The translations under genes were made by a program, and so were the position numbers. This document shows, piece by piece, positions 1-64,000 of a stretch of DNA of 64,000 bases. Position 1 is the stretch's first letter. Every line of letters begins with the position of its first letter. The stretch lies in the NCBI RefSeq assembly GCF_020520425.1, contig NC_079490.1, forward strand, positions 43,842,723 through 43,906,722, in the 5' to 3' direction. The notes under the pieces were generated by a model. The model made no database searches. It had not been told where the DNA came from and saw only the letters and a program-made list of their open reading frames with translations. This DNA comes from Spinacia oleracea. Its lineage: Eukaryota; Streptophyta; Magnoliopsida; Caryophyllales; Amaranthaceae.

Positions 1-952
1 TTAAAAAGGAACGTTTGTTGGAGTTTATGATAATTAGGGATCGTTAGGGAATTAATCACTATTCTAGGAAGTTAATTAATTAAGTTTCGATATTGGGGAA
101 TGTTCTAAATATGTTTAGGATGTGTTTAGAGTACGTTAGTGTTGCTGTAAATTATTAGGAATTGATTTGGGTACGTTTCTTGATTATTTTAGGCGGAGAA
201 TTCTTTGTGGGCGACTTTTGAATTCGTTAAAGTGGCCTATCCGTTTGTTTACACAAGGTACGTACATACCTGTGTGCTTGGATGTGTGTTGTATTGAGAA
301 TATGATGAATATATTTATGAACTTGTTTATGTTGGAGTTTCATGTTCAATGTCGTTGAATTAATGCGTTGAGCATAGAACTTTATTTATAAGAATTGAAT
401 CATGTTAGCATGGAATATTGATGCAAGCATGTTGGTTTTGGAGAACTTCATAGTATTTAATATTGGTTTAGATCTTTATTGATCGTTGTTCCTCTTTAGA
501 TTTTCACTACTTTATAAGGGCCGAGGACCTTGTTTGGTAGTTGAACCTTATACCTAATAAAGGTTTTTAAATATGGATAGAGGAAGGATTAAAATAGTTG
601 GAATTGGCTCTTGGTTGGACGTTGTGATCACTTATTTAATTCAAAGATAAAAGAAGTTGTGTTTACTTGTTGAATATAATATTTATGTTTGATGAGTCAT
701 AACCAAGTATTAAAAGTTAAGTCATTAAAAGTTAAGTCATGTAGTACTCAGCTTTGCTAATTACGTGCTTTGTTTGTGTGTGTTAATCATGGCTATGCCT
801 TATTGATCCTGTGATGACCCATTTTGGTGAGCAGTCTCTAAGGATCAATAAGCGTTGCCATCTACAGGTTTGAAGATGATGCATCATGGGGATCGAGATT
901 AGAGAGCTTGTATTTAGTTTCGTTTTGCTAAGTAACTTGGTTTGTTAATTTA
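1..952 (+). repeat. Truncated long LTR (Tekay/Del-like), 3' part
   Basis: This stretch aligns almost base for base with about 28.2-29.5 kb of the complete solo LTR at 27035-29743. Shared blocks include GGTACGTACATACCTGTGTG, the segment around 730-800 and the segment at 840-915. It is cut by the window edge on the left. On the right it stops at about 952, exactly where the 196-bp tandem array begins, so the last ~240 bp of the LTR are missing. It has no coding content. The Tekay/Del lineage is inferred from the ends of the complete copy. Confidence 0.75.
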
Positions 953-953
953 G

Positions 954-2130
954 ACTTTAACCTATAGTACCACAACTTTAACACATAAAATTACAAGGTG
1001 TGAAATAAAACAAATTGCATGATTCACATTAGCCGAAGAAAGGGAGAAATATAAAAGTCAGACTTTTAGCGCTTAAAGTTAAATTAATAAAAGTAAATTT
1101 AGGTTTGAGATGAAAAAGACTGTCTTAACTTTTAGAACAATTTCCATAACTTTAACCTACAAAACTACAACTTTAACACAGAAAACTACAAAGTGTGCAA
1201 TAAAAATATTGGATGACACACATTAGCTGAAAAAAGGTAGAAATATAAAAGTCAGACTTTTAGCAGTTAAAGTTAAGTTAATAAAAGTAAAAGTTAGGTT
1301 TGATACGACGGAAGACTGTCTTAACTTTTAGAACAATTTCCATAACTTTAACCTACAGAACAACAACTTTAACACATAAAATTACAAGGTGTGAAATAAA
1401 ACAAATTACATGATTCACATTAGCCGGAGAAAGGGAGAAACATAAAAGTCAGACTTTTAGCGCTTAAAGTTAAGTTAATAAAAGTAAAAGTTAGGTTTGA
1501 GATGAAAGAGACTGTCTTAACTTTTAGAACAATTTCCATAACGTTAACCTACAAAACTACAACTTTATCACAGAAAGCTACAATGTGTGCAATAAAAAGA
1601 TTGGATGACTCACATTTGCTGGAAAAATCGGTAGAAATATAAAAGTCAGACTTTTAATCGTTAAAGTTAAGTTATTAAAAGTAAAAGTTAGGCTTGATAC
1701 GACGGAAGACTGTCTTAACTTTTAGAATAATTTCCATAACTTTAACCTATAGTACCACAACTTTAACCCATAAAATTACAAGGTGTGAAATAAAACAAAT
1801 TGCATGATTAACATTAGCCGAAGAATGGGAGAAATATAAAAGCCAGACTTTTAGCGCTTAAAGTTAAGTTAACAAAAGTAAAAGTTATGTTTGAGATGAA
1901 AAAAACTGTCTTAACTTTTAGAACAATTTCCATAACTTTAACCTACAAAACTACAACTTTAACACAGAAAACTACAATGTGTGCAATAAAAAGACTGGAT
2001 GACTCACATTAGATGAAAAAAGGTAGAAATATAAAAGTCACACTTTTAGTCGTTAAAGTTAAGTTATTAAAAGTAAAAGTTAGGTTTGATACGACGGAAG
2101 ACTGTCTTAACTTTTAGAATAATTTCCACA
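954..2130. repeat. 196-bp tandem array, six monomers in three dimers
   Basis: Monomers start at 954, 1149, 1345, 1541, 1739 and 1935, and a degenerate start lies at 2131, giving a spacing of 195-198 bp. Each monomer opens with ACTTTAACCTA and ends with a block containing GTCTTAACTTTTAGAA and TTTCCATAAC. Odd monomers carry GTTTGAGATGAAA and GGTGTGAAATAAAAC. Even monomers carry GTTTGATACGACGGAAGAC and GTGTGCAATAAAAA. The real period is therefore a dimer of about 392 bp in three copies. No coding frame is seen. Confidence 0.9.
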
Positions 2131-3021
2131 ACTTTATTTACTAGAAAGATTACCAGTAAAATAGTGCATATAGACAATCTCGATAATTCTTCGTCTAACT
2201 CGAGATCGAGCATTTATTGAATCATGGGGTAAACTTACCTCAAAATCCGCAGATCCTCCTCCTTCATGTCAAGGGCAAGCATACATTGCCCCTATAGCTT
2301 TGTTTCCATGCCCTCTACGGACTGCTAATGCTTACCCTAGCCCAAACTCATTCCCATACATGTCATATGTAGGCAACTGTTGTATCACAATTGTGTTACA
2401 ATTAAAAACCTCCGCATGTTGTAACACAAGAAAGAAGATTCCAACAATTCATTAATTCGTGTATCAATGTTGCCGCCCACCCTAGTAATTCACCAGTTGT
2501 AGTACTTACAGGGAGTGTTTTAATGGAGTTCTCGAAAACACCTAAAAAGTATAATCGCAACCTTAAAATCAAAACCCTAAAATCACAACAATATACATAA
2601 CATTCAAAAAATCGCAGAGAAAACTAATGTTGATTATGGAGTGGAATCAATAAGGAACCGTCGCAGAGAAACAACAACAAATGTGGCAGAGAAATTCGTA
2701 GCAAAAAATCAAAGAATAACGCAGGAAAATTGCAGAGGAGAGAGAGAGGAGAGAGAAAGAAAGAGAACGAAATTGGGAGAAAAAAATTAAAATTCCAATA
2801 AATTGGGCTTGGTGTACAATAAACAAGAATTTGTGTACATTAAATTGAGACTTGCCTAAAGTGGGCTTGGTGTACAATAAATTATTGTACACCCTTTGTA
2901 AACAAGAATTTGTGAAGTGTAAAAATTAAAATGGGACACTAGAAACGGAAAGCGTAAAGAATAAAAAAGGACAAAGAGAGTAATATATATGTATATTTTT
3001 AGGGAAATGGGACTAGTATAA
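2131..3021. other. Unassigned stretch with one open segment
   Basis: Positions 2242-2451 stay open on the + strand for about 70 codons, from Lys-Ser-Ala-Asp-Pro-Pro-Pro to a TAA. The reading is rich in Pro, Ala, Cys and Tyr, has no clear start or splice context, and I do not recognise it. It may be a decayed exon or transposon sequence. The rest is AT-rich, with purine-rich GAGAGAG sequence at 2730-2770. Confidence 0.3.
2808..2914. repeat. Two copies of a palindromic MULE-MITE terminus
   Basis: The copy at 2866-2914 contains a near-perfect hairpin at 2871-2891 (arms TGTACAATAA/TTATTGTACA), followed by CCCTTTGTAAACAAGAATTTG. The copy at 2808-2835 has the same edges but lacks the second hairpin arm and spacer. 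The full copy matches, inverted, the left end of the element at 26982-30021. A partner end was not found nearby. Confidence 0.65.
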
Positions 3022-3023
3022 TA

Positions 3024-3376
3024 CTCCCTCCGTCTCTTTTTGTTTTTTACGTTTCCTTTAGTGTTCCAAAATGTTCTTTACATTTCCTATTATATTATCA
3101 CATAAATGATTTAATATTCTATCAAAATTTGTGTCCAATTAGTATATTAACCAATTAAATCAATTGGGTCATTTAATCTCTCACACTTTTCCATAGGGAC
3201 ATTAACTTTTTCTAATTTTCCCAATATCAGAATTTTGATAAGAGTGAAAACATTATAAATAAACGTAATTTTCCTCGTTTACATGAAAAACTTAGAAGAA
3301 TTTCAATGCACATTAATTAGTCGTTAAAACGCGTGCAAAATACCAAACGTAAAAAAACAAAAAGAGACGGAGGGAG
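3024..3376. mobile_element. Stowaway-like MITE, family A copy 1
   Basis: It has terminal inverted repeats CTCCCTCCGTCTC...GAGACGGAGGGAG of about 28 bp and is flanked by TA on both sides (3022-3023 and 3377-3378). It is 353 bp long and AT-rich, with no ORF. It is the same family and orientation as 3941-4296. The reverse-oriented relative at 14148-14500 lies in a LEPA intron. Confidence 0.93.
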
Positions 3377-3498
3377 TATTTATTAACCGCATAATTAAAA
3401 TAATGCATTTAAAGCATAAAAGTGGTTGTAAATAAATTTTTTACATTGTATTATCTACTCCTAGACATAGAAGTTGAATGGGTCATAAATATATAATA

Positions 3499-3826
3499 CT
3501 CCCTCCGTCCCGGAATACTTGACCTGTTTTCTTTATCGGGTCGTCCCTTAATACTTGACCTGTTTTTAAAAATGGAAATATTCTAACAATATTATATTAT
3601 TTCTCACCCCACCCCTATTAACCCACCTACCCCCTACTCCATACAAAAAATAATTAAAAATTCAACCCCTACTCTACCCCAACCCCACTTCTTAACCCAC
3701 CTCTCACTAACTACATTAAAATAATACCCTACTATCAACTACTACCTATTAAATTAAATAAGTCAATTTAAGTCCCTTAAACTCTGTGCCGGTCAAACCG
3801 GATCGAGTATTCCGGGACGGAGGGAG
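3499..3826. mobile_element. Stowaway-like MITE, family B
   Basis: The termini are CTCCCTCCGTCCCGGAATAC and its inverted match GTATTCCGGGACGGAGGGAG, with TA on both sides (3497-3498 and 3827-3828). It is 328 bp long. The subterminal motif ATACTTGACCTGTTTT is duplicated inside the left end. The interior differs from family A. Confidence 0.92.
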
Positions 3827-3940
3827 TAACCAATCTGTAAAGACATGAAATACGAAAGGGCTATTCGAAGCCATAATTAAATAATGCCAAATAATCTTCT
3901 GTTTACATCATTTCTCCCAAACAAAATCAAAATTTGGCTA

Positions 3941-4296
3941 CTCCCTCCGTCTCTTTTTGTTTTTTACGTTTTCCTTTTTGGGTATTTCAAAATGTTTTTT
4001 ACATTTTCTTTTATATTATCACATAAATAACTTAGTATTCTATCAAAATTTGTGTCCACTTATTATTTTAACCAATCAAATTCATTGGGTCATTTAATCT
4101 CTCACACTTTTCCATTGGGACATTAAATTTTTTCTCATTTCCCAATATAAGAATTTTGATAAAAGTGAAAACATTATAAATAAACGTAATTTATCTCGTT
4201 TAAATAAAAAAAGTTGAGGGATTTCAATGCAAATTAATTATTCGTTAAAACGCGTGAAAAATACAAAACGTAAAAAACAAAAAGAGACGGAGGGAG
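3941..4296. mobile_element. Stowaway-like MITE, family A copy 2
   Basis: It is flanked by TA at 3939-3940 and 4297-4298 and is 356 bp long, with the same termini and interior as copy 1. Its right edge is 454 bp upstream of the galactosyltransferase start codon, so it lies in the likely promoter. Confidence 0.93.
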
Positions 4297-4750
4297 TAGT
4301 TTTTTAAGTATGTCAAATGACTTGTCTAGACTTTTATTGACTGACACTTTGACTTGTACTAATGACTTTTCTAATCCCTACATAATTTCCAATGAGGGAA
4401 TGCCACGTCTGAACATAAAGAGTCAAATATTGGGGGACCATAATCAACGGCATTTAAGATGGTCTAATTTGAATGTTGATGACTTCATTCATTCATTCAT
4501 ACAAATAACAAACTGTTCCTTGAAATTCTACTAACAATAGTTTCATTAAATAACAACATTATGATCATAGTTTTTGTGTCGTTATAAATGGTTGGAAGTT
4601 CATTCATACCATTTTGTAGGTTACTTCAAACCAAAATATTTTCCACAATAAAAGAAAAGGCTAGCATAATCCTTTCCATAACGCTTACAAGCCTTGGCGG
4701 AACTTGATTAATAAACTGGTCGCTCGTTCTTTACCTAAAATAATTGTAAC
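4297..4750 (+). promoter_or_regulatory. Upstream region / 5'UTR of the galactosyltransferase gene
   Basis: This is a gene-free interval between the last MITE and the ATG at 4751. I cannot place a TATA box or transcription start with confidence. The sequence is ordinary AT-rich intergenic DNA, with a short open run at 4310-4534 that has no family features. Confidence 0.35.
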
Positions 4751-7548
4751 ATGAAGGCTACTAGCAAGAGTAGTAGTACTTGGAGAGTTTCTTTCACTTA
4801 TATTTTTGCTCTTTGCATTTTCAGCTTTTCTCTTGGATTGTTTTTCTCCAACAGGTTTTATTTCTCTCTCAACATAGTCCAGATAAAAGTAGTTGTCATG
4901 TTGATATTTTAACAATAACATAGATTAATAATCTTGACTAATTTTCCTATGCTGCAGGTAACATTTTTCTTCCATAATCACACTTTAATATGCAAAACAC
5001 AGAATTTTCTCATGTAACACTCCTACTAATTACTGTATGGCCTTTCAGATCAACAGTGTTTGGTTGAAATTTATTGGTGCATTGCTTTAAAATACATGTT
5101 TCAAAATAGTAATTACTAAACACAATAAAACTGTTACTGTTTATTCAATAATTAATTTTGCTACCTTGAGAAAATGAGAATCTTTGCCAAAAATAGAATT
5201 TTCCTGAATCCTGAATCCTGAATTGCAGTTATAACCTAGCATCACGACATAAGCATGATCAAACGATTAAGCTTAGCTATGAAGATTGCGCATCAGACAA
5301 TCAGGTGATTATAATATACCACCTACTGCATACTACATACATCGACCGGAACATCCCGTGCCCATCCAAGGGTGTTTTTGTGTCCTTATTTTAAAGATGT
5401 GTACATACTTGGTCTACTAATTTACAGAACCCCCAAGAAGGCAAGGGCATAATGGCACACGTACGCAAAAACCAGAAGGCGATCTTGTAAGTGAGATCGA
5501 ATTCATTTTTACCTGTATTTGTTAAGCTAGTTATCAAGCCCATGCAATGCACATATTTAACTAGTTCATGGGAGCTTGCTGCATGCTGATGCAGAGCAGC
5601 TTTACATGAAAAAGAAACCCAATTTATTAAACTTCTCACAATAAATTGCAGATCGTTGGACAAGAAAATGGATGCAATCAAGACAAAGCTAAAGGAAGAT
5701 CAACAGGATGATGACAGAGAAGAAGAAGAAGAAGAAGAAGAAGAAGAGAGGCTAAACTCCATGACCACATCGTCCAACGCTCTCTCATCAGGGAATAACA
5801 CAACAGGAGTTCATAGACAGAAAGTGTTTATGGTAATAGGTATCAACACCGCCTTCAGCAGCAGAAAAAGGCGTGATTCTGTTAGAGACACTTGGATGCC
5901 TACTGGTATTTAGATCCATAATGAACCGTTACTAAACTCGTCTCATATATGGAAGTCTATTTCCGGAAAGGAAAACCTCCCGGAACTGGACTCCTTTTTC
6001 CCTTCAAATATTATCATCATTTGTAGCTCAAACCATAATTGAAACATTGTTATTCCTTTTCAGGAGCAGACTTACTAAAATTAGAGAAAGAAAGAGGAAT
6101 CATCATCCGCTTTATGATTGGCCACACGTAAGTCTGCATTTTTTTGTTGGTATAAATATTTCTCACAATAACTATTTTCTATTCCCAAAATAAATTACTA
6201 TCCATATAAAATTTCCCCTAGGGAGTCCAACAGTGATGCAATTCCTGATATGAAAAATATTCTAACAGCATTTTGTTTGACACACAGGGCTACAGGCAAT
6301 GGGGTTCTAGATCAAGCTATTGACGACGAAAATGCCCAGCACAAAGACTTCCTCAGACTTGTATGTGTAAAAAAGTCTTTTTTTCGAAGAAAATAAAAGA
6401 AAAAACGACATTTTGTAATACTGACTGAATCAATTTCTCATAATATCTGATGCCTACGCTCACAGGATCATGTTGAGGGTTATCTGGAGCTATCTGCAAA
6501 GACAAAAGCATTTTTCTGTACTGCATATGCAAAGTGGGACGCTGAATTCTATGTCAAGGTTGATGATGATATTCATGTCAACTTGGGTAAGTTTTAATTC
6601 AGATTCACACTATTTCAGCAGCTGCATCTCAGAAATCCCAACTTTTTAATTCCTTCAATTTATTTAGCAGCATGAACAAACACCTCTAATTTTAGTTTAA
6701 TTATTTTCAGGTATGCTTTCTGCAACTCTGGTTCGCCACCATCTGAAACCCAGAGTTTATGTAGGGTGCATGAAGTCTGGTCCTGTTCTCTATCAGAAGT
6801 AATTCATCTAATTAAACCCATATATTATATGAGAATACGACGATAGTATCCAAGGCAATAAAACAAAATCACGAAAATAAAAGAAAGAAAAGGAAAGCAG
6901 GATTCTGCAAAAATGGTGTAGATTATGGGGGACAAAAGGGTCATAATCAAAGTTGATCATCCACCTAAAAGTTATATTCATGGTTGAAGGTGAAAGTATT
7001 GCTGACCTAATACGAAAACTCCTGTTATCATTTGTAACTTTGTCATGTTCACAGGGGAGTAAAATACCATGAACCCGAGCACTGGAAATTCGGAGAGATA
7101 GGAAACAAGTACTTCCGACATGCAACAGGGCAGATTTATGCAATCTCCAAAGACCTGGCTGAATACATTTCTGTCAATCAGTAAGAATGTTTAAGAAAAA
7201 CTAATACCACAATAATTTATAGTGCATATAAATGTGGTAACAATAACTCTTGTTACTTACTTCTTCAGTAAAAGATGGAAGTTCACATTGATTTTCTGAA
7301 ATTTCAGGGAAATACTTCACATGTATGTCAACGAGGATGTCTCACTTGGGGCCTGGTTCATAGGCCTTGAGGTTGAGCACGTAGATGATATGAGTATGTG
7401 CTGCGGCACTGAGGATTGCCAGAGGAAATTGAAGGAAGGTGATGTTTGTGTAGCATCGTTTGATTGGAAATGCAGTGGGATTTGCAAGTCAGTAGACAGA
7501 ATGAAGGATGTACACATCAGGTGTGGTGAAGGTTCAGCAGCTATGTAG
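4751..7548 (+). CDS. Beta-1,3-galactosyltransferase, GT31 family, complete 10-exon gene
   Basis: This is a type II Golgi membrane enzyme of the plant GT31 group, which adds beta-1,3-linked galactose to glycoproteins or glycans. Exons: 4751-4854, 5229-5304, 5428-5486, 5652-5905, 6064-6127, 6288-6360, 6466-6586, 6711-6798, 7055-7180, 7308-7548. All introns are GT-AG, the phases close, and the product is 401 aa, the usual family size. Residues 11-34 form a hydrophobic signal anchor ([14 protein letters not shown]...), preceded by Lys/Ser. A stem region follows, with an [10 protein letters not shown] segment near residue 81 and ten Glu at 103-112. The catalytic domain opens with [20 protein letters not shown]. 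It has the metal-binding KVDDDIHVN (DDD 243-245), [21 protein letters not shown] and [12 protein letters not shown]. It looks nearest to the Arabidopsis B3GALT5/DD46 type, but the acceptor cannot be told from sequence. The C-terminus (CGEGSAAM) stops about where relatives carry a Trp and a few more residues. Confidence 0.93.
5719..5748 (+). repeat. Coding GAA/GAG microsatellite (poly-Glu)
   Basis: Ten Glu codons, nine GAA and one GAG, lie in exon 4 after DDDR. They encode an acidic run in the lumenal stem, between the membrane anchor and the catalytic domain. Confidence 0.95.
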
Positions 7549-7724
7549 TGTAAACTCGATCTACTAAAAGTGACAGAATTCAATTGTCCAGAGACTCGGA
7601 GTTTCTTCTTTTTGTTGGATGCTTCTCAGGACTTACCCTCAAAATTTATAGCAGTGTATGTACAATAGTTTCTAAATGTCACCAAACTAACAGATTGTAC
7701 TGGAAACTAAAACTTAGAAAAAGC

Positions 7725-7730
7725 AATAAA
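7725..7730 (+). terminator. Candidate poly(A) signal AATAAA
   Basis: This is a canonical hexamer 177 bp after the galactosyltransferase stop and inside the 445-bp gap to the LEPA stop. It is a motif match only. Plant polyadenylation signals are loose. Confidence 0.35.
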
Positions 7731-7993
7731 ATTGCAAGCACGAAAAGCAACCCAAAACAAAGCTGATATTATCATCGTCACTATAGAACATCAGAAACAT
7801 ACAAGTTTTTTTCAGTAAACTTGCTGGTGATATTTGATTACAGGGAATCTAATTTAAATTTCTGCTTGTCAACAACTAACCTAACAAATTTTACATCTTT
7901 GAAATGATATTGATTATGAGGTACCTGCTGAGCATATCTACATGACAAAATGGTTTGAACATCTAAAATTCTATACAAGGTATACGAACCTGA

Positions 7994-10900
7994 TCATACT
8001 ACCTCCTTTTCAAGCTTCAACACAGCCATGAATGCTTCTTGTGGTACATCCACTTTGCCAATAGACTTCATTCTCTTTTTCCCTTCAGCCTGACCAAACA
8101 AACGATATTTATTGCAAGAAAACAATAAAGGGTATTTCGAAGACAAACAGCAACAGGAACCCAGTATGAACCCCGCCAAAGACAAGGTGTGGTGGGACTG
8201 GGGAGTGGGGAGGTCTGAACTCCTTAGGTATAGTGATGCCCCTAACTTATGTCAACCAAAGTGTTTCCAAAAACAATGTAAGTTATTGTATCATACATAT
8301 ACCCTATTTTCATTTTTATCATGAAGTAATATTTTATGATATACAGACTACATTTATGATACATAGCTTTTGCTACATAATTCCAACTTCCCTCGGGCAA
8401 AGTCATATACGAGGTACTCCCTTCGGGTTTCTTTTTTTGATTACACTTTGTATTTTTATCCGTTTTTTTTGTTACACTTCTACTTTACTCCTATTTTGTT
8501 AAAGTTTTGTCCCCTAATATCCACACAAACCCCACTTGCAACACTCTCTCCTACTTTTTTATAACACAAACCCCATTTGTTTCACTCTCTCTCGTAACCG
8601 TAACCAACATAAAAAAACAGAGGGAGTATAATATTGCAGCCATGCATTATTACATCAAAAAATTTAATTTAATATAATTAAATGTTGAAAGGAAAGAAAA
8701 AAATTGGTAGGAGTAGAAGGGGTTACGATTAAGCCTAAAAAACAAATTTATACTCTGTAATATTATTATAAGTGAAAGTCTAAGTTATGTTAAACTATGA
8801 TTTTCTTATTTTAATAAAAGCTTTATCTACCTGTATTGAAAAAAAAAACTTTTAACTTATTGAATTTCATTAGGATGAGAAATCGTGTACATGATTATTT
8901 GTATAATTATCATAATGACTTAGTCAATTCTATTAGCATACTTATCCTACCGTGATGTTGTTAGGTGTACTCGTCAAAGATGGTGTTACAAGGCTACCAA
9001 TAGGGTGGAAATTGAATTAGAGCAGTGGCTGCTGTATAAAAAGTGATGGCAAAAGAGAGGACATTGGCCTTCAACCACAATATAAGTTTATAAAACATTA
9101 AGTTACATTACGGGAAGGTGCCGAAGGTCTTTATATCTAAAATTATTAACTAGCAATTTGCCTTTTGCAAAGTTTTGACAGCACATTGAAGAATTGGTCC
9201 ATACCCATAACGTCAGAAACCCATATCCAACAATCAGCATGCCCCAGAGGAAAAATGTTTCAAAGACCTCCCTTGCAAGGACCAGTCAAGGTCAAATATG
9301 GGTTATCCTTTTACCCCCCCCTACCCCTATTAGAAAGAGGCGGACATCATCTCTATTATGTAAGCCAACTCTTGAGGAGTTCAGTGTCCCCCTAGAATAC
9401 CTATAATGCCCTTACTTATGAAGTGTTCTTTTAAAATGATCATCGCACATGTGTTTTTTTGTAAAAAAATTGAAGCATGCAACGCACGCATGTAGATCAA
9501 GTGTTTCATAGATTTGATCTTCTGTCACAGAAAGAAAAATCAGTGCCATTGAAATTTACTCCCTCTGTTTCTTTTTAAATGCATCACTTGCATGTGCACA
9601 CAATTTTAGGAGGCCTCGGCTAAATTATTATTATGCAAGTGAGCAAGTAGATAATTTATTTTTCTAGTAAAACTAAAAAAGGGGACCATGATAGAGATAT
9701 CATGTGAGAGATGGTGGTTTTTCTAATAATTTAAGTGAGATGGTGGTTTTTTAATTATTTAAGTGGGAACCGTGCGAGAGAGAGAAACAATAAAATATTT
9801 TGAGTAGAGATCGGTGAAATAAACAGAAATAATAAAATGGTAGAAAATTACCAAATGTAGAAATGATGCATTTAAAAAGAAACACTCATAAAAAGCAAGT
9901 GATGCATTTAATTATTAACAGAGGAAATACTAATATGTTATTAAATTACATATACGATATACCACAAGTCATCTAACTGAGTAATGAATTTGAGTTAAGG
10001 AAGTACTTTCTTCATCATGATTTACAATTAGCAACACATAAAAAGTAAAGCGAACAGGTGTTGAACATTATGAAGTAGGACAATATATGTTACTTAGAGC
10101 ACATGACAAATTATGGTTTTATTCCCTCCATTCATATGTTGACAGGTTGATTATAGCCTTTGAATTTTAAATTGACTAGTTCAGCATTGGTTTTTCGGAA
10201 TTTGGGGGGGGGGGGGGGGGAATACCTGTTTTTTCAGTAATTTCTTCTTTCTTGTTATGTCACCACCTGTTTGATAACAATGAGAATTTATGATAAAATT
10301 AGTCGAAGGCAAGTGTCTGTACTCTATAGTCTATACTACAGGAAGTCAATCCAACGCAAAGAACAAGTGGTCAAGATATTGCTTGGAGTTGTCTCACCAT
10401 AGCATTTGGCCAAAACATCCTTTCTAATTGCAGAAATAGCTTCACTTGCAATAACTTTAGAGCCGATGCATGCCTGTCAGATGATTGCACAAACAGTTAG
10501 TCCCTATTCAGGTACGATATCAGGGCATGTCTATGACAAAAGAGAGATCATTGTGATTAACAATTAACAACCGCAAACAAGACAGCCAAATTAGCCAAAA
10601 GCAGTAGCTCCTTTAGAACAGAGGATATTCTTGACTAGAATATAAAAAGTTAAACAAAAATTATAAGAGTATTGTTAAATAAACTCCAGAAATACAATGT
10701 CATCTCAATTACAGAGAGGCCTGGTTATGAGTACAGGAAATTAACTCCACTGATAAAGCAGAAGAAACAAGAAACAAAATATAGGCCTACATAAATTATG
10801 AACTCACAAAAAGAAAATAACCCTCAGAGCATCACGTCATCCAAGTTCAAAATCATGTCATCTTAACTATGCTGAATTGCTAATGACCAAATAAAGGTGT

Positions 10901-13900
10901 TAATCTGAGTTTCCAATTTTCACGTCGCAAAATTAGAAAAATAAGGAGTTGCCTGATAAATCCAGCTATTCATTTTGAGTTAAAACTATAGATCTTGAAT
11001 CTGCTATATTGAGCAGTATAACTTGAACTGCATTTTCTTATTTGAAAGTGAGAAAACTTTATGAGAAAAGGTCAGTTAATTTAAGATTAGTTCGCTTCCC
11101 CTAGTAAACAATCAAACGACCAACTTCGTAGCCTCATTATAGAAAAGTAAGGATATATAGATTATATTCAGCTCTCTTAATCTTGACAGTTTCCTTCTTC
11201 ATGATTCTGTACCCATATCTAAAGGAAATTTAGAGAAATAAAATCAGGAAAAGAATTCTTAAAAGAGGCAATCAGTAAAGGACTATTTACTTTTACCAGA
11301 ACGGCAAAAAATACAGGGAGAGAGAAGTGAAAAGGGACGGAAGACTACTTCCATCCTGTAGCACCATGATGTGTACACTAATGAGTCCATGATATACCAC
11401 AAGCCAAACTGTCTTGACTGCTTGTTTGGCGAAATTAGCTTTAAATTGAAACATCTAAGATTTTCTTATGTAAAATCCTACATCTGGAGATGGTGTGAAT
11501 AGAGGCATACAAAATGAGCAGCTATGGAAGGCTGTATCTCTACCGACATATATTCTGGGCTGTATGATTGTTTTTTGGGTCAAATTTAGTCGTCACGCAG
11601 GACAAGTATATGACCCTGTTAGATAAGTCTGATTAGGCAGAGCCTCAGTTGTCTGCACTCTATAATTACCTGAATGTGAAATAGTTATAAAATACAGAAT
11701 GCCGTTTCAGCAAGAATCACGAGAAAACCAGAATGAAGACAAATAAACTTCTGGTGTCACGCAGTCATTAAGCTCGATGTGAAGAGCAACGCTACACTTA
11801 TCTCTGGGATGTGTCAAATGAAACCCAATCAGATTATTTTATTCATCTCTGCTTGTTTCATAGATTGCTTGCCTTGAGATTGGACACTTCTAGCAAATCA
11901 TGAACAAATATTTCCTCCAAACTGAACATGCAGAACTTACTTGAATAGGTACTTTAAACATCTGACGTGGTATAAGCTCCTTCAACTTTTGAGTCAAGGC
12001 CCGCCCCACGCTGTACGCCTAATGAGAAATCAGAATACAGATCAGTGATATAAGTCAAAGAACATAAATCATTCATATATACCTTTCCTAGACATAGACA
12101 GGGAGAAACTAAAAATGGCGTGAACAAGAAGCTCTTTGGTTTGATCAATGGGCCCCACAATGACCTTACCAGCAGGCTAGCAAACACTAACTGAGGCCAA
12201 TTCATAAACATACGTAACTCTACATTAACTAGAACTAAATAAATTACTAATCCTCGTAAAGTGGGTTATAAATGAAATATTTGACTGACGAAAGGTTCTG
12301 GTACACATAGCAACAGCACAAAAGCATGGGTAATCCAACTATCTAGCAGAAGGTAATCAACTTATATAAACCTGATTACCTTATCTCTATGAACAATAGT
12401 AGCCAAAGGATCCACACGATCACCATTTATTTGAATATCAAGCTTAACCAAGTCGCTTTCCCGATACCTGGCAGTTCAAATGAACATAAAGCTTAAGCAA
12501 TCTCGTCTTTATTTAATTTCCGTCCCCCATTAGAAGACTAATCGTGGTGGGGTTTTGTTGATTAAAGGTGAATAAAGGTAGTGGACTGTGGATATAGTTT
12601 AATATTTTTCGGGGAGGTGAAATAGGTAGGGATCCAATGTGGGGAGGTAAAGGGATTGAAAGCAATATTTTATTATTGGACCCAACCCAAAATGAGAAAA
12701 GGGAAGTTTATTGGGGGACAAGTATTTTGTGACAAATGGGAAGTTTGATGGCGGAAGAGGGAGTACTTCGTATATATACTAATTCAAATCCAAATTCGTA
12801 AAAAGGGAACTGCGATGAGATCAGACAATCCATAGAGTGAACAGACAAACTAGAGATGTTACAGGTGTAGGGGAAAGAACCACTCGAAAGCATCAAAAAC
12901 TAATTAAAGAACCCGACTAAGTCGAAAAAATTTGAGTTTCATTAGAAACAATAGTCAGTACCCCATAAAGGTGTACTCCATGCTGGCATAACCTTTACTC
13001 CTGGACTTCAGCTGGTCAAAAAAGTCACCCACCATCTGTGGGAATGAAATTTTTAAAAAAGTTAATAATACCAGCAATAAGAAATGAAGAGCAAATAAAG
13101 CGACAAAACAAAATACAAATTGTTTAAGAAATTGACCAATAAAATTTGAGAAGGCTACCTCCGCCAATGGCATTGCATAGCTTAATGATGCTCTAATCTC
13201 AGTGATAAATTTCATTTCTTTAAACTCTGCCCTTCTTTCTTGAGCCAGCTCCATCAATGGACCAATATAGTCTTTCGGTGTAAGTATTTCAATCTGTATA
13301 AACCATATTACAACAGAACTTTGGTCATTACAAAAACAAAAATGTAGCTTCAATCTCATCTTAACCAACAGATTGTTCAAGGCACGTAAAAGAACCTTAA
13401 CATATGGCTCGTCGATTGATTTACGTTTGCCAGGTTCTGGAAGTGCAGCAGGATTAGAGCATTCAACCTGAATAGACCATTACAAAATGTTTTAAGTAGA
13501 AAAATATATTTTCAAATTAGGGTGACGTTAACAAATAAAAAATTACTCGATTTAACAATTCATCAACACTAACAAAAACAACCCTACACCAAGACAGAAT
13601 TCTTCAGCCCAACCCTTGGCCTCTGAAGGAAATAATTGCAAAAGAAAAGATAAATATCCAGTGTTGGCAGAATTGCACATGATCCTAAAACAATAGAAGA
13701 CTACGGTATTTAATGAAAATAACGCAACACAGCAAGTGAAAACAACAAAGTTACCAACAAATCCTACTGAGGCTCAAAGTGTAGTTACCAATTCACCATC
13801 TGAGCAATTCACTCGATATACAACGCTTGGGGCAGTAGTTATTAGGGACAAATTATACTCTCGTTCCAGTCTTTCCTGCATGATGGATACAAATCATTCT

Positions 13901-16900
13901 CCCATACACAGCCAGAAAAAATTCCAATATATGACAAATCCACCTTGCAAAGAACAGAGAATCTGATTACCTGAATAATTTCCATGTGCAGAAGACCCAA
14001 AAACCCACATCTAAATCCAAAACCCATTGCAGACGAGGTCTCTGGTTCAAACTATAAAATGCAAAACAGATAAAAAGAATTGTCAGTAGCTTCTATCTGG
14101 ACATCACATCCTTCCCCCTGCCACTAGGCATGTCCAATAGAATGCTACTCCGTCCGTTTCTTTTTGTTCTTTAAGTTTGGCCTTTTACACGTTTATTAAC
14201 GACTAATTAATGTACAGTGAGATTCCTCTATTTTTTTATTTAAACAAGAACAATTACGTTAATTTATAATGTTCACTCTTACCAAAATTCTGATATTGGG
14301 AAAATGAGAAAATTTTAATGTCCCAATAGAAAAGTGTGAGAGATTAAATGACCAAATGAATATAATTGGTTAAAATAATCATTTGACACAAATTTTGATA
14401 GAATATTAAAGCATTTATGTGATAATATAAAAGGAAATTTAAAGAACATTTTGAGACACCCAAAAAGGAAAACGTAAAGAACAAAAAGAAATGGAGGGAA
14501 TACTAAATAGCACAAAAGTTAAAGACTGCTCCAACACCCAATCTCGCAACCACTTCCTCCCAAATCCTCACAGCCCCTTCCCTGCAACCACATACACTTA
14601 GCCACCGCACCCCTAACCCAACGCCCAAGTTCCCTGAAATACCGCCTGACCACCGCCCCATTCCCTAAAGCACCTGAAATTCAACATGCTACCAGCCCTT
14701 CCCCAGATTTTTCCTCCTCTCTCCTAATTCTCATGCCCACCGCTTTTCTCACAACATTCTGTAGCTCCCCTGTCAATGCTTCCTCCCTCACTGAATGGAC
14801 TAGTCTCGGAGTATCAATACAAAAATAAATTGCAAACATGCCGCAAAAGTAGAAAAGAGCTCAAAAGAAAATAGGCACACCCAAATTGAAGCTAAAATGA
14901 AGTCAGTCTCAAAAAATAACATAATTCAGGCATTCAGCACATCAACTTCAAAAAGCAGAGACATCACAGTTCCACAGTTTTACAGATTCTGATTGAAACT
15001 TCTAAATATCACAAAGGTGTACTAAGCGGCTACACTTCTGAATTCTTAACAAGTAGAAGACCAGTATAGTATACCAGTCTATCTTTCTAGTCAAGGGTCA
15101 AGCAGAAAGCTACTCTGCAATCATATGGGTACAGATGTAGCATTTATCTTCACCCCTCCCCCCAAAGTACTCTGCTGCAGGCATGAAAAAAATGATAAGA
15201 ATAGATTACATTATCTTGGATATTTAAATCTTCAGATCCAAATTGGAGTATTGGACCCATAAGCTTTCTCTTGTACATGGTGACCCCTCCTTGGTGTCGT
15301 TTTAAAATAAGTCTATTACTTATCCAAAATTAAATAAACTTAAAAATGACTGAAAATTAGGCTCTTTGAATTTACCTTCAAGGAGGCATCATTAAGCTGC
15401 AGCTTATCCAATGCATCACGTAACTCGGGAAACCTGCGACATGAAAAGTGGCCATTAATATCCCCAGGAAATAGTAGTAACTAATTCTTGCCCTCCAATT
15501 TAGAGAATTTGCATCTGATATGAAATAGGGTTATTACTGGTCTGCATCAACTGGAAATAAACCACAGAAGACCATTGGAGTAGACTCCTGATATCCAGGA
15601 AGAGGTTTCTCTGCCTTGCGGCCGTAAGAAGTGATGGTGTCCCCAACTCTGGCATCTGCAACTGATCTGATTGAGGCTGAGAGGTAACCGACCTGTAAGT
15701 CAAGCAAGAAAAATATTTAATCACGCTTAAGAAAACAAAATAATCCCTTAAAACAATATTAATGAATATAATTGCATGTCAAAAACCAGATGACAGTCTG
15801 ACAAGCAATAAAGAGTTAAAGTCTTTAGACCTGCTGATAACAGGTTGGAGCCAAAAACTTTTCCAGTGAGATAACGTATCCTAGGATGAGTACAACCAAA
15901 TCCCATAAAGCAACCACTGAGACTTCATATGAAGACACATTGAGAATTCTTTTGCAACTAATAAATCTTAGTCTTCTATTTACCTTCTAGACCATTATAT
16001 TCATTAAACCCAGAAAATCTACAACAACTAATCCACCTATCCCTACTTCGAAAGATAGGGACGAAACTGAGATTACATATTCAGGCAACACCAAGTACAA
16101 ATCCAGTTCAACAACCAATTCTCTATTAGAAAATCACATTTCTAGGAAAACCCTTCATATAGTGGTGGTTCATGGGGTTACACCACTTAGTACAGGTGTA
16201 CAGCTGACCCCATCTTAAACAAATATTCAGACTAAAGGCTTTATGTTGGCTAAGGTATGCAGTTCGAAACCTCATTGAGGCATTGCATTTTTTTCTTTAT
16301 ATTACTACTTTCCCTAATTTACAATGAATAAGGTTTTAGGTTGAATAATTCCAAACAGCCTTCTTCATAAATTGCAGTGCTCTTTCTTTATATAATGGCA
16401 TCATGACACATTTCGATGAAAGAATCAGTTCTACAGTCTATTCTATAATGCATGAAACTTAAGTAAAATACTCTTTCACAATTAAGTAGGTACATTCATT
16501 TAAATTAAAGGTGTGTGCCTTGCTCCACCAAGGCATGTACCTTTGCCTCACACCAATGTTTTGGTTTCAATGACCCCAACGCCCTCGGTGTGCCTTAATC
16601 TTTTTTAAGTGCTACATACATGCATAAGATGAACGATTGTAGCAAGAATGATTTGATTTGTAAAAGTAACAGATACAAGAAAAGACATGCTGCCATGTTT
16701 CACAGGAAGGAATCAGAGCATTGACAACAGAATGTAGCATTTGTAACAAAGCCAAATATTTGAACATGGCAAGGAAAGCCCAGACAAGAAAGTTCAGCTT
16801 TATAAGGCATAAACATACTGAATACTCTGTAGTATCCTACCTCACCAGCATAAAGTTGTTCAACTTGCATTTGATTAGGAGAAAGAACTCCAATTTCATC

Positions 16901-19900
16901 AGCGTAGTAATCCTGAGAGTCATTTTAACCCTGCATTAGCTTCAGAAATGGGGATCCAAAGCAGTAAAGTCCAATGAACATACTTAAAATTTGAAAGACT
17001 TGTCACGTGAACTCGTCTATAATTTATCAACTTATCTATTGAGCCACAAGAGGCAACTTTCTAGGTTTCAATTACTATAGGTCAAATTAAGTGTCATTAA
17101 ATTGTCAACTACTTCTCACTTGTAAAACAAGCCAATTTTCAGGTCTTCTTTTTTTTTTGGCAAGTAAAAGAAATTTTATTACTGACCAAAAGGTAGGCAA
17201 CAGCCCAAAAAAACTACAACTCCAACAAAAATAAAAACCATCAAGGTATAACTCTCCCACCTTCTAGGAAGGGTTGAAGGGAAACCTATTATCTATTAAT
17301 TAATAGATAATATAAATGTAAGCATGTGTAAAATCTCCAATCTAAGGTCCAAGAGAAATAAGTACTTCAGATATACGAGTATGACACAACATGGAAAAAA
17401 TTTGGATACAAGTCAAATTTAGCTCTTCTCCATTATATTTTCCACACTTTCAATTCTTCATAATTCTCTAAAGCAGATTTTTCCATTAGGAAAGACTTGG
17501 TTCATTCGAAATTCCATTGAAGGGGTCAGGTTTAGGAAGCAGGGAGCTAAAATATTAGTGGAGATGCTAGAGGCATGCTCTTTGTCACTCCTCTAGATCA
17601 AGTATCAATTAGTAGGAAATCTGATCAGTTTCTTCTGTAGTTGTGCACGTTGATGTTAAATGCTTAATGATTCACAGGTTCATCAGTCATGACCGTGCAA
17701 TCGTGCATTGAGGCACACTGGCAGAGTTTCTTTTCACAGGGTACAGTTCAGAAGCACAGGGTTCTCAGGCTCAAAGCAATAGTTTCTCCCTTGCAGCTTT
17801 GTGAATTTACCTTCTTTTTTTATGGTTGAGGCCCCTATGGAATTCGGTATAAACTTGTTTCCCATGTAGATTTGTAGCCTAAAACATGAGAAACAGAAAC
17901 TGAGGGACAAAAAAGGACCAATTCAAATAAGTACTCACCTTTCCACTGATCATGAAATAAATCCGGTCACCTTTCTTCATAGTTCCATCAATTACTCGAA
18001 AATATGCAATCACTCCCCTGTATGGATCATAATAACTGCAAAACACTTTGAAAGCAATATATTAAACATTTAAACTACTAGATCAAGAGAATTGATCCGC
18101 AAAAGAAAATATATATGGCAGAAAAGCAGATGAAAGATTCAAGAGACCCATAGAGCCAAACTGTTCTGGCAGTAAAGTAGGCCAATAGCAATTGTCCTAA
18201 GGGCGTACTTTGGCTCTATGAGTATATGCTCGCTTCATGTTAACATAAACTTGCTACATTCCTTTTTGGCTTGGCCAGAAATAATTTTCCTGTAACCTTA
18301 TTAAGTAAAATTGAATTTCAATGAAGCTCTATTCCTGGCATGGGAAAGATGATACAAGTAAGCCAGATGCCCAGGTTGTGTTGGATGGGATTCTGTCTGT
18401 ACAAGAAAAAGCAAAGGTGTTCTATACAGCAATAGCAGCAGTTGTTTACCACATTTGGAGGGTGAGAAATGATTTATTATGAAACCACAAGGTTGTACAG
18501 CCAGACAAAATTGTGAAGGAAATCAAATACCCTGTAAAGAATAGAATTAGCTGTCTTATATGGGAAAAAGTTAGACAGCAGGATAGATATTGACTTAGTT
18601 CTTTGTACGAAGTAATTAGTTTTTCAAAGTTGTATCTTCGGTTTCTTTTTGGCCTGTGTTTTACGGCTGTATTGTTTTCAAGATTTTGTGTTTTCTTGGA
18701 CAATCTATCCTAGAGAGTTTGTCCCATAACACATTAGCTTAGGTTGTAAAATTTCTTTGGTGGAAATTTATTTTCAATTACCCCCCCCCCCCAAAAAAAA
18801 AAAAGCTCTGCCCTCCTTGTAACGCCCAAAACCTTTGAAAATATCTGAAGTCCATATAGTTTCTGAAGCACTTCTATCAGAGATTGGGGACAAGCCCATA
18901 AGGCCTAAACCCATAAACCAAAGCTTTCTCATACACTGTTGCGGTCAAACAAAGTTAAGAACGACAACCATCAAATAGAAGGCAAAAGTATTTTAACTTT
19001 CTTTACTGTGGTTGAGTGAACATCTAACAAAAACACCTTTTCTGTCTGACAAAATAAAGATATGAAGTGTAATTGCTAAGCCTCCTATCGCGCTCACTTA
19101 TTAAAAGGAATTGTGGCTTTTCAAAGGAAAATTCATAATGAGTTTCTTCTGTCAGAAAAGGGGAGGGTAATTAAAGAAATCTCAGAGAAAACAGTTAGCG
19201 TGAATAGTGCAGAGAGAGGAGTAGCTGGTATAATAATACATAGAGGGAAAGAAAAAAAACTGTAATAAATCATATGCAGAAAGTAATGAGATATACTTTT
19301 CAGGAGCAAATCAACCTCCAGAAGTGCGGTTAGTTTGTGAACTGTGATAATTCTAATCCTTCATAACAAATTAAAAAATACTTCCTCCGTTTCAAAATAC
19401 TTGCAACATAGCCTTGTGCACGTTTACTTAAAGATACAGAGAGACAAATATAGTGGGTACTTTGAACTAATTTATTTATGGAAAAGCAAACCAATTTTGG
19501 CCCCACATCAAAGTAACCAATCAATGAATGGTATTAATTGCCCCTGGATGTACACTACGTTCCATTTGTAGTATGTTGCAAGTATTGTGACAATTCCAAC
19601 AAAGGAATACGTTGTCAAGTATTTTGAAAAGGATGAAATACAATCTAAGATTTCCCTAAAGTCTTCAAATCTCAATTTATTCTTAATTTCTTATTCATAT
19701 TCAACAATCTAATTTCTGACAAAACTTGCTTGATTCTCATCAGTAATTAGCTAAAACCGAGTCGGACCAATCTGCGAATCTAGCGCCAAGATTTCTTTAA
19801 TTTGAAAAAGAGTCAGAAGGAATGAGAAACCATGAACCAGAATAGACGAGCTTGCCTCACCATATAAGTGAAATTCTCAATGCTATCCTTACACTTTTGC

Positions 19901-22900
19901 ACTTCACATTTGGTAGCCAATTTTTTCGGAAATATCACAAAGACATAAACGGACCTGTGTTTTGGGTTTGAAATTCCCGTAACCTTAAATATAATAAAGG
20001 TTAATAAACTGAAACAATATTTAATAAAACAAAAAACGTTGTTAAAAAATAAAAAATAAAACAATACTTCTTCATCAGATGCATTGATGGCAGCACAACT
20101 TGAAGACTAATCCTTCGTTCCATCTTCACCTTCACATTCACCTTCACCCTATCTAAACTCAACATATTTGGACGTAAATAATTTCCAACATCCCGCTGAC
20201 GAAACCCACGAAGAAATTCAATTTCGCAAATCTACAAATACCATCGGGTCTAAACTCAACACCATCGCAACACAGCTCTGACAAATTCCCTAAACCAATT
20301 TGTGTTGCTTGTCGATTAACCCTTTTGTATAATCCTTCCCAAGATCAGAACCCATACAAGAAAATAGCTATTTGGTTATCGGAACTAGAGTCTAGGGTGT
20401 CGAAAAGACTTCTTGTGTTGGATTATTTCAGTGAAACAAAATATGTGTATGAATCAAACTAAACTTCGATTTGTTTGAATCTTCAAATAGTGGGTGGTCT
20501 GAAAGAGAGAACGATGGGGCTTTTGTATACAGAATAAGAAAGAAAACAAAGGAGGGAAAGGAGTGTTGGAGCGTTGGAGGGTGGCTGGGTTGGTGGTTGG
20601 ATGCCAGTGGAAAAGAGGGGATGGGTTTTACAATGCTTTTGATTAGTCTAAGACTGCTAAACAGTTGTGCAACAGTCTTTTATTTTTAATGCCACAATAA
20701 ATTTAAAATCAAAACACAAGATCGTTTATGAATTATGATAGTTCAAAAAAATATATTGGTTACCAATATGGTGTAAAAATGTAGGGCTATCAGAATATCC
20801 CTCAAGTCAAGCCTAATCATAACTTTGGACGCTCAAATTTGAGTCTTCCGCCTTAAATTTGGAATTTCCACGCTTGGCTTTTGGACGCATACCCAAGTCT
20901 TACACTTGTATGAAGTATGTTGAATTCGAGTCCAAGAATCATAGAAGTAAATTACAAGTCTACAACCTAAATCTGTTGGAGAGAAACATAATACTTCCTT
21001 CGGACAACAGATAGCTGATATGCAGGCAATACAGCCAATTCAAGGCTCTAGTATGTGTCTTACTTGTTTGATGATAACTTGTCCTCACCCTTGTATTTAA
21101 ATGTTTTTATGAATACTTTGCCAGTCTGGAGATAGAGAAAGGATACCATTAACTATTTAGAGATTATTTAGGAACCCAGAAAACATTAAAACAAATAATT
21201 AAACTCATAATGCGCAGATAACCAAAAATATTTTCATGTCAAACTCATGACGGCTCACCAGAACCCAAAAGCACCACATGTTAGGACCTACCAGACCTAG
21301 TTGCTGAATAGCAAATTTTAATGCTCATTCATAAAATTTTAATGCTCATTCGTGATTTTTCATCACATCATTCTTTTTTACATTAGTTGTAACAAGGTAA
21401 AAATCGCAACTACATAATGATACTGCCACGTAACCAGCCTAGTTCTCAGCAACCATGCCATTGCAAGAAAATATCGTACAAGGAGCCAATGAGTTAAGCA
21501 TGGTTACCTATCAAATATTAGAGCCCTTAAGGGCATTGAGGAAGTATCAGGAGGTGGAGGAATCCTTTCAACAATAGCATCAAGAATTTCAGTAATTCCA
21601 ATGCCCTCCTAAAAACGAGATAACTAACAAATATTATGACCAGTAATCCCAAATTGAAATCTAATGACCACTTCAGAATAAGCATATAATGGGATAAATA
21701 CATCAACCATAAATACATCTTTCACTGACCTTTGCAGAGCAGAGAATTGCATTGCTACAATCCATTCCAATTACCTACACAGAAAGAAGCAACGCAATTA
21801 GGAATGCTAGATTTAAAGACAGTCAAATGTCACACACATCAACAAATGCAAATGTGAGAAAATTAAGGAGTTCGAGTACACTGGGCTGACAACTAAGTGA
21901 TTAACTTGTTAAAACTTTGGGTCTGAGTCAGGGAAACCTGATTTTGGGGAAGATGATCGTGGGAAATTAATGAAGAAACAAACAGCTCAAATGTTCAATC
22001 AAACAGAATTAGGACTTCTATGAATTAGGGATTCAGAAAAATCCACACTAAATTAATGGAACAAGTATTTACCATGCTTTTTATGGGAAATTACCTTATC
22101 AGCTTGAGCCAAAACAAGAAATTCATCAACATTATTTCTTATTCCTCAAATCACAACTCAATACATCTTTCCTGATAGGAGTTTGAGTTCACAATAATTA
22201 ATAAATGTCATAAGAACGTCATTTGATAATATCATATGAACAAACCATATTTGGAACTATACACTGAATACTCCACCTTTAATTTGGCAACTTCCAAAAT
22301 CAACCAGCTGAGCCTGAGATGGTCAGAAAGCTTAAAAAGCTTGTCCTTTCCAAGAGTTTTTCTAAAAGATTTTACTGAGATCACTACATGGAATCTACAA
22401 CTACTCTATATTGTCTTTTCAAGGATGAAGGTATAACAAGATTAACAACCAGAGAAGCACTTTAGATAAATGTGGACCAAACAATTCGGAGAGAAAATCA
22501 CACTAGTTTGGACAAGTTTCAATCTAAAATAAAAATAACAAAACAAGAACCAGAGTTGACTGAAGCAACCAGAAACAGGAGGTGATTGCACTCACAGAAG
22601 CAAGCTGGTTTCTGGTCTTTTTAGAAAAATCTAGATACAGTGAAAAGCATGTGAAAGTTGAGCTTGTAATTCTTTTTCAGAAAAAAGATACAGATGTTAT
22701 CAAGCAGTCACTCATGAGGAAGAGGAAGAGGAACGACGAAAGAGAGAAGAAAAAAAAACAATCTGATCAGTAAATCCTATACTGAAGATAATTCCGACAC
22801 CGCGTGAATATCATTTACTTAAAAGATGCTAAGCTAAATGAAGTAGCTGCATTTTATCCTTGTAAACTAACCTCTTCAATCTCCTTGGCGACAAGATCGG

Positions 22901-25900
22901 GATCGGCACCAGGCAAATCTATCTTGTTAAGAACCTGCAACAAGTAAAAATTGTCCACTATAACAGACAAGAAGGCAACTCACCCCCTATTAATGACTCT
23001 TAAGAAACTATCATGACCCAAAAGTTTGAATTGAACCCATGGAATATTGTCAACTTCAACGAGTATAGTCTGAGCAACAACGCCAACAAGTATAAGAACT
23101 GCAGTAATAACGTGATTTGGAAAAAGAAAAACTATTTACGAAGGGGAAAAAGTACTCACGGGGATTATTTCTAAGTTGTTTTCCAATGCCAGGTATACAT
23201 TGGCTAAAGTTTGAGCTTCCACTCCCTTCAAAAGTAGGCCATAGACATATTGGCTTAGTGATGAAGATAAGTATTTGGTTAAGTAACTGGTAGGATACTC
23301 ACCTGAGAAGCATCTACAACAAGGAGGGCACCCTCACATGCAGCCAGAGATCGGGAGACCTAGCTCAAAAAAAAAAAACTAATAATTTATTATGGTCTTC
23401 ATATCTCAATGCACAAAATAAAGGATTGGAGTTTGAAAAGAGAACACTTGGTAACAATCATTTACACTCAAAAAAGACTGAGTTCCTTTATCCCTAAACT
23501 CAAGCTGTCAAGCATGTGACTTTCAGAACATAATTACTTTTTATTTTGGGGCCCATACAGAACATTCTAGCAGGAGTAGATAGTAGTTTTTATTAGTTTT
23601 TTTATTTTCTTGATTATGTAAAAACAGATACAGAACACATAAGGAACCAGGCATATATTTCTGTAGCTCATCACTCATGGGTACTACTGGCTTCAGAAAC
23701 AGCCTCTTCCCAACATTCAACATGTTAGATGTACGTTTTGCATACTGAATCTTAAAACCCACCAGTCCGGTGATCTATACTGAATGATTGTAGTTGCTGC
23801 TATTGTGCATGAACTTGCAGCAAGGTTAGATGTATTAACTGACACAAAAAGGGAACTTCGTGATTTGTCTATGGTATCATTCAAAAATCAAAGACAAGTT
23901 GTAATCTACACAGAAGCAAGTCCAATTTTCAATTCTAGAAGTTTCCTCCTGGATAGAAAGATGATAACGGAGACCTCTCCAAGTTATCCCCAAGGAATGA
24001 CCCACAAATATGATAAATGATGTATTCAGTTATCAATATGGATACACACTATTATAACATATTGATGTATATGTTTCCGCACACTTTTTTATAATGTGGC
24101 TTTTATAGGGTTCTACATAATAGGACAAAAAAGGAATACATTAGAAGTTACTATTTTTTCAGTAGAAACTTAAATGTCAGTCTTGTTATTTGTAATGAAC
24201 TAAACTTAATGAGGCCTAAAAGAACAGCCACAACAGCAGACAGCAGACTGCAACCCAAAGCAGACAACAACACCAACAACACCACCAACAACAAGTGAAG
24301 CTGTTGCCACTACTTGACAAATAAAAGCAGCAGCAGCAGCAATTAATGTTGTACTTGCAAGAAGGAGAGAGCACAATAGTATAAGTAAAGTAGGAGAGGA
24401 AAGAGAAAGGGTGTGGAAAAATTAGTAAAGCTTAGGCTTTGGAGAGTGGTGACCTCAAGTCACTAACCCTTGGAGATTGGTGGCCTCAAGTCACTACTTT
24501 GGTATCTCAGTTTGGTGTTCTTCATCTTTCAATCAAATTAAACATATTTCTGTCATTATTTTTCTGCCCAAAATATTCAGTTCTTTACATTATTCTTTGG
24601 CCTTGTATCAATGAAACAACACAGCCAACAGATTTGTATATTGTTGAAAAGCAAGAAACCATTTACAGATTTACAATCATTCAAAATAATAGGAGATAAT
24701 GAGACATTTCCCCTTGGTGATCCAAATCATCAATTTTTACCATTATTTATGAAATGGGTGTTTGGTTGAACATGGGAAATACCTCAATGCTACCTAGGGA
24801 ATTGCTTTCGCATGTAGCTCCTTTTCCTAAGAAGTGAAAAAATCTATGTCACATTTTGGCAACTCTGAGGAGAAACGTCAAAGGTTCATGCACAGTAGAT
24901 GAAGTAATGTCACTTCTTTCTTACTGATAGAACAAACAAGGTGCAGCTACCACTTATAAGGCAACAAACAACAAAGATAGTGTGCTCTGAACGTTCATTA
25001 ACACTAATCAACGTGTGCACTAAATACCAAAATCAACTAAGTAACTAACCATACCTCATAAGAAAAGTCCACGTGTCCTGGAGTATCAATTAGGTTTAAA
25101 CAATGTGGTTCATTGTTATGAACATAACGCATACGTGCTGCCTGGGAAACATATGAAACCATATTGTATGTTACAAACTTACAACGAAAATCAAAGGTAA
25201 CAAAACTAACAATACGTGCGTCATTAAACAACACGCAACCGATACGTATCACTACACTTAACAGATTATAGACTTTTTAAACATGTCAGAGAAAATCAAA
25301 GTTAGCATAATATAAATGACATGAATAAGTGAATAACTGTACATACAACAGATATGAGAAACAACCACCTGCAGTTTAATAGTGATTCCTCTTTCTCTCT
25401 CTAAATCCATGTTATCAAGGAATTGTTCCTTCATCTCACGCTTTTGAACAGTACCCGTTGTTTCAAGCAATTTGTCGGCCAAAGTTGATTTCCCATGATC
25501 TATATGTGCGATAATGCAAAAGTTCCTAATTTTAGAAACTGGGACCTGAAAGAGCGACCAGGGATGCTTTCAGAAAACACAGAAACATGCAAATGACTAC
25601 ACAATGAGAAATTGGAAAATCACCTTGCTACCATAAACAAACAATTAGCATTCCCCTCAAATTAAAAGGAAAAAGAATTTTTTTTTTTTAAATCGACTGA
25701 TTATGATATCATACTATTGCAACAAATGCCCATTTCTAGTGAAGTAAAAGATTCATAGTTCCTAGACTTTTAGATAATGATGAATTAGAGCATGTTTGGT
25801 ATAAACTTTTTAAGTCATAGAATGGAATTCACTTAACTATTTCTATTACCTAATATATGGTATGAGAGGTGCGGTAAGACTGGTAACACAATCGATTTTC

Positions 25901-26692
25901 TAAGGGTAACCATTACCACCATTTGTTACCTACTTACCTTTCCCAAACCTATGAAAACAAATTGATATCGTCCTCAATACAATCCCCAGTCTGTTACAAG
26001 TGATTCCTTACCTAAGCTATATCAAAAAAAACTAAGAATGGTAATAGCTAACGTCACCCATTCCATTCCATTTTCATTCCTAAATTTATACCAAACATGC
26101 ACTTAAACTAAAATGGCCTTGTTATCACGCAACTAAGATTGTGTAACATCTGACCACACTCCCCAGAGCAAGACCTTCCTCAGAGGCATCGGAATAACTG
26201 TGATATTGTGCTTACACTCATAAGTTCGAATTATTTAACTCCAACTCTAATCTAGTTTATCAGCAACAAAATTCACAAATTGTACAAGAGCCAATACACT
26301 CGACAACAAACCCGGTTTCGCCTACATCCTTAAGCATTAATCAATAAATCCCACCAAGCAAACAAAAGCCCACTTGCTATATTCACACAATAAATCCATA
26401 AACTAGCAAAGCTCAAAAAACAATTATGATAATAAAGCAATACCTTCAATAGACGGTCTTGTCCCACTCCAATGGAAGAAACGTCCTTAGATGGGGCACC
26501 AGCAGCCTGAGAGACGACCCTAAGCCGGCGATTAGCCCTGAAAGTGGTGGTAATTCGAGGTGGGTAGCGGCCATTTTGGCGAGAAGATGAAGGGAAATTG
26601 GAGTTTCTGAGGGGGTAACTTACGCCAGCGTTGGCGGGGAATAGAACTGTGAGGCGGGAGATGGCCGTTGTAGTGGTGGTTGCACTAGCCAT
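7994..26692 (-). CDS. LEPA: Chloroplast translation factor LepA/EF4, complete 22-exon gene
   Basis: This is a ribosome-binding GTPase (back-translocase EF4) acting in the chloroplast stroma. Exons in coding order: 26692-26444, 25545-25369, 25141-25055, 23359-23303, 23225-23160, 22934-22872, 21774-21730, 21608-21508, 18035-17939, 16912-16841, 15692-15538, 15433-15376, 14051-13971, 13875-13789, 13467-13396, 13293-13159, 13035-12962, 12467-12380, 12018-11941, 10473-10398, 10266-10226, 8089-7994. All introns are GT-AG, the phases close, and the product is 684 aa, close to plant relatives. Residues 1 to about 70 are Ser/Thr/Arg-rich and read as a transit peptide. GTPase motifs follow: AHIDHGKST (96-104), RERGIT (133-138), DTPGH (161-165), NKID (215-218) and SAK (246-248). 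Family-specific parts follow: [51 protein letters not shown] and the EF4 C-terminal tail ending [20 protein letters not shown]. The start at 26692 was chosen for the MASATTTTT transit-peptide start. An in-frame ATG lies 33 bp upstream. Confidence 0.96.
8417..8626. mobile_element. Stowaway-like MITE in the last LEPA intron
   Basis: The left terminus CTCCCTTCGG... pairs with the right terminus ...ACAGAGGGAG, with TA on both sides (8415-8416 and 8627-8628). It is 210 bp long with a pyrimidine-rich interior. It lies in the intron between exon 22 and exon 21. Confidence 0.75.
8640..9556. other. Intron sequence, no feature recognised
   Basis: This is AT-rich intron of LEPA between two MITEs. A few short open runs (for example 9165-9406) have no family features. 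A C-run lies near 9315. Confidence 0.4.
9559..9929. mobile_element. Degraded Stowaway-like MITE in the last LEPA intron
   Basis: The left terminus CTCCCTCTGTTTC is followed by AAATGCATCACTTGC. The right end carries the inverse (GCAAGTGATGCATTTAA...AACAGAGGAAATAC). TA lies at 9557-9558 and 9931-9932. The right terminus has several substitutions. Confidence 0.7.
10204..10220. repeat. (G)17 homopolymer next to a splice donor
   Basis: Seventeen consecutive G on the + strand read as C on the LEPA strand. They begin six bases inside the intron after the donor of the 41-bp exon 21 (10226-10266). Confidence 0.9.
12515..12763. mobile_element. Probable Stowaway-like MITE in a LEPA intron
   Basis: The right end ...GGCGGAAGAGGGAG is followed by TA (12764-12765). 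The left end near 12515 (TTTCCGTCCCCCATTAG) is only loosely complementary. The interior differs in base use from the flanking intron. The left boundary is uncertain. Confidence 0.45.
14148..14500. mobile_element. Stowaway-like MITE, family A, reverse orientation
   Basis: It is 353 bp long, with termini CTCCGTCCGTTTC and GAAATGGAGGGAA, and TA on both sides. The interior is the reverse complement of the MITEs at 3024-3376 and 3941-4296 (for example GACACAAATTTTGATAGAAT). It lies in the LEPA intron between exons 13 and 12. Confidence 0.85.
14503..15375. other. Intron remainder, C-rich stretch, unassigned
   Basis: Positions 14525-14800 are unusually C-rich for an intron (many CCAC, CCCC and ACCGC tracts) and may be an old insertion. 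No terminal repeats or coding frame are recognised. Confidence 0.35.
17149..17290 (-). mobile_element. 5'-truncated LINE 3' end with poly(A) tail
   Basis: Read on the minus strand, this ends TTTTGGTCAGTAATAAAATTT followed by CTTTTACTTGCC and a run of A (T run at 17149-17158 on +). That is the typical 3' end of plant L1 LINEs. It lies in the LEPA intron between exons 10 and 9, in the same orientation as LEPA. The truncated 5' edge near 17290 is approximate. Confidence 0.65.
18378..18804 (+). mobile_element. LINE-type pol C-terminal fragment with tail
   Basis: The frame from 18378 reads ...[20 protein letters not shown] then a TGA. After a frame change it continues [16 protein letters not shown]...DRY with a stop at 18591-18593. 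This matches the C-terminal zf-RVT/IWRERN-like tail of plant LINE polyproteins. A 3'UTR-like stretch leads to C12 (18781-18792) and A12 (18793-18804). It lies in the 3.5-kb LEPA intron between exons 9 and 8, antisense to LEPA, and is non-functional. Confidence 0.65.
19381..19638. mobile_element. MITE with CTTCCTCCGTTTCAAAATACTTG terminal repeats
   Basis: The left terminus CTTCCTCCGTTTCAAAATAC is inverted at the right end (AAGTATTTTGAAAAGGATGAAA), with TA on both sides. It is about 258 bp long. A second internal ATGTTGCAAGTATT inverse lies near 19572. It lies in the LEPA intron between exons 9 and 8. Confidence 0.75.
19641..21507. other. Remainder of the largest LEPA intron, unassigned
   Basis: No terminal repeats were found. 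Positions 20142-20282 stay open on the + strand (reading [21 protein letters not shown]...) until a TGA. It looks more like coding sequence than the flanks but is not recognised. The rest is AT-rich intron. Confidence 0.3.
23360..25054. other. Large LEPA intron with CAA/CAG-rich patch, unassigned
   Basis: Positions 24230-24345 are dense in CAACA/CAGCAG. Positions 24438-24500 hold two copies of a GGTGRCCTCAAGTCACTA block about 36 bp apart. A decayed LTR is possible, but no target duplication or clean termini were found. Confidence 0.3.
25788..26102. mobile_element. Tourist-like (PIF/Harbinger) MITE in LEPA intron 1
   Basis: The termini GAGCATGTTTGGTATAAA and TTTATACCAAACATGCAC are inverted repeats. 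The 3-bp target duplication TTA lies at 25785-25787 and 26103-26105. It is 315 bp long with no ORF. Confidence 0.88.
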
Positions 26693-26896
26693 TGGCGCCT
26701 CTCTGTATTTACTGGTTTTTTGCAAGGTTTTTTTTAGTGTTTGTGGATCATGTTCTTCATTTTCTTTTCTTTTCTTTTTTTTTTATTTTGGACAATTGGT
26801 TTTGTTTGTTTGGGTTGGGGTATTCGGTTTTGAGCCACATAGAGAAAAGGATTGGTTTCTTAGTTACAACTTGCAATAGCCCAGTCAAAATAAACA
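26693..26896 (-). promoter_or_regulatory. LEPA 5'UTR / proximal promoter
   Basis: These 204 bp separate the LEPA start codon from the outer MITE. The stretch is T-rich on the + strand (A-rich on the LEPA strand, near 26760-26790). I cannot place a TATA box with confidence. All sequence further upstream for 3.3 kb is nested transposons. Confidence 0.45.
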
Positions 26897-26981
26897 CTCC
26901 CTCCGTTCCATAATACCAGTTACACGTATCTTTGCACAAATTTTAGGTGATAAGTAGTTGTTTGGTTATCAATTGTTATTT

Positions 26982-29900
26982 CACAAATTCTTATTTACAA
27001 TGGGTGTACAATAAATATTGTACACCGGAGTAATTGTAATCCCCCGTAATTTTATTTATATATTTCAACGAATATTTAACATATTTAATATATATTTAAA
27101 CATAATTTATGGATTTTAGAAACGAATATGTAATTGAAATATAATTATTTTATTTCATTTCGAATACTTTTAATGATTATGAAATCAAAATGTATTTTCG
27201 AGTTTTACTTTAAAACGAACTCGAATTCGAAACCACGTTCTATTGAAATTAGAAAACAAGTCCTAACCATTTCGGATTCAGCAACCTAAATTCTACTCCT
27301 GGCCCAATTGGGCAAATCCCAAACCAATAAAACCCCAAAACCTTACTCCCTTCCCTTTTCCTAATTCACGTAAAAAAAAAAGAAAAAAAAAAAAGAGATC
27401 AGACTCCCTTCCTTCAACCTCACGTACTCCCAGCCGTCCCTCTCCCTCTCTCAGCCGTGTGCCCTCCACGCCGTCGTCCCAGCCGCCGACCACCACGCAC
27501 GGTAATCTCAGCCCTCTCTCTCCTCTTGCAATCCTCTTTCTTTCTTCCTCTGTTTTCGGTCTTCCCCCCCCCCCCTCGTTTTTTTCGTGCTTCCCTTAAT
27601 GCTTGCGTGTTCTCAGCCCCGCTCGCGCAGCAGCCACCGCACGCCGCCGCCGTGCCCAGCCCCTCGTCGTGAGCCACCACCTACCAGCCGGCCGAACCTC
27701 TCTCCTCTTTGGTTCTTGGTTATTTCTTAAACCCTAAGTAACTAATTATTTTAAATTAATTATAATTGTTGATTTAAATTATGTTCTTGATATTAAATTC
27801 ATAATTTTTATGGTTTGAACATGATTTTCAGATGTTGGTTGAGTTTATAAACGAATTAATTTCAAGTTTTGGTTGATTGAATTATAAGTTAGGGCTTATT
27901 ATGATTTATTAATTTGAATTATGTTTCCTTGAATTAAAGCTATGGGTTTTGTGATTTAAATTATGAATTTAAGATTATATGAATTTTATAATAAAGTTAT
28001 TAATTTTCAGATTATGTAATTACATTGAAATATTGGTTTTGATTGTTTAAAGTATGAAATTCAAGGTTTTTATGATTATTAATCATGATGAGTTGAGTGA
28101 GGATTATTGAATTGGTTGTTTTGAGATACTAGGAACGTAGATTGACCATGGTGAAGCTTTTAAATGAATTTATATTGCTGAAAATTCAAAGTACGATGTT
28201 TGCAAAAGTTTTCAACGAATTTCAATCACTAATTCAATAATTTTGATTCTAGGAAATCAAATGTTTAAGTTTTGATATTGGGGAAAGTTCTAAATATGTT
28301 TAGGATGCATTTAGAATGCTCTCTTATGGTTATCAATGATTAGGAATTGATTGGGAATATTTGTTGGTTGTTTTAGGCGGAGAATTCTCTTTAGGCGACT
28401 TTTGAAAGTGTTAAAGTGGCCTATCAGTTTGTTTACACAAGGTACGTACATACCTGTGTGCTTGGAATGTGTGTTAATTGTTGAAACCATGTTGAATTGT
28501 TGATAAACTTGGTTATGTTGATGTTGTTGATGAACTTAGTCAGGTTGAAATTGCATGTTTAATACTGTTGGATGAACATATTGAACTTATATTGCATTTT
28601 GAGGATTATAACATGTTAGTATGGATGATTGATGCAAACATGTTTGATTGGGAACACTAGATTACTTAGCATATGATTTAGATCAGTTGATTGTTGTTCC
28701 CTTTTAGCTTTTCACTACTTTATGAGGGCGGAGGACCTTGTTTAGTAAGTTGAAACCTTATACCCATATACAGGGGTTGATCAGTATTAAAAGAAAGATT
28801 GGAGTTAATTGGAATGAGTCTTGTTTGGTGCCTTTGTGAGTTGTATGCCTTATGTGATTGTTGAGTCATAACAGGGTGTCAATTTGTAAATCATGTAAAG
28901 TGAAACTGAGTAGCAATAGCTTTAGACTGTGCACGTCTAAAGTGACGGACAAACAGGAGTTGGGGTTCATGGTGGTAGCCCATGGCCTTTCATTCGGACC
29001 GGATTGATCACCGCGTCCTATTTTTAGTCAAACGTTCCTCGATATCGCAGGTCACCGAGGTTACGGAGTCGCGCCCGTACCTCGTCTTCCTTAGTGAAGA
29101 CTTCTAGCTAGAAAACTCGGTCCATTGCCTATTTCAATTAAAATAATATTATTGCTATAAAAGTCTAGTCCAGTCTAGCCTAGTCTAGTTAAGTATGGTC
29201 GTCAGATTATCATGCTTTGTCTGCCCTTACTTATGTTCATTAGTATCATGTTAGGATTGGTTGTTTAATAGTATCATGTTAGGATTATTATTGTTTTAGT
29301 ATGTAGTACTCAGCTTTGCTGATTACGTGCTTTGTTTGTGTGTGTTGATCATGGCTATGCCTTATTGATCCTGTGATGACCCATCTTTGGTGAGCAGTCT
29401 CTAAGGATCAATAAGCGTTGCCCATCTACAGGTTTGAAGATGATGCATCATTGGGATCGGGATTAGAGAGCTTGTAGTTATATTTTCTTTATTAAGTGAT
29501 TTGGTTTGTTAACTTAAATTTGAAATTTGTCGTACTATTCGTATTTCCTTATTTCAGTTAATTGGTTTTGGACCTAATATGTAATAAGATTATTTATGAA
29601 CCTAAAAGTTAGTTTTATGTTTTCCGCTGCAAAATTCTGAATAAGCCGTTACGTTTTCACACGGACGATAATACTTTGATAATTCCCTACAGTTATATTT
29701 AAAAAGGGTTATTTTAGAAAATGGGAATTGTCGGGGTGTTACAGTAATAGTTAACCCAAAATGCTTAAAAGTTAAGCATATATATGTAAAAGTTATCTAT
29801 TTTTAAGTGATAAATTTTTTCATTTTAGTAAAACTTATTTCTTCAAAATCACTAATAATGTATAAAATTAATAATTTAACCCTTTAAATTATTTATCTAT

Positions 29901-30021
29901 CAATTTTTTTTTACTAATATAAAAGTTAATCATAACTAAGTTAAAGTTACAAAAAAAATGATTAAAGTTATCTTGGTGTACAATAAATTTATTGTACAAC
30001 TTGTGCACGCAAGACCTTTTG
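26982..30021. mobile_element. MULE-type MITE with hairpin ends, split by a solo LTR
   Basis: The 9-bp target duplication TTGTTATTT lies at 26973-26981 and 30022-30030. The ends are inverted repeats of about 45 bp, each holding a palindrome: TGTACAATA/TATTGTACA at 27005-27024 on the left and its match at 29977-29998 on the right. With the LTR removed the element is about 326 bp, AT-rich, with repeated AAAGTTA motifs. The Mutator-like class is inferred from the 9-bp duplication and long inverted ends. Confidence 0.8.
27035..29743 (+). mobile_element. Solo LTR, Ty3/Gypsy Tekay/Del-like, 2709 bp
   Basis: It starts TGTAATCCCCCG and ends CGGGGTGTTACA. The perfect 5-bp target duplication GTAAT lies at 27030-27034 and 29744-29748, and no internal retroelement region remains. 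It therefore arose by LTR-LTR recombination, or is a similar terminal-repeat derivative. The U3-like part is AT-rich. A C-rich, CCGCC-dense stretch at 27420-27690 resembles the transcribed start of these LTRs. It sits 343 bp upstream of the LEPA start codon, in divergent orientation. The start/end style is that of chromovirus Tekay LTRs (family knowledge). Confidence 0.88.
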
Positions 30022-30564
30022 TTGTTATTTTGTTGAAAAATAGATGTGATATGAGTTAGTTGGGTAGTTTTTAAAATGAATGAGAGATGGTGTGGGGACA
30101 AAAAAAAATAGTGGGAAGAGAGAGGCATTATAATAATTGTGGGGTCATTCCTAATTTAGAAGTGTAACAACTAATCTGGGACGGACGAAAAAGGAATGTG
30201 TAACAACTAATCTGGGACAGAGGGAGTACGGTTTTTTCATGAGATCCCCGAACTTTTACTAGATATTCAAAATATCCCTAACTCTTCAAAAATGTATCAA
30301 ATACTTCTAAGGTTTGTAAAAATGCAAAAAAATAACCTTTTGGCTAACGAACGTTAATGTCGTTAACACATTAACGTCAAATAAGAAAATTAACACATAA
30401 CCCATCAAACTAATACACGTGTCAAATTTCTATTGGTGCAAAATTTGTTTTAATAAAAATCAATTGAACTTTTCCTTTTTTAATTTTTCTTTAATTCCAT
30501 TTTTTTGTCTTCGATCTCTTCCAAAGAACAGCATGGTCACTGGCTCACTGTTGGGAACGCCAAG

Positions 30565-31081
30565 TGTTAGAATCCAAACTTCCTTTACTTGTATTTCTCC
30601 TTTCTATTGCTTTATAGGATCTTTCTAATAGTTTTCTAGGCTTTAGGGAGAATTATTATGTTACTGTAATTCCAGTGTTCACTGGGAAGATTTAGCTAAT
30701 TCAAAATAAACCTCTATGAGGGGTATGAACCAATACCTCTCATCAGAAGTTGCCTTTGCTTAATTCATGTGTTGTTACTAGCCTTTATAGATATTGTGTT
30801 GTCGCATGCTTTTAAGCTTTCAAAGACCATCAAAGTCCCTTGCAAAACAGATACACTCTCGTCGTCGGTCCCGCTTGTGCCTGTTGTGCGCACACAAGCG
30901 CCCCGATCGACCCTCGACCCTCGCTCTTGTCGCCAATAGGCAAGAGTGCCCATTCTAAAGTAAACACCCGCTCGTGCCCCGAGCCTTGAGATTCACTTTC
31001 CGCACAAGGCTTGCGCCCTTGCCGCCCCATAGGCAAGAGTGCGCCGCACGGATCCAGTGTTAAAACACTCGGACCGTGACA
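30565..31081 (+). repeat. 5' LTR of the TR-GAG element
   Basis: It starts TGTTAGAATCCAAAC and ends CTCGGACCGTGACA, and is 517 bp long. It contains two copies of a CAATAGGCAAGAGTG-like block (near 30933 and 31030). The interval 30850-31070 is GC-rich. Confidence 0.95.
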
Positions 31082-31083
31082 GT

Positions 31084-31095
31084 TGGTATCAGAGC
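31084..31095 (+). other. Primer-binding site, initiator tRNA-Met type
   Basis: TGGTATCAGAGC, two bases after the 5' LTR, is the standard complement of the plant initiator tRNA-Met 3' end. Confidence 0.92.
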
Positions 31096-31140
31096 CAAGG
31101 TTCAAACCTAGGCATCGAGAGACCCAAGAAGCAAACTGAG

Positions 31141-32352
31141 ATGGAAACAATCGAAGAAAGACTATCCTGGCTGGAAGGCAAGTCAGAGAGCTGGACCCGA
31201 CTCGAGGAGATTGTGATTGGCCACGCCAAAGAGATAGAAAGACTCGAGGGTGCGGTCGATGAGCTCATGCAAAAGAAAGAAGCGCTTTAGGAACAATTCA
31301 ACTTTGTCCAGAAGCAAGCTGAAGATGCCCAAGATAAATGCGCGACACTGATGCGTGCTGCAAGGACTGACTCGAGTGGAGGTGGTGCGATGAAGATCAA
31401 ACCTCCAAAGCCTCGAGACTACAGTGGGGCTAGAGACTCGAAGGAAGTTGATAACTTCCTCTTCGACATGGAGCAGTATTTCAGAATTTGTCAACTGAGT
31501 GACAACCTAAAGGTGGATATCGCGACCATGCATTTGTCGGATGATGCGAAGCTGTGGTGGCGCACCAAGCACACCGATATCGAAGAGGGGAAAATAAAGA
31601 TAGACACCTGGGAAGAGTTCAAGAAGGAACTCAAGGATCAGTTCTACCCCGAGAACACCGAGTTTGTTGCAAGAATGAAGCTGCAGGAGATCCGCCACAA
31701 GGGCTCCATACGCGACTATGTGAAATAATACTCGGCTTGCATGTTTGACATCCGTGATATGAATGAAAAGGATCGGTTGTTCAACTTTGTTCACGGGTAA
31801 CAAGAATGGGCGCAGCGTGAAGTATTGAGGGCGAAAGTTGACACTCTTTCGGCCGCTATGACTGCTGCAGAGGGACTAATGGACTACTCCGCAGGGAGGG
31901 GACATCGCTCGGAAGAAGGAACAAGGGGGACGCCTACAAGCTTGGAGGGACCAACCCCAAGCTCACCCAAGAGTGTGAGAAATGACTCAAGGGTGTCGTC
32001 CAGCTTAGTCGGGGGATTCAAGAAAGGAAATGGGGGAGGAGACTCACAGAAATCCTGGTCATCACCTTCCGTATCAAAAAAGGAATCCAAAATCAGCACG
32101 CCCTTGGGAAACATTAGTAGACTTAACTGTTTTCTATGTCGAGGCCCACACAAATGGTGGGAGTGCAAACACAAAGGGGAGACCGACAACCTACAGAGGA
32201 AGTTGTCGGCCATGTCCGTGGAGGAAACTCCAAAAGAGACAGAAGAAGAAGCATGCAATGAAGACGACGAACCCCGCATAATGAGTTTCGTCTACATGAT
32301 GTATACAATGGGGAAAGAGACCCGAAGACAAGAGAGGAATCCACAAACGTGA
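31141..32352 (+). pseudogene. gag of the TR-GAG element, three in-frame stops
   Basis: One frame runs from the ATG at 31141 to the TGA at 32350-32352, interrupted by TAG (31288-31290), TAA (31726-31728) and TAA (31798-31800). The N-terminal part is a predicted coiled coil (IEERLSWLEGK...). The middle is a Ty3-type retrotransposon Gag domain (PPKPRDYSGARDSKEVDNFL, LSDDAKLWWRTK, FKKELKDQFYPEN). The C-terminal part is Ser/Pro/Lys-rich with a zinc knuckle CFLCRGPHKWWEC (CX2CX3HX4C, Cys codon at 32128), followed by an acidic tail. It forms the particle shell and binds RNA in intact relatives. It is not translatable as one protein here unless stops are read through. Confidence 0.88.
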
Positions 32353-32978
32353 TGTATGTGGACCTCGTGATAAATGGGAGGAATGCTCGATCCATGGTAG
32401 ACACCGGCGCCTCTCACAACTTTGTGACCGAAGCAAAAGCCCGAAGATTGGGGTTAGTGCTCAAGAAAGGAGGCGGTAGCATGAAATCCGTCAACTCCAA
32501 AGCCAAGCCGATTCTCGGTGTGGCTGAACAGGTGGAAGCAAAGTTGGGAGACTGGGAAAGAAAAATGAACTTCAATGTCGTCAAAATGGACGACTTCAAC
32601 CTTGTACTTGGATTGGAGTTCCTCCGCTCCAGCAAAGCAGTTGTAATGCCTCACTTGAATTCTTTGCTTGTAGCAGGTGGACAAACTTGCCTGGTTCGAA
32701 GTACAGGTACTCCCACAAAGACAAAAGAGAAGGGTCGATTCCTTTCGGCAATGCGAGTGATCGAGCCACTCAGAAAGGCGACATCCCAGATACCCCTTCG
32801 CATCAGAAACAAGAAACAAGATACAAGCTCAAGCCAAGTCGCTCCGAGCCAGAAACCGAAAACAAGGAAGACTTGGATTCACAAGATTCACCAGCCTATC
32901 AAGACACAACAAGATTCAAGAAGACGTACTCCAGCAACCGCCATCAACCAACGGCGCAGAGAAGACTACAGAGTTTAG
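32352..32978 (+). CDS. Retropepsin-like aspartic protease of the TR-GAG element
   Basis: An open frame of 208 aa starts at an ATG that overlaps the gag stop by one base, in a different frame. The active site VDTGASHNF has Asp17-Thr-Gly near the N-terminus. It is preceded by YVDLVINGRNARSM and followed by LGLVLKKGGG and FNLVLGLEFLRSS, as in Ty3-type retropepsins (plant gag-asp proteases). The last ~90 residues are a basic, Gln/Thr/Lys-rich tail without a recognised domain, ending in a stop where pol would begin in a full element. Unlike gag, it has no stop codon. Confidence 0.82.
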   Translation: MYVDLVINGRNARSMVDTGASHNFVTEAKARRLGLVLKKGGGSMKSVNSKAKPILGVAEQVEAKLGDWERKMNFNVVKMDDFNLVLGLEFLRSSKAVVMPHLNSLLVAGGQTCLVRSTGTPTKTKEKGRFLSAMRVIEPLRKATSQIPLRIRNKKQDTSSSQVAPSQKPKTRKTWIHKIHQPIKTQQDSRRRTPATAINQRRREDYRV

Positions 32979-33037
32979 AATAGGAGCTTTTTCTTTCATC
33001 TTTTGTAACTCTTGTAAGTCGACGAGGGCGTCGACAA

Positions 33038-33053
33038 CTTAAGTGGGGGAGGA
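33038..33053 (+). other. Polypurine tract of the TR-GAG element
   Basis: CTTAAGTGGGGGAGGA lies directly before the 3' LTR and is the usual plus-strand primer position. Confidence 0.88.
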
Positions 33054-33571
33054 TGTTAGAATCCAAACTTCATTTACTTGTATTTCTCCTTTCTATTGCT
33101 TTATAGGATCTTTCTAATAGTTTTCTAGGCTTTAGGGAGAATTATTATGTTACTGTAATTCCAGTATTCACTGGGAAGATTTAGCTAATTCAAAATAAAC
33201 CTCTATGAGGGGTATGAACCAATACCTCTCATCAGAAGTTGCCTTTGCTTAATTCATGTGTTGTTGCTAGCCTTTATAGATATTGTGTTGTCGCATGCTT
33301 TTAAGTTTTCCAAGACCCATCAAAGTCTCTTGCAAAACAGATACACTCTCGTCGTCGGTCCCGCTTGTGACTGTTGTGCGCACACAAGCGCCCCGATCGA
33401 CCCTCGGCCCTCGCTCTTGTCGCCAATAGGCAAGAGTGTCCGTTCTAAAGCAAACACCCGCTCGTGCCTCGAGCCTTGAGATTCACTTTCCGCACAAGGC
33501 TTGCGCCCTTGTCGCCCCATAGGCAAGAGTGCGCCGCACGGATCCGGTGTTAAAACACTCGGACCGTGACA
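33054..33571 (+). repeat. 3' LTR of the TR-GAG element
   Basis: It is 518 bp with the same termini as the 5' LTR. The changes are mostly transitions, and there is one extra C near 33317. Confidence 0.95.
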
Positions 33572-34763
33572 CCAAGCCACCGCCCGTGTCATCTCTCGTC
33601 ATTGATGTTCTTGCTAGTGTATTACGCCGCCTAAACATTCCATCTCTTCTACTCCTCTTGTCGCCATCCTCTCTCTCTCTCCTCTACCAACATTCTCCTC
33701 ATGAATTCCTAACTATCCTAAGATCCTGCTACCTCGGGTTTAATTTCCTATGGTGGAAGGATCCCCGACGAGTGGTGTCAAAGCTTTGTGCTAATGGAAG
33801 AATATATCGTAGTTAGGGTGGGATTTGGGGTGGTTGAAATTGTTAGAGTGAAATTAAGTATTGGAGGAGAGAGAAAGGATAAACCCCTAATCGGGAAGAA
33901 TTGGGGAAAGAGAAGGAATTGAAGATGACGTTGTTGAAGGAACTTCAGGAGACAAAAATACATTAACAGAATTTGAGAGTGGAATGAAAGAAAAAGAGTA
34001 AGAATTGGGGAGGCAGTTGGTGGATGATTTGCGATTAAGGTTCTAGTTGAGATTTCAATTCTTTGGAATTCGCATTATTAGAGCTTCAATTGATTATTGC
34101 ATCAAGATTTGTGTGATAATTTTTGTTGTTCAAAGGAGATAATGATGATGATGATGATGAGTGAAAATGTATCTTACCAGAAAACGAGGAAGAGGAGGGC
34201 TTGAGAGGAGATGAGGGAGAAGGGAGAGAGGAGATAAAAAAAAAAAGTTAATTAATTGTAAGTTATATTGTTGCTTAGGGTTAATGGTTAATCAGTAATA
34301 AGTTTTAGGGTTCATTTGACGTTAATATATTAACGGCTTTAACGTTCGTTAGTCAAAAGGGTATTTTTTTTTGCATTTTTACAAAACTCATGGGTATTTG
34401 GTACATTTTTGAAAAAATGAAGGTATTTCGTGCATTTCGTAAAACCTCAGGGATATTTCATGAAAAACCCAAAAAGATATACTCTCTGCTTGGAATGGAA
34501 ATCAGATTCGAATGCGAACCGAATTCGACCTGATCCCGAAAAAAAGTCTGATCCAAATACGATTAAAAAAGTTTGAATCCAAATATGATTAAAAGTATCT
34601 AAATCCGAACGGGAGGTTGGTCATATTAGGAGTCTGTGGCGGCTCCAACACGAGTCCGGATCCGAGTCCGAATCCGGCCTGAAATTATTTCAATCTGCAT
34701 TATTTTTGACAAACTTTTATATAAGGCAGTCTTACACAAAAGACCACCTTGGTGTCATATAAG

Positions 34764-34940
34764 TTAAGCAATGGAACTAATTAGTTAAGCACTAGAACCA
34801 ATTAGTTAAGCATTGAAACTAATTAGTTAAGCATTGAAACTAATTATTTAAGTAATGGAACTAATTAGTTAAGCAATGAAACTAATTAGTTAAGCAATTA
34901 AACCAATTAGTTAAGCGATGGACCGATTAGTTAAGAATCA
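34764..34940. repeat. 21-bp minisatellite, about 8 units
   Basis: The unit TTAAGCAATGRAACTAATTAG recurs every 21 bp. It is flanked by two direct copies of AAGGCRGTCTTACACAAAAG (near 34722 and 34957). Confidence 0.9.
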
Positions 34941-34985
34941 AAGCGGTCTTTTTGGTAAGGCGGTCTTACACAAAAGTTACCGTTT

Positions 34986-36252
<1,267 letters not shown>

Positions 36253-38752
36253 TGTAATATCCCGAATTTTTAAAACTCGATTAATTATGCTTAATTATTT
36301 TTATTTAGCTTGAAATCGTTTTAAATCCTAATTTCGAACTTTATTTTAATTTAACGAAGTTTTCTTTCTCTTGAAATTTTAAGATTGTTACACGATTTAC
36401 TTTTGGGATTTTATAATTTAATTTTTATATTTACGAGCTTAACGACCTTTTTAAAATCTTAATTATTTTCGGATTTTTAATAATTTCGAAACGTTCTTAT
36501 TTTATTCGAGAACTAAATTTATTTTTCGTTAACAATATTTTATTTTGTAAAGAATTATTTTAGTTAAACATTTCTATTTTTAGTGGTTTCCAAAAATAGC
36601 AAAAATTTCAGAAATTATGCCTAACTTAGTGAAATTTTGAAAATGCCCTTGAGGAGAAAAACTCCATTTTTCTTCTTCTTCCTCCTCTCCACGTATGCTT
36701 CCACTCCCTTTCCTTGAAATTTGTCTACATTCATGCCTTGGAGACCAAGGACTTCTCCTTGTTCATCACTCTACCTATTTACAAAATCAGATTTTCAATT
36801 CAATTCCAATAAATCAACAAAAACACAAATTCAATTCCACTCTCCTTGTTCATTGGTTAACCTATACCCTAGACCTTTTAATATCTGAATTCCTTTCCTT
36901 TTTATTATCGTCGTAGTTTTAATATACAAACCAAACCCATTTTCTTGTTTCCCAATAGTCTAGACCTTAGTTTTAGTAATAGAAAGAACGCTTGTTTCCC
37001 TATGCATACGATCCCTACTTCTCTTGATGTCTTGTTAGTGGATTTAGGTTTATCTTTGATTAGGTAATACGACTTTAGCCTGTCAAATTTTGTCGCCGTT
37101 GCCGGGGAAACGGTTTGATTTTCTGCTATTAATTTTGTGGTCTAGATTATTTTCTTGAGTCTCGGAGAACTTCCAATTCTTTGTGACCATGTATATATTT
37201 TATTTTAGTTTAGTTTTTCATTGAAAAAAATGGATTATTATTCTTTCCCTCAATTTGTAAATGAGCCTTTGTGGGTGTATTTCGATAGACTAAATGATTT
37301 TATTGGTTACCACAATCTTAATCTTTGGGATTCTTGTGGTTTCGCTTATGGTGGTTTAAATGAGTATACAAGGAATGTGATAGAAAGTAGAGTTAATGGT
37401 GATTTTCGAGCCTTGGCTTTGGATGATATGTGGGATTACTTATGTGGTTTGCAAGGGATTTGTATGAGCGTGAAATGGTCATTCATGTTCCATGTGCTAA
37501 TCCAAATTATGAGCATAATCTACATGTTTCTACCCCCTTTCCCTTCAATGTTTGTTATAATGAGGTGCATTCTAATGTTTATGATAATCATGCCTATTCT
37601 AATGACTTATATAACCCTTGCATGGATATCAATGTTTTGCCTCATGATTCCACTGTTGCTTCTCCCATGTATTATTGTGAACCCTTGCCCAATCATGTTA
37701 AACCCGAATTAGAAAGCAGAGATAGCTTCTTAGAGGAATTAAGAAGATTAAAATCTGAGATTGAGATTCAGTGTACTAGATCTCAAGAGGCTACTAATGA
37801 GATTATTAAAGCTAGTAAGGCTACTCTTGAGAGATTTAGAAAAATTCAAGAAATTATTGAAAATAATGATTCGAGTTGTGTTGGGGATGAGGGTCAACTG
37901 AGTGAAGCCATAGGTAACCAAGAGTGTGAGGAACTTATAACGAAGGTTGGGGATGAGTTGGAGGATGATGATGTGACTTTTGGATCAATGGATGAAGGAT
38001 TTGTTAAAGTTGAAAAGCCATATGTTATAGAGCAAGTCTATGAGGAAGTTGAAGTTGATAAAACCCTTGTTGTTGTGTCAACCCCTACCCCTCATATTCC
38101 AAGTCCAAGAAGGGTTATTTTTAGCCTCGTTTACACCGTCTCACTTCCCTTCTCTTTCCTCATTAAACATTTGCTTGAGGAAATTCCTCCTCCCCCCGAA
38201 AATTAAAAGCCCAATGACCCAATAGAGTTTGTTCCTCCTTGTGAATCTTTTGCAGGTACTTGCAGTAGTTACAAAGAAGAGGTGGATGCTTTGAAAATAG
38301 CTGTATATGGTGAAGATCTTGTCTACCATGAATTCAAAAACACAGAGAGAGCTATTTTATTGATCATTGAGGTTGAAGAATCAATAGTCCGCAAAAACAA
38401 CTTCCATAAGGAGAGTATGCCTACTTCCTCTTTTCCTTCTTTCTCCCATTCTTCTTTTAATATTGTTTTTTCTTTTTGTTCTTCTTCCTTTAGGCATCCC
38501 ACTCCTTACTAGCATAGAGTCTGTTAGGACTTTATGCAAATTTTGTTGTTGATTATCGCGCATGTCCTGTTGCACGAAAGATGTGCCAGTGCGCATGATA
38601 AGCTTATGCGCTCGTTGGTTGGTTATTTACTAACCAAGGTCGAGCGAAAGGTATAGAATACTTGGACCCGGAGGGGTTCAATGATTATTGAGACCCTCGA
38701 TCTCCACTCCTTTAAGCACTAAGGACATTGCTGAGTTTGGCTTGGGGGAGGT
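36253..38752 (+). mobile_element. Decayed Ty3/Gypsy (Athila/LARD-like) remnant
   Basis: A TGTAATATCCCG start at 36253 looks like a Gypsy LTR edge. A primer site of tRNA-Asp style, TGTCGCCGTTGCCGGGGA, lies at 37091-37108 (one mismatch from the common TGGCGCCGTTGCCGGGGA). A purine tract, TTGGCTTGGGGGAGGT, lies near 38738-38752. A gag-like pseudogene lies between. No pol was found. No second LTR or target duplication was found, so the outer limits are uncertain. Confidence 0.55.
37230..38512 (+). pseudogene. gag-like ORF of the Athila/LARD-like remnant, frameshifted
   Basis: The first frame reads MDYYSFPQFVNEPLWVYFDR... to DDMWDYLCGL near 37450. After a change of frame it continues ARDLYEREMVIHVPCANPNY... 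for about 250 codons, to a TAA at 38204-38206. It then stays open in the same frame to 38512. The N-terminal segment (LNDFIGYHN...GGLNEYTRNVIES) resembles the C-terminal half of a plant retrotransposon Gag. The later part has a coiled-coil-like stretch (FLEELRRLKSEIEIQCTRSQ) and acidic patches. The breaks are one frame change and one stop. Confidence 0.6.
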
Positions 38753-39005
38753 ATGTGTTATTGCTTTCTAGAGTAGTTTATCGCTTTTGAAAAAAAAGGA
38801 ACAAAAATACGTTCCGATGAGTACAAAATCATGCTTCCCTGTGCCCCTTGATTGAAAATTGTTTTGATTCTTGGTTTTTGATGACGAGCATTGTTGATTT
38901 GTTGACCATGATTTGAGATTCGACTATTTTGATGCCTTCACATGAGTCAACTTTGACTATCTGTTTGTGCACTTGGTGCTTGGCTAGTTGATTTGGTTAG
39001 GAATG

Positions 39006-39907
39006 TGTTGTTGACCCTAAAGTTTTAATGATGACAAAGCAAACTCCTGACTATTGGTTAAGTTATGTTGCATAATAGGTTGCAAGATCCTTATAGGGAT
39101 AATGCTAAGTTAAGGAGATCCTGAGTTGGATAAACTAAGCAACGTGGAATATAAGCAAGTATTTGATCCATGTCAGACATTACATTGAAGAATTAATCAT
39201 TAAGCAAGCTTACAAAGGCAAGATCCTTAGGCGAGTTCCTAAGGCGAGATCCTCATATATTATGTGGATCCTCGATGTTCTAGAGAAGGAACAAACTGTG
39301 AAGACTTCGAGTGAAGCTTCCTAAATGTGCAACATGAAGACTATAACATAGGAGATTATGTTTAGGATTTATGTAAGTATTTAATAATGTTTATACGTGG
39401 TTTGGAACGAAAGGAACATACATATTTTGGTACGTTTTAAATGAAAATATTAATTGTAAATATAGAAGTGTTTTAAACAAGAAAATCTTTGTTAATAAAT
39501 AAAATGAATTTAATTAATAAATATAAACATAGGATTCTGATTTACATTCTCCTTGTTTCTCAAGCAAAAGATTTTCCATGATTCTTAAAACTCTCCCCAG
39601 TATTTTCTTTAAACGTGCAAGTAGTGTTTTGATTTGGTCTCCCTGTTTCTCTCCAACTATGCCCATGTTATTGAGCAGTAACAGTTAGTGGGTAGTTGAG
39701 GAGAACGTGGGTATCCAACCTTAGGTAAAACTCCTCTATAAAAGGAGAAGAGTTTTTTCTTTTCAAAATACAACTAATCTCTACAAAATATATCTTAAAG
39801 AGCTTAAACGTTTTAAAAGAATCAGTTTGCAAAATAGATTGGTCCTTGAGTTCCTTATTTCTATAAGCTTTATTATGTATTAGAGTTTATCTATCATATT
39901 GTATTCA
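39006..39907 (+). repeat. Probable copia-type solo or orphan LTR
   Basis: It starts TGTTGTTGACCCTAAAG and ends at about ATTGTATTCA. A TATA box lies at 39737-39743 (CTATAAAAGGAG) about 170 bp from the end, as expected for a U3-R-U5 layout. No matching second copy or target duplication was found, so the boundaries are provisional. Confidence 0.5.
39737..39743 (+). promoter_or_regulatory. TATA box of the copia-type LTR
   Basis: TATAAAA in the context CTCCTCTATAAAAGGAGAAG. Confidence 0.55.
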
Positions 39908-40260
39908 CTACTACAAATCCCGCCCTTTATACGCTTTTTAGACCATTTAACGACGCCAAAAAGCGTCGAGAATATAGCCCTCGACGCTTGCTGGAAGCGT
40001 CGAGAAAATTGAAGTCGAGAATTTTCTCGACGCCTTTAAGCGCTGATAGTAGAGACGCTTTTCTCAGACCATATTTCAATTCTGGCGTCGAGAACCTCGA
40101 CGCTTTTAAGCGTCCAGACGTATTATATTGCTGTCGACAACATAGTTTTCCCGCTATGCCCACCTTTTAACTACTTAATTTCTCGACGCTTCAAAGCGTC
40201 GAAATATTTGGATTATCTACGCTTATAATCGACCAAAAATTTCTATTGGCGTGAGTTTTA
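39906..40260. mobile_element. CACTA-like end with palindromic AAGCGTCGA repeats
   Basis: It begins CACTACTACAAATCCCGCC, the style of CACTA transposon termini. It is followed by at least seven GACGCTT/AAGCGTC copies in both orientations within 300 bp, some forming hairpins (CTCGACGCTTCAAAGCGTCG at 40182-40201). Such inverted subterminal motifs are typical CACTA transposase-binding arrays. A possible right end near 40253 is weak and gives no target duplication, so this may be a mini-element or a truncated left end. Confidence 0.5.
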
Positions 40261-40702
40261 ATCTAAATGAGCTTTATAACACGACTCCAAAAAGCGTCCA
40301 CACTTGTTTGTATAACCTTTTTTTTAACCACATATTCGTGTATCGCATACATGTTCTTTTTATTCCACGTACCTATTCCTGTATCGCATGTATATAATAT
40401 ATATATACATAATAAAACATTATTCATCACTATTATAAATTTAAAAATTAATAACTGCAACACAAGATCAATGAAACCTGATCGAATTGTGAATAATTGG
40501 TCTTCAATTAACAATAAAATTAACTTACAAAAACTTAAGTAGTTAAATTTCATAGTGCGTACACGTATGTTACTAACCAGAATCCAAACATACACACATC
40601 TATATCACTAACCGAAATCCTAACCAAACAGTCCAAAACAACATCATAAATCAAACCCAAGAAATTAAAACTAAAACTTAAAAAAACTAACTAGCTAGGA
40701 TG
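40261..40702. other. AT-rich spacer, nothing recognised
   Basis: No terminal repeats or coding frame were found. Short open runs exist on both strands, as expected by chance. Confidence 0.4.
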
Positions 40703-40941
40703 CACTAGTAGATTAATGATAAATTGCCGCACCTGATTTGCCGCATTATTTCACCTTTGCTGCAAATTACAATGTATTTGCCTCATTTAAGTTTAAAAAT
40801 GCGAGCGATTTCCTTCAATATTGCATAAAGATCCAACAATTCCCTAAATACGTTACTTTTTAAGTTATTTCCCACCATACCGTCCACGTAAGCAAGGGAG
40901 AAAGAGAAGTAATTTTTTTTTTTTTTTTCCGGTTCAGCATT

Positions 40942-41072
40942 GAACCGCTATATGAGATAGCGGTTTCGTTTTAAAGCAAACCGCCATCTGAGATGGCGGT
41001 TCAATGTTATAAACCGCTATCTCAGATAGCGGTTTGTATTAAAACAAAACCGCTATCTCAGATGGCGGTTTA
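40942..41072. repeat. Four tandem 23-26 bp palindromes
   Basis: Palindromes at about 40942-40967, 40978-41002, 41011-41035 and 41047-41072 share arms AACCGCTATCT/AGATAGCGGTT or the variant AACCGCCATCT/AGATGGCGGTT. The third has perfect 11-bp arms around one base. Spacing is about 33-36 bp. Confidence 0.92.
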
Positions 41073-41152
41073 CTTAATTGTAAATTATTTTTAACATGAA
41101 TTACAGTTTAAATAGAAATATAATTTAGAAGTAACCTCTTGTGACATCAATT

Positions 41153-41187
41153 GTGTCTGTAGCTCAGTGGATAGAGTGTTTGTTTCT
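41153..41187 (+). pseudogene. 5' half of a tRNA-Arg-like sequence
   Basis: It is identical to the first ~35 nt of the tRNA-like sequence at 41246 (GTGTCTGTAGCTCAGTGG...GTTTGTTTC), then breaks off within the anticodon loop into TTTTTAACC. It lies 93 bp upstream of the complete copy. Confidence 0.85.
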
Positions 41188-41245
41188 TTTTAACCATTTA
41201 TTAATATTAATTATAAACATTTCCAAATTTAACTTATCAACATTA

Positions 41246-41318
41246 GTGTCTGTAGCTCAGTGGATAGAGTGTTTGTTTCCTAAGCAGAAGGTTGTGGGTT
41301 CGATCCCTAGCTGATGTA
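41246..41318 (+). tRNA. tRNA-Arg(CCU)-like gene or pseudogene
   Basis: This is 73 nt with the layout of a tRNA: acceptor GTGTCTG, D arm GCTCAGTGGATAGAGT, anticodon loop TTCCTAA (anticodon CCU) and T arm with GGTTCGATCC. The internal promoter boxes are intact (A box TAGCTCAGTGG, B box GGTTCGATCC), and a T7 run (41319-41325) follows as a Pol III terminator. Compared with the canonical plant tRNA-Arg(CCU) as I recall it, most changes are C to T or G to A. They turn G-C pairs into G-U pairs and leave mismatches in the acceptor and T stems. It is probably a decaying, transposon-carried copy. Confidence 0.6.
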
Positions 41319-41424
41319 TTTTTTTAAAAAATCGATTTGAGTGGACGGTATGGTGGGAATTAAGTTAAAAAGTGGCGCATTTTGGGAATTTGACGTTCTT
41401 TAAACAATATTGAAGGAAATCGCT

Positions 41425-44187
41425 ATTATTTTTTAAAAAATCATTAATTAATTACCCCTCCCGGCCTCCCCTGTCACTTTTTGTTCCCAACCCTCCCAGG
41501 CCATTCAGCGCTAAATCACGAAACCCTATCTTTCTCTCCCAAACTATCCATATGTCGCCTCCGAAGAAGACAGCCGGCGAGGATCCGATGTTGCTGCACC
41601 TATGAGTCACGTACCGTTGCCTTATTATTCTCTTTGATTGTGGTTGCTTCTCCTCCTTTCTATTGTTTTGATATGAAAAGGTAACAGTCTCCCTCTCAAC
41701 TCTCAAGGTTAGGTTTTTGTATGAATTACGTTTAAGATAAAAAAATACATCTTAATTTTGGAAACAACCCAATGAATTATTGTTTTCCCTTCAAATGCAG
41801 TTGTTTTTTCGGATAAATTGGTTAGATTTCGTTTAATTTTCGTCCATTTTACACCATTTTTTCTATAGACAATTTGGGATTTGGGTTCTCTTATTTTTTA
41901 ATCGAAAGAGGGAAGAACTACTAATCCAGGGTTTCGTTTTTTCTTTTTCGTTCAGAATTAGGATTTGAGGATGCTTAATTATCAGGATGTCATCGGCAAA
42001 CTCTACAATTAGATTTTGGGATGCATCGAGTTTGATTCTATTTTGCTGATGCTACTTTTCTTGAGGGAAATTCTATTGTTGTTCCTCTGCTAGGAGTGTT
42101 GGCATCGGTAGGCTTCTCTTTTTTCTTCTTTAAGATTTACATAATTTTTAGTGTTAATTATATTTGCTGACTGTCTGAGGTATTTATTAATCTGTGATTA
42201 GTGAAAAGTAGTATGTGGAGGACTGTGGCTAGTTTTATTCATTGAATAACATGTAAAAGTTTTATTTGAGTTGTTGTAGATGATACAAGTTGGTGTGAAT
42301 TGGTTTAGATCAACAACATTTTCTTGGTCTGTGTAGAAGCTTGGGATTTGGCTCTTGTTTCAGGGTTGGTTGTGCTTGCTATGGTCAGGTTCTGGCTGGG
42401 ATGATTTGTAGATGGAATAGGCAGATTCTAGTGAGTTATTGTCCTGGATAAAGCTAACTCGATCTGCTGCTGGTTTTAGATGATGGCAGGGGGGTGGATT
42501 TTATAGGCTAGTTGTTTATTGGTATGCTTGCTATAATGCTACCTCAACTCAGTCATTAGTTATTCTTTCTTGTTTTTGTAGTTGGGGTTTGTAATCTGGT
42601 TCTAGGGTGGTCAACCCATATGGGTGGGTTGCCGGTTCAGGTGTATTTTGGTGATGAATTGATTTGATTACTCACGAGTAGAAAAACCATGAAATACATC
42701 GGCAACTTTTTATCAGCTCATTTGATTTTCTTACAACTAAATGGGGAGTAGTTTCTAATTTATTTACTAATTTGTTGACAACAAATGTTTCTGAAAGGTT
42801 TCTCTAGAGACCTCGAAGCTGCTCATGCAAAGGCCAGTTGGAAGGAGAGGCGGTGTCAATTACTCTAACAAAAGAGGGAAAACTACTTGCAAATGCATAC
42901 CATGTATGGAATTGGTAAGAACTAAGAACTCTTTAATTGTTTTATATCTAGTTTTAATTTCGAATTCCTTTTCTTCCGAGTCAAGTTTAGTCATAGTAAT
43001 CTTTATGAATCTATATTTTCAAAGTTGTGATGTTGTTTAGATTCAGTCACAAAGTTTAAAGGCAGGATTAACTAATAAACTGCATTTTTTGAGTTTTGGT
43101 ATGTAGTTCCTCTAGGAACGTTGAGGATAATAGAGGAAGAGGATTTTTTTTGTAAAGATCAAAGCTTCTCTGCAAAATTATGAGTATTTAGATATAGGCT
43201 AATCATAAGTTTTAAGTGTTTGTCTCTAACAAATGGTAAGAACTTTGTGTACGTGCACCATTCTTCATGAGAAATATCGTAGTCGTAGTTCACAAGTGCG
43301 CGTCTGAATGACATTCTACGAGTCTGCATCCTGTTTATCTGATTGTTCATACAAGTATTTGATTAGTGGTATTCTGTTTATATTCATTTTTGAGTTCTCT
43401 GATGTGTAATCCAATTTGGAACATTAATAATCTCATCATTTAACCTCAAAAAAAAAAAAATTAAACTAACACATGGTAAATATAAACAAAAAGCCACTAC
43501 TATCATTCTGATCACAATACAATATAATGTCTCATAGTTCTTAAGAAAAAAGGCTAAAGTTGGAAGACTTAAGATGCGTTGGTAATCCCGTGTAAAATCC
43601 TAATAGAAGTACAAAGATGAGAGGAGGAGAATTATAGAAGGCAAGAAAAATGAATTATAAGTAGACGGGTAGAAAAGGGGGATAGGTTTTAATGGGGAAA
43701 TGGATGAAAAGAGAATCAAGGGTCACATAGGATGAACATCATTTGTGAAGTTTTTTTTTTATAGGAACATCATTTGTGAAGTTACGCACATTGGCTTCTT
43801 TTTTTTTTAAAGTAAATTTAGGCATGTAATTCGGTAGATTTGGTATATAAAACGCTTAGGAATCCTCCTAGTATTCCATAGCTTTTCTAAAATATAATTT
43901 TTAGAATAAATTTAGGAGTAAGAATATAAAGCTGTGGGCTATCATAACCAGTTATCTCCTTTTTTATTAATATGGGTATTATATGACGTTGTTCTAAGAT
44001 AAGTGTTTCATATCCCTCAATAAAACAGTTAACACACCCCACCGTTCTATATTTAATGTTATGTATTCCCATATTTGTAGTAGTGACCATTACTTTCATC
44101 TTTCTTCATATCTTTTCTCCTTTGACACTGTCATTATAGGGTATCCAACTGTCCATCCTACTCCCGAGTGTAAAATTACTCTTGGAA
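41425..44187. other. CACTA interior, possible captured gene pieces
   Basis: Positions 41450-41720 look like the 5' end of a host gene: C/T-rich leader, then ATGTCGCCTCCGAAGAAG at 41552, a short frame with an early TGA. T-rich intron-like sequence follows to 42800. A short gene-like stretch at 42810-42910 (LEAAHAKASWKER) lacks context. I do not recognise the source. The remainder is AT-rich. Confidence 0.35.
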
Positions 44188-44438
44188 TTGTGGTGGCATT
44201 TTGAGTTTCTCATCTTTCAACTTTTTCATTGGGTAATATAGGGGTTGTGGGTTCTGTGCGTTATGTATCTGTATCATCTCATTCTTTTACTGATGTATAG
44301 GCTATAAGTACTTGTGGTGGCATTTTGAGTTTCTCATCTTAAGACTTTTTCATTGGGTAATATAGGGGTTGTGGGTTCTGTGCGTTATGTATCTGTATCA
44401 TCTCATTCTTTTACTGATGTATAGGCTATAAGTACTTG
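44188..44438. repeat. 124-bp tandem duplication, two copies
   Basis: Copies start TTGTGGTGGCATTTTGAG at 44188 and 44312. They differ only in a short patch (CATCTTTCAAC versus CATCTTAAGAC). Confidence 0.92.
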
Positions 44439-45103
44439 TGTAGGCTTTAGAGGAAGTTAAATATACATCTTATAACTCGTTCTGCATCTTATTCCTTGTC
44501 TCCAGGATATGTTCAGAAGATATCGGCTATAAAGGGTCTTAAAACAAGATGCAACCTGTGATGAAACACATTTAAGTCCTCATGCTACTCATTTTAATAG
44601 GATTATCCAGTTGTGTACTCTTCAATAGTAAGAGGATATTTTGTTGTCATTCTTGTTAATTATTCATTGGTAGCAAACAGATTGTAAATGGGCATTTTCA
44701 GCTAATTTAACCCCAAGGAGTTGGAATGTATTATAGTTTTAGGCTACAATATTAATGTGTGGCTGCTGTAAATTTTTTTTAAAAAGAATTCACAACATTT
44801 ACCGCGTTTTATTTACCGAAATGCAGCAATTGATATTTACATTTGCCCCATTTTTTTTGAAAAAAATGCTGCAGATGACTTTTTTTGCTGCACTTTTTTT
44901 GCGCGGCAAATGATATTCACATTTGCAGCCCCCAATGTTGCCGCACCACGAATAACGCTGCAAATGAGGCTTTTTTATGCGCGGCAAATCCCCTTTATTC
45001 TAATAGTGATGTACTATATATACTAAATATATATAGATGATCGATGGTAGTAGCTCATATGAAGCTCAACTGTCTTGGCCTTCATGCTGCTTTTGCACCT
45101 TAT

Positions 45104-46477
45104 TGAAGGAAATAATGCCCTTGGTCCAAGTATGCATTTAATGATAAGTCTAATAAATGTGGTTCATTATTAATTATACAAGTTAATAATTCAGTGAGAT
45201 CAAGTGAACTGAATGCCTAGCTAGAGGCCGTTTCAGTTCAAATTAATCCACAACTTACTCTTGACTGAACCCGTAGGGTCACACAAATAGTACGTAAACG
45301 GATCAAGTATTTAATAGCATTACATACTCTATCTAATCAATATTCGGAATCGACGGATCTTGGTTTCAGTGGGAGCTGAGATCGTCAAAGGCAAGTAAAT
45401 GAATACTCCGGAAACGATGATATTGCCGGCAACGGAAATATGGATCGTATCGGAAATATAAATATTATCCAAGTCGTAGATGTTGCCGGAAACGGAAACA
45501 TGGTACGTATCGGAAAATATTATCGGAAATGGAAATATTGCCGGAATCGGAAATATTGCCGGAAACGGAAATATTGACAGAATCGGAAATATTATCAGAA
45601 TCGGAAAATATTAAATATTTTTTCGAGACGGAAATTAATTCCGGAATCGGAAATCTTAAATATTGTTCGTATCGGAAATGAATTCCGGAATTGGGAAATT
45701 AATCGGAAGCGCGTCGTACGAATTAGCATCGGACGAGCTTGCTAGACGAAGGCCCAACACGAAGGCAGGCCCGCGTCCAGCAAGGCAATCGCGCGCCACA
45801 ACACGCCCAGCCCAAGGCTGCCCCAGGCCCACCACAAGGCAGGCCCAGCGCGCGCTAAAGGGGGCAGGCAGCTTGTGGGCTTCGTGGCCGAATGGCTGCG
45901 TCGCTCGGGCTTCGCGCGCGCGCATGGCGCCCCTCGTGGGCTGCTGTGCGTGCGTGTGTGTTTGTGTTCACATACGAAACCTAAAGCGTATATGATTCGT
46001 TTAATGATTAAATTTCCTAATCCTAAAAAGATAAATTATTTAAATAAGAGTTCTGCTAGGATTCTAATTTAATTAATTCGTATCCTAGTAGGATTGGATT
46101 GCTTATTCCATGGCCTCTAAATATGAGATCAAGGCTCATAATTTATAACGAGTTTGAAGTATTCAAAGGTAAGAATTTGAGCAAAAATTCAGTCATACAC
46201 CTTGCCCATAATAGCCGAATATTTTAGTACCTTAAGGGCGATTCTAGTTGGTCAATCTTAAGGCGGATCCGAACGTGCTGTGGACTTTCTACGGAGGGAT
46301 GACACTTGTAGTCCTAAAGACTTGTTCTTGTTCGGTTCGGGCGCAACAAATGAGGGCACGCTACAAAGAGTATGCATCCTAATTATGCTAATTGTTATGT
46401 GGCAATTAATTTGGAATCCTGGCGTTTATGGTTTTTCCGCATGATTTATATTCGTTTATATGTATCATAACCTAACA
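45104..46477 (+). repeat. 5' LTR of the + strand copia element
   Basis: It starts TGAAGGAAATAATGCCC and ends CATAACCTAACA, and is 1374 bp long. It contains the CGGAAATATTG-type repeat cluster (45415-45690), a GC-rich stretch (45715-45960) and a TATA region near 46114 that reads CTCTAAATATG, with the TATA core mutated relative to the 3' LTR. Confidence 0.9.
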
Positions 46478-46478
46478 G

Positions 46479-46492
46479 TGGTATCACGAGCC
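46479..46492 (+). other. Primer-binding site of the + strand copia element
   Basis: TGGTATCACGAGCC, one base after the LTR, is a variant of the tRNA-Met type site TGGTATCAGAGCC. Confidence 0.75.
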
Positions 46493-49400
46493 TCTAATTA
46501 ATTCCATAATAATTGCTTAAAATGGTTAAATTTTACAAATTTGCAAACAATTAAAACGGGTGATTAATTTTCATAATTGTTAATTAATTGCAAATTGCGT
46601 TTATTTAATTATATGTACGTAGTTTTTCGGCAGTTTCTTCGTTACTCAACGAAATCGAGTGATTTTTGTGTCAATTCCGCATGTAAAAGGCATTCAAAAA
46701 TTTTGACAAAAATACTGTTTTCCGGCCGAACGCAGAATTCCCAAATTCGAAGCCACTATGACTTTTCGGAGGTTTTAGTTTTTCGAACGCAAAAGTTTGT
46801 AATTTTAAGATGTTAAATTGAATATTTGCGATTCTTGTTGTTAAATCTTGAATTTTGATTGACCTACTGTATACGTTTAACAAATTTGAATACCTGCTTG
46901 TTAATTATACAACCTAATTTGTAATTGTAATTAATTTGTTGAAATTCGAATGATTTAGAATTGATTTGATTTTCATAATTAATTAACGATTTAATTAGGT
47001 ATATATGATTAAAAACCACCATAAAAATTGTTAATTTATGATAAATTTTAAATTTTTATGACCTAGATTTGAATCCATGATAATCGGAAATTAATTCATT
47101 AATAAATTTTCGAATTTTCGCCCTAAAATTATGAAACTAATATGATTTATTAATTTGTCATTAATTTTGAAATAAAAGTTTTAATTTTTATGAAATTCGC
47201 TCATAAAACTTGCACGCACAAAGCAATGGACGCTGCGTGTTACCCTTAAGGGGTGTTGTATAGTGCGGGCATCAACGACGAGCAAGGGAGCTCGTCGCCC
47301 ATGCGGTACAATGCAGCGAGCAAGGGCCATGGCACACGAGCAAAAGGCAGCACGCTGCCCTTGTGTCGAGTGTTGTGTGCAGCGTGGGCAAGTGGGCGAT
47401 GGGCGATGGGCATTGGCGTGAGCCAGGCGAGCAGTTGCGTGTGGGCAACGAGCGTGCTGCGCCACAGCGCGCGCTGCTGCGCCCAACGAAGCAACCAGAC
47501 GCGTCGAGTGAGGCAGGTTGCGCGCAGCGTGGCCTGGGCTTGCTGCGTTGCGTGTGGTCTGCTTGTGTGATGCCGTACGATCAGTCGAGGGGCGCTACTG
47601 CCTCGTGCACTCGACGGGGCTTGGCCCCAAGCCCAAGTGCCTCTTCTTGTTACGATTGATGCGTTTTGATTTTAATTTTAAATTTTCAGTTCGGAAACGA
47701 TTTTAATTAATTTTAAAATTCGTAATTTAAATTGTTTTCTCGGAATTTATTTTTGAATAATCTAATTATTATAAATTTTAATTTATACTAATGTTTTACT
47801 AAAATTAAAACCTTGAATTAATTTAAATTCATTTAATTCAACTGAAAATAAATTAAATGGATTCAATTATAAATTTGTATGAGCTTTAAATTTTAATTAA
47901 ATTTGTATGTTTTCGGTTAGACTAAGAAATACATTTTTATGTTTAAAATTAGTAAAGCATGTGAATTTATTGGTTTAAGTGGGAGCATTTTAGTCATAAA
48001 CTCTTGATTAGGTCTACATTCCTTTAAGGTTAAACAACTTGATTAGAATTAATAAGGACTGAATAATTGGTAGATTATTGGTGCCCTTGATTAATTGCTG
48101 CAAATATTTATGTGATGCATAACATGTTCTACTAACCAGCTATGTGGGCCATTCATGATAATGAATGGGTGAATGGTATATATTGAATATGTACTGTTTT
48201 GCAGGTTATTGAAAAGTGACTAGTATGACCAAAATAGGATAGAAAGTATGGTATGCGTACCATTAATTTGAATGTAATATTGGTCTAAAGTACCAAATTT
48301 TATTGCTTTTAAATATGGTCTGCATACCATCAAATAGTTGTAATTAGTTTAATTATAGCTTATCCTATTTGAAGAAAATGGCGCCTCCCATGGTGAAATT
48401 CAAGATGGAGTTTCCAATCCATTTTCAAGACGGACTTTTAAGTTGAAGCTTCAAGATGAAGTCGGGCCATACTAGATCACATTTATATCTTACGCATGTT
48501 TTAAGTTATTTATTGCTTTAAATATGTCTTAATTATGCATGAGATTATGGCTTGATTATGTTGCATGATTAAGGATTTTAGTTCACTTAAAATCTAACCA
48601 ACATAGTAAGAGCCTTAAGTTCCAAACTTACAATTGAGTTAAAAGGTGCCATGCACAAATAACACTTACTTGGATAACCTTTACATCAATCTTAGTAATA
48701 GTTTTCCGCCATAGCGAGGTGTTACTTATTGATTCTAAAGGGGTAAGGTACACAAATAATTGTGAGTACATGTTAGTTTTGGTGAAACTCAACGATATAA
48801 GTAAGGAGTCCTTTTATGTAGTGGCAAATGCGATAGGTTTACCTAATAAGTTCTTAGACGTACCTATCAACCAAGAGTAGTTTCTAGACTATTAGCAAAG
48901 GCTTTGCTTACCTAAAATATTTTAGAATTGAGTCTAAATACATAATGTGCTTAATTCTTCAATGATTTAAGGATCTTGGAATCATTTTATTCACACCTAT
49001 CGGAACAATAAATTCGAATAAAATGCCAATAACTTGTTTAAATTGCATGATTTCTTTAATTTTCAAGTTATTACTCATGATAAATGTTTAGACTTTTCAT
49101 GCTTCAATGTATGTTTTAATTATTGTTTATAATTAAATATCTTGCATTGTAGTAAATCCTTTTAGAAAGGTAACAGTAAATTTCCTCGATCGGTAGTGAA
49201 TCCAAGAACGATTCACGGAAATGAGAGAAAATGAGCAATTTAAAATGTACATTTCTTTTAGCGACTTTTATGGTTGTTTTCGAGTATCAAAATCGAATGG
49301 AAAACCGATTGGTGCTTGTGAATTCAAAATACAATGTAGTTTTGAGATCATAAAGCATTGAGTTTAAACGCTCAGCTTTACCAATGGTTAACAACCCAAT

Positions 49401-50759
49401 ATCTTTGACCATTTAATTCTTGAATGAGTCTAGTCCCTAGACATTCGAATAGATCGATGCTTAGAAAACTTTAGAAGCTTCTGGTAAGATCATCTAGTTG
49501 AAGCAAAATGTCCAACATAAAATGGTAAGAACTTTGTTGAAGTGACATTGGACATGTCTAAACAAAGTATAAAAGTCAACACTAGAGAATTCAATTCTTA
49601 AGGCTATAAGAAAGGGTACAAGAAATAGGAAAACAAGGAACAGATGAAAGGAATTTACGATTCCGTTTCTACCTATAAGTTTATGTTTAAGAGAAGTGAC
49701 CTAGCAATCAAACTTCCTTGGTATCATATACCGCTTGAGGTTCTTACTTCGGTAATAACTCAAATAATGGAAGCTAGGCTACACTAATGGCCTACAAGTG
49801 GGAAATGAAGCATGGCAATGCTACATTAGTTGTAGGGTCATATGGTTTGTTTTAAGTCCTTTTAAGTCTGGAACTTAATGACTATTTTGTTCCATAATCA
49901 GCATACCTAAATTTCTGCTTCAAACACAGAAAGACTCACATTCAGAAGAACAAAAACAATGCTTGTTTGTTTGTTTATTTGAATGAAATGGTCATTTACA
50001 GTTTGAGTCAATATGCTTGATTAAAAACAAACAATTCTTTAACAATAAGAACTTTACTAGGTTCAAAGCAATCTCTTGATTTGAGTTCCACTAATCTTTG
50101 GCATTGTTGCTTAGACCATATCAACAAGTTAACATTCAAAAGATCTACTTTGATGGAATTTTGAAAGTTGATTGATTTCTAGATCAATTTAAGACAAGCA
50201 AGTCTTACTTGTTGAAAGTAACAAAAGATATGAACTATTGTTAGAACGCCTAGACAATAGAATTCAAAGCTAAAGAAAGGTTATATGACTTTATTATTTC
50301 ACACAGATTTGAGTGAATATAGGTTTATTTACTCAATGTGATATAAGTTTGAATCTGTTTGGCTAGTTCAAAGATTCAGAAGTATAAATCCCACTTGGCA
50401 AGAAATCATAAAGATCTAGGTTAGATCATGTTGATGATTACTTAAGTCAAGAATGATCATCAATGATTGTGTGTAGTAAAATTCACAATCTAGCTCCATA
50501 AGATATGGCATATCTAAGTTGGAATGATCGAATTCGATTAGTACTCGATTCGATCAATGATGGATCATAAAGACTTTTCCTATAATTTCTAAAACAAAAT
50601 GCTCAACTACCACCAAACTAAACCAAATTCGTCAAAGCTATTTAAAAGTAATTTCAGAATATCTTTTAATAATATATCTAAAGAGTTCCTAAACTCAATG
50701 GGAGCTTAGTGTTTGTTATTCAACAAACTAAGGCCCAAGTATAGATATACGTTTCATTG
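46493..50759 (+). other. Copia leader and decayed gag region, no intact frame
   Basis: This is AT-rich leader sequence containing the GC-rich island 47210-47645. It is followed by sequence with scattered stops where gag, protease and integrase should lie. A possible gag start, ATGGCGCCTCCC near 48378, opens only a short frame. Nothing intact was found. Confidence 0.5.
47210..47645 (+). repeat. GC-rich island in the copia leader
   Basis: This stretch is rich in GC, with repeated GGGCGATGGGC, GAGCAAGGG and GCGCAGC words. It lies between very AT-rich flanks and contains open frames on both strands without recognisable protein features. Confidence 0.7.
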
Positions 50760-51021
50760 TGATTTATTCAAATGAGACACAAGGGTATTGTTCCTACCAC
50801 GAATTTTTGAGAACATAATGTTTGTTTGCTCGAAATAATGTCCTTTTGGAGATTCGTTTCCAAAATGACAAGTGGGAGAAAATAGACCTCGAAAGTCTTC
50901 GAGGAGAACAACAAACATAAAACGGAGATTCCGGAGGCTTTTCGAAGTTCTTCAGAAAATCCGAACACTTATTCTTTAAGGACTTTAGAAGTGGCTTCAA
51001 AGAATAGACATCTCTTAGAAG
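50760..51021 (+). pseudogene. Copia pol fragment (integrase/RT linker), decayed
   Basis: It aligns in order with the linker upstream of reverse transcriptase in the minus-strand copy. Shared segments include a conserved SKMTSGRK stretch and EEQQT, with several stops and frame changes. It continues after the solo LTR. Confidence 0.65.
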
Positions 51022-51026
51022 ACCTT

Positions 51027-53923
51027 TGTAATACCTCGTATTTTTATAATATTTATAAGTATATTTTATTATATTTATAAAGCATTTTACGATTAATTAG
51101 CATTTAAATAATATTTAAATGTATTTTATTGAAATGTATTTTAATTAATTAGAATATTTATTATTTTAATTAATTACGAAACGAATTTAATTCTTGAGCC
51201 GGGAAATTAAATGGGTTGCAAATGATTTTTAAAGGTTTCGGGTTTTAAATAAAAAGTCCAATTCGTTTTATTAAACGAGCCCAATCAAAAGAATTTAATT
51301 CAAGTCATAAGCTAGCCCAATCATTTAATTCCCTAAGCCCAATTCTAATTTCCTAAGCCTAGCCCATTGAAAATAGGGAGCCTATAAATAGGACTCCCCA
51401 TCATTAATTGAGCCCCTAAAATCTCATAAACCCTCTCTTTTGCTTTGCTTGCCCATCACTCTTTCTCTCTCCTCTTTTGCTCGGCTCGTCCGCACGCCCG
51501 CACAGCCCCGTGCTCGTGCCTTCGTGTTGCTGTTGCGTCGTGCTGCTCGGCCTCACGCCCCAGCGCGCGCTGCACTCCCTCCCTCGCTCTCTCTCGCGCG
51601 CCAGCTCCCAACACCACCTCTCGCTCTCTCGTCTCTCTCTCGCGCACAACACCCAACACCTCGCACCCTCGCCCATCCGTCCCGCGCGCCCAGCGCGCTG
51701 CTGCTGCTGCTGCCTCGCCCCTTCGTCGCTGCGCGCACCCGCACACAAGTTGTGCGTGTGTGTGTGTGTGTGTGTGTGTGGCGTTGTTCGTTTTTTGTTC
51801 GTTTTTTTTCACTCTTTTCGCCCAATCACATTAATTCGTGGTTGTTCCGTGCTATAGGCCGGATTGGTATAATTCTCTTCTTCCTTGCCTATTCTATTTC
51901 AATTCCGTATTTTAAATTATAATATTAATATTGTTTTGAGTAATTAAAATGCTGGGAACCGGTTATGAATACCATGGTTTGAGGATTTGCGCGTTGTGAT
52001 TCATTAGGCTTGTTTTAATTATTAAAGGACGAATTTTCAGATTTGTTTATTGAATAAAGAATTGATTTTTATGATAATAAATTAGTTTTATTGGGATTTT
52101 CAAGTTAGCGTTTTAACCTAGACCTAATGAGTCAATTTATTAGCATAATTAGGTGATGATTTTAATTATGATAATCAATTATATTTTCAGATTTGAATAA
52201 AGGCTTAAAGTGTTGATTTTTATTGATTTTAAAGGCGGAAAAAGTATGTTTTCGTACAAGGGATTGATTTTGCAAATTGAGACGATTATATTTTTGAAAA
52301 ACGATTGAATTCTAAAGTTTAAATGAGGTTTTAGATTTTATAAAGTTGCTTGAAATTTAATGAACATGGAAATAATTTAAGTTTCATTATTTTGATGATA
52401 GGAGGTGATTTCTAGTTGAGTGCTCGTTATTGCAAAGTGGCCCCTACGCTTAGGTATTCAAGGTACGTACAAGTCTAGGGCGACCATACCTTTTGTCAAT
52501 GACATTACATGATTGTTGATGATGTGAATTATATTATGTGGATTCATATATGCGTTGGTGAACGGTCATGTGGATTAATGTTATTGGAATTATTGAATTG
52601 TTGGTTGAACAAGCATGTTGAGTTTATTATGAGTATGGATTTCATTGTCAATCATGTTGTTCAATATTTATGCATGTATGGTTTGTTTCACATGCAAGGG
52701 ATGAATTATTTATTTGTATGCTATTGTACGGGATGTCTAGCATACTTTGAGCCAATTATTCGTACCTCGTTGTACTATTTATTTTACGACATGTGAAGGG
52801 TTAGCTCGTGTAAGCCACCGCACATGTAGGGTTCAGTTGGGAATATTATGTATGAAATGAATTAGGATTTGTCGTGCAAGAGCACAACCCTCATGTAAAT
52901 GTGCATGATGTGGAGTCTCACTTTGGTGAGGAGGAACATGGTAGTAATTTCACAAGAGTCTTGCTTGGTTGATCACAAGTCTTAACGCATTAAAATAAGA
53001 TTGTTTTGGTTGTTGTTTATTAATTGTATGAATGTACATTGTTGAGTCTTGAGTTCACCTTTAATAAAATATTAATAAACGTAAAGTGCAACCAGAACAA
53101 GCTTCAAAACTCTTGGAACGTATATACCTTGAGTATGAACAATGGGGGGAGTCTTGCCGGAAAGCTCGTACTCCTACTAATGATACAAGACGTTGTTTCA
53201 TTTATATTATGCGCAGGAATTCCGTCGGTATGGCCCGACACTCGGTATGGCCCGATTTTATTATTTATTATTTGGTGTATGGTTGGCTCCCATCACCTTT
53301 TCCGTTATGGAACTTTCTTTTGGCCCGTTCGAAGCTTATTCTAATTGAATTGTGAGTCAAGAGTCGAGTCAAGAGTCGAGTCTTGTATTCATGATTGATT
53401 GTTTATTATTATATGGCTTTTGCATGTTGATTAGTACTTAGTGAGTGATGCATGTTTTAGTTGCATTCGCTCCATGCTTGTAAGTACTCAGCTTTTGCTG
53501 ACTACGTGCTTTGTGTGTTTTGGTCATGGCCTTTGCCTTAATGACCCTATGATGATCTATCATTTGCACTTGCATTGATGGGGAGTAGAATAATATAGCA
53601 GGTTGGTAGATCGGAATCATGTGGCTTGGGATGATCGAGAGAGTTGCATGTTTTCGTACTTTGAAACTATTTAATAATACTTTAATTATGTTTGAAATGT
53701 TTGAACTATTTATGTTTTGGTTTTGGGCCATTATGGTTCCAAATTGTAGGAGGCCTCGATATTTTATTAATTATGTTTTTAAAAGTTAGTTAACATTAAA
53801 TTCCGTTGCGTAATTCTGGTAATAGCCTTAACCGTTATCACGGTGGAGGTAATGCTTTAGTAATTCCTTTATTTTAAGTTGGAAAATGATTTTATAAAAG
53901 CAAGGAATTATTAGGGTGTTACA
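51027..53923 (+). mobile_element. Solo LTR, Ty3/Gypsy Tekay/Del-like, 2897 bp, inside copia pol
   Basis: It starts TGTAATACCTCG and ends TTAGGGTGTTACA. The 5-bp target duplication ACCTT lies at 51022-51026 and 53924-53928. The copia sequence resumes directly after the second ACCTT. A TATA box at 51383-51389 precedes a C/T- and GC-rich stretch (51410-51760) and a (GT)n run (about 51754-51780). It shares blocks with the LTRs at 1-952 and 27035-29743 (GGTACGTACA near 52461, TACTCAGCTTTTGCTGACTA near 53485) but is clearly a different subfamily. Confidence 0.9.
51383..51389 (+). promoter_or_regulatory. TATA box of the 2.9-kb solo LTR
   Basis: TATAAAT in GGAGCCTATAAATAGGACTC. The expected start site is about 30 bp downstream, at the pyrimidine-rich stretch near 51415. 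Confidence 0.7.
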
Positions 53924-54379
53924 ACCTTACAAGTGCTTCAAGGAGAACAGAATATTCAAAGGACTTTCAAGTGGCTATTGATATTCTATTGTTTGATCGA
54001 TGTTCTATACCCAAGTAGGCATAGAGTTCAAGTCACTGAAACTATGAGATTCTTCTATTAGATAGTAAAGAAACATGGAGTTCAGGTCACTGAAACTATG
54101 CGATTCTTCTATTAGATAGCGAAGAAACCTACAACTTGCAGTCAAACTATTATCATGAAGATTAATGAGTTTGTGACTTGTAAGAAAGCTATGACGAAAC
54201 CTAGATTCCCTAAAATGGTTAGAGGCCATATATAGACTCAAATGTTTTAGATGGTTAAAGGCCATAAAACATAATCAATGTTTTGATGACAAAATTGACA
54301 TTTTGTTGATTTGCAAGAATAGTTTCACACCTATTGGTTGCAGGTTTGTTTTAAGGATGAAAACCACCAAACATGAAAT

Positions 54380-54640
54380 TGTGTTCACAACACAAAGCTA
54401 GATTAGTTGCTAAAGGTTACAAGCAAATTCACGGCGTGGATTGTGTTGAAGCCTCATGCATAATCGTAATGCTCAAGTCTATAAATCAAGCAATGATTGC
54501 ATATTGGTACATATGGCAATTGGATGACAAAACATCTTCCTCAATCAAATGTTGGAAGAAACTATGTACATGGTATGTCATAGGATTTGTGGATCCAAAT
54601 AAATGCTTGAAAAAGAAAGCTAGCTTATGAAATCTAAGTA
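54380..54640 (+). pseudogene. Copia reverse transcriptase fragment, decayed
   Basis: It reads ARLVAKGYKQIHGVDCVEAS...VMLKSI, then IWQLDDKT. This is the start of a copia RT domain, colinear with the minus-strand copy but missing the F-S-P-V motif and much of the catalytic core. Confidence 0.75.
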
Positions 54641-56780
54641 AAGATTTAAGCAAGCAATTGGGAATTGGAAATGTATGTTAGTGAAGCTAATAAGTATTTT
54701 AGTTTCATAAAATATACATGATTCTTATAGATATATAAGAAGTTTAGTGGGAGTACAAAAAAAACTTAATTGGTCCTATGTGTATCACACACATATCTCT
54801 CTATTGTGAAATGACATTCAAATGCTAATGACTTAGATTTGAAATTATTCATCAATGATGGACCATGGCGAAACTTAGTACATACTGGGTATTAAGATCT
54901 ATTTACAAAGATCTTATAATATTGTTTTGGATTAAGTAATGGCATTTACTAAATCAAACACGAAAGACTCCATTGGAGACATTCGACTCATATGAATAAA
55001 TCTAAGTAATGAATGTTTGAACTATGTATAAGCATTTACTAAGTTAAACATCAAAGAGCCTAAATGAGATTCTTAACCTATATTATATGTCAAAGAATTT
55101 AGCTGGATTTAGTATCTACTGAAACTAGATGAGCTAAAGTTACATGAATAGAATTCAATTGAGAATTATTCTACAAAAGAATTTATCATGTATGATATAA
55201 TATGAGGATCGCCAAAAACGTATTGTATGACTTTAGGCATGACGAACATATACCAATCTCTATTGATCTAAGTGAAGATCAACTAGATTGAGATCAAGAA
55301 AAACTTATGGTACTTGAAAAGGTACATAGGAATAGTTCTTGACTCAAGGAAATAAAGATATGCTAAATATTGATGCTACACGCATAAACACTGGCAAAGG
55401 ATCAAGCAAGTTTCCTTTGGAGTTAACCATTGACAAGGAAGAGCTAAAGAGCATCGTGTTTAAAAATGGCAACATGGATTGGAGACCATGAGTTGGTACG
55501 TGGGAAATTAAATATTAATTTCTATGTTCTAAGATACAGCTGGAAAGTCTTCCACATATCTGTGAACTGCTTGGATAAGTAAATCCAACCAAAGCATCAC
55601 TAGCAACCTATACAGTTGAAGTAAAAGTACTTATTGCCTAAGAAGCAATAAAACAGGGTTGTTTATGTTAAAGAGTTCTTCACTGAACTTGGGTAGATCA
55701 CATGTCTGCTGACTTGATGGTTCTTCATTGCAAAATGCGTAGAACCACTCTTGTAGCTAGAAAGAATAGATCGCAAAATAAACATACTCAAAAGATCTTA
55801 TCATCATATCTCGAAGAACATTCGATGAAAAGGATATTAAGATTGGATTGGCAAAGCGTGATAACTAAACCTAAGCAACAAGTGAGAAGCAACACTCACA
55901 TTGTAGCACTGGAAATCAAGCATAGCTTTGAATTCCATAAACTGTTTTAAAGATGGGTTCGAGGCCCATGGTTGTAAAACATTGGGGTTGAACATTTATC
56001 ATATATGAAATGTATTTTCATATTCCATTTAATCTTGGTTTAGTATTAAATGATGAGTCCCTTCAATTTGACGATATATTCAAGATAGATTGTCAAGACC
56101 AGTCCTGTGACTAAGAAATGTCTATCAAGTGAACTTGAATGTCAAAAGTTGAAAATGGTCCCTAGTCGGAGTTTTCTATAAAGATGGACGCCTAGAAAAC
56201 GTTAGACGACTAGAATGCAAGATGACTAGTAGTTCTGTTTCTTGAATTATGTGGACATGGAAATGTCGTAATCATTTGCATAGATACTTACTTTGGGGAG
56301 ACTAGTATCGGACAGACCTATGAAACTTTACTGTAAGAGATGAAAATCTGTCATAAGTAAATTTCATTAAAATTATTAAACACTAATCCTCAATACCTGA
56401 GTGATTTGAGATTAATTGTTTGAGAACTGCTTACTTTGACGTTGTCAACCGTCGCACCGTAAAAGGAGGCTATAAAGGCAACGCTCAGGTAATCACCTAT
56501 CAAACGAAGTCTAATCTCAAGATCGCAAGATTGGGATTGTCCTCCCATAAATCGGGATGAGATGCTGAAAGTTGTACAAGGCCACTCGGAGAGCTAGAAA
56601 CTGTAAAATGCATGGCCGTGCTCAGATGAATCATAGGCTATGATTATCTGTTTATTTGATCAATTGAACTCTGAAACCGAGAAACACCTCTGGACATAAT
56701 AAGGATGACAACTCTTACCTTATGTTCAAGGGCAAGCATCGAGCGACAAAGGAATTAGGAAATGCACACTTGTCCCTAAG
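54641..56780 (+). other. Decayed copia RT/RNase H and 3' non-coding region
   Basis: No intact frame was found. From about 56030 to 56794 the sequence is the inverted counterpart of 59721-60530, the 3' non-coding part of the minus-strand element. Confidence 0.6.
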
Positions 56781-56794
56781 GACAAGTGGGAGAC

Positions 56795-57931
56795 TGAAGG
56801 AAATAATGCCCTTGGTCCAAGTATGCATTTAATGATAAGTCTAATAAATGCGGTTCAGTATTAATTATACAAGTTAATAATTTAGTGAGATCAAGTGAAC
56901 TGAATGCCTAGCTAGAGGCCGCTTCAGTTCAAGTGGATTAATGATATTAATCCACAGCTTACTCTTGACTGAACCCGTAGGGTCACACAAATAGTACGTA
57001 AACGGATCACGTATTTAATGGCATTAAATACTCTATCTAATCAATATTCAGAATCGACGGATCTTGGTTTCAGTGGGAGCTGAGATCGTCAAAGGCAAGT
57101 AATGAATACTCCGGAAACGATGATATTGCCGGAAACGGAAATATGGATCGTATCGGAAATATAAATATTATCCAAGTCGTAGATGTTGCCGGAAACGGAA
57201 ACATGGTACGTATCGGAAAATATTATCGGAAATGGAAACATTGCCGGAATCGGAAATATTACCGGAAACGGAAATATTGTCAGAATCGGAAATATTATCG
57301 GAATCGGAAAATAATTTCGGAAACGGGAATATTAAATATTTGTTCGAGACGGAAATTAATTCCGGAATCGGAAATGTTAAATATTGTTCGTATCGGAAAT
57401 GAATTTCGGAATCGGGAAATTAATCGGAAGCGCGTCGTACGAATTAGCATCAGACGAGCTTGCTAGACGAAGGCCCAACACGAAGCCAGTCCCGCGTCCA
57501 GCAAGGCAATCGTGCGCTACAACACGCCCAGCCCAAGGCTGCGCCAGGCCCACCGCAAGGCAGGCCCAGCGCGCGCCAAAGGGGGCATGCAACTTGTGGG
57601 CTTCGTGGCCGAATGGCTGCGTCGCTCGGGCTTTGCGCGCGCGCGCATGGCTCCCCGTGTGGGCTGCTGTGCGTGTGTGTGTGTTTGTGTTCACATACGA
57701 AACCTAAAGCGTATAGGATTCGTTTAATGATTAAATTTCCTAATCCTAAAAAGATAAATTAATTAAATAAGAGTTCTGCTAGGATTCTAATTTAATTAAT
57801 TCGTATCCTAGTAGGATTGGATTGCTTATTCCATGGCCTATAAATATGAGATCAAGGCTCATAATTTATAACGAGTTTGAAGTATTCAAAGGTAAGAATT
57901 TGAGCAAAAATTCAGTCATACACCTTGCCCA
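56795..57931 (+). repeat. 3' LTR of the + strand copia element, truncated
   Basis: It matches the 5' LTR from TGAAGGAAATAATGCCC to CACCTTGCCCAT, then stops. About 240 bp of the LTR end is missing. The TATA box CTATAAATATG (57839-57846) is intact here. Confidence 0.9.
57839..57846 (+). promoter_or_regulatory. TATA box of the truncated copia LTR
   Basis: TATAAATA after CCATGGCC. The minus-strand copy has the equivalent site (inverse of ATATTTATAG near 58646). Confidence 0.65.
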
Positions 57932-58287
57932 TTGTGAGGGGGTCGAAAAAGCGCGAGGCTAATGCGTGACCTCGTCCCTCGTGGGTGTGACGATTCTTTT
58001 TATTCAATCAAGTGTAATTGGATTTCCTGTGAGTTTACACCCAATTGACTAGTAATATAGGAGTCGCCATTCAGTTTTTAACGACAATGAGAAAAACTGA
58101 CAAAACCCGGTTATCGTGACATAAAGGGAGTGCAATTATGTTTGACCACGACGGCCGTAGGTTCCCTTGTGATCCCTGGTGGTGGGGATCGCTCAACGTA
58201 CACCCGCAGGGTAGAGATTGAGGGTTCGGGGGACTGTAACTACCGAGAGGAGTACTCGCTCTTCGATAACTCCAGAGGCAGGATATC
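57932..58287. other. Fragment of another LTR retroelement between the two copia LTRs
   Basis: It begins TGTGAGGGGGTCGAAAAAGCG and includes GGAGTCGCCATTCAGTTTTT and GAAAAACTGACAAAACCCGG, a layout I associate with Gypsy-type leader/LTR sequence. It has no long ORF. It interrupts the + copia LTR on its left and abuts the - copia LTR on its right. Confidence 0.5.
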
Positions 58288-59720
58288 TGTTAGGTTATGA
58301 TACATATGATATTACATAAATCATGCGGAAACAACCATTAACCCAGGAATACATATTATTTACACATAATCATATAGCATAATTTAGATGCATACTCTTT
58401 GTTGCGTGCCCTCCCTAGCTGCGCCCGAACCGAACAAGAACAAGTCTTTAGGACTCCAAGTGTCGTCCCTCCGTAGATAGTCCACAGCACGTCCGGATCC
58501 GCCTTAAGATTGACCAACTAGAATCGCCCTTAAGGTACTAGAATTTTCGGCACTTTTGAGCAAGATGTGTGATTGAATTTTTCTCTCAAAAACTCACTTT
58601 GAATACTTTGAAACTCGTTATAAATTGTGAACCCAGGCCACATATTTATAGGGGTATGGAAAGGGAATTGGAATCCTATTCAGATACAAATTAATTAAAC
58701 CTAGAATCCTACAAGAACTCTAATTAATTAATTTATCTAATAGAATTAGAAATTTAATCATTAACCGAACTCTGCATGTTTTAGGAATCGTGCATGAACA
58801 CAAACACTCACGCACACACACACGGCAGCCACGATGGGCCGCCCATGCGCGTGCGTGCGAGCAGCAGCCCACGCAGCGAGGCCTACGCGAGCTACAAGCC
58901 CACGTAGCTCCTGCGCGCGCTGCGCGCGCTGTGCGCGCTGTCTCGGCCAGCTGGGCCTGGCCTTGCGCTGGGCCTGGCGTGGCCTTGGCTGTTCGTGTGG
59001 CGCGCTTGGCTTGCTGGGCGATGGCCTGGCTTCGTGCTGGGCCCTCGTCCGGCAGGCCTCGTCCGATGCTTATTCGTACGATACGCTTCCGATTAAATTT
59101 CCGATTCCGGAATTCATTTCCGATACGAACAATATTTAATATTTCCGATTCCGGAATTAATTTCCGTTTCGAACAAATATTTAATATTTCCGTTTCCGGA
59201 ATTATTTTCCGATTCCGATAATATTTCCGATTCTGACAATATTTCCGTTTCCGGCAATATTTCCGATTCTGGCAATATTTCCATTTCCGATAATATTTTC
59301 CGATACGTACCATGTTTCCGTTTCGGCCAACATCTACGACTTGGATAATATTTATATTTCCGATACGATCCATATTTCCGTTTCCGGTAATATCATCATT
59401 TCCGGAGTATTCATTTCTTGCCTGTGACGATCTCAGCTCCTACTGAAACCAAGATCCGTCGATTCCGAATATTCATAGATGGAGTATTTAATGCCATTAA
59501 ATACTTGATCCGTTTACGTACTATTTGTGTGACCCTACGGGTTCAGTCAAGAGTAAGCCGCGGATTAATATCATTAATTCCACTTGAACTGAAGCGGCCT
59601 CTAGCTAGGCATTCAGCTCACTTGATCTCACTGAATTATTAACTTGTTAATTAATACTGAACCGCATTTATTAGACTTATCATAGAATGCATACTTGGAC
59701 CAAGGGCATTATTTCCTTCA
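58288..59720 (-). repeat. 3' LTR of the - strand copia element
   Basis: It is 1433 bp. On the minus strand it starts TGAAGGAAATAATGCCC (59720) and ends CATAACCTAACA (58288). It carries the same CGGAAATATT repeat cluster (59080-59400), a GC-rich stretch (58800-59060) and a TATA box. Confidence 0.93.
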
Positions 59721-60584
59721 GTCTCCCACTTGTCCTTAGGGACAAGTGTGCATTTCCTAATTCCTTTGTCGCTCGATGCTTGCTCTTGAACATAAGGTAA
59801 GAGTTGTCATCCTTATTATGTCCAGAGGTGTTCCTCGGTTTCAGAGTTCAACTGATCAAATAAGCAGATAATCATAGCCCATGATTCATCCGAGCACGGC
59901 CATGCATTTCACAGTTTCTAGCTCTCCGAGTGGCCTTGTACAACTTTTAAGCATCTCATCCCGATTTATGGGAGGACAATCCCAATCTTGCGATCTTGAG
60001 ATTAGACTTCGTTTGATAGGTGATTACCTGAGCGTTGCCTTTATAGCCTCCTTTTACGGTGCGACGGTTGGTCAACGTCAAAGCAACCAGTTCTCAAACA
60101 AGTAATCTCAAATCACTCAGGTATTGAGGATTTAGTGTCTAATAATTTAATGAAATTTACTTATGACAGATTTTCATCTCTTACAGTAAAGTTTCATAGG
60201 TCTTGTCCGATACTAGTCTTCCCAAAGTAAGTATCTATGCAAATGATTATGACATTGCCATGTCCACATAGTTCAAGAAACAGAACTACTAGTCATCTTG
60301 CATTCTAATCGTCTAACGTTTTCTATGCGTCCAATTTTATAGAAAACTCCGATTAGGGACCATTTTCAACCTTTGACATTCAAGTTCACTTGATAGACAT
60401 TTCTTAGTCACAGGACTGGTCCTGACAGTCTATCTTGAATATATCGTCAAATTGAAGGGACTCATCATTTAATAAACCACAAATTAAATGGAAAAATGAA
60501 TTCTTTTCATTTATTGTGAATGATTAACCAATAATGTTTTACAAAGATTTAAACCCTAAAACTTTAAAACATTAAACAGAGACA
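59721..60584 (-). other. Copia 3' non-coding region
   Basis: It lies between the pol stop and the LTR, with no frame. It is conserved in sequence with 56030-56794 of the + strand copy, which suggests a shared cis-acting or structural role, or simply common descent. Confidence 0.7.
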
Positions 60585-63500
60585 TCAAAGCCATTCTCCA
60601 ATATGCCTGATTCCCATAGCTGCAGTGTGCGAGTTGTGCTTCGCTTGCGGCAGAGGTTTAGTTAATGGATCTGATATGTTGTCATCAGTTCCAATCTTGC
60701 TTATCTCGACTTCTTTTCTTTCAACGAACTCTCGTAGAAGGTGAAATCTACGAAGTACATGCTTGACTCTCTGGTGGTGTCTAGGCTCTTTTGCCTGTGC
60801 AATAGCTCCGTTATTGTCACAATACAGGGCTATTGGTCCTTTAATGGAGGGGACTAAACCAAGTTCACCTATGAACTTCCTTAGCCATATAGCTTCCTCT
60901 GCTGCTTCATGTGCAGCAATGTACTCCGCTTCAGTTGTAGAATCCGCAATGGTGCTTTGCTTAGCACTTTTCCAGCTTACTGCTCCTCCGTTGAGGCAGA
61001 AGACAAACCCAGACTGTGATCTGAAATCATCTTTGTCGGTTTGGAAACTTGCGTCCGTATAGCCTTTAACAATTAATTCATCATCTCCACCATAGACCAG
61101 GAAGTCATCTTTGTGCCTTTTTAGGTACTTCAGAATGTTCTTGGCAGCAGTCCAATGCGCCTCTCCTGGGTCTGACTGGTATCTGCTCGTAGCACTGAGT
61201 GCGTACGCAACATCCGGGCGTGTACATATCATAGCATACATTATTGAACCAATCAATGATGCATATGGAATCCCATTCATTCGTCTACGCTCATCAAGTG
61301 TTTTTGGGCACTGAGTCTTGCTTAGAGTCATTCCATGAGACATGGGTAGGTAGCCTCGCTTGGAGTCCGCCATCTTGAACCTATCAAGCACCTTATTGAT
61401 ATAAGTGCTTTGACTAAGTCCAATCATCCTTTTAGACCTATCTCTGTAAATCTTGATGCCCAATATGTACTGTGCTTCTCCTAGATCCTTCATCGAAAAA
61501 CATTTCCCAAGCCAAATCTTGACGGAGTTCAACATAGGAATTTCATTTCCGATAAGTAATATGTCGTCGACATATAATACTAGGAAAGCAATTTTGCTCC
61601 CACTGACCTTCTTGTATACACAAGATTCGTCTGCGTTCTTGATGAAACCAAAGTCACTGACTGCTTCATCAAAACGTATATTCCAGCTCCTGGATGCCTG
61701 CTTCAATCCGTAGATTGACTTCTTTAGCTTGCATACCTTTTTAGCATTCTTTGGATCCTCAAAACCTTCAGGCTGTGTCATAAACACAGTTTCTGTTAAA
61801 ACGCCGTTTAAGAAAGCAGTTTTGACATCCTTCTGCCATATTTCGTAATCGTAATATGCAGCGATTGCTAACATTATCCGAATAGACTTTAGCATTGCAA
61901 CTGGTGAAAAGGTTTCATCGTAATCCACACCGTGGACTTGCCTGTAACCTTTTGCAACCAATCTAGCTTTGAATACTTCAAGTTTCCCATCCTTGTCCTT
62001 TTTCAGTTTGAAAACCCATTTGCTTCCAATGGCTTGGTAGCCATCTGGCAAATCGACCAAATCCCATACTTGGTTTTCAGACATGGAGTCTAATTCAGAT
62101 TGCATGGCTTCTTGCCATTGCTTGGAGCTAGGGCTCGTCATAGCTTGTTTGTAAGTCGCAGGTTCATCACTTTCAAGTAATAGAACGTCATAGCTCTCGT
62201 TCGTCAAAATACCTAAGTACCTTTCCGGTTGAGATCTATATCTTTGCGATCTACGCGGGGTAACATTTCTAGATTGACCATGATTCTCACCAGATTCTTC
62301 TAAAGATCTCTGAGTTTCATCCTGAATGTCATCTTGAGCATTCTCTAGAGTTTGTTGTTCGACTCGAATTTCTTCGAGGTCTACTTTTCTCCCACTTGTC
62401 ATTTTGGAAATGTGATCCTTCTCCAAAAAGACACCATCTCGAGCAACAAACACCTTGTTCTCAGATGTATTGTAGAAGTAATACCCCTTTGTTTCCTTTG
62501 GATAGCCCACAAGGATACATTTGTCAGATTTTGGATGAAGTTTGTCTGAAATTAATCGTTTGACGTATACTTCACATCCCTAAATCTTAAGAAAAGACAC
62601 ATTTGGAGGCTTTCCAAACCATAATTCGTATGAAGTCTTTTCGACAGCTTTAGACGGAGCTCTATTTATAGTGAGTGCAGCTGTATTTAGTGCATGTCCC
62701 CAAAATTCTAATGGAAGTTCGGCCTGACCCATCATTGACCTGACCATGTCTAGCAAGGTTCTGTTCCTCCGTTCCGACACACCGTTCCAGTGGTGTTCCA
62801 GGAGGAGTCAACTCTGATAGAATTCCACATTCTTTCAGATGGTCATCAAATTCATAGCTCAGATATTCACCGCCTCTATCAGACCGCAGTGCCTTAATCT
62901 TCTTGCCTAATTGATTCTCTACTTCACTCTGAAATTCCTTGAATTTGTCAAAGGATTCAGACTTATGCTTCAATAGGTAGACATAACCATACCTGCTGAA
63001 GTCATCAGTGAAAGTGATAAAGTAGCTGAAACCACCTCTAGCATTTGTACTCATTGGTCCACATACATCTGTATGGATTAAACCTAATAGTTCATTTGCT
63101 CTTTCTCCAACTTTAGAGAAAGGTTTCTTTGTCATTTTGCCAAGTAAACATGATTCGCATTTACCATAATCCTCTAAGTCAAATGGTTCTAGAATTCCTT
63201 CCTTTTGAAGTCTTTCTAAGCGTTTCAAGTTTATATGGCCTAATCGACAATGCCACAGATAGGTGAGATCTGAATCATTCTTTTTGGCCTTTTTGGTATT
63301 TATGTTATATACTTGTTTGTCGTGATCTAATAAATAAAGTCCATTGACTAATCTAGCAGATCCATAAAATATCTCTTTAAAATAAAACGAACAACTATTG
63401 TCTTTTATTAAAAAGGAAAATCCCTTAGCATCTAAGCAAGAAACTGAAATGATGTTTTTAGTAAGACTTGGAACATGGAAGCATTCTTCTAGTTCCAAAA

Positions 63501-64000
63501 CTAGCCCGGAGGGCAACGACAAATAGTAAGTTCCTACAGCTAATGCAGCAATCCGCGCTCCATTTCCCACTCGTAGGTCGACTTCACCCTTGCTTAACTT
63601 TCTACTTCTTCTTAGTCCCTGTGGATTGGAACATAAGTGTGAGCCACAACCTGTATCTAATACCTAAGAAGTTGAATTAGCAAGTATACAGTCTATAACG
63701 AAAATACCTGAAGATGGAACGACTGTTCCGTTCTTCTGATCTTCCTTTAGCTTTGGACATTCTCTTTTGTAATGGCCTATTCCATCACAATAAAGACAGC
63801 TTGATGTGGACTTGTCCTGCTTTGATTTAGCATTGCCCTTGGACTTTCCACCTTTCTTGAATGGTCTCTTTCTAGCCTTGAGTAAATCTTTGGCTTCACA
63901 GTCCAGTATTATTTCAGCCTTTCTGACAAGGTGAACAAATTCTGCAACTGTTTCTTCTCTTGGTTCACTTAGGTATAGTTGCTTGAAGCGACCAAACCCA
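60585..64000 (-). pseudogene. Copia gag-pol polyprotein, partial, three breaks
   Basis: From the window edge down, the visible protein starts with a Gag C-terminal part and a zinc knuckle CLYCDGIGHYKREC (CX2CX4HX4C). The protease motif VLDTGCGSH follows. Integrase comes next: HCRLGH...CESC zinc site, HTDVCGP and SDRGGEY acidic residues, then SERRNRTLLDMVRSM. Reverse transcriptase follows, from FKARLVAKGYRQVHGVDYDE to the catalytic YVDDILLIG. RNase H is last (TEAEYIAAHEAAEEA, YCDNNGAIA), ending at the TGA at 60585-60587. The breaks are a TAG just before VLDTG (about 63663), a frameshift in integrase near 62787 (apparent 2-bp loss) and a TAG at 62580-62582. Both TAGs sit where relatives have Trp. 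It is not functional as it stands. Confidence 0.93.

Follow-up and report, generated by a model that had tools for sequence, protein, structure and literature searches.

A candidate non-autonomous MULE family carrying tRNA-Arg-derived sequence in spinach, and a deleted copy of it nested in a CACTA element

At the left end of a CACTA element in Spinacia oleracea (contig NC_079490.1), the original prediction placed an inverted-repeat unit, at 40804..41424 of the 64,000 nucleotides analyzed here as a whole (the window), that encloses four palindromes and a tRNA-Arg sequence. Such a combination raises the question of whether the unit belongs to the CACTA element, is an element driven by its tRNA, or is a TIR transposon that captured a tRNA gene. 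With a probability of about 0.9, the unit is one internally deleted member of a non-autonomous MULE family that took up and multiplied a tRNA-Arg gene, this copy having inserted into the CACTA element.

The repeat unit and its CACTA host

The unit is real, and the arms, palindromes, and tRNA could all be recovered, although the element proper spans 40803-41424. Inverted arms are present, but in place of the 83 bp first given they form an alignment of 96 nt at 82% identity (40792-40887 / 41341-41436), with a score of 124, whereas the best of 300 dinucleotide shuffles reached 42; 17 of the 96 positions differ, and difference-free runs of 20 and 19 lie at both ends of the element's arm. Four near-identical palindromes of the form AACCGCYATCTSAGATRGCGGTT occur at the positions given in Table 1, where none were expected (100 shuffles), three of them departing from the search pattern by 1 or 2 mismatches. 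The sequence thought to be a complete tRNA-Arg(CCU) is called tRNA-Arg(CCT) by ARAGORN and receives 41.9 bits from Rfam, and an A box, a B box, and a T run of the Pol III terminator type are all found with it, as claimed, the two boxes being assigned by their usual consensus. A truncated tRNA 5' half likewise exists upstream as a copy identical at 34 of 34 nt (41153-41186), but only 26 nt of it align to the first tRNA unit (tRNA1) of the family described below, the last 8 aligning to the tRNA1 trailer, TTTRTTTC; conversion from the second unit (tRNA2) would be an alternative to 26 nt of tRNA1 plus trailer.

Table 1. Coordinates of the nested copy, its host element, and the family consensus (window positions unless the consensus is named)
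Feature	Position	Strand	Basis or remark
Host CACTA element, 4306 bp; TIRs CACTAGTAGATTA / CACTATTAGAATA	40703..45008		ATG duplications 40700-40702 and 45009-45011
CACTA left subterminal repeats, TTGCCGCA / TTGCTGCA type	40724..40790	+	sequence
CACTA right subterminal repeats, type as at left end	44804..44990		sequence
Nested deletion copy of the ~790-bp candidate MULE family, terminal C lost	40803..41424	+	family alignment; empty sites in L079-L081
Left TIR outer arm, 85 bp, starts GAGCGATTTCCTTCAATATTG	40803..40887	+	arm alignment, family comparison, genome TIR pattern
Right TIR outer arm	41341..41424	-	arm alignment, family comparison
Palindrome 1, AACCGCTATATGAGATAGCGGTT	40943..40965		pattern search
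Palindrome 2	40979..41001		pattern search
Palindrome 3	41012..41034		pattern search
Palindrome 4	41048..41070		pattern search
tRNA unit 1, 5' 26 nt; remainder (~47 bp by family comparison) absent	41153..41178	+	family alignment
tRNA unit 2, tRNA-Arg(CCT)-derived	41246..41318	+	ARAGORN, Rfam, host-gene comparison
Presumed A box, TAGCTCAGTGG	41253..41263	+	sequence
Presumed B box, GGTTCGATCCC	41297..41307	+	sequence
T run, Pol III terminator type	41319..41325	+	sequence
Junction of internal deletion; two right palindromes removed	41326..41340		family alignment
Probable right-border deletion scar: terminal C, right target duplication, ~9 bp of CACTA gone	41424..41425		empty-site comparison
Consensus (790 bp, of 38): outer arms	1-85 and 706-790		
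Consensus: palindromes, left four	135, 171, 204, 240		
Consensus: palindromes, right two	604, 637		
Consensus: tRNA1	345-417		tandem with tRNA2
Consensus: tRNA2	485-557		tandem with tRNA1

The location at the left end of a CACTA element was confirmed; the right end of that element lies at 45008, and ATG flanks both sides. The host shows the marks of its class, namely a TIR pair (2 mismatches in 13), a 3-bp duplication, and subterminal repeats, of the TTGCCGC type, common to both ends. No transposase was found between 40703 and 45008, where the longest stop-to-stop ORF is 99 aa and two of the three ORFs of at least 80 aa gave no Pfam match. The element also includes a 124-bp tandem duplication, 97-98% identical, at 44188-44435. 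Elsewhere in the window are a Copia-type pol region on the minus strand (60588-63663; RVT_2, rve, and GAG-pre-integrase) with related repeats at 45104-46209, 55862-57932, and 58287-60664; a tandem array of six copies of a 196-bp unit, or alternatively three of 394 bp (954-2136); and a minus-strand ORF with an elongation factor G C-terminal domain (12958-13479).

Relatives of the CACTA element were sought in the genome with a query that joined its first 100 bp at the left to 20 bp of flanking sequence, which gave 14 places, all 14 candidates being scored. The 13 matches outside the window start at 40703 in five cases, at 40702 in one, and at 40692 in seven, and the five that start at 40703 stop at 40799-40802, directly before the insert. 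The seven that begin 11 bp outside the element (for example, C6:81726489) have 81-82% identity. All three relatives inspected (L079, L080, and L081) have an uninterrupted site, reading AAAAATGC-AGCAAATCTA-TTATT where the window reads AAAAATGC, the element, and ATTATT, and the MULE copy therefore entered the CACTA element later and is not a part of it. No target duplication of the window copy's own is present at the aligned borders. Judging from the empty sites, its absence would result from the loss of some 19 bp at the right border, a small deletion flanked by CT on either side that probably took the terminal C and the right duplication; low-complexity matches to TTTAAAAA were set aside as candidates for this duplication.

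A dispersed family with 9-bp target duplications

The window's own genome (894 Mb) was queried with the 621 bp, and the best 40 of 695 candidates were scored. This yielded 39 other loci, in 38 of which both ends fell within the retrieved stretch; in the remaining one (L017), which contains an insertion, the other end is 2.9 kb away. The unit is thus not single-copy, and its arms, palindromes, and tRNA occur together in 38 other copies, a set selected by similarity to the window copy. Alignment of these copies revealed constant edges and target duplications: 31 of 38 are 780-796 bp long, 36 start with GAGCGATTTCC, 34 end with GGAAATCGCTC, and 9-bp flanking repeats agree exactly in 33 and at 8 or more of 9 positions in 34 (L027 having 8/9), with no duplication at the trimmed borders of the remaining four (L011, L013, L031, and L048). 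CACTA ends or cargo gave no BLAST match (E 1e-3) in any of the 39 retrieved loci. The window copy is 97.2% identical to the family consensus and lacks about 47 bp of tRNA1 as well as everything between the tRNA2 terminator and the right arm, including both right palindromes.

The two ends of the element can be aligned for about 195 bp, and two palindromes then fall at corresponding positions, so that the palindromes form part of an inner TIR, of which the left end carries a second pair. Across the genome, the outer TIR end pattern has 888 matches (441 + 447) at up to 2 mismatches (reversed control, 0), and the palindrome has 1952 at the same tolerance (control, 0). Six palindrome clusters on C1 were retrieved, picked from eight without an adjoining listed exact TIR, and each of the six has one or more TIRs when 2 mismatches are allowed. 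At C1:38384537-38384782 and C1:38395688-38395933, 11.15 kb apart, are two palindrome pairs that agree in their matched letters and in orientation, perhaps through local duplication. A palindrome match in a goat-colon bacterial contig (L001; 55% GC, directly after an ORF, and with no other match to the window) was read as a chance bacterial terminator, pattern scans of IMG/VR gave 0 matches, and the best 20 of 363 papers retrieved with the palindrome string were unrelated by title.

Plant MULEs are characterized by target duplications of 9-11 bp and long TIRs (PMC3310237), and the family has both, with 9-bp duplications and, against a usual TIR length of about 100 bp or more, an 85-bp outer arm within ends that align to about 195 bp. 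From these duplications and TIRs the family is, judged by sequence, a non-autonomous MULE, and since it carries host sequence it is Pack-MULE-like, its internal sequence being traceable to a host gene through identity to tRNA-Arg(CCT). The same TIRs and 9-bp duplications rule out a SINE. SINEs are retroposed, lack TIRs, and have duplications of variable length and a 3' tail.

Searches for an autonomous partner covered loci with the MULE domain PF10551, of which the best 150 of 1960 candidates were scored, all 150 above the cut-off; none of the five loci retrieved had the family TIR (GAGCGATTTCCKTYAATATTG). ORFs tested in the long TIR pairs L064, L067/L068, and L082 had no Pfam match. Among the matches listed for C1 are four exact TIR pairs separated by more than 1 kb (2.9, 3.4, 16, and 32 kb), and on comparison by eye none of the 150 PF10551 places listed falls between their ends. 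Three further places (L084-L086; C1:3303278, 16801585, and 65551542) combine the TIR variant GAGCGATTTCCGTYAATATTG with palindromes, with no partner end in the retrieved stretch. This variant may mark longer or autonomous elements.

Origin and condition of the tRNA cargo

Among the matches listed, which covered C1 and part of C2, there were 19 exact TIR pairs less than 1 kb apart, and 18 were examined. The tRNA sequence was present in 12 and absent in 6. Four tRNA-less members (L050, L051, L053, and L054) have a different middle between arms that keep 88-99% of the consensus, and L063 looks to have become tRNA-less through a recent deletion. In L061, family TIRs and an exact 9-bp duplication surround an unrelated middle that replaces the tRNAs, and the family may therefore have taken up cargo repeatedly. 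L059 and L060 contain one tRNA each and L055 two. Members with one tRNA or none make the tRNA look like captured cargo, and of the two origins initially proposed, capture of a tRNA gene by a TIR transposon is supported by these members together with the co-occurrence of parts in 38 copies. A tRNA-driven non-autonomous element, the other proposal, is disfavored: a MULE accounts for the TIRs and the 9-bp duplications, and all six tRNA-less members inspected have duplications (9/9 in four, 8/9 in two). The simplest order would run from tRNA-less members through a single tRNA to a tandem pair and its amplification; it was drawn up without a rooted tree, and for some members loss is possible.

The host tRNA-Arg(CCT) gene is found at four exact places in the genome and is matched at 58 of 73 positions by consensus tRNA1, at 60 of 73 by consensus tRNA2, and at 61 of 73 by tRNA2 of the window copy, 10 of whose 12 differences are C>T or G>A. 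The flanks of the four host genes match the element only slightly past the tRNA, and no donor of the pair was found among them. ARAGORN, run on the 38 copies, the window copy, and the consensus, called tRNA-Arg(cct) 19 times, tRNA-Asn(gtt) 21 times, and other tRNAs 4 times; in copies with printed coordinates the Asn call sits at tRNA1, the anticodon of which is doubtful, and the Arg origin of tRNA1 is accepted because of its 58/73 identity to the host gene. The element's tRNA 5' pattern has 211 matches in the genome (106 + 105; up to 2 mismatches; control, 0), which may include other tRNA sequences. Scored with a loose consensus, 94 tRNA-like units include 92 with an A box and 77 with a B box; the two boxes occur together in 75, of which 73 also have a T run no more than 30 nt away; L064 and L068 contributed zero units to this count although tRNA sequence was seen in both.

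Substitution outside CpG sites, relative to the consensus of the 38 copies, amounts to 1.6% in tRNA1, 3.7% in tRNA2, 0.8% in the palindromes, 0.3 and 1.2% in the arms, and 0.9-2.9% in the spacers. tRNA2 is the most variable part, and two spacers vary more than tRNA1; by these rates the tRNAs are not conserved beyond the spacers, and the conservation of the body under selection that would mark a functional tRNA gene is not seen. CpG loss in the same 38 copies is concentrated in the tRNAs, at 29 of 375 cells, compared with 12 of 2070 in the rest of the element (3/976 in the palindromes, 8/644 in the arms, and 1/450 in the spacers, the last made up of 0/114, 1/74, and 0/262). The tRNA value was 44/450 before 2 of 12 sites were dropped at which the consensus differs from the host gene and the direction of change is unsure; the cells are not independent, shared changes being counted repeatedly, and the signal comes from few sites (10 in two tRNAs). 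Ten elements chosen by their exact ends gave 7/95 in the tRNAs (14/114 uncorrected) versus 3/520 elsewhere. On a tree built without the tRNA columns, Fitch steps for tRNA2 were also raised at A/T sites (0.70 versus 0.02-0.19). Low CpG loss in the palindromes (3/976, with the Fitch steps and the 10-element sample) had been taken to mean that they are specially kept, a conclusion withdrawn because the spacers are as low (1/450) and the tRNAs are the outliers. That CpG loss is confined to the tRNA units is a small puzzle, since the spacers of the same elements do not show it and simple neglect does not explain it; candidate causes are transcription, methylation directed at the units, and sequence conversion, whether from one unit to the other or from host tRNAs.

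Alternative readings and place among known elements

The palindromes invite two other interpretations. Some CACTA elements, Tgmt* among them, have subterminal repeats that are palindromic (PMC2613891), and the palindromes here could be imagined as such repeats of the enclosing element, but they are present in copies without any CACTA element and absent from the CACTA right end, and L079-L081 lack the entire insert. On the CACTA-free copies and the empty sites this interpretation is rejected, its chance of being correct being negligible. The palindromes could instead act as RNA, a long near-perfect hairpin giving rise to miRNA- or siRNA-like small RNAs. All four do fold as one long hairpin, with fold z-scores of -18 over 40938-41077 and -22 over the element in full, and Rfam reports sub-threshold matches to MIR1319 and MIR7526 at 40953-41060, but any inverted repeat folds in this way and the matches are under half of the gathering score, so that a role as RNA is unlikely. 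A precursor of either named family is rejected, at 54.5 of 116.6 bits for MIR1319 and 49.9 of 110 bits for MIR7526. Among the 10 papers listed for miR1319, none showed that name. These two families may themselves resemble transposon palindrome arrays.

As for the tRNA sequence, the ARAGORN cloverleaf, the A and B boxes, the T run, and CAA at -8, the last two a context described for plant tRNA genes (PMC11700998), would suit a working tRNA-Arg(CCT) gene at 41246-41318. This is very improbable, given 12 changes from the host gene, 41.9 bits versus 67.1, acceptor and anticodon stems that together contain five G-U pairs and one T-T, a position inside a nested transposon, and four exact genes elsewhere in the host. 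A different proposal makes the units functional parts of the transposon, with Pol III or TFIIIC occupancy keeping the element open, forming a silencing boundary, or yielding transcripts or fragments that the element uses. The 73 of 94 units with both boxes and a T run, the tRNA in 12 of 18 short TIR pairs, and the 211 pattern matches argue for it, as does CpG loss raised in the tRNA units only, for which continued transcription or methylation aimed at the units could be responsible. Against it, the tRNA bodies are no better conserved than the spacers, tRNA-less members moved as well, Rfam scores are 29-42 bits versus 67 for the host gene, and boxes are expected to persist for a while after capture in the absence of selection; we regard it as quite unlikely. 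Little probability also attaches to the bolder idea that a cut-and-paste DNA transposon made tRNA genes mobile while they stayed Pol III-competent, such that TFIIIC or Pol III occupancy or transcription, of which CpG loss would be the trace, keeps copies accessible to transposase and resistant to silencing.

The favored reading remains that of a MULE family with captured cargo. The family would have taken up a tRNA-Arg gene that now exists as a tandem pair in an amplified subfamily, and a MULE transposase acting in trans on the TIRs of about 195 bp would produce the 9-bp duplications, which are observed, the enzyme being postulated. From their position, the palindromes of the inner TIRs may be binding sites for transposase or for a host factor. 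Most likely the tRNA units travel as passengers, their Pol III boxes mostly kept and their bodies not conserved. The window copy would have inserted into the CACTA element and then undergone deletions internally and at its right border.

The family shares long TIRs, 9-bp duplications, many copies, and captured host sequence between its ends with plant non-autonomous MULEs and Pack-MULEs (PMC3310237 and PMC8903248), but its cargo is a tandem tRNA pair rather than a protein-gene fragment, and its inner TIRs bear palindrome arrays. Palindromes clustered near the ends, in unequal numbers at left and right, also occur in the soybean CACTA elements Tgmt* and Tgm1 (PMC2613891), whereas the 790-bp family belongs to a different superfamily, with no CACTA ends and a 9-bp rather than a 3-bp duplication. 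Pack-CACTA and Chenopodium Jozin elements likewise hold host DNA between TIRs (PMC8978399), and the host element in the window is also a CACTA; the tRNA cargo, however, is in the nested MULE and not in the CACTA. Drosophila FB4 and Ssk-FB4 are of the non-autonomous MULE type, with long TIRs and host sequence (PMC8277862), but there the cargo is a protein gene and the TIRs are about 700 bp. The main text of a gene-capture review (PMC13317346), of a Pack-TYPE paper (PMC8903248), and of PMC3310237, PMC8277862, and PMC8978399 has 0 occurrences of the word tRNA, and a spinach transposable element survey (PMC6337768), which records 167 MULE-MuDR and 445 MITE elements, names no such family in the part of its text covered. 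Judged by title or the start of the abstract, no paper found describes a DNA transposon or MULE with tRNA cargo. tRNA-derived SINEs resemble the family in that they too are repeated elements with A and B boxes of the tRNA type. They differ in that the family has TIRs and 9-bp duplications, full-length tandem tRNAs in its interior, and some members without any tRNA.

The insertion into the CACTA element, with empty sites in its relatives, is a clean example of how composite features arise. The family provides a route by which a plant genome may acquire tRNA-Arg-like sequences, about a hundred or more of them, through DNA transposition and not through retroposition, and such tRNA-carrying transposition matters for how tRNA genes are counted and how tRNA fragments are mapped.
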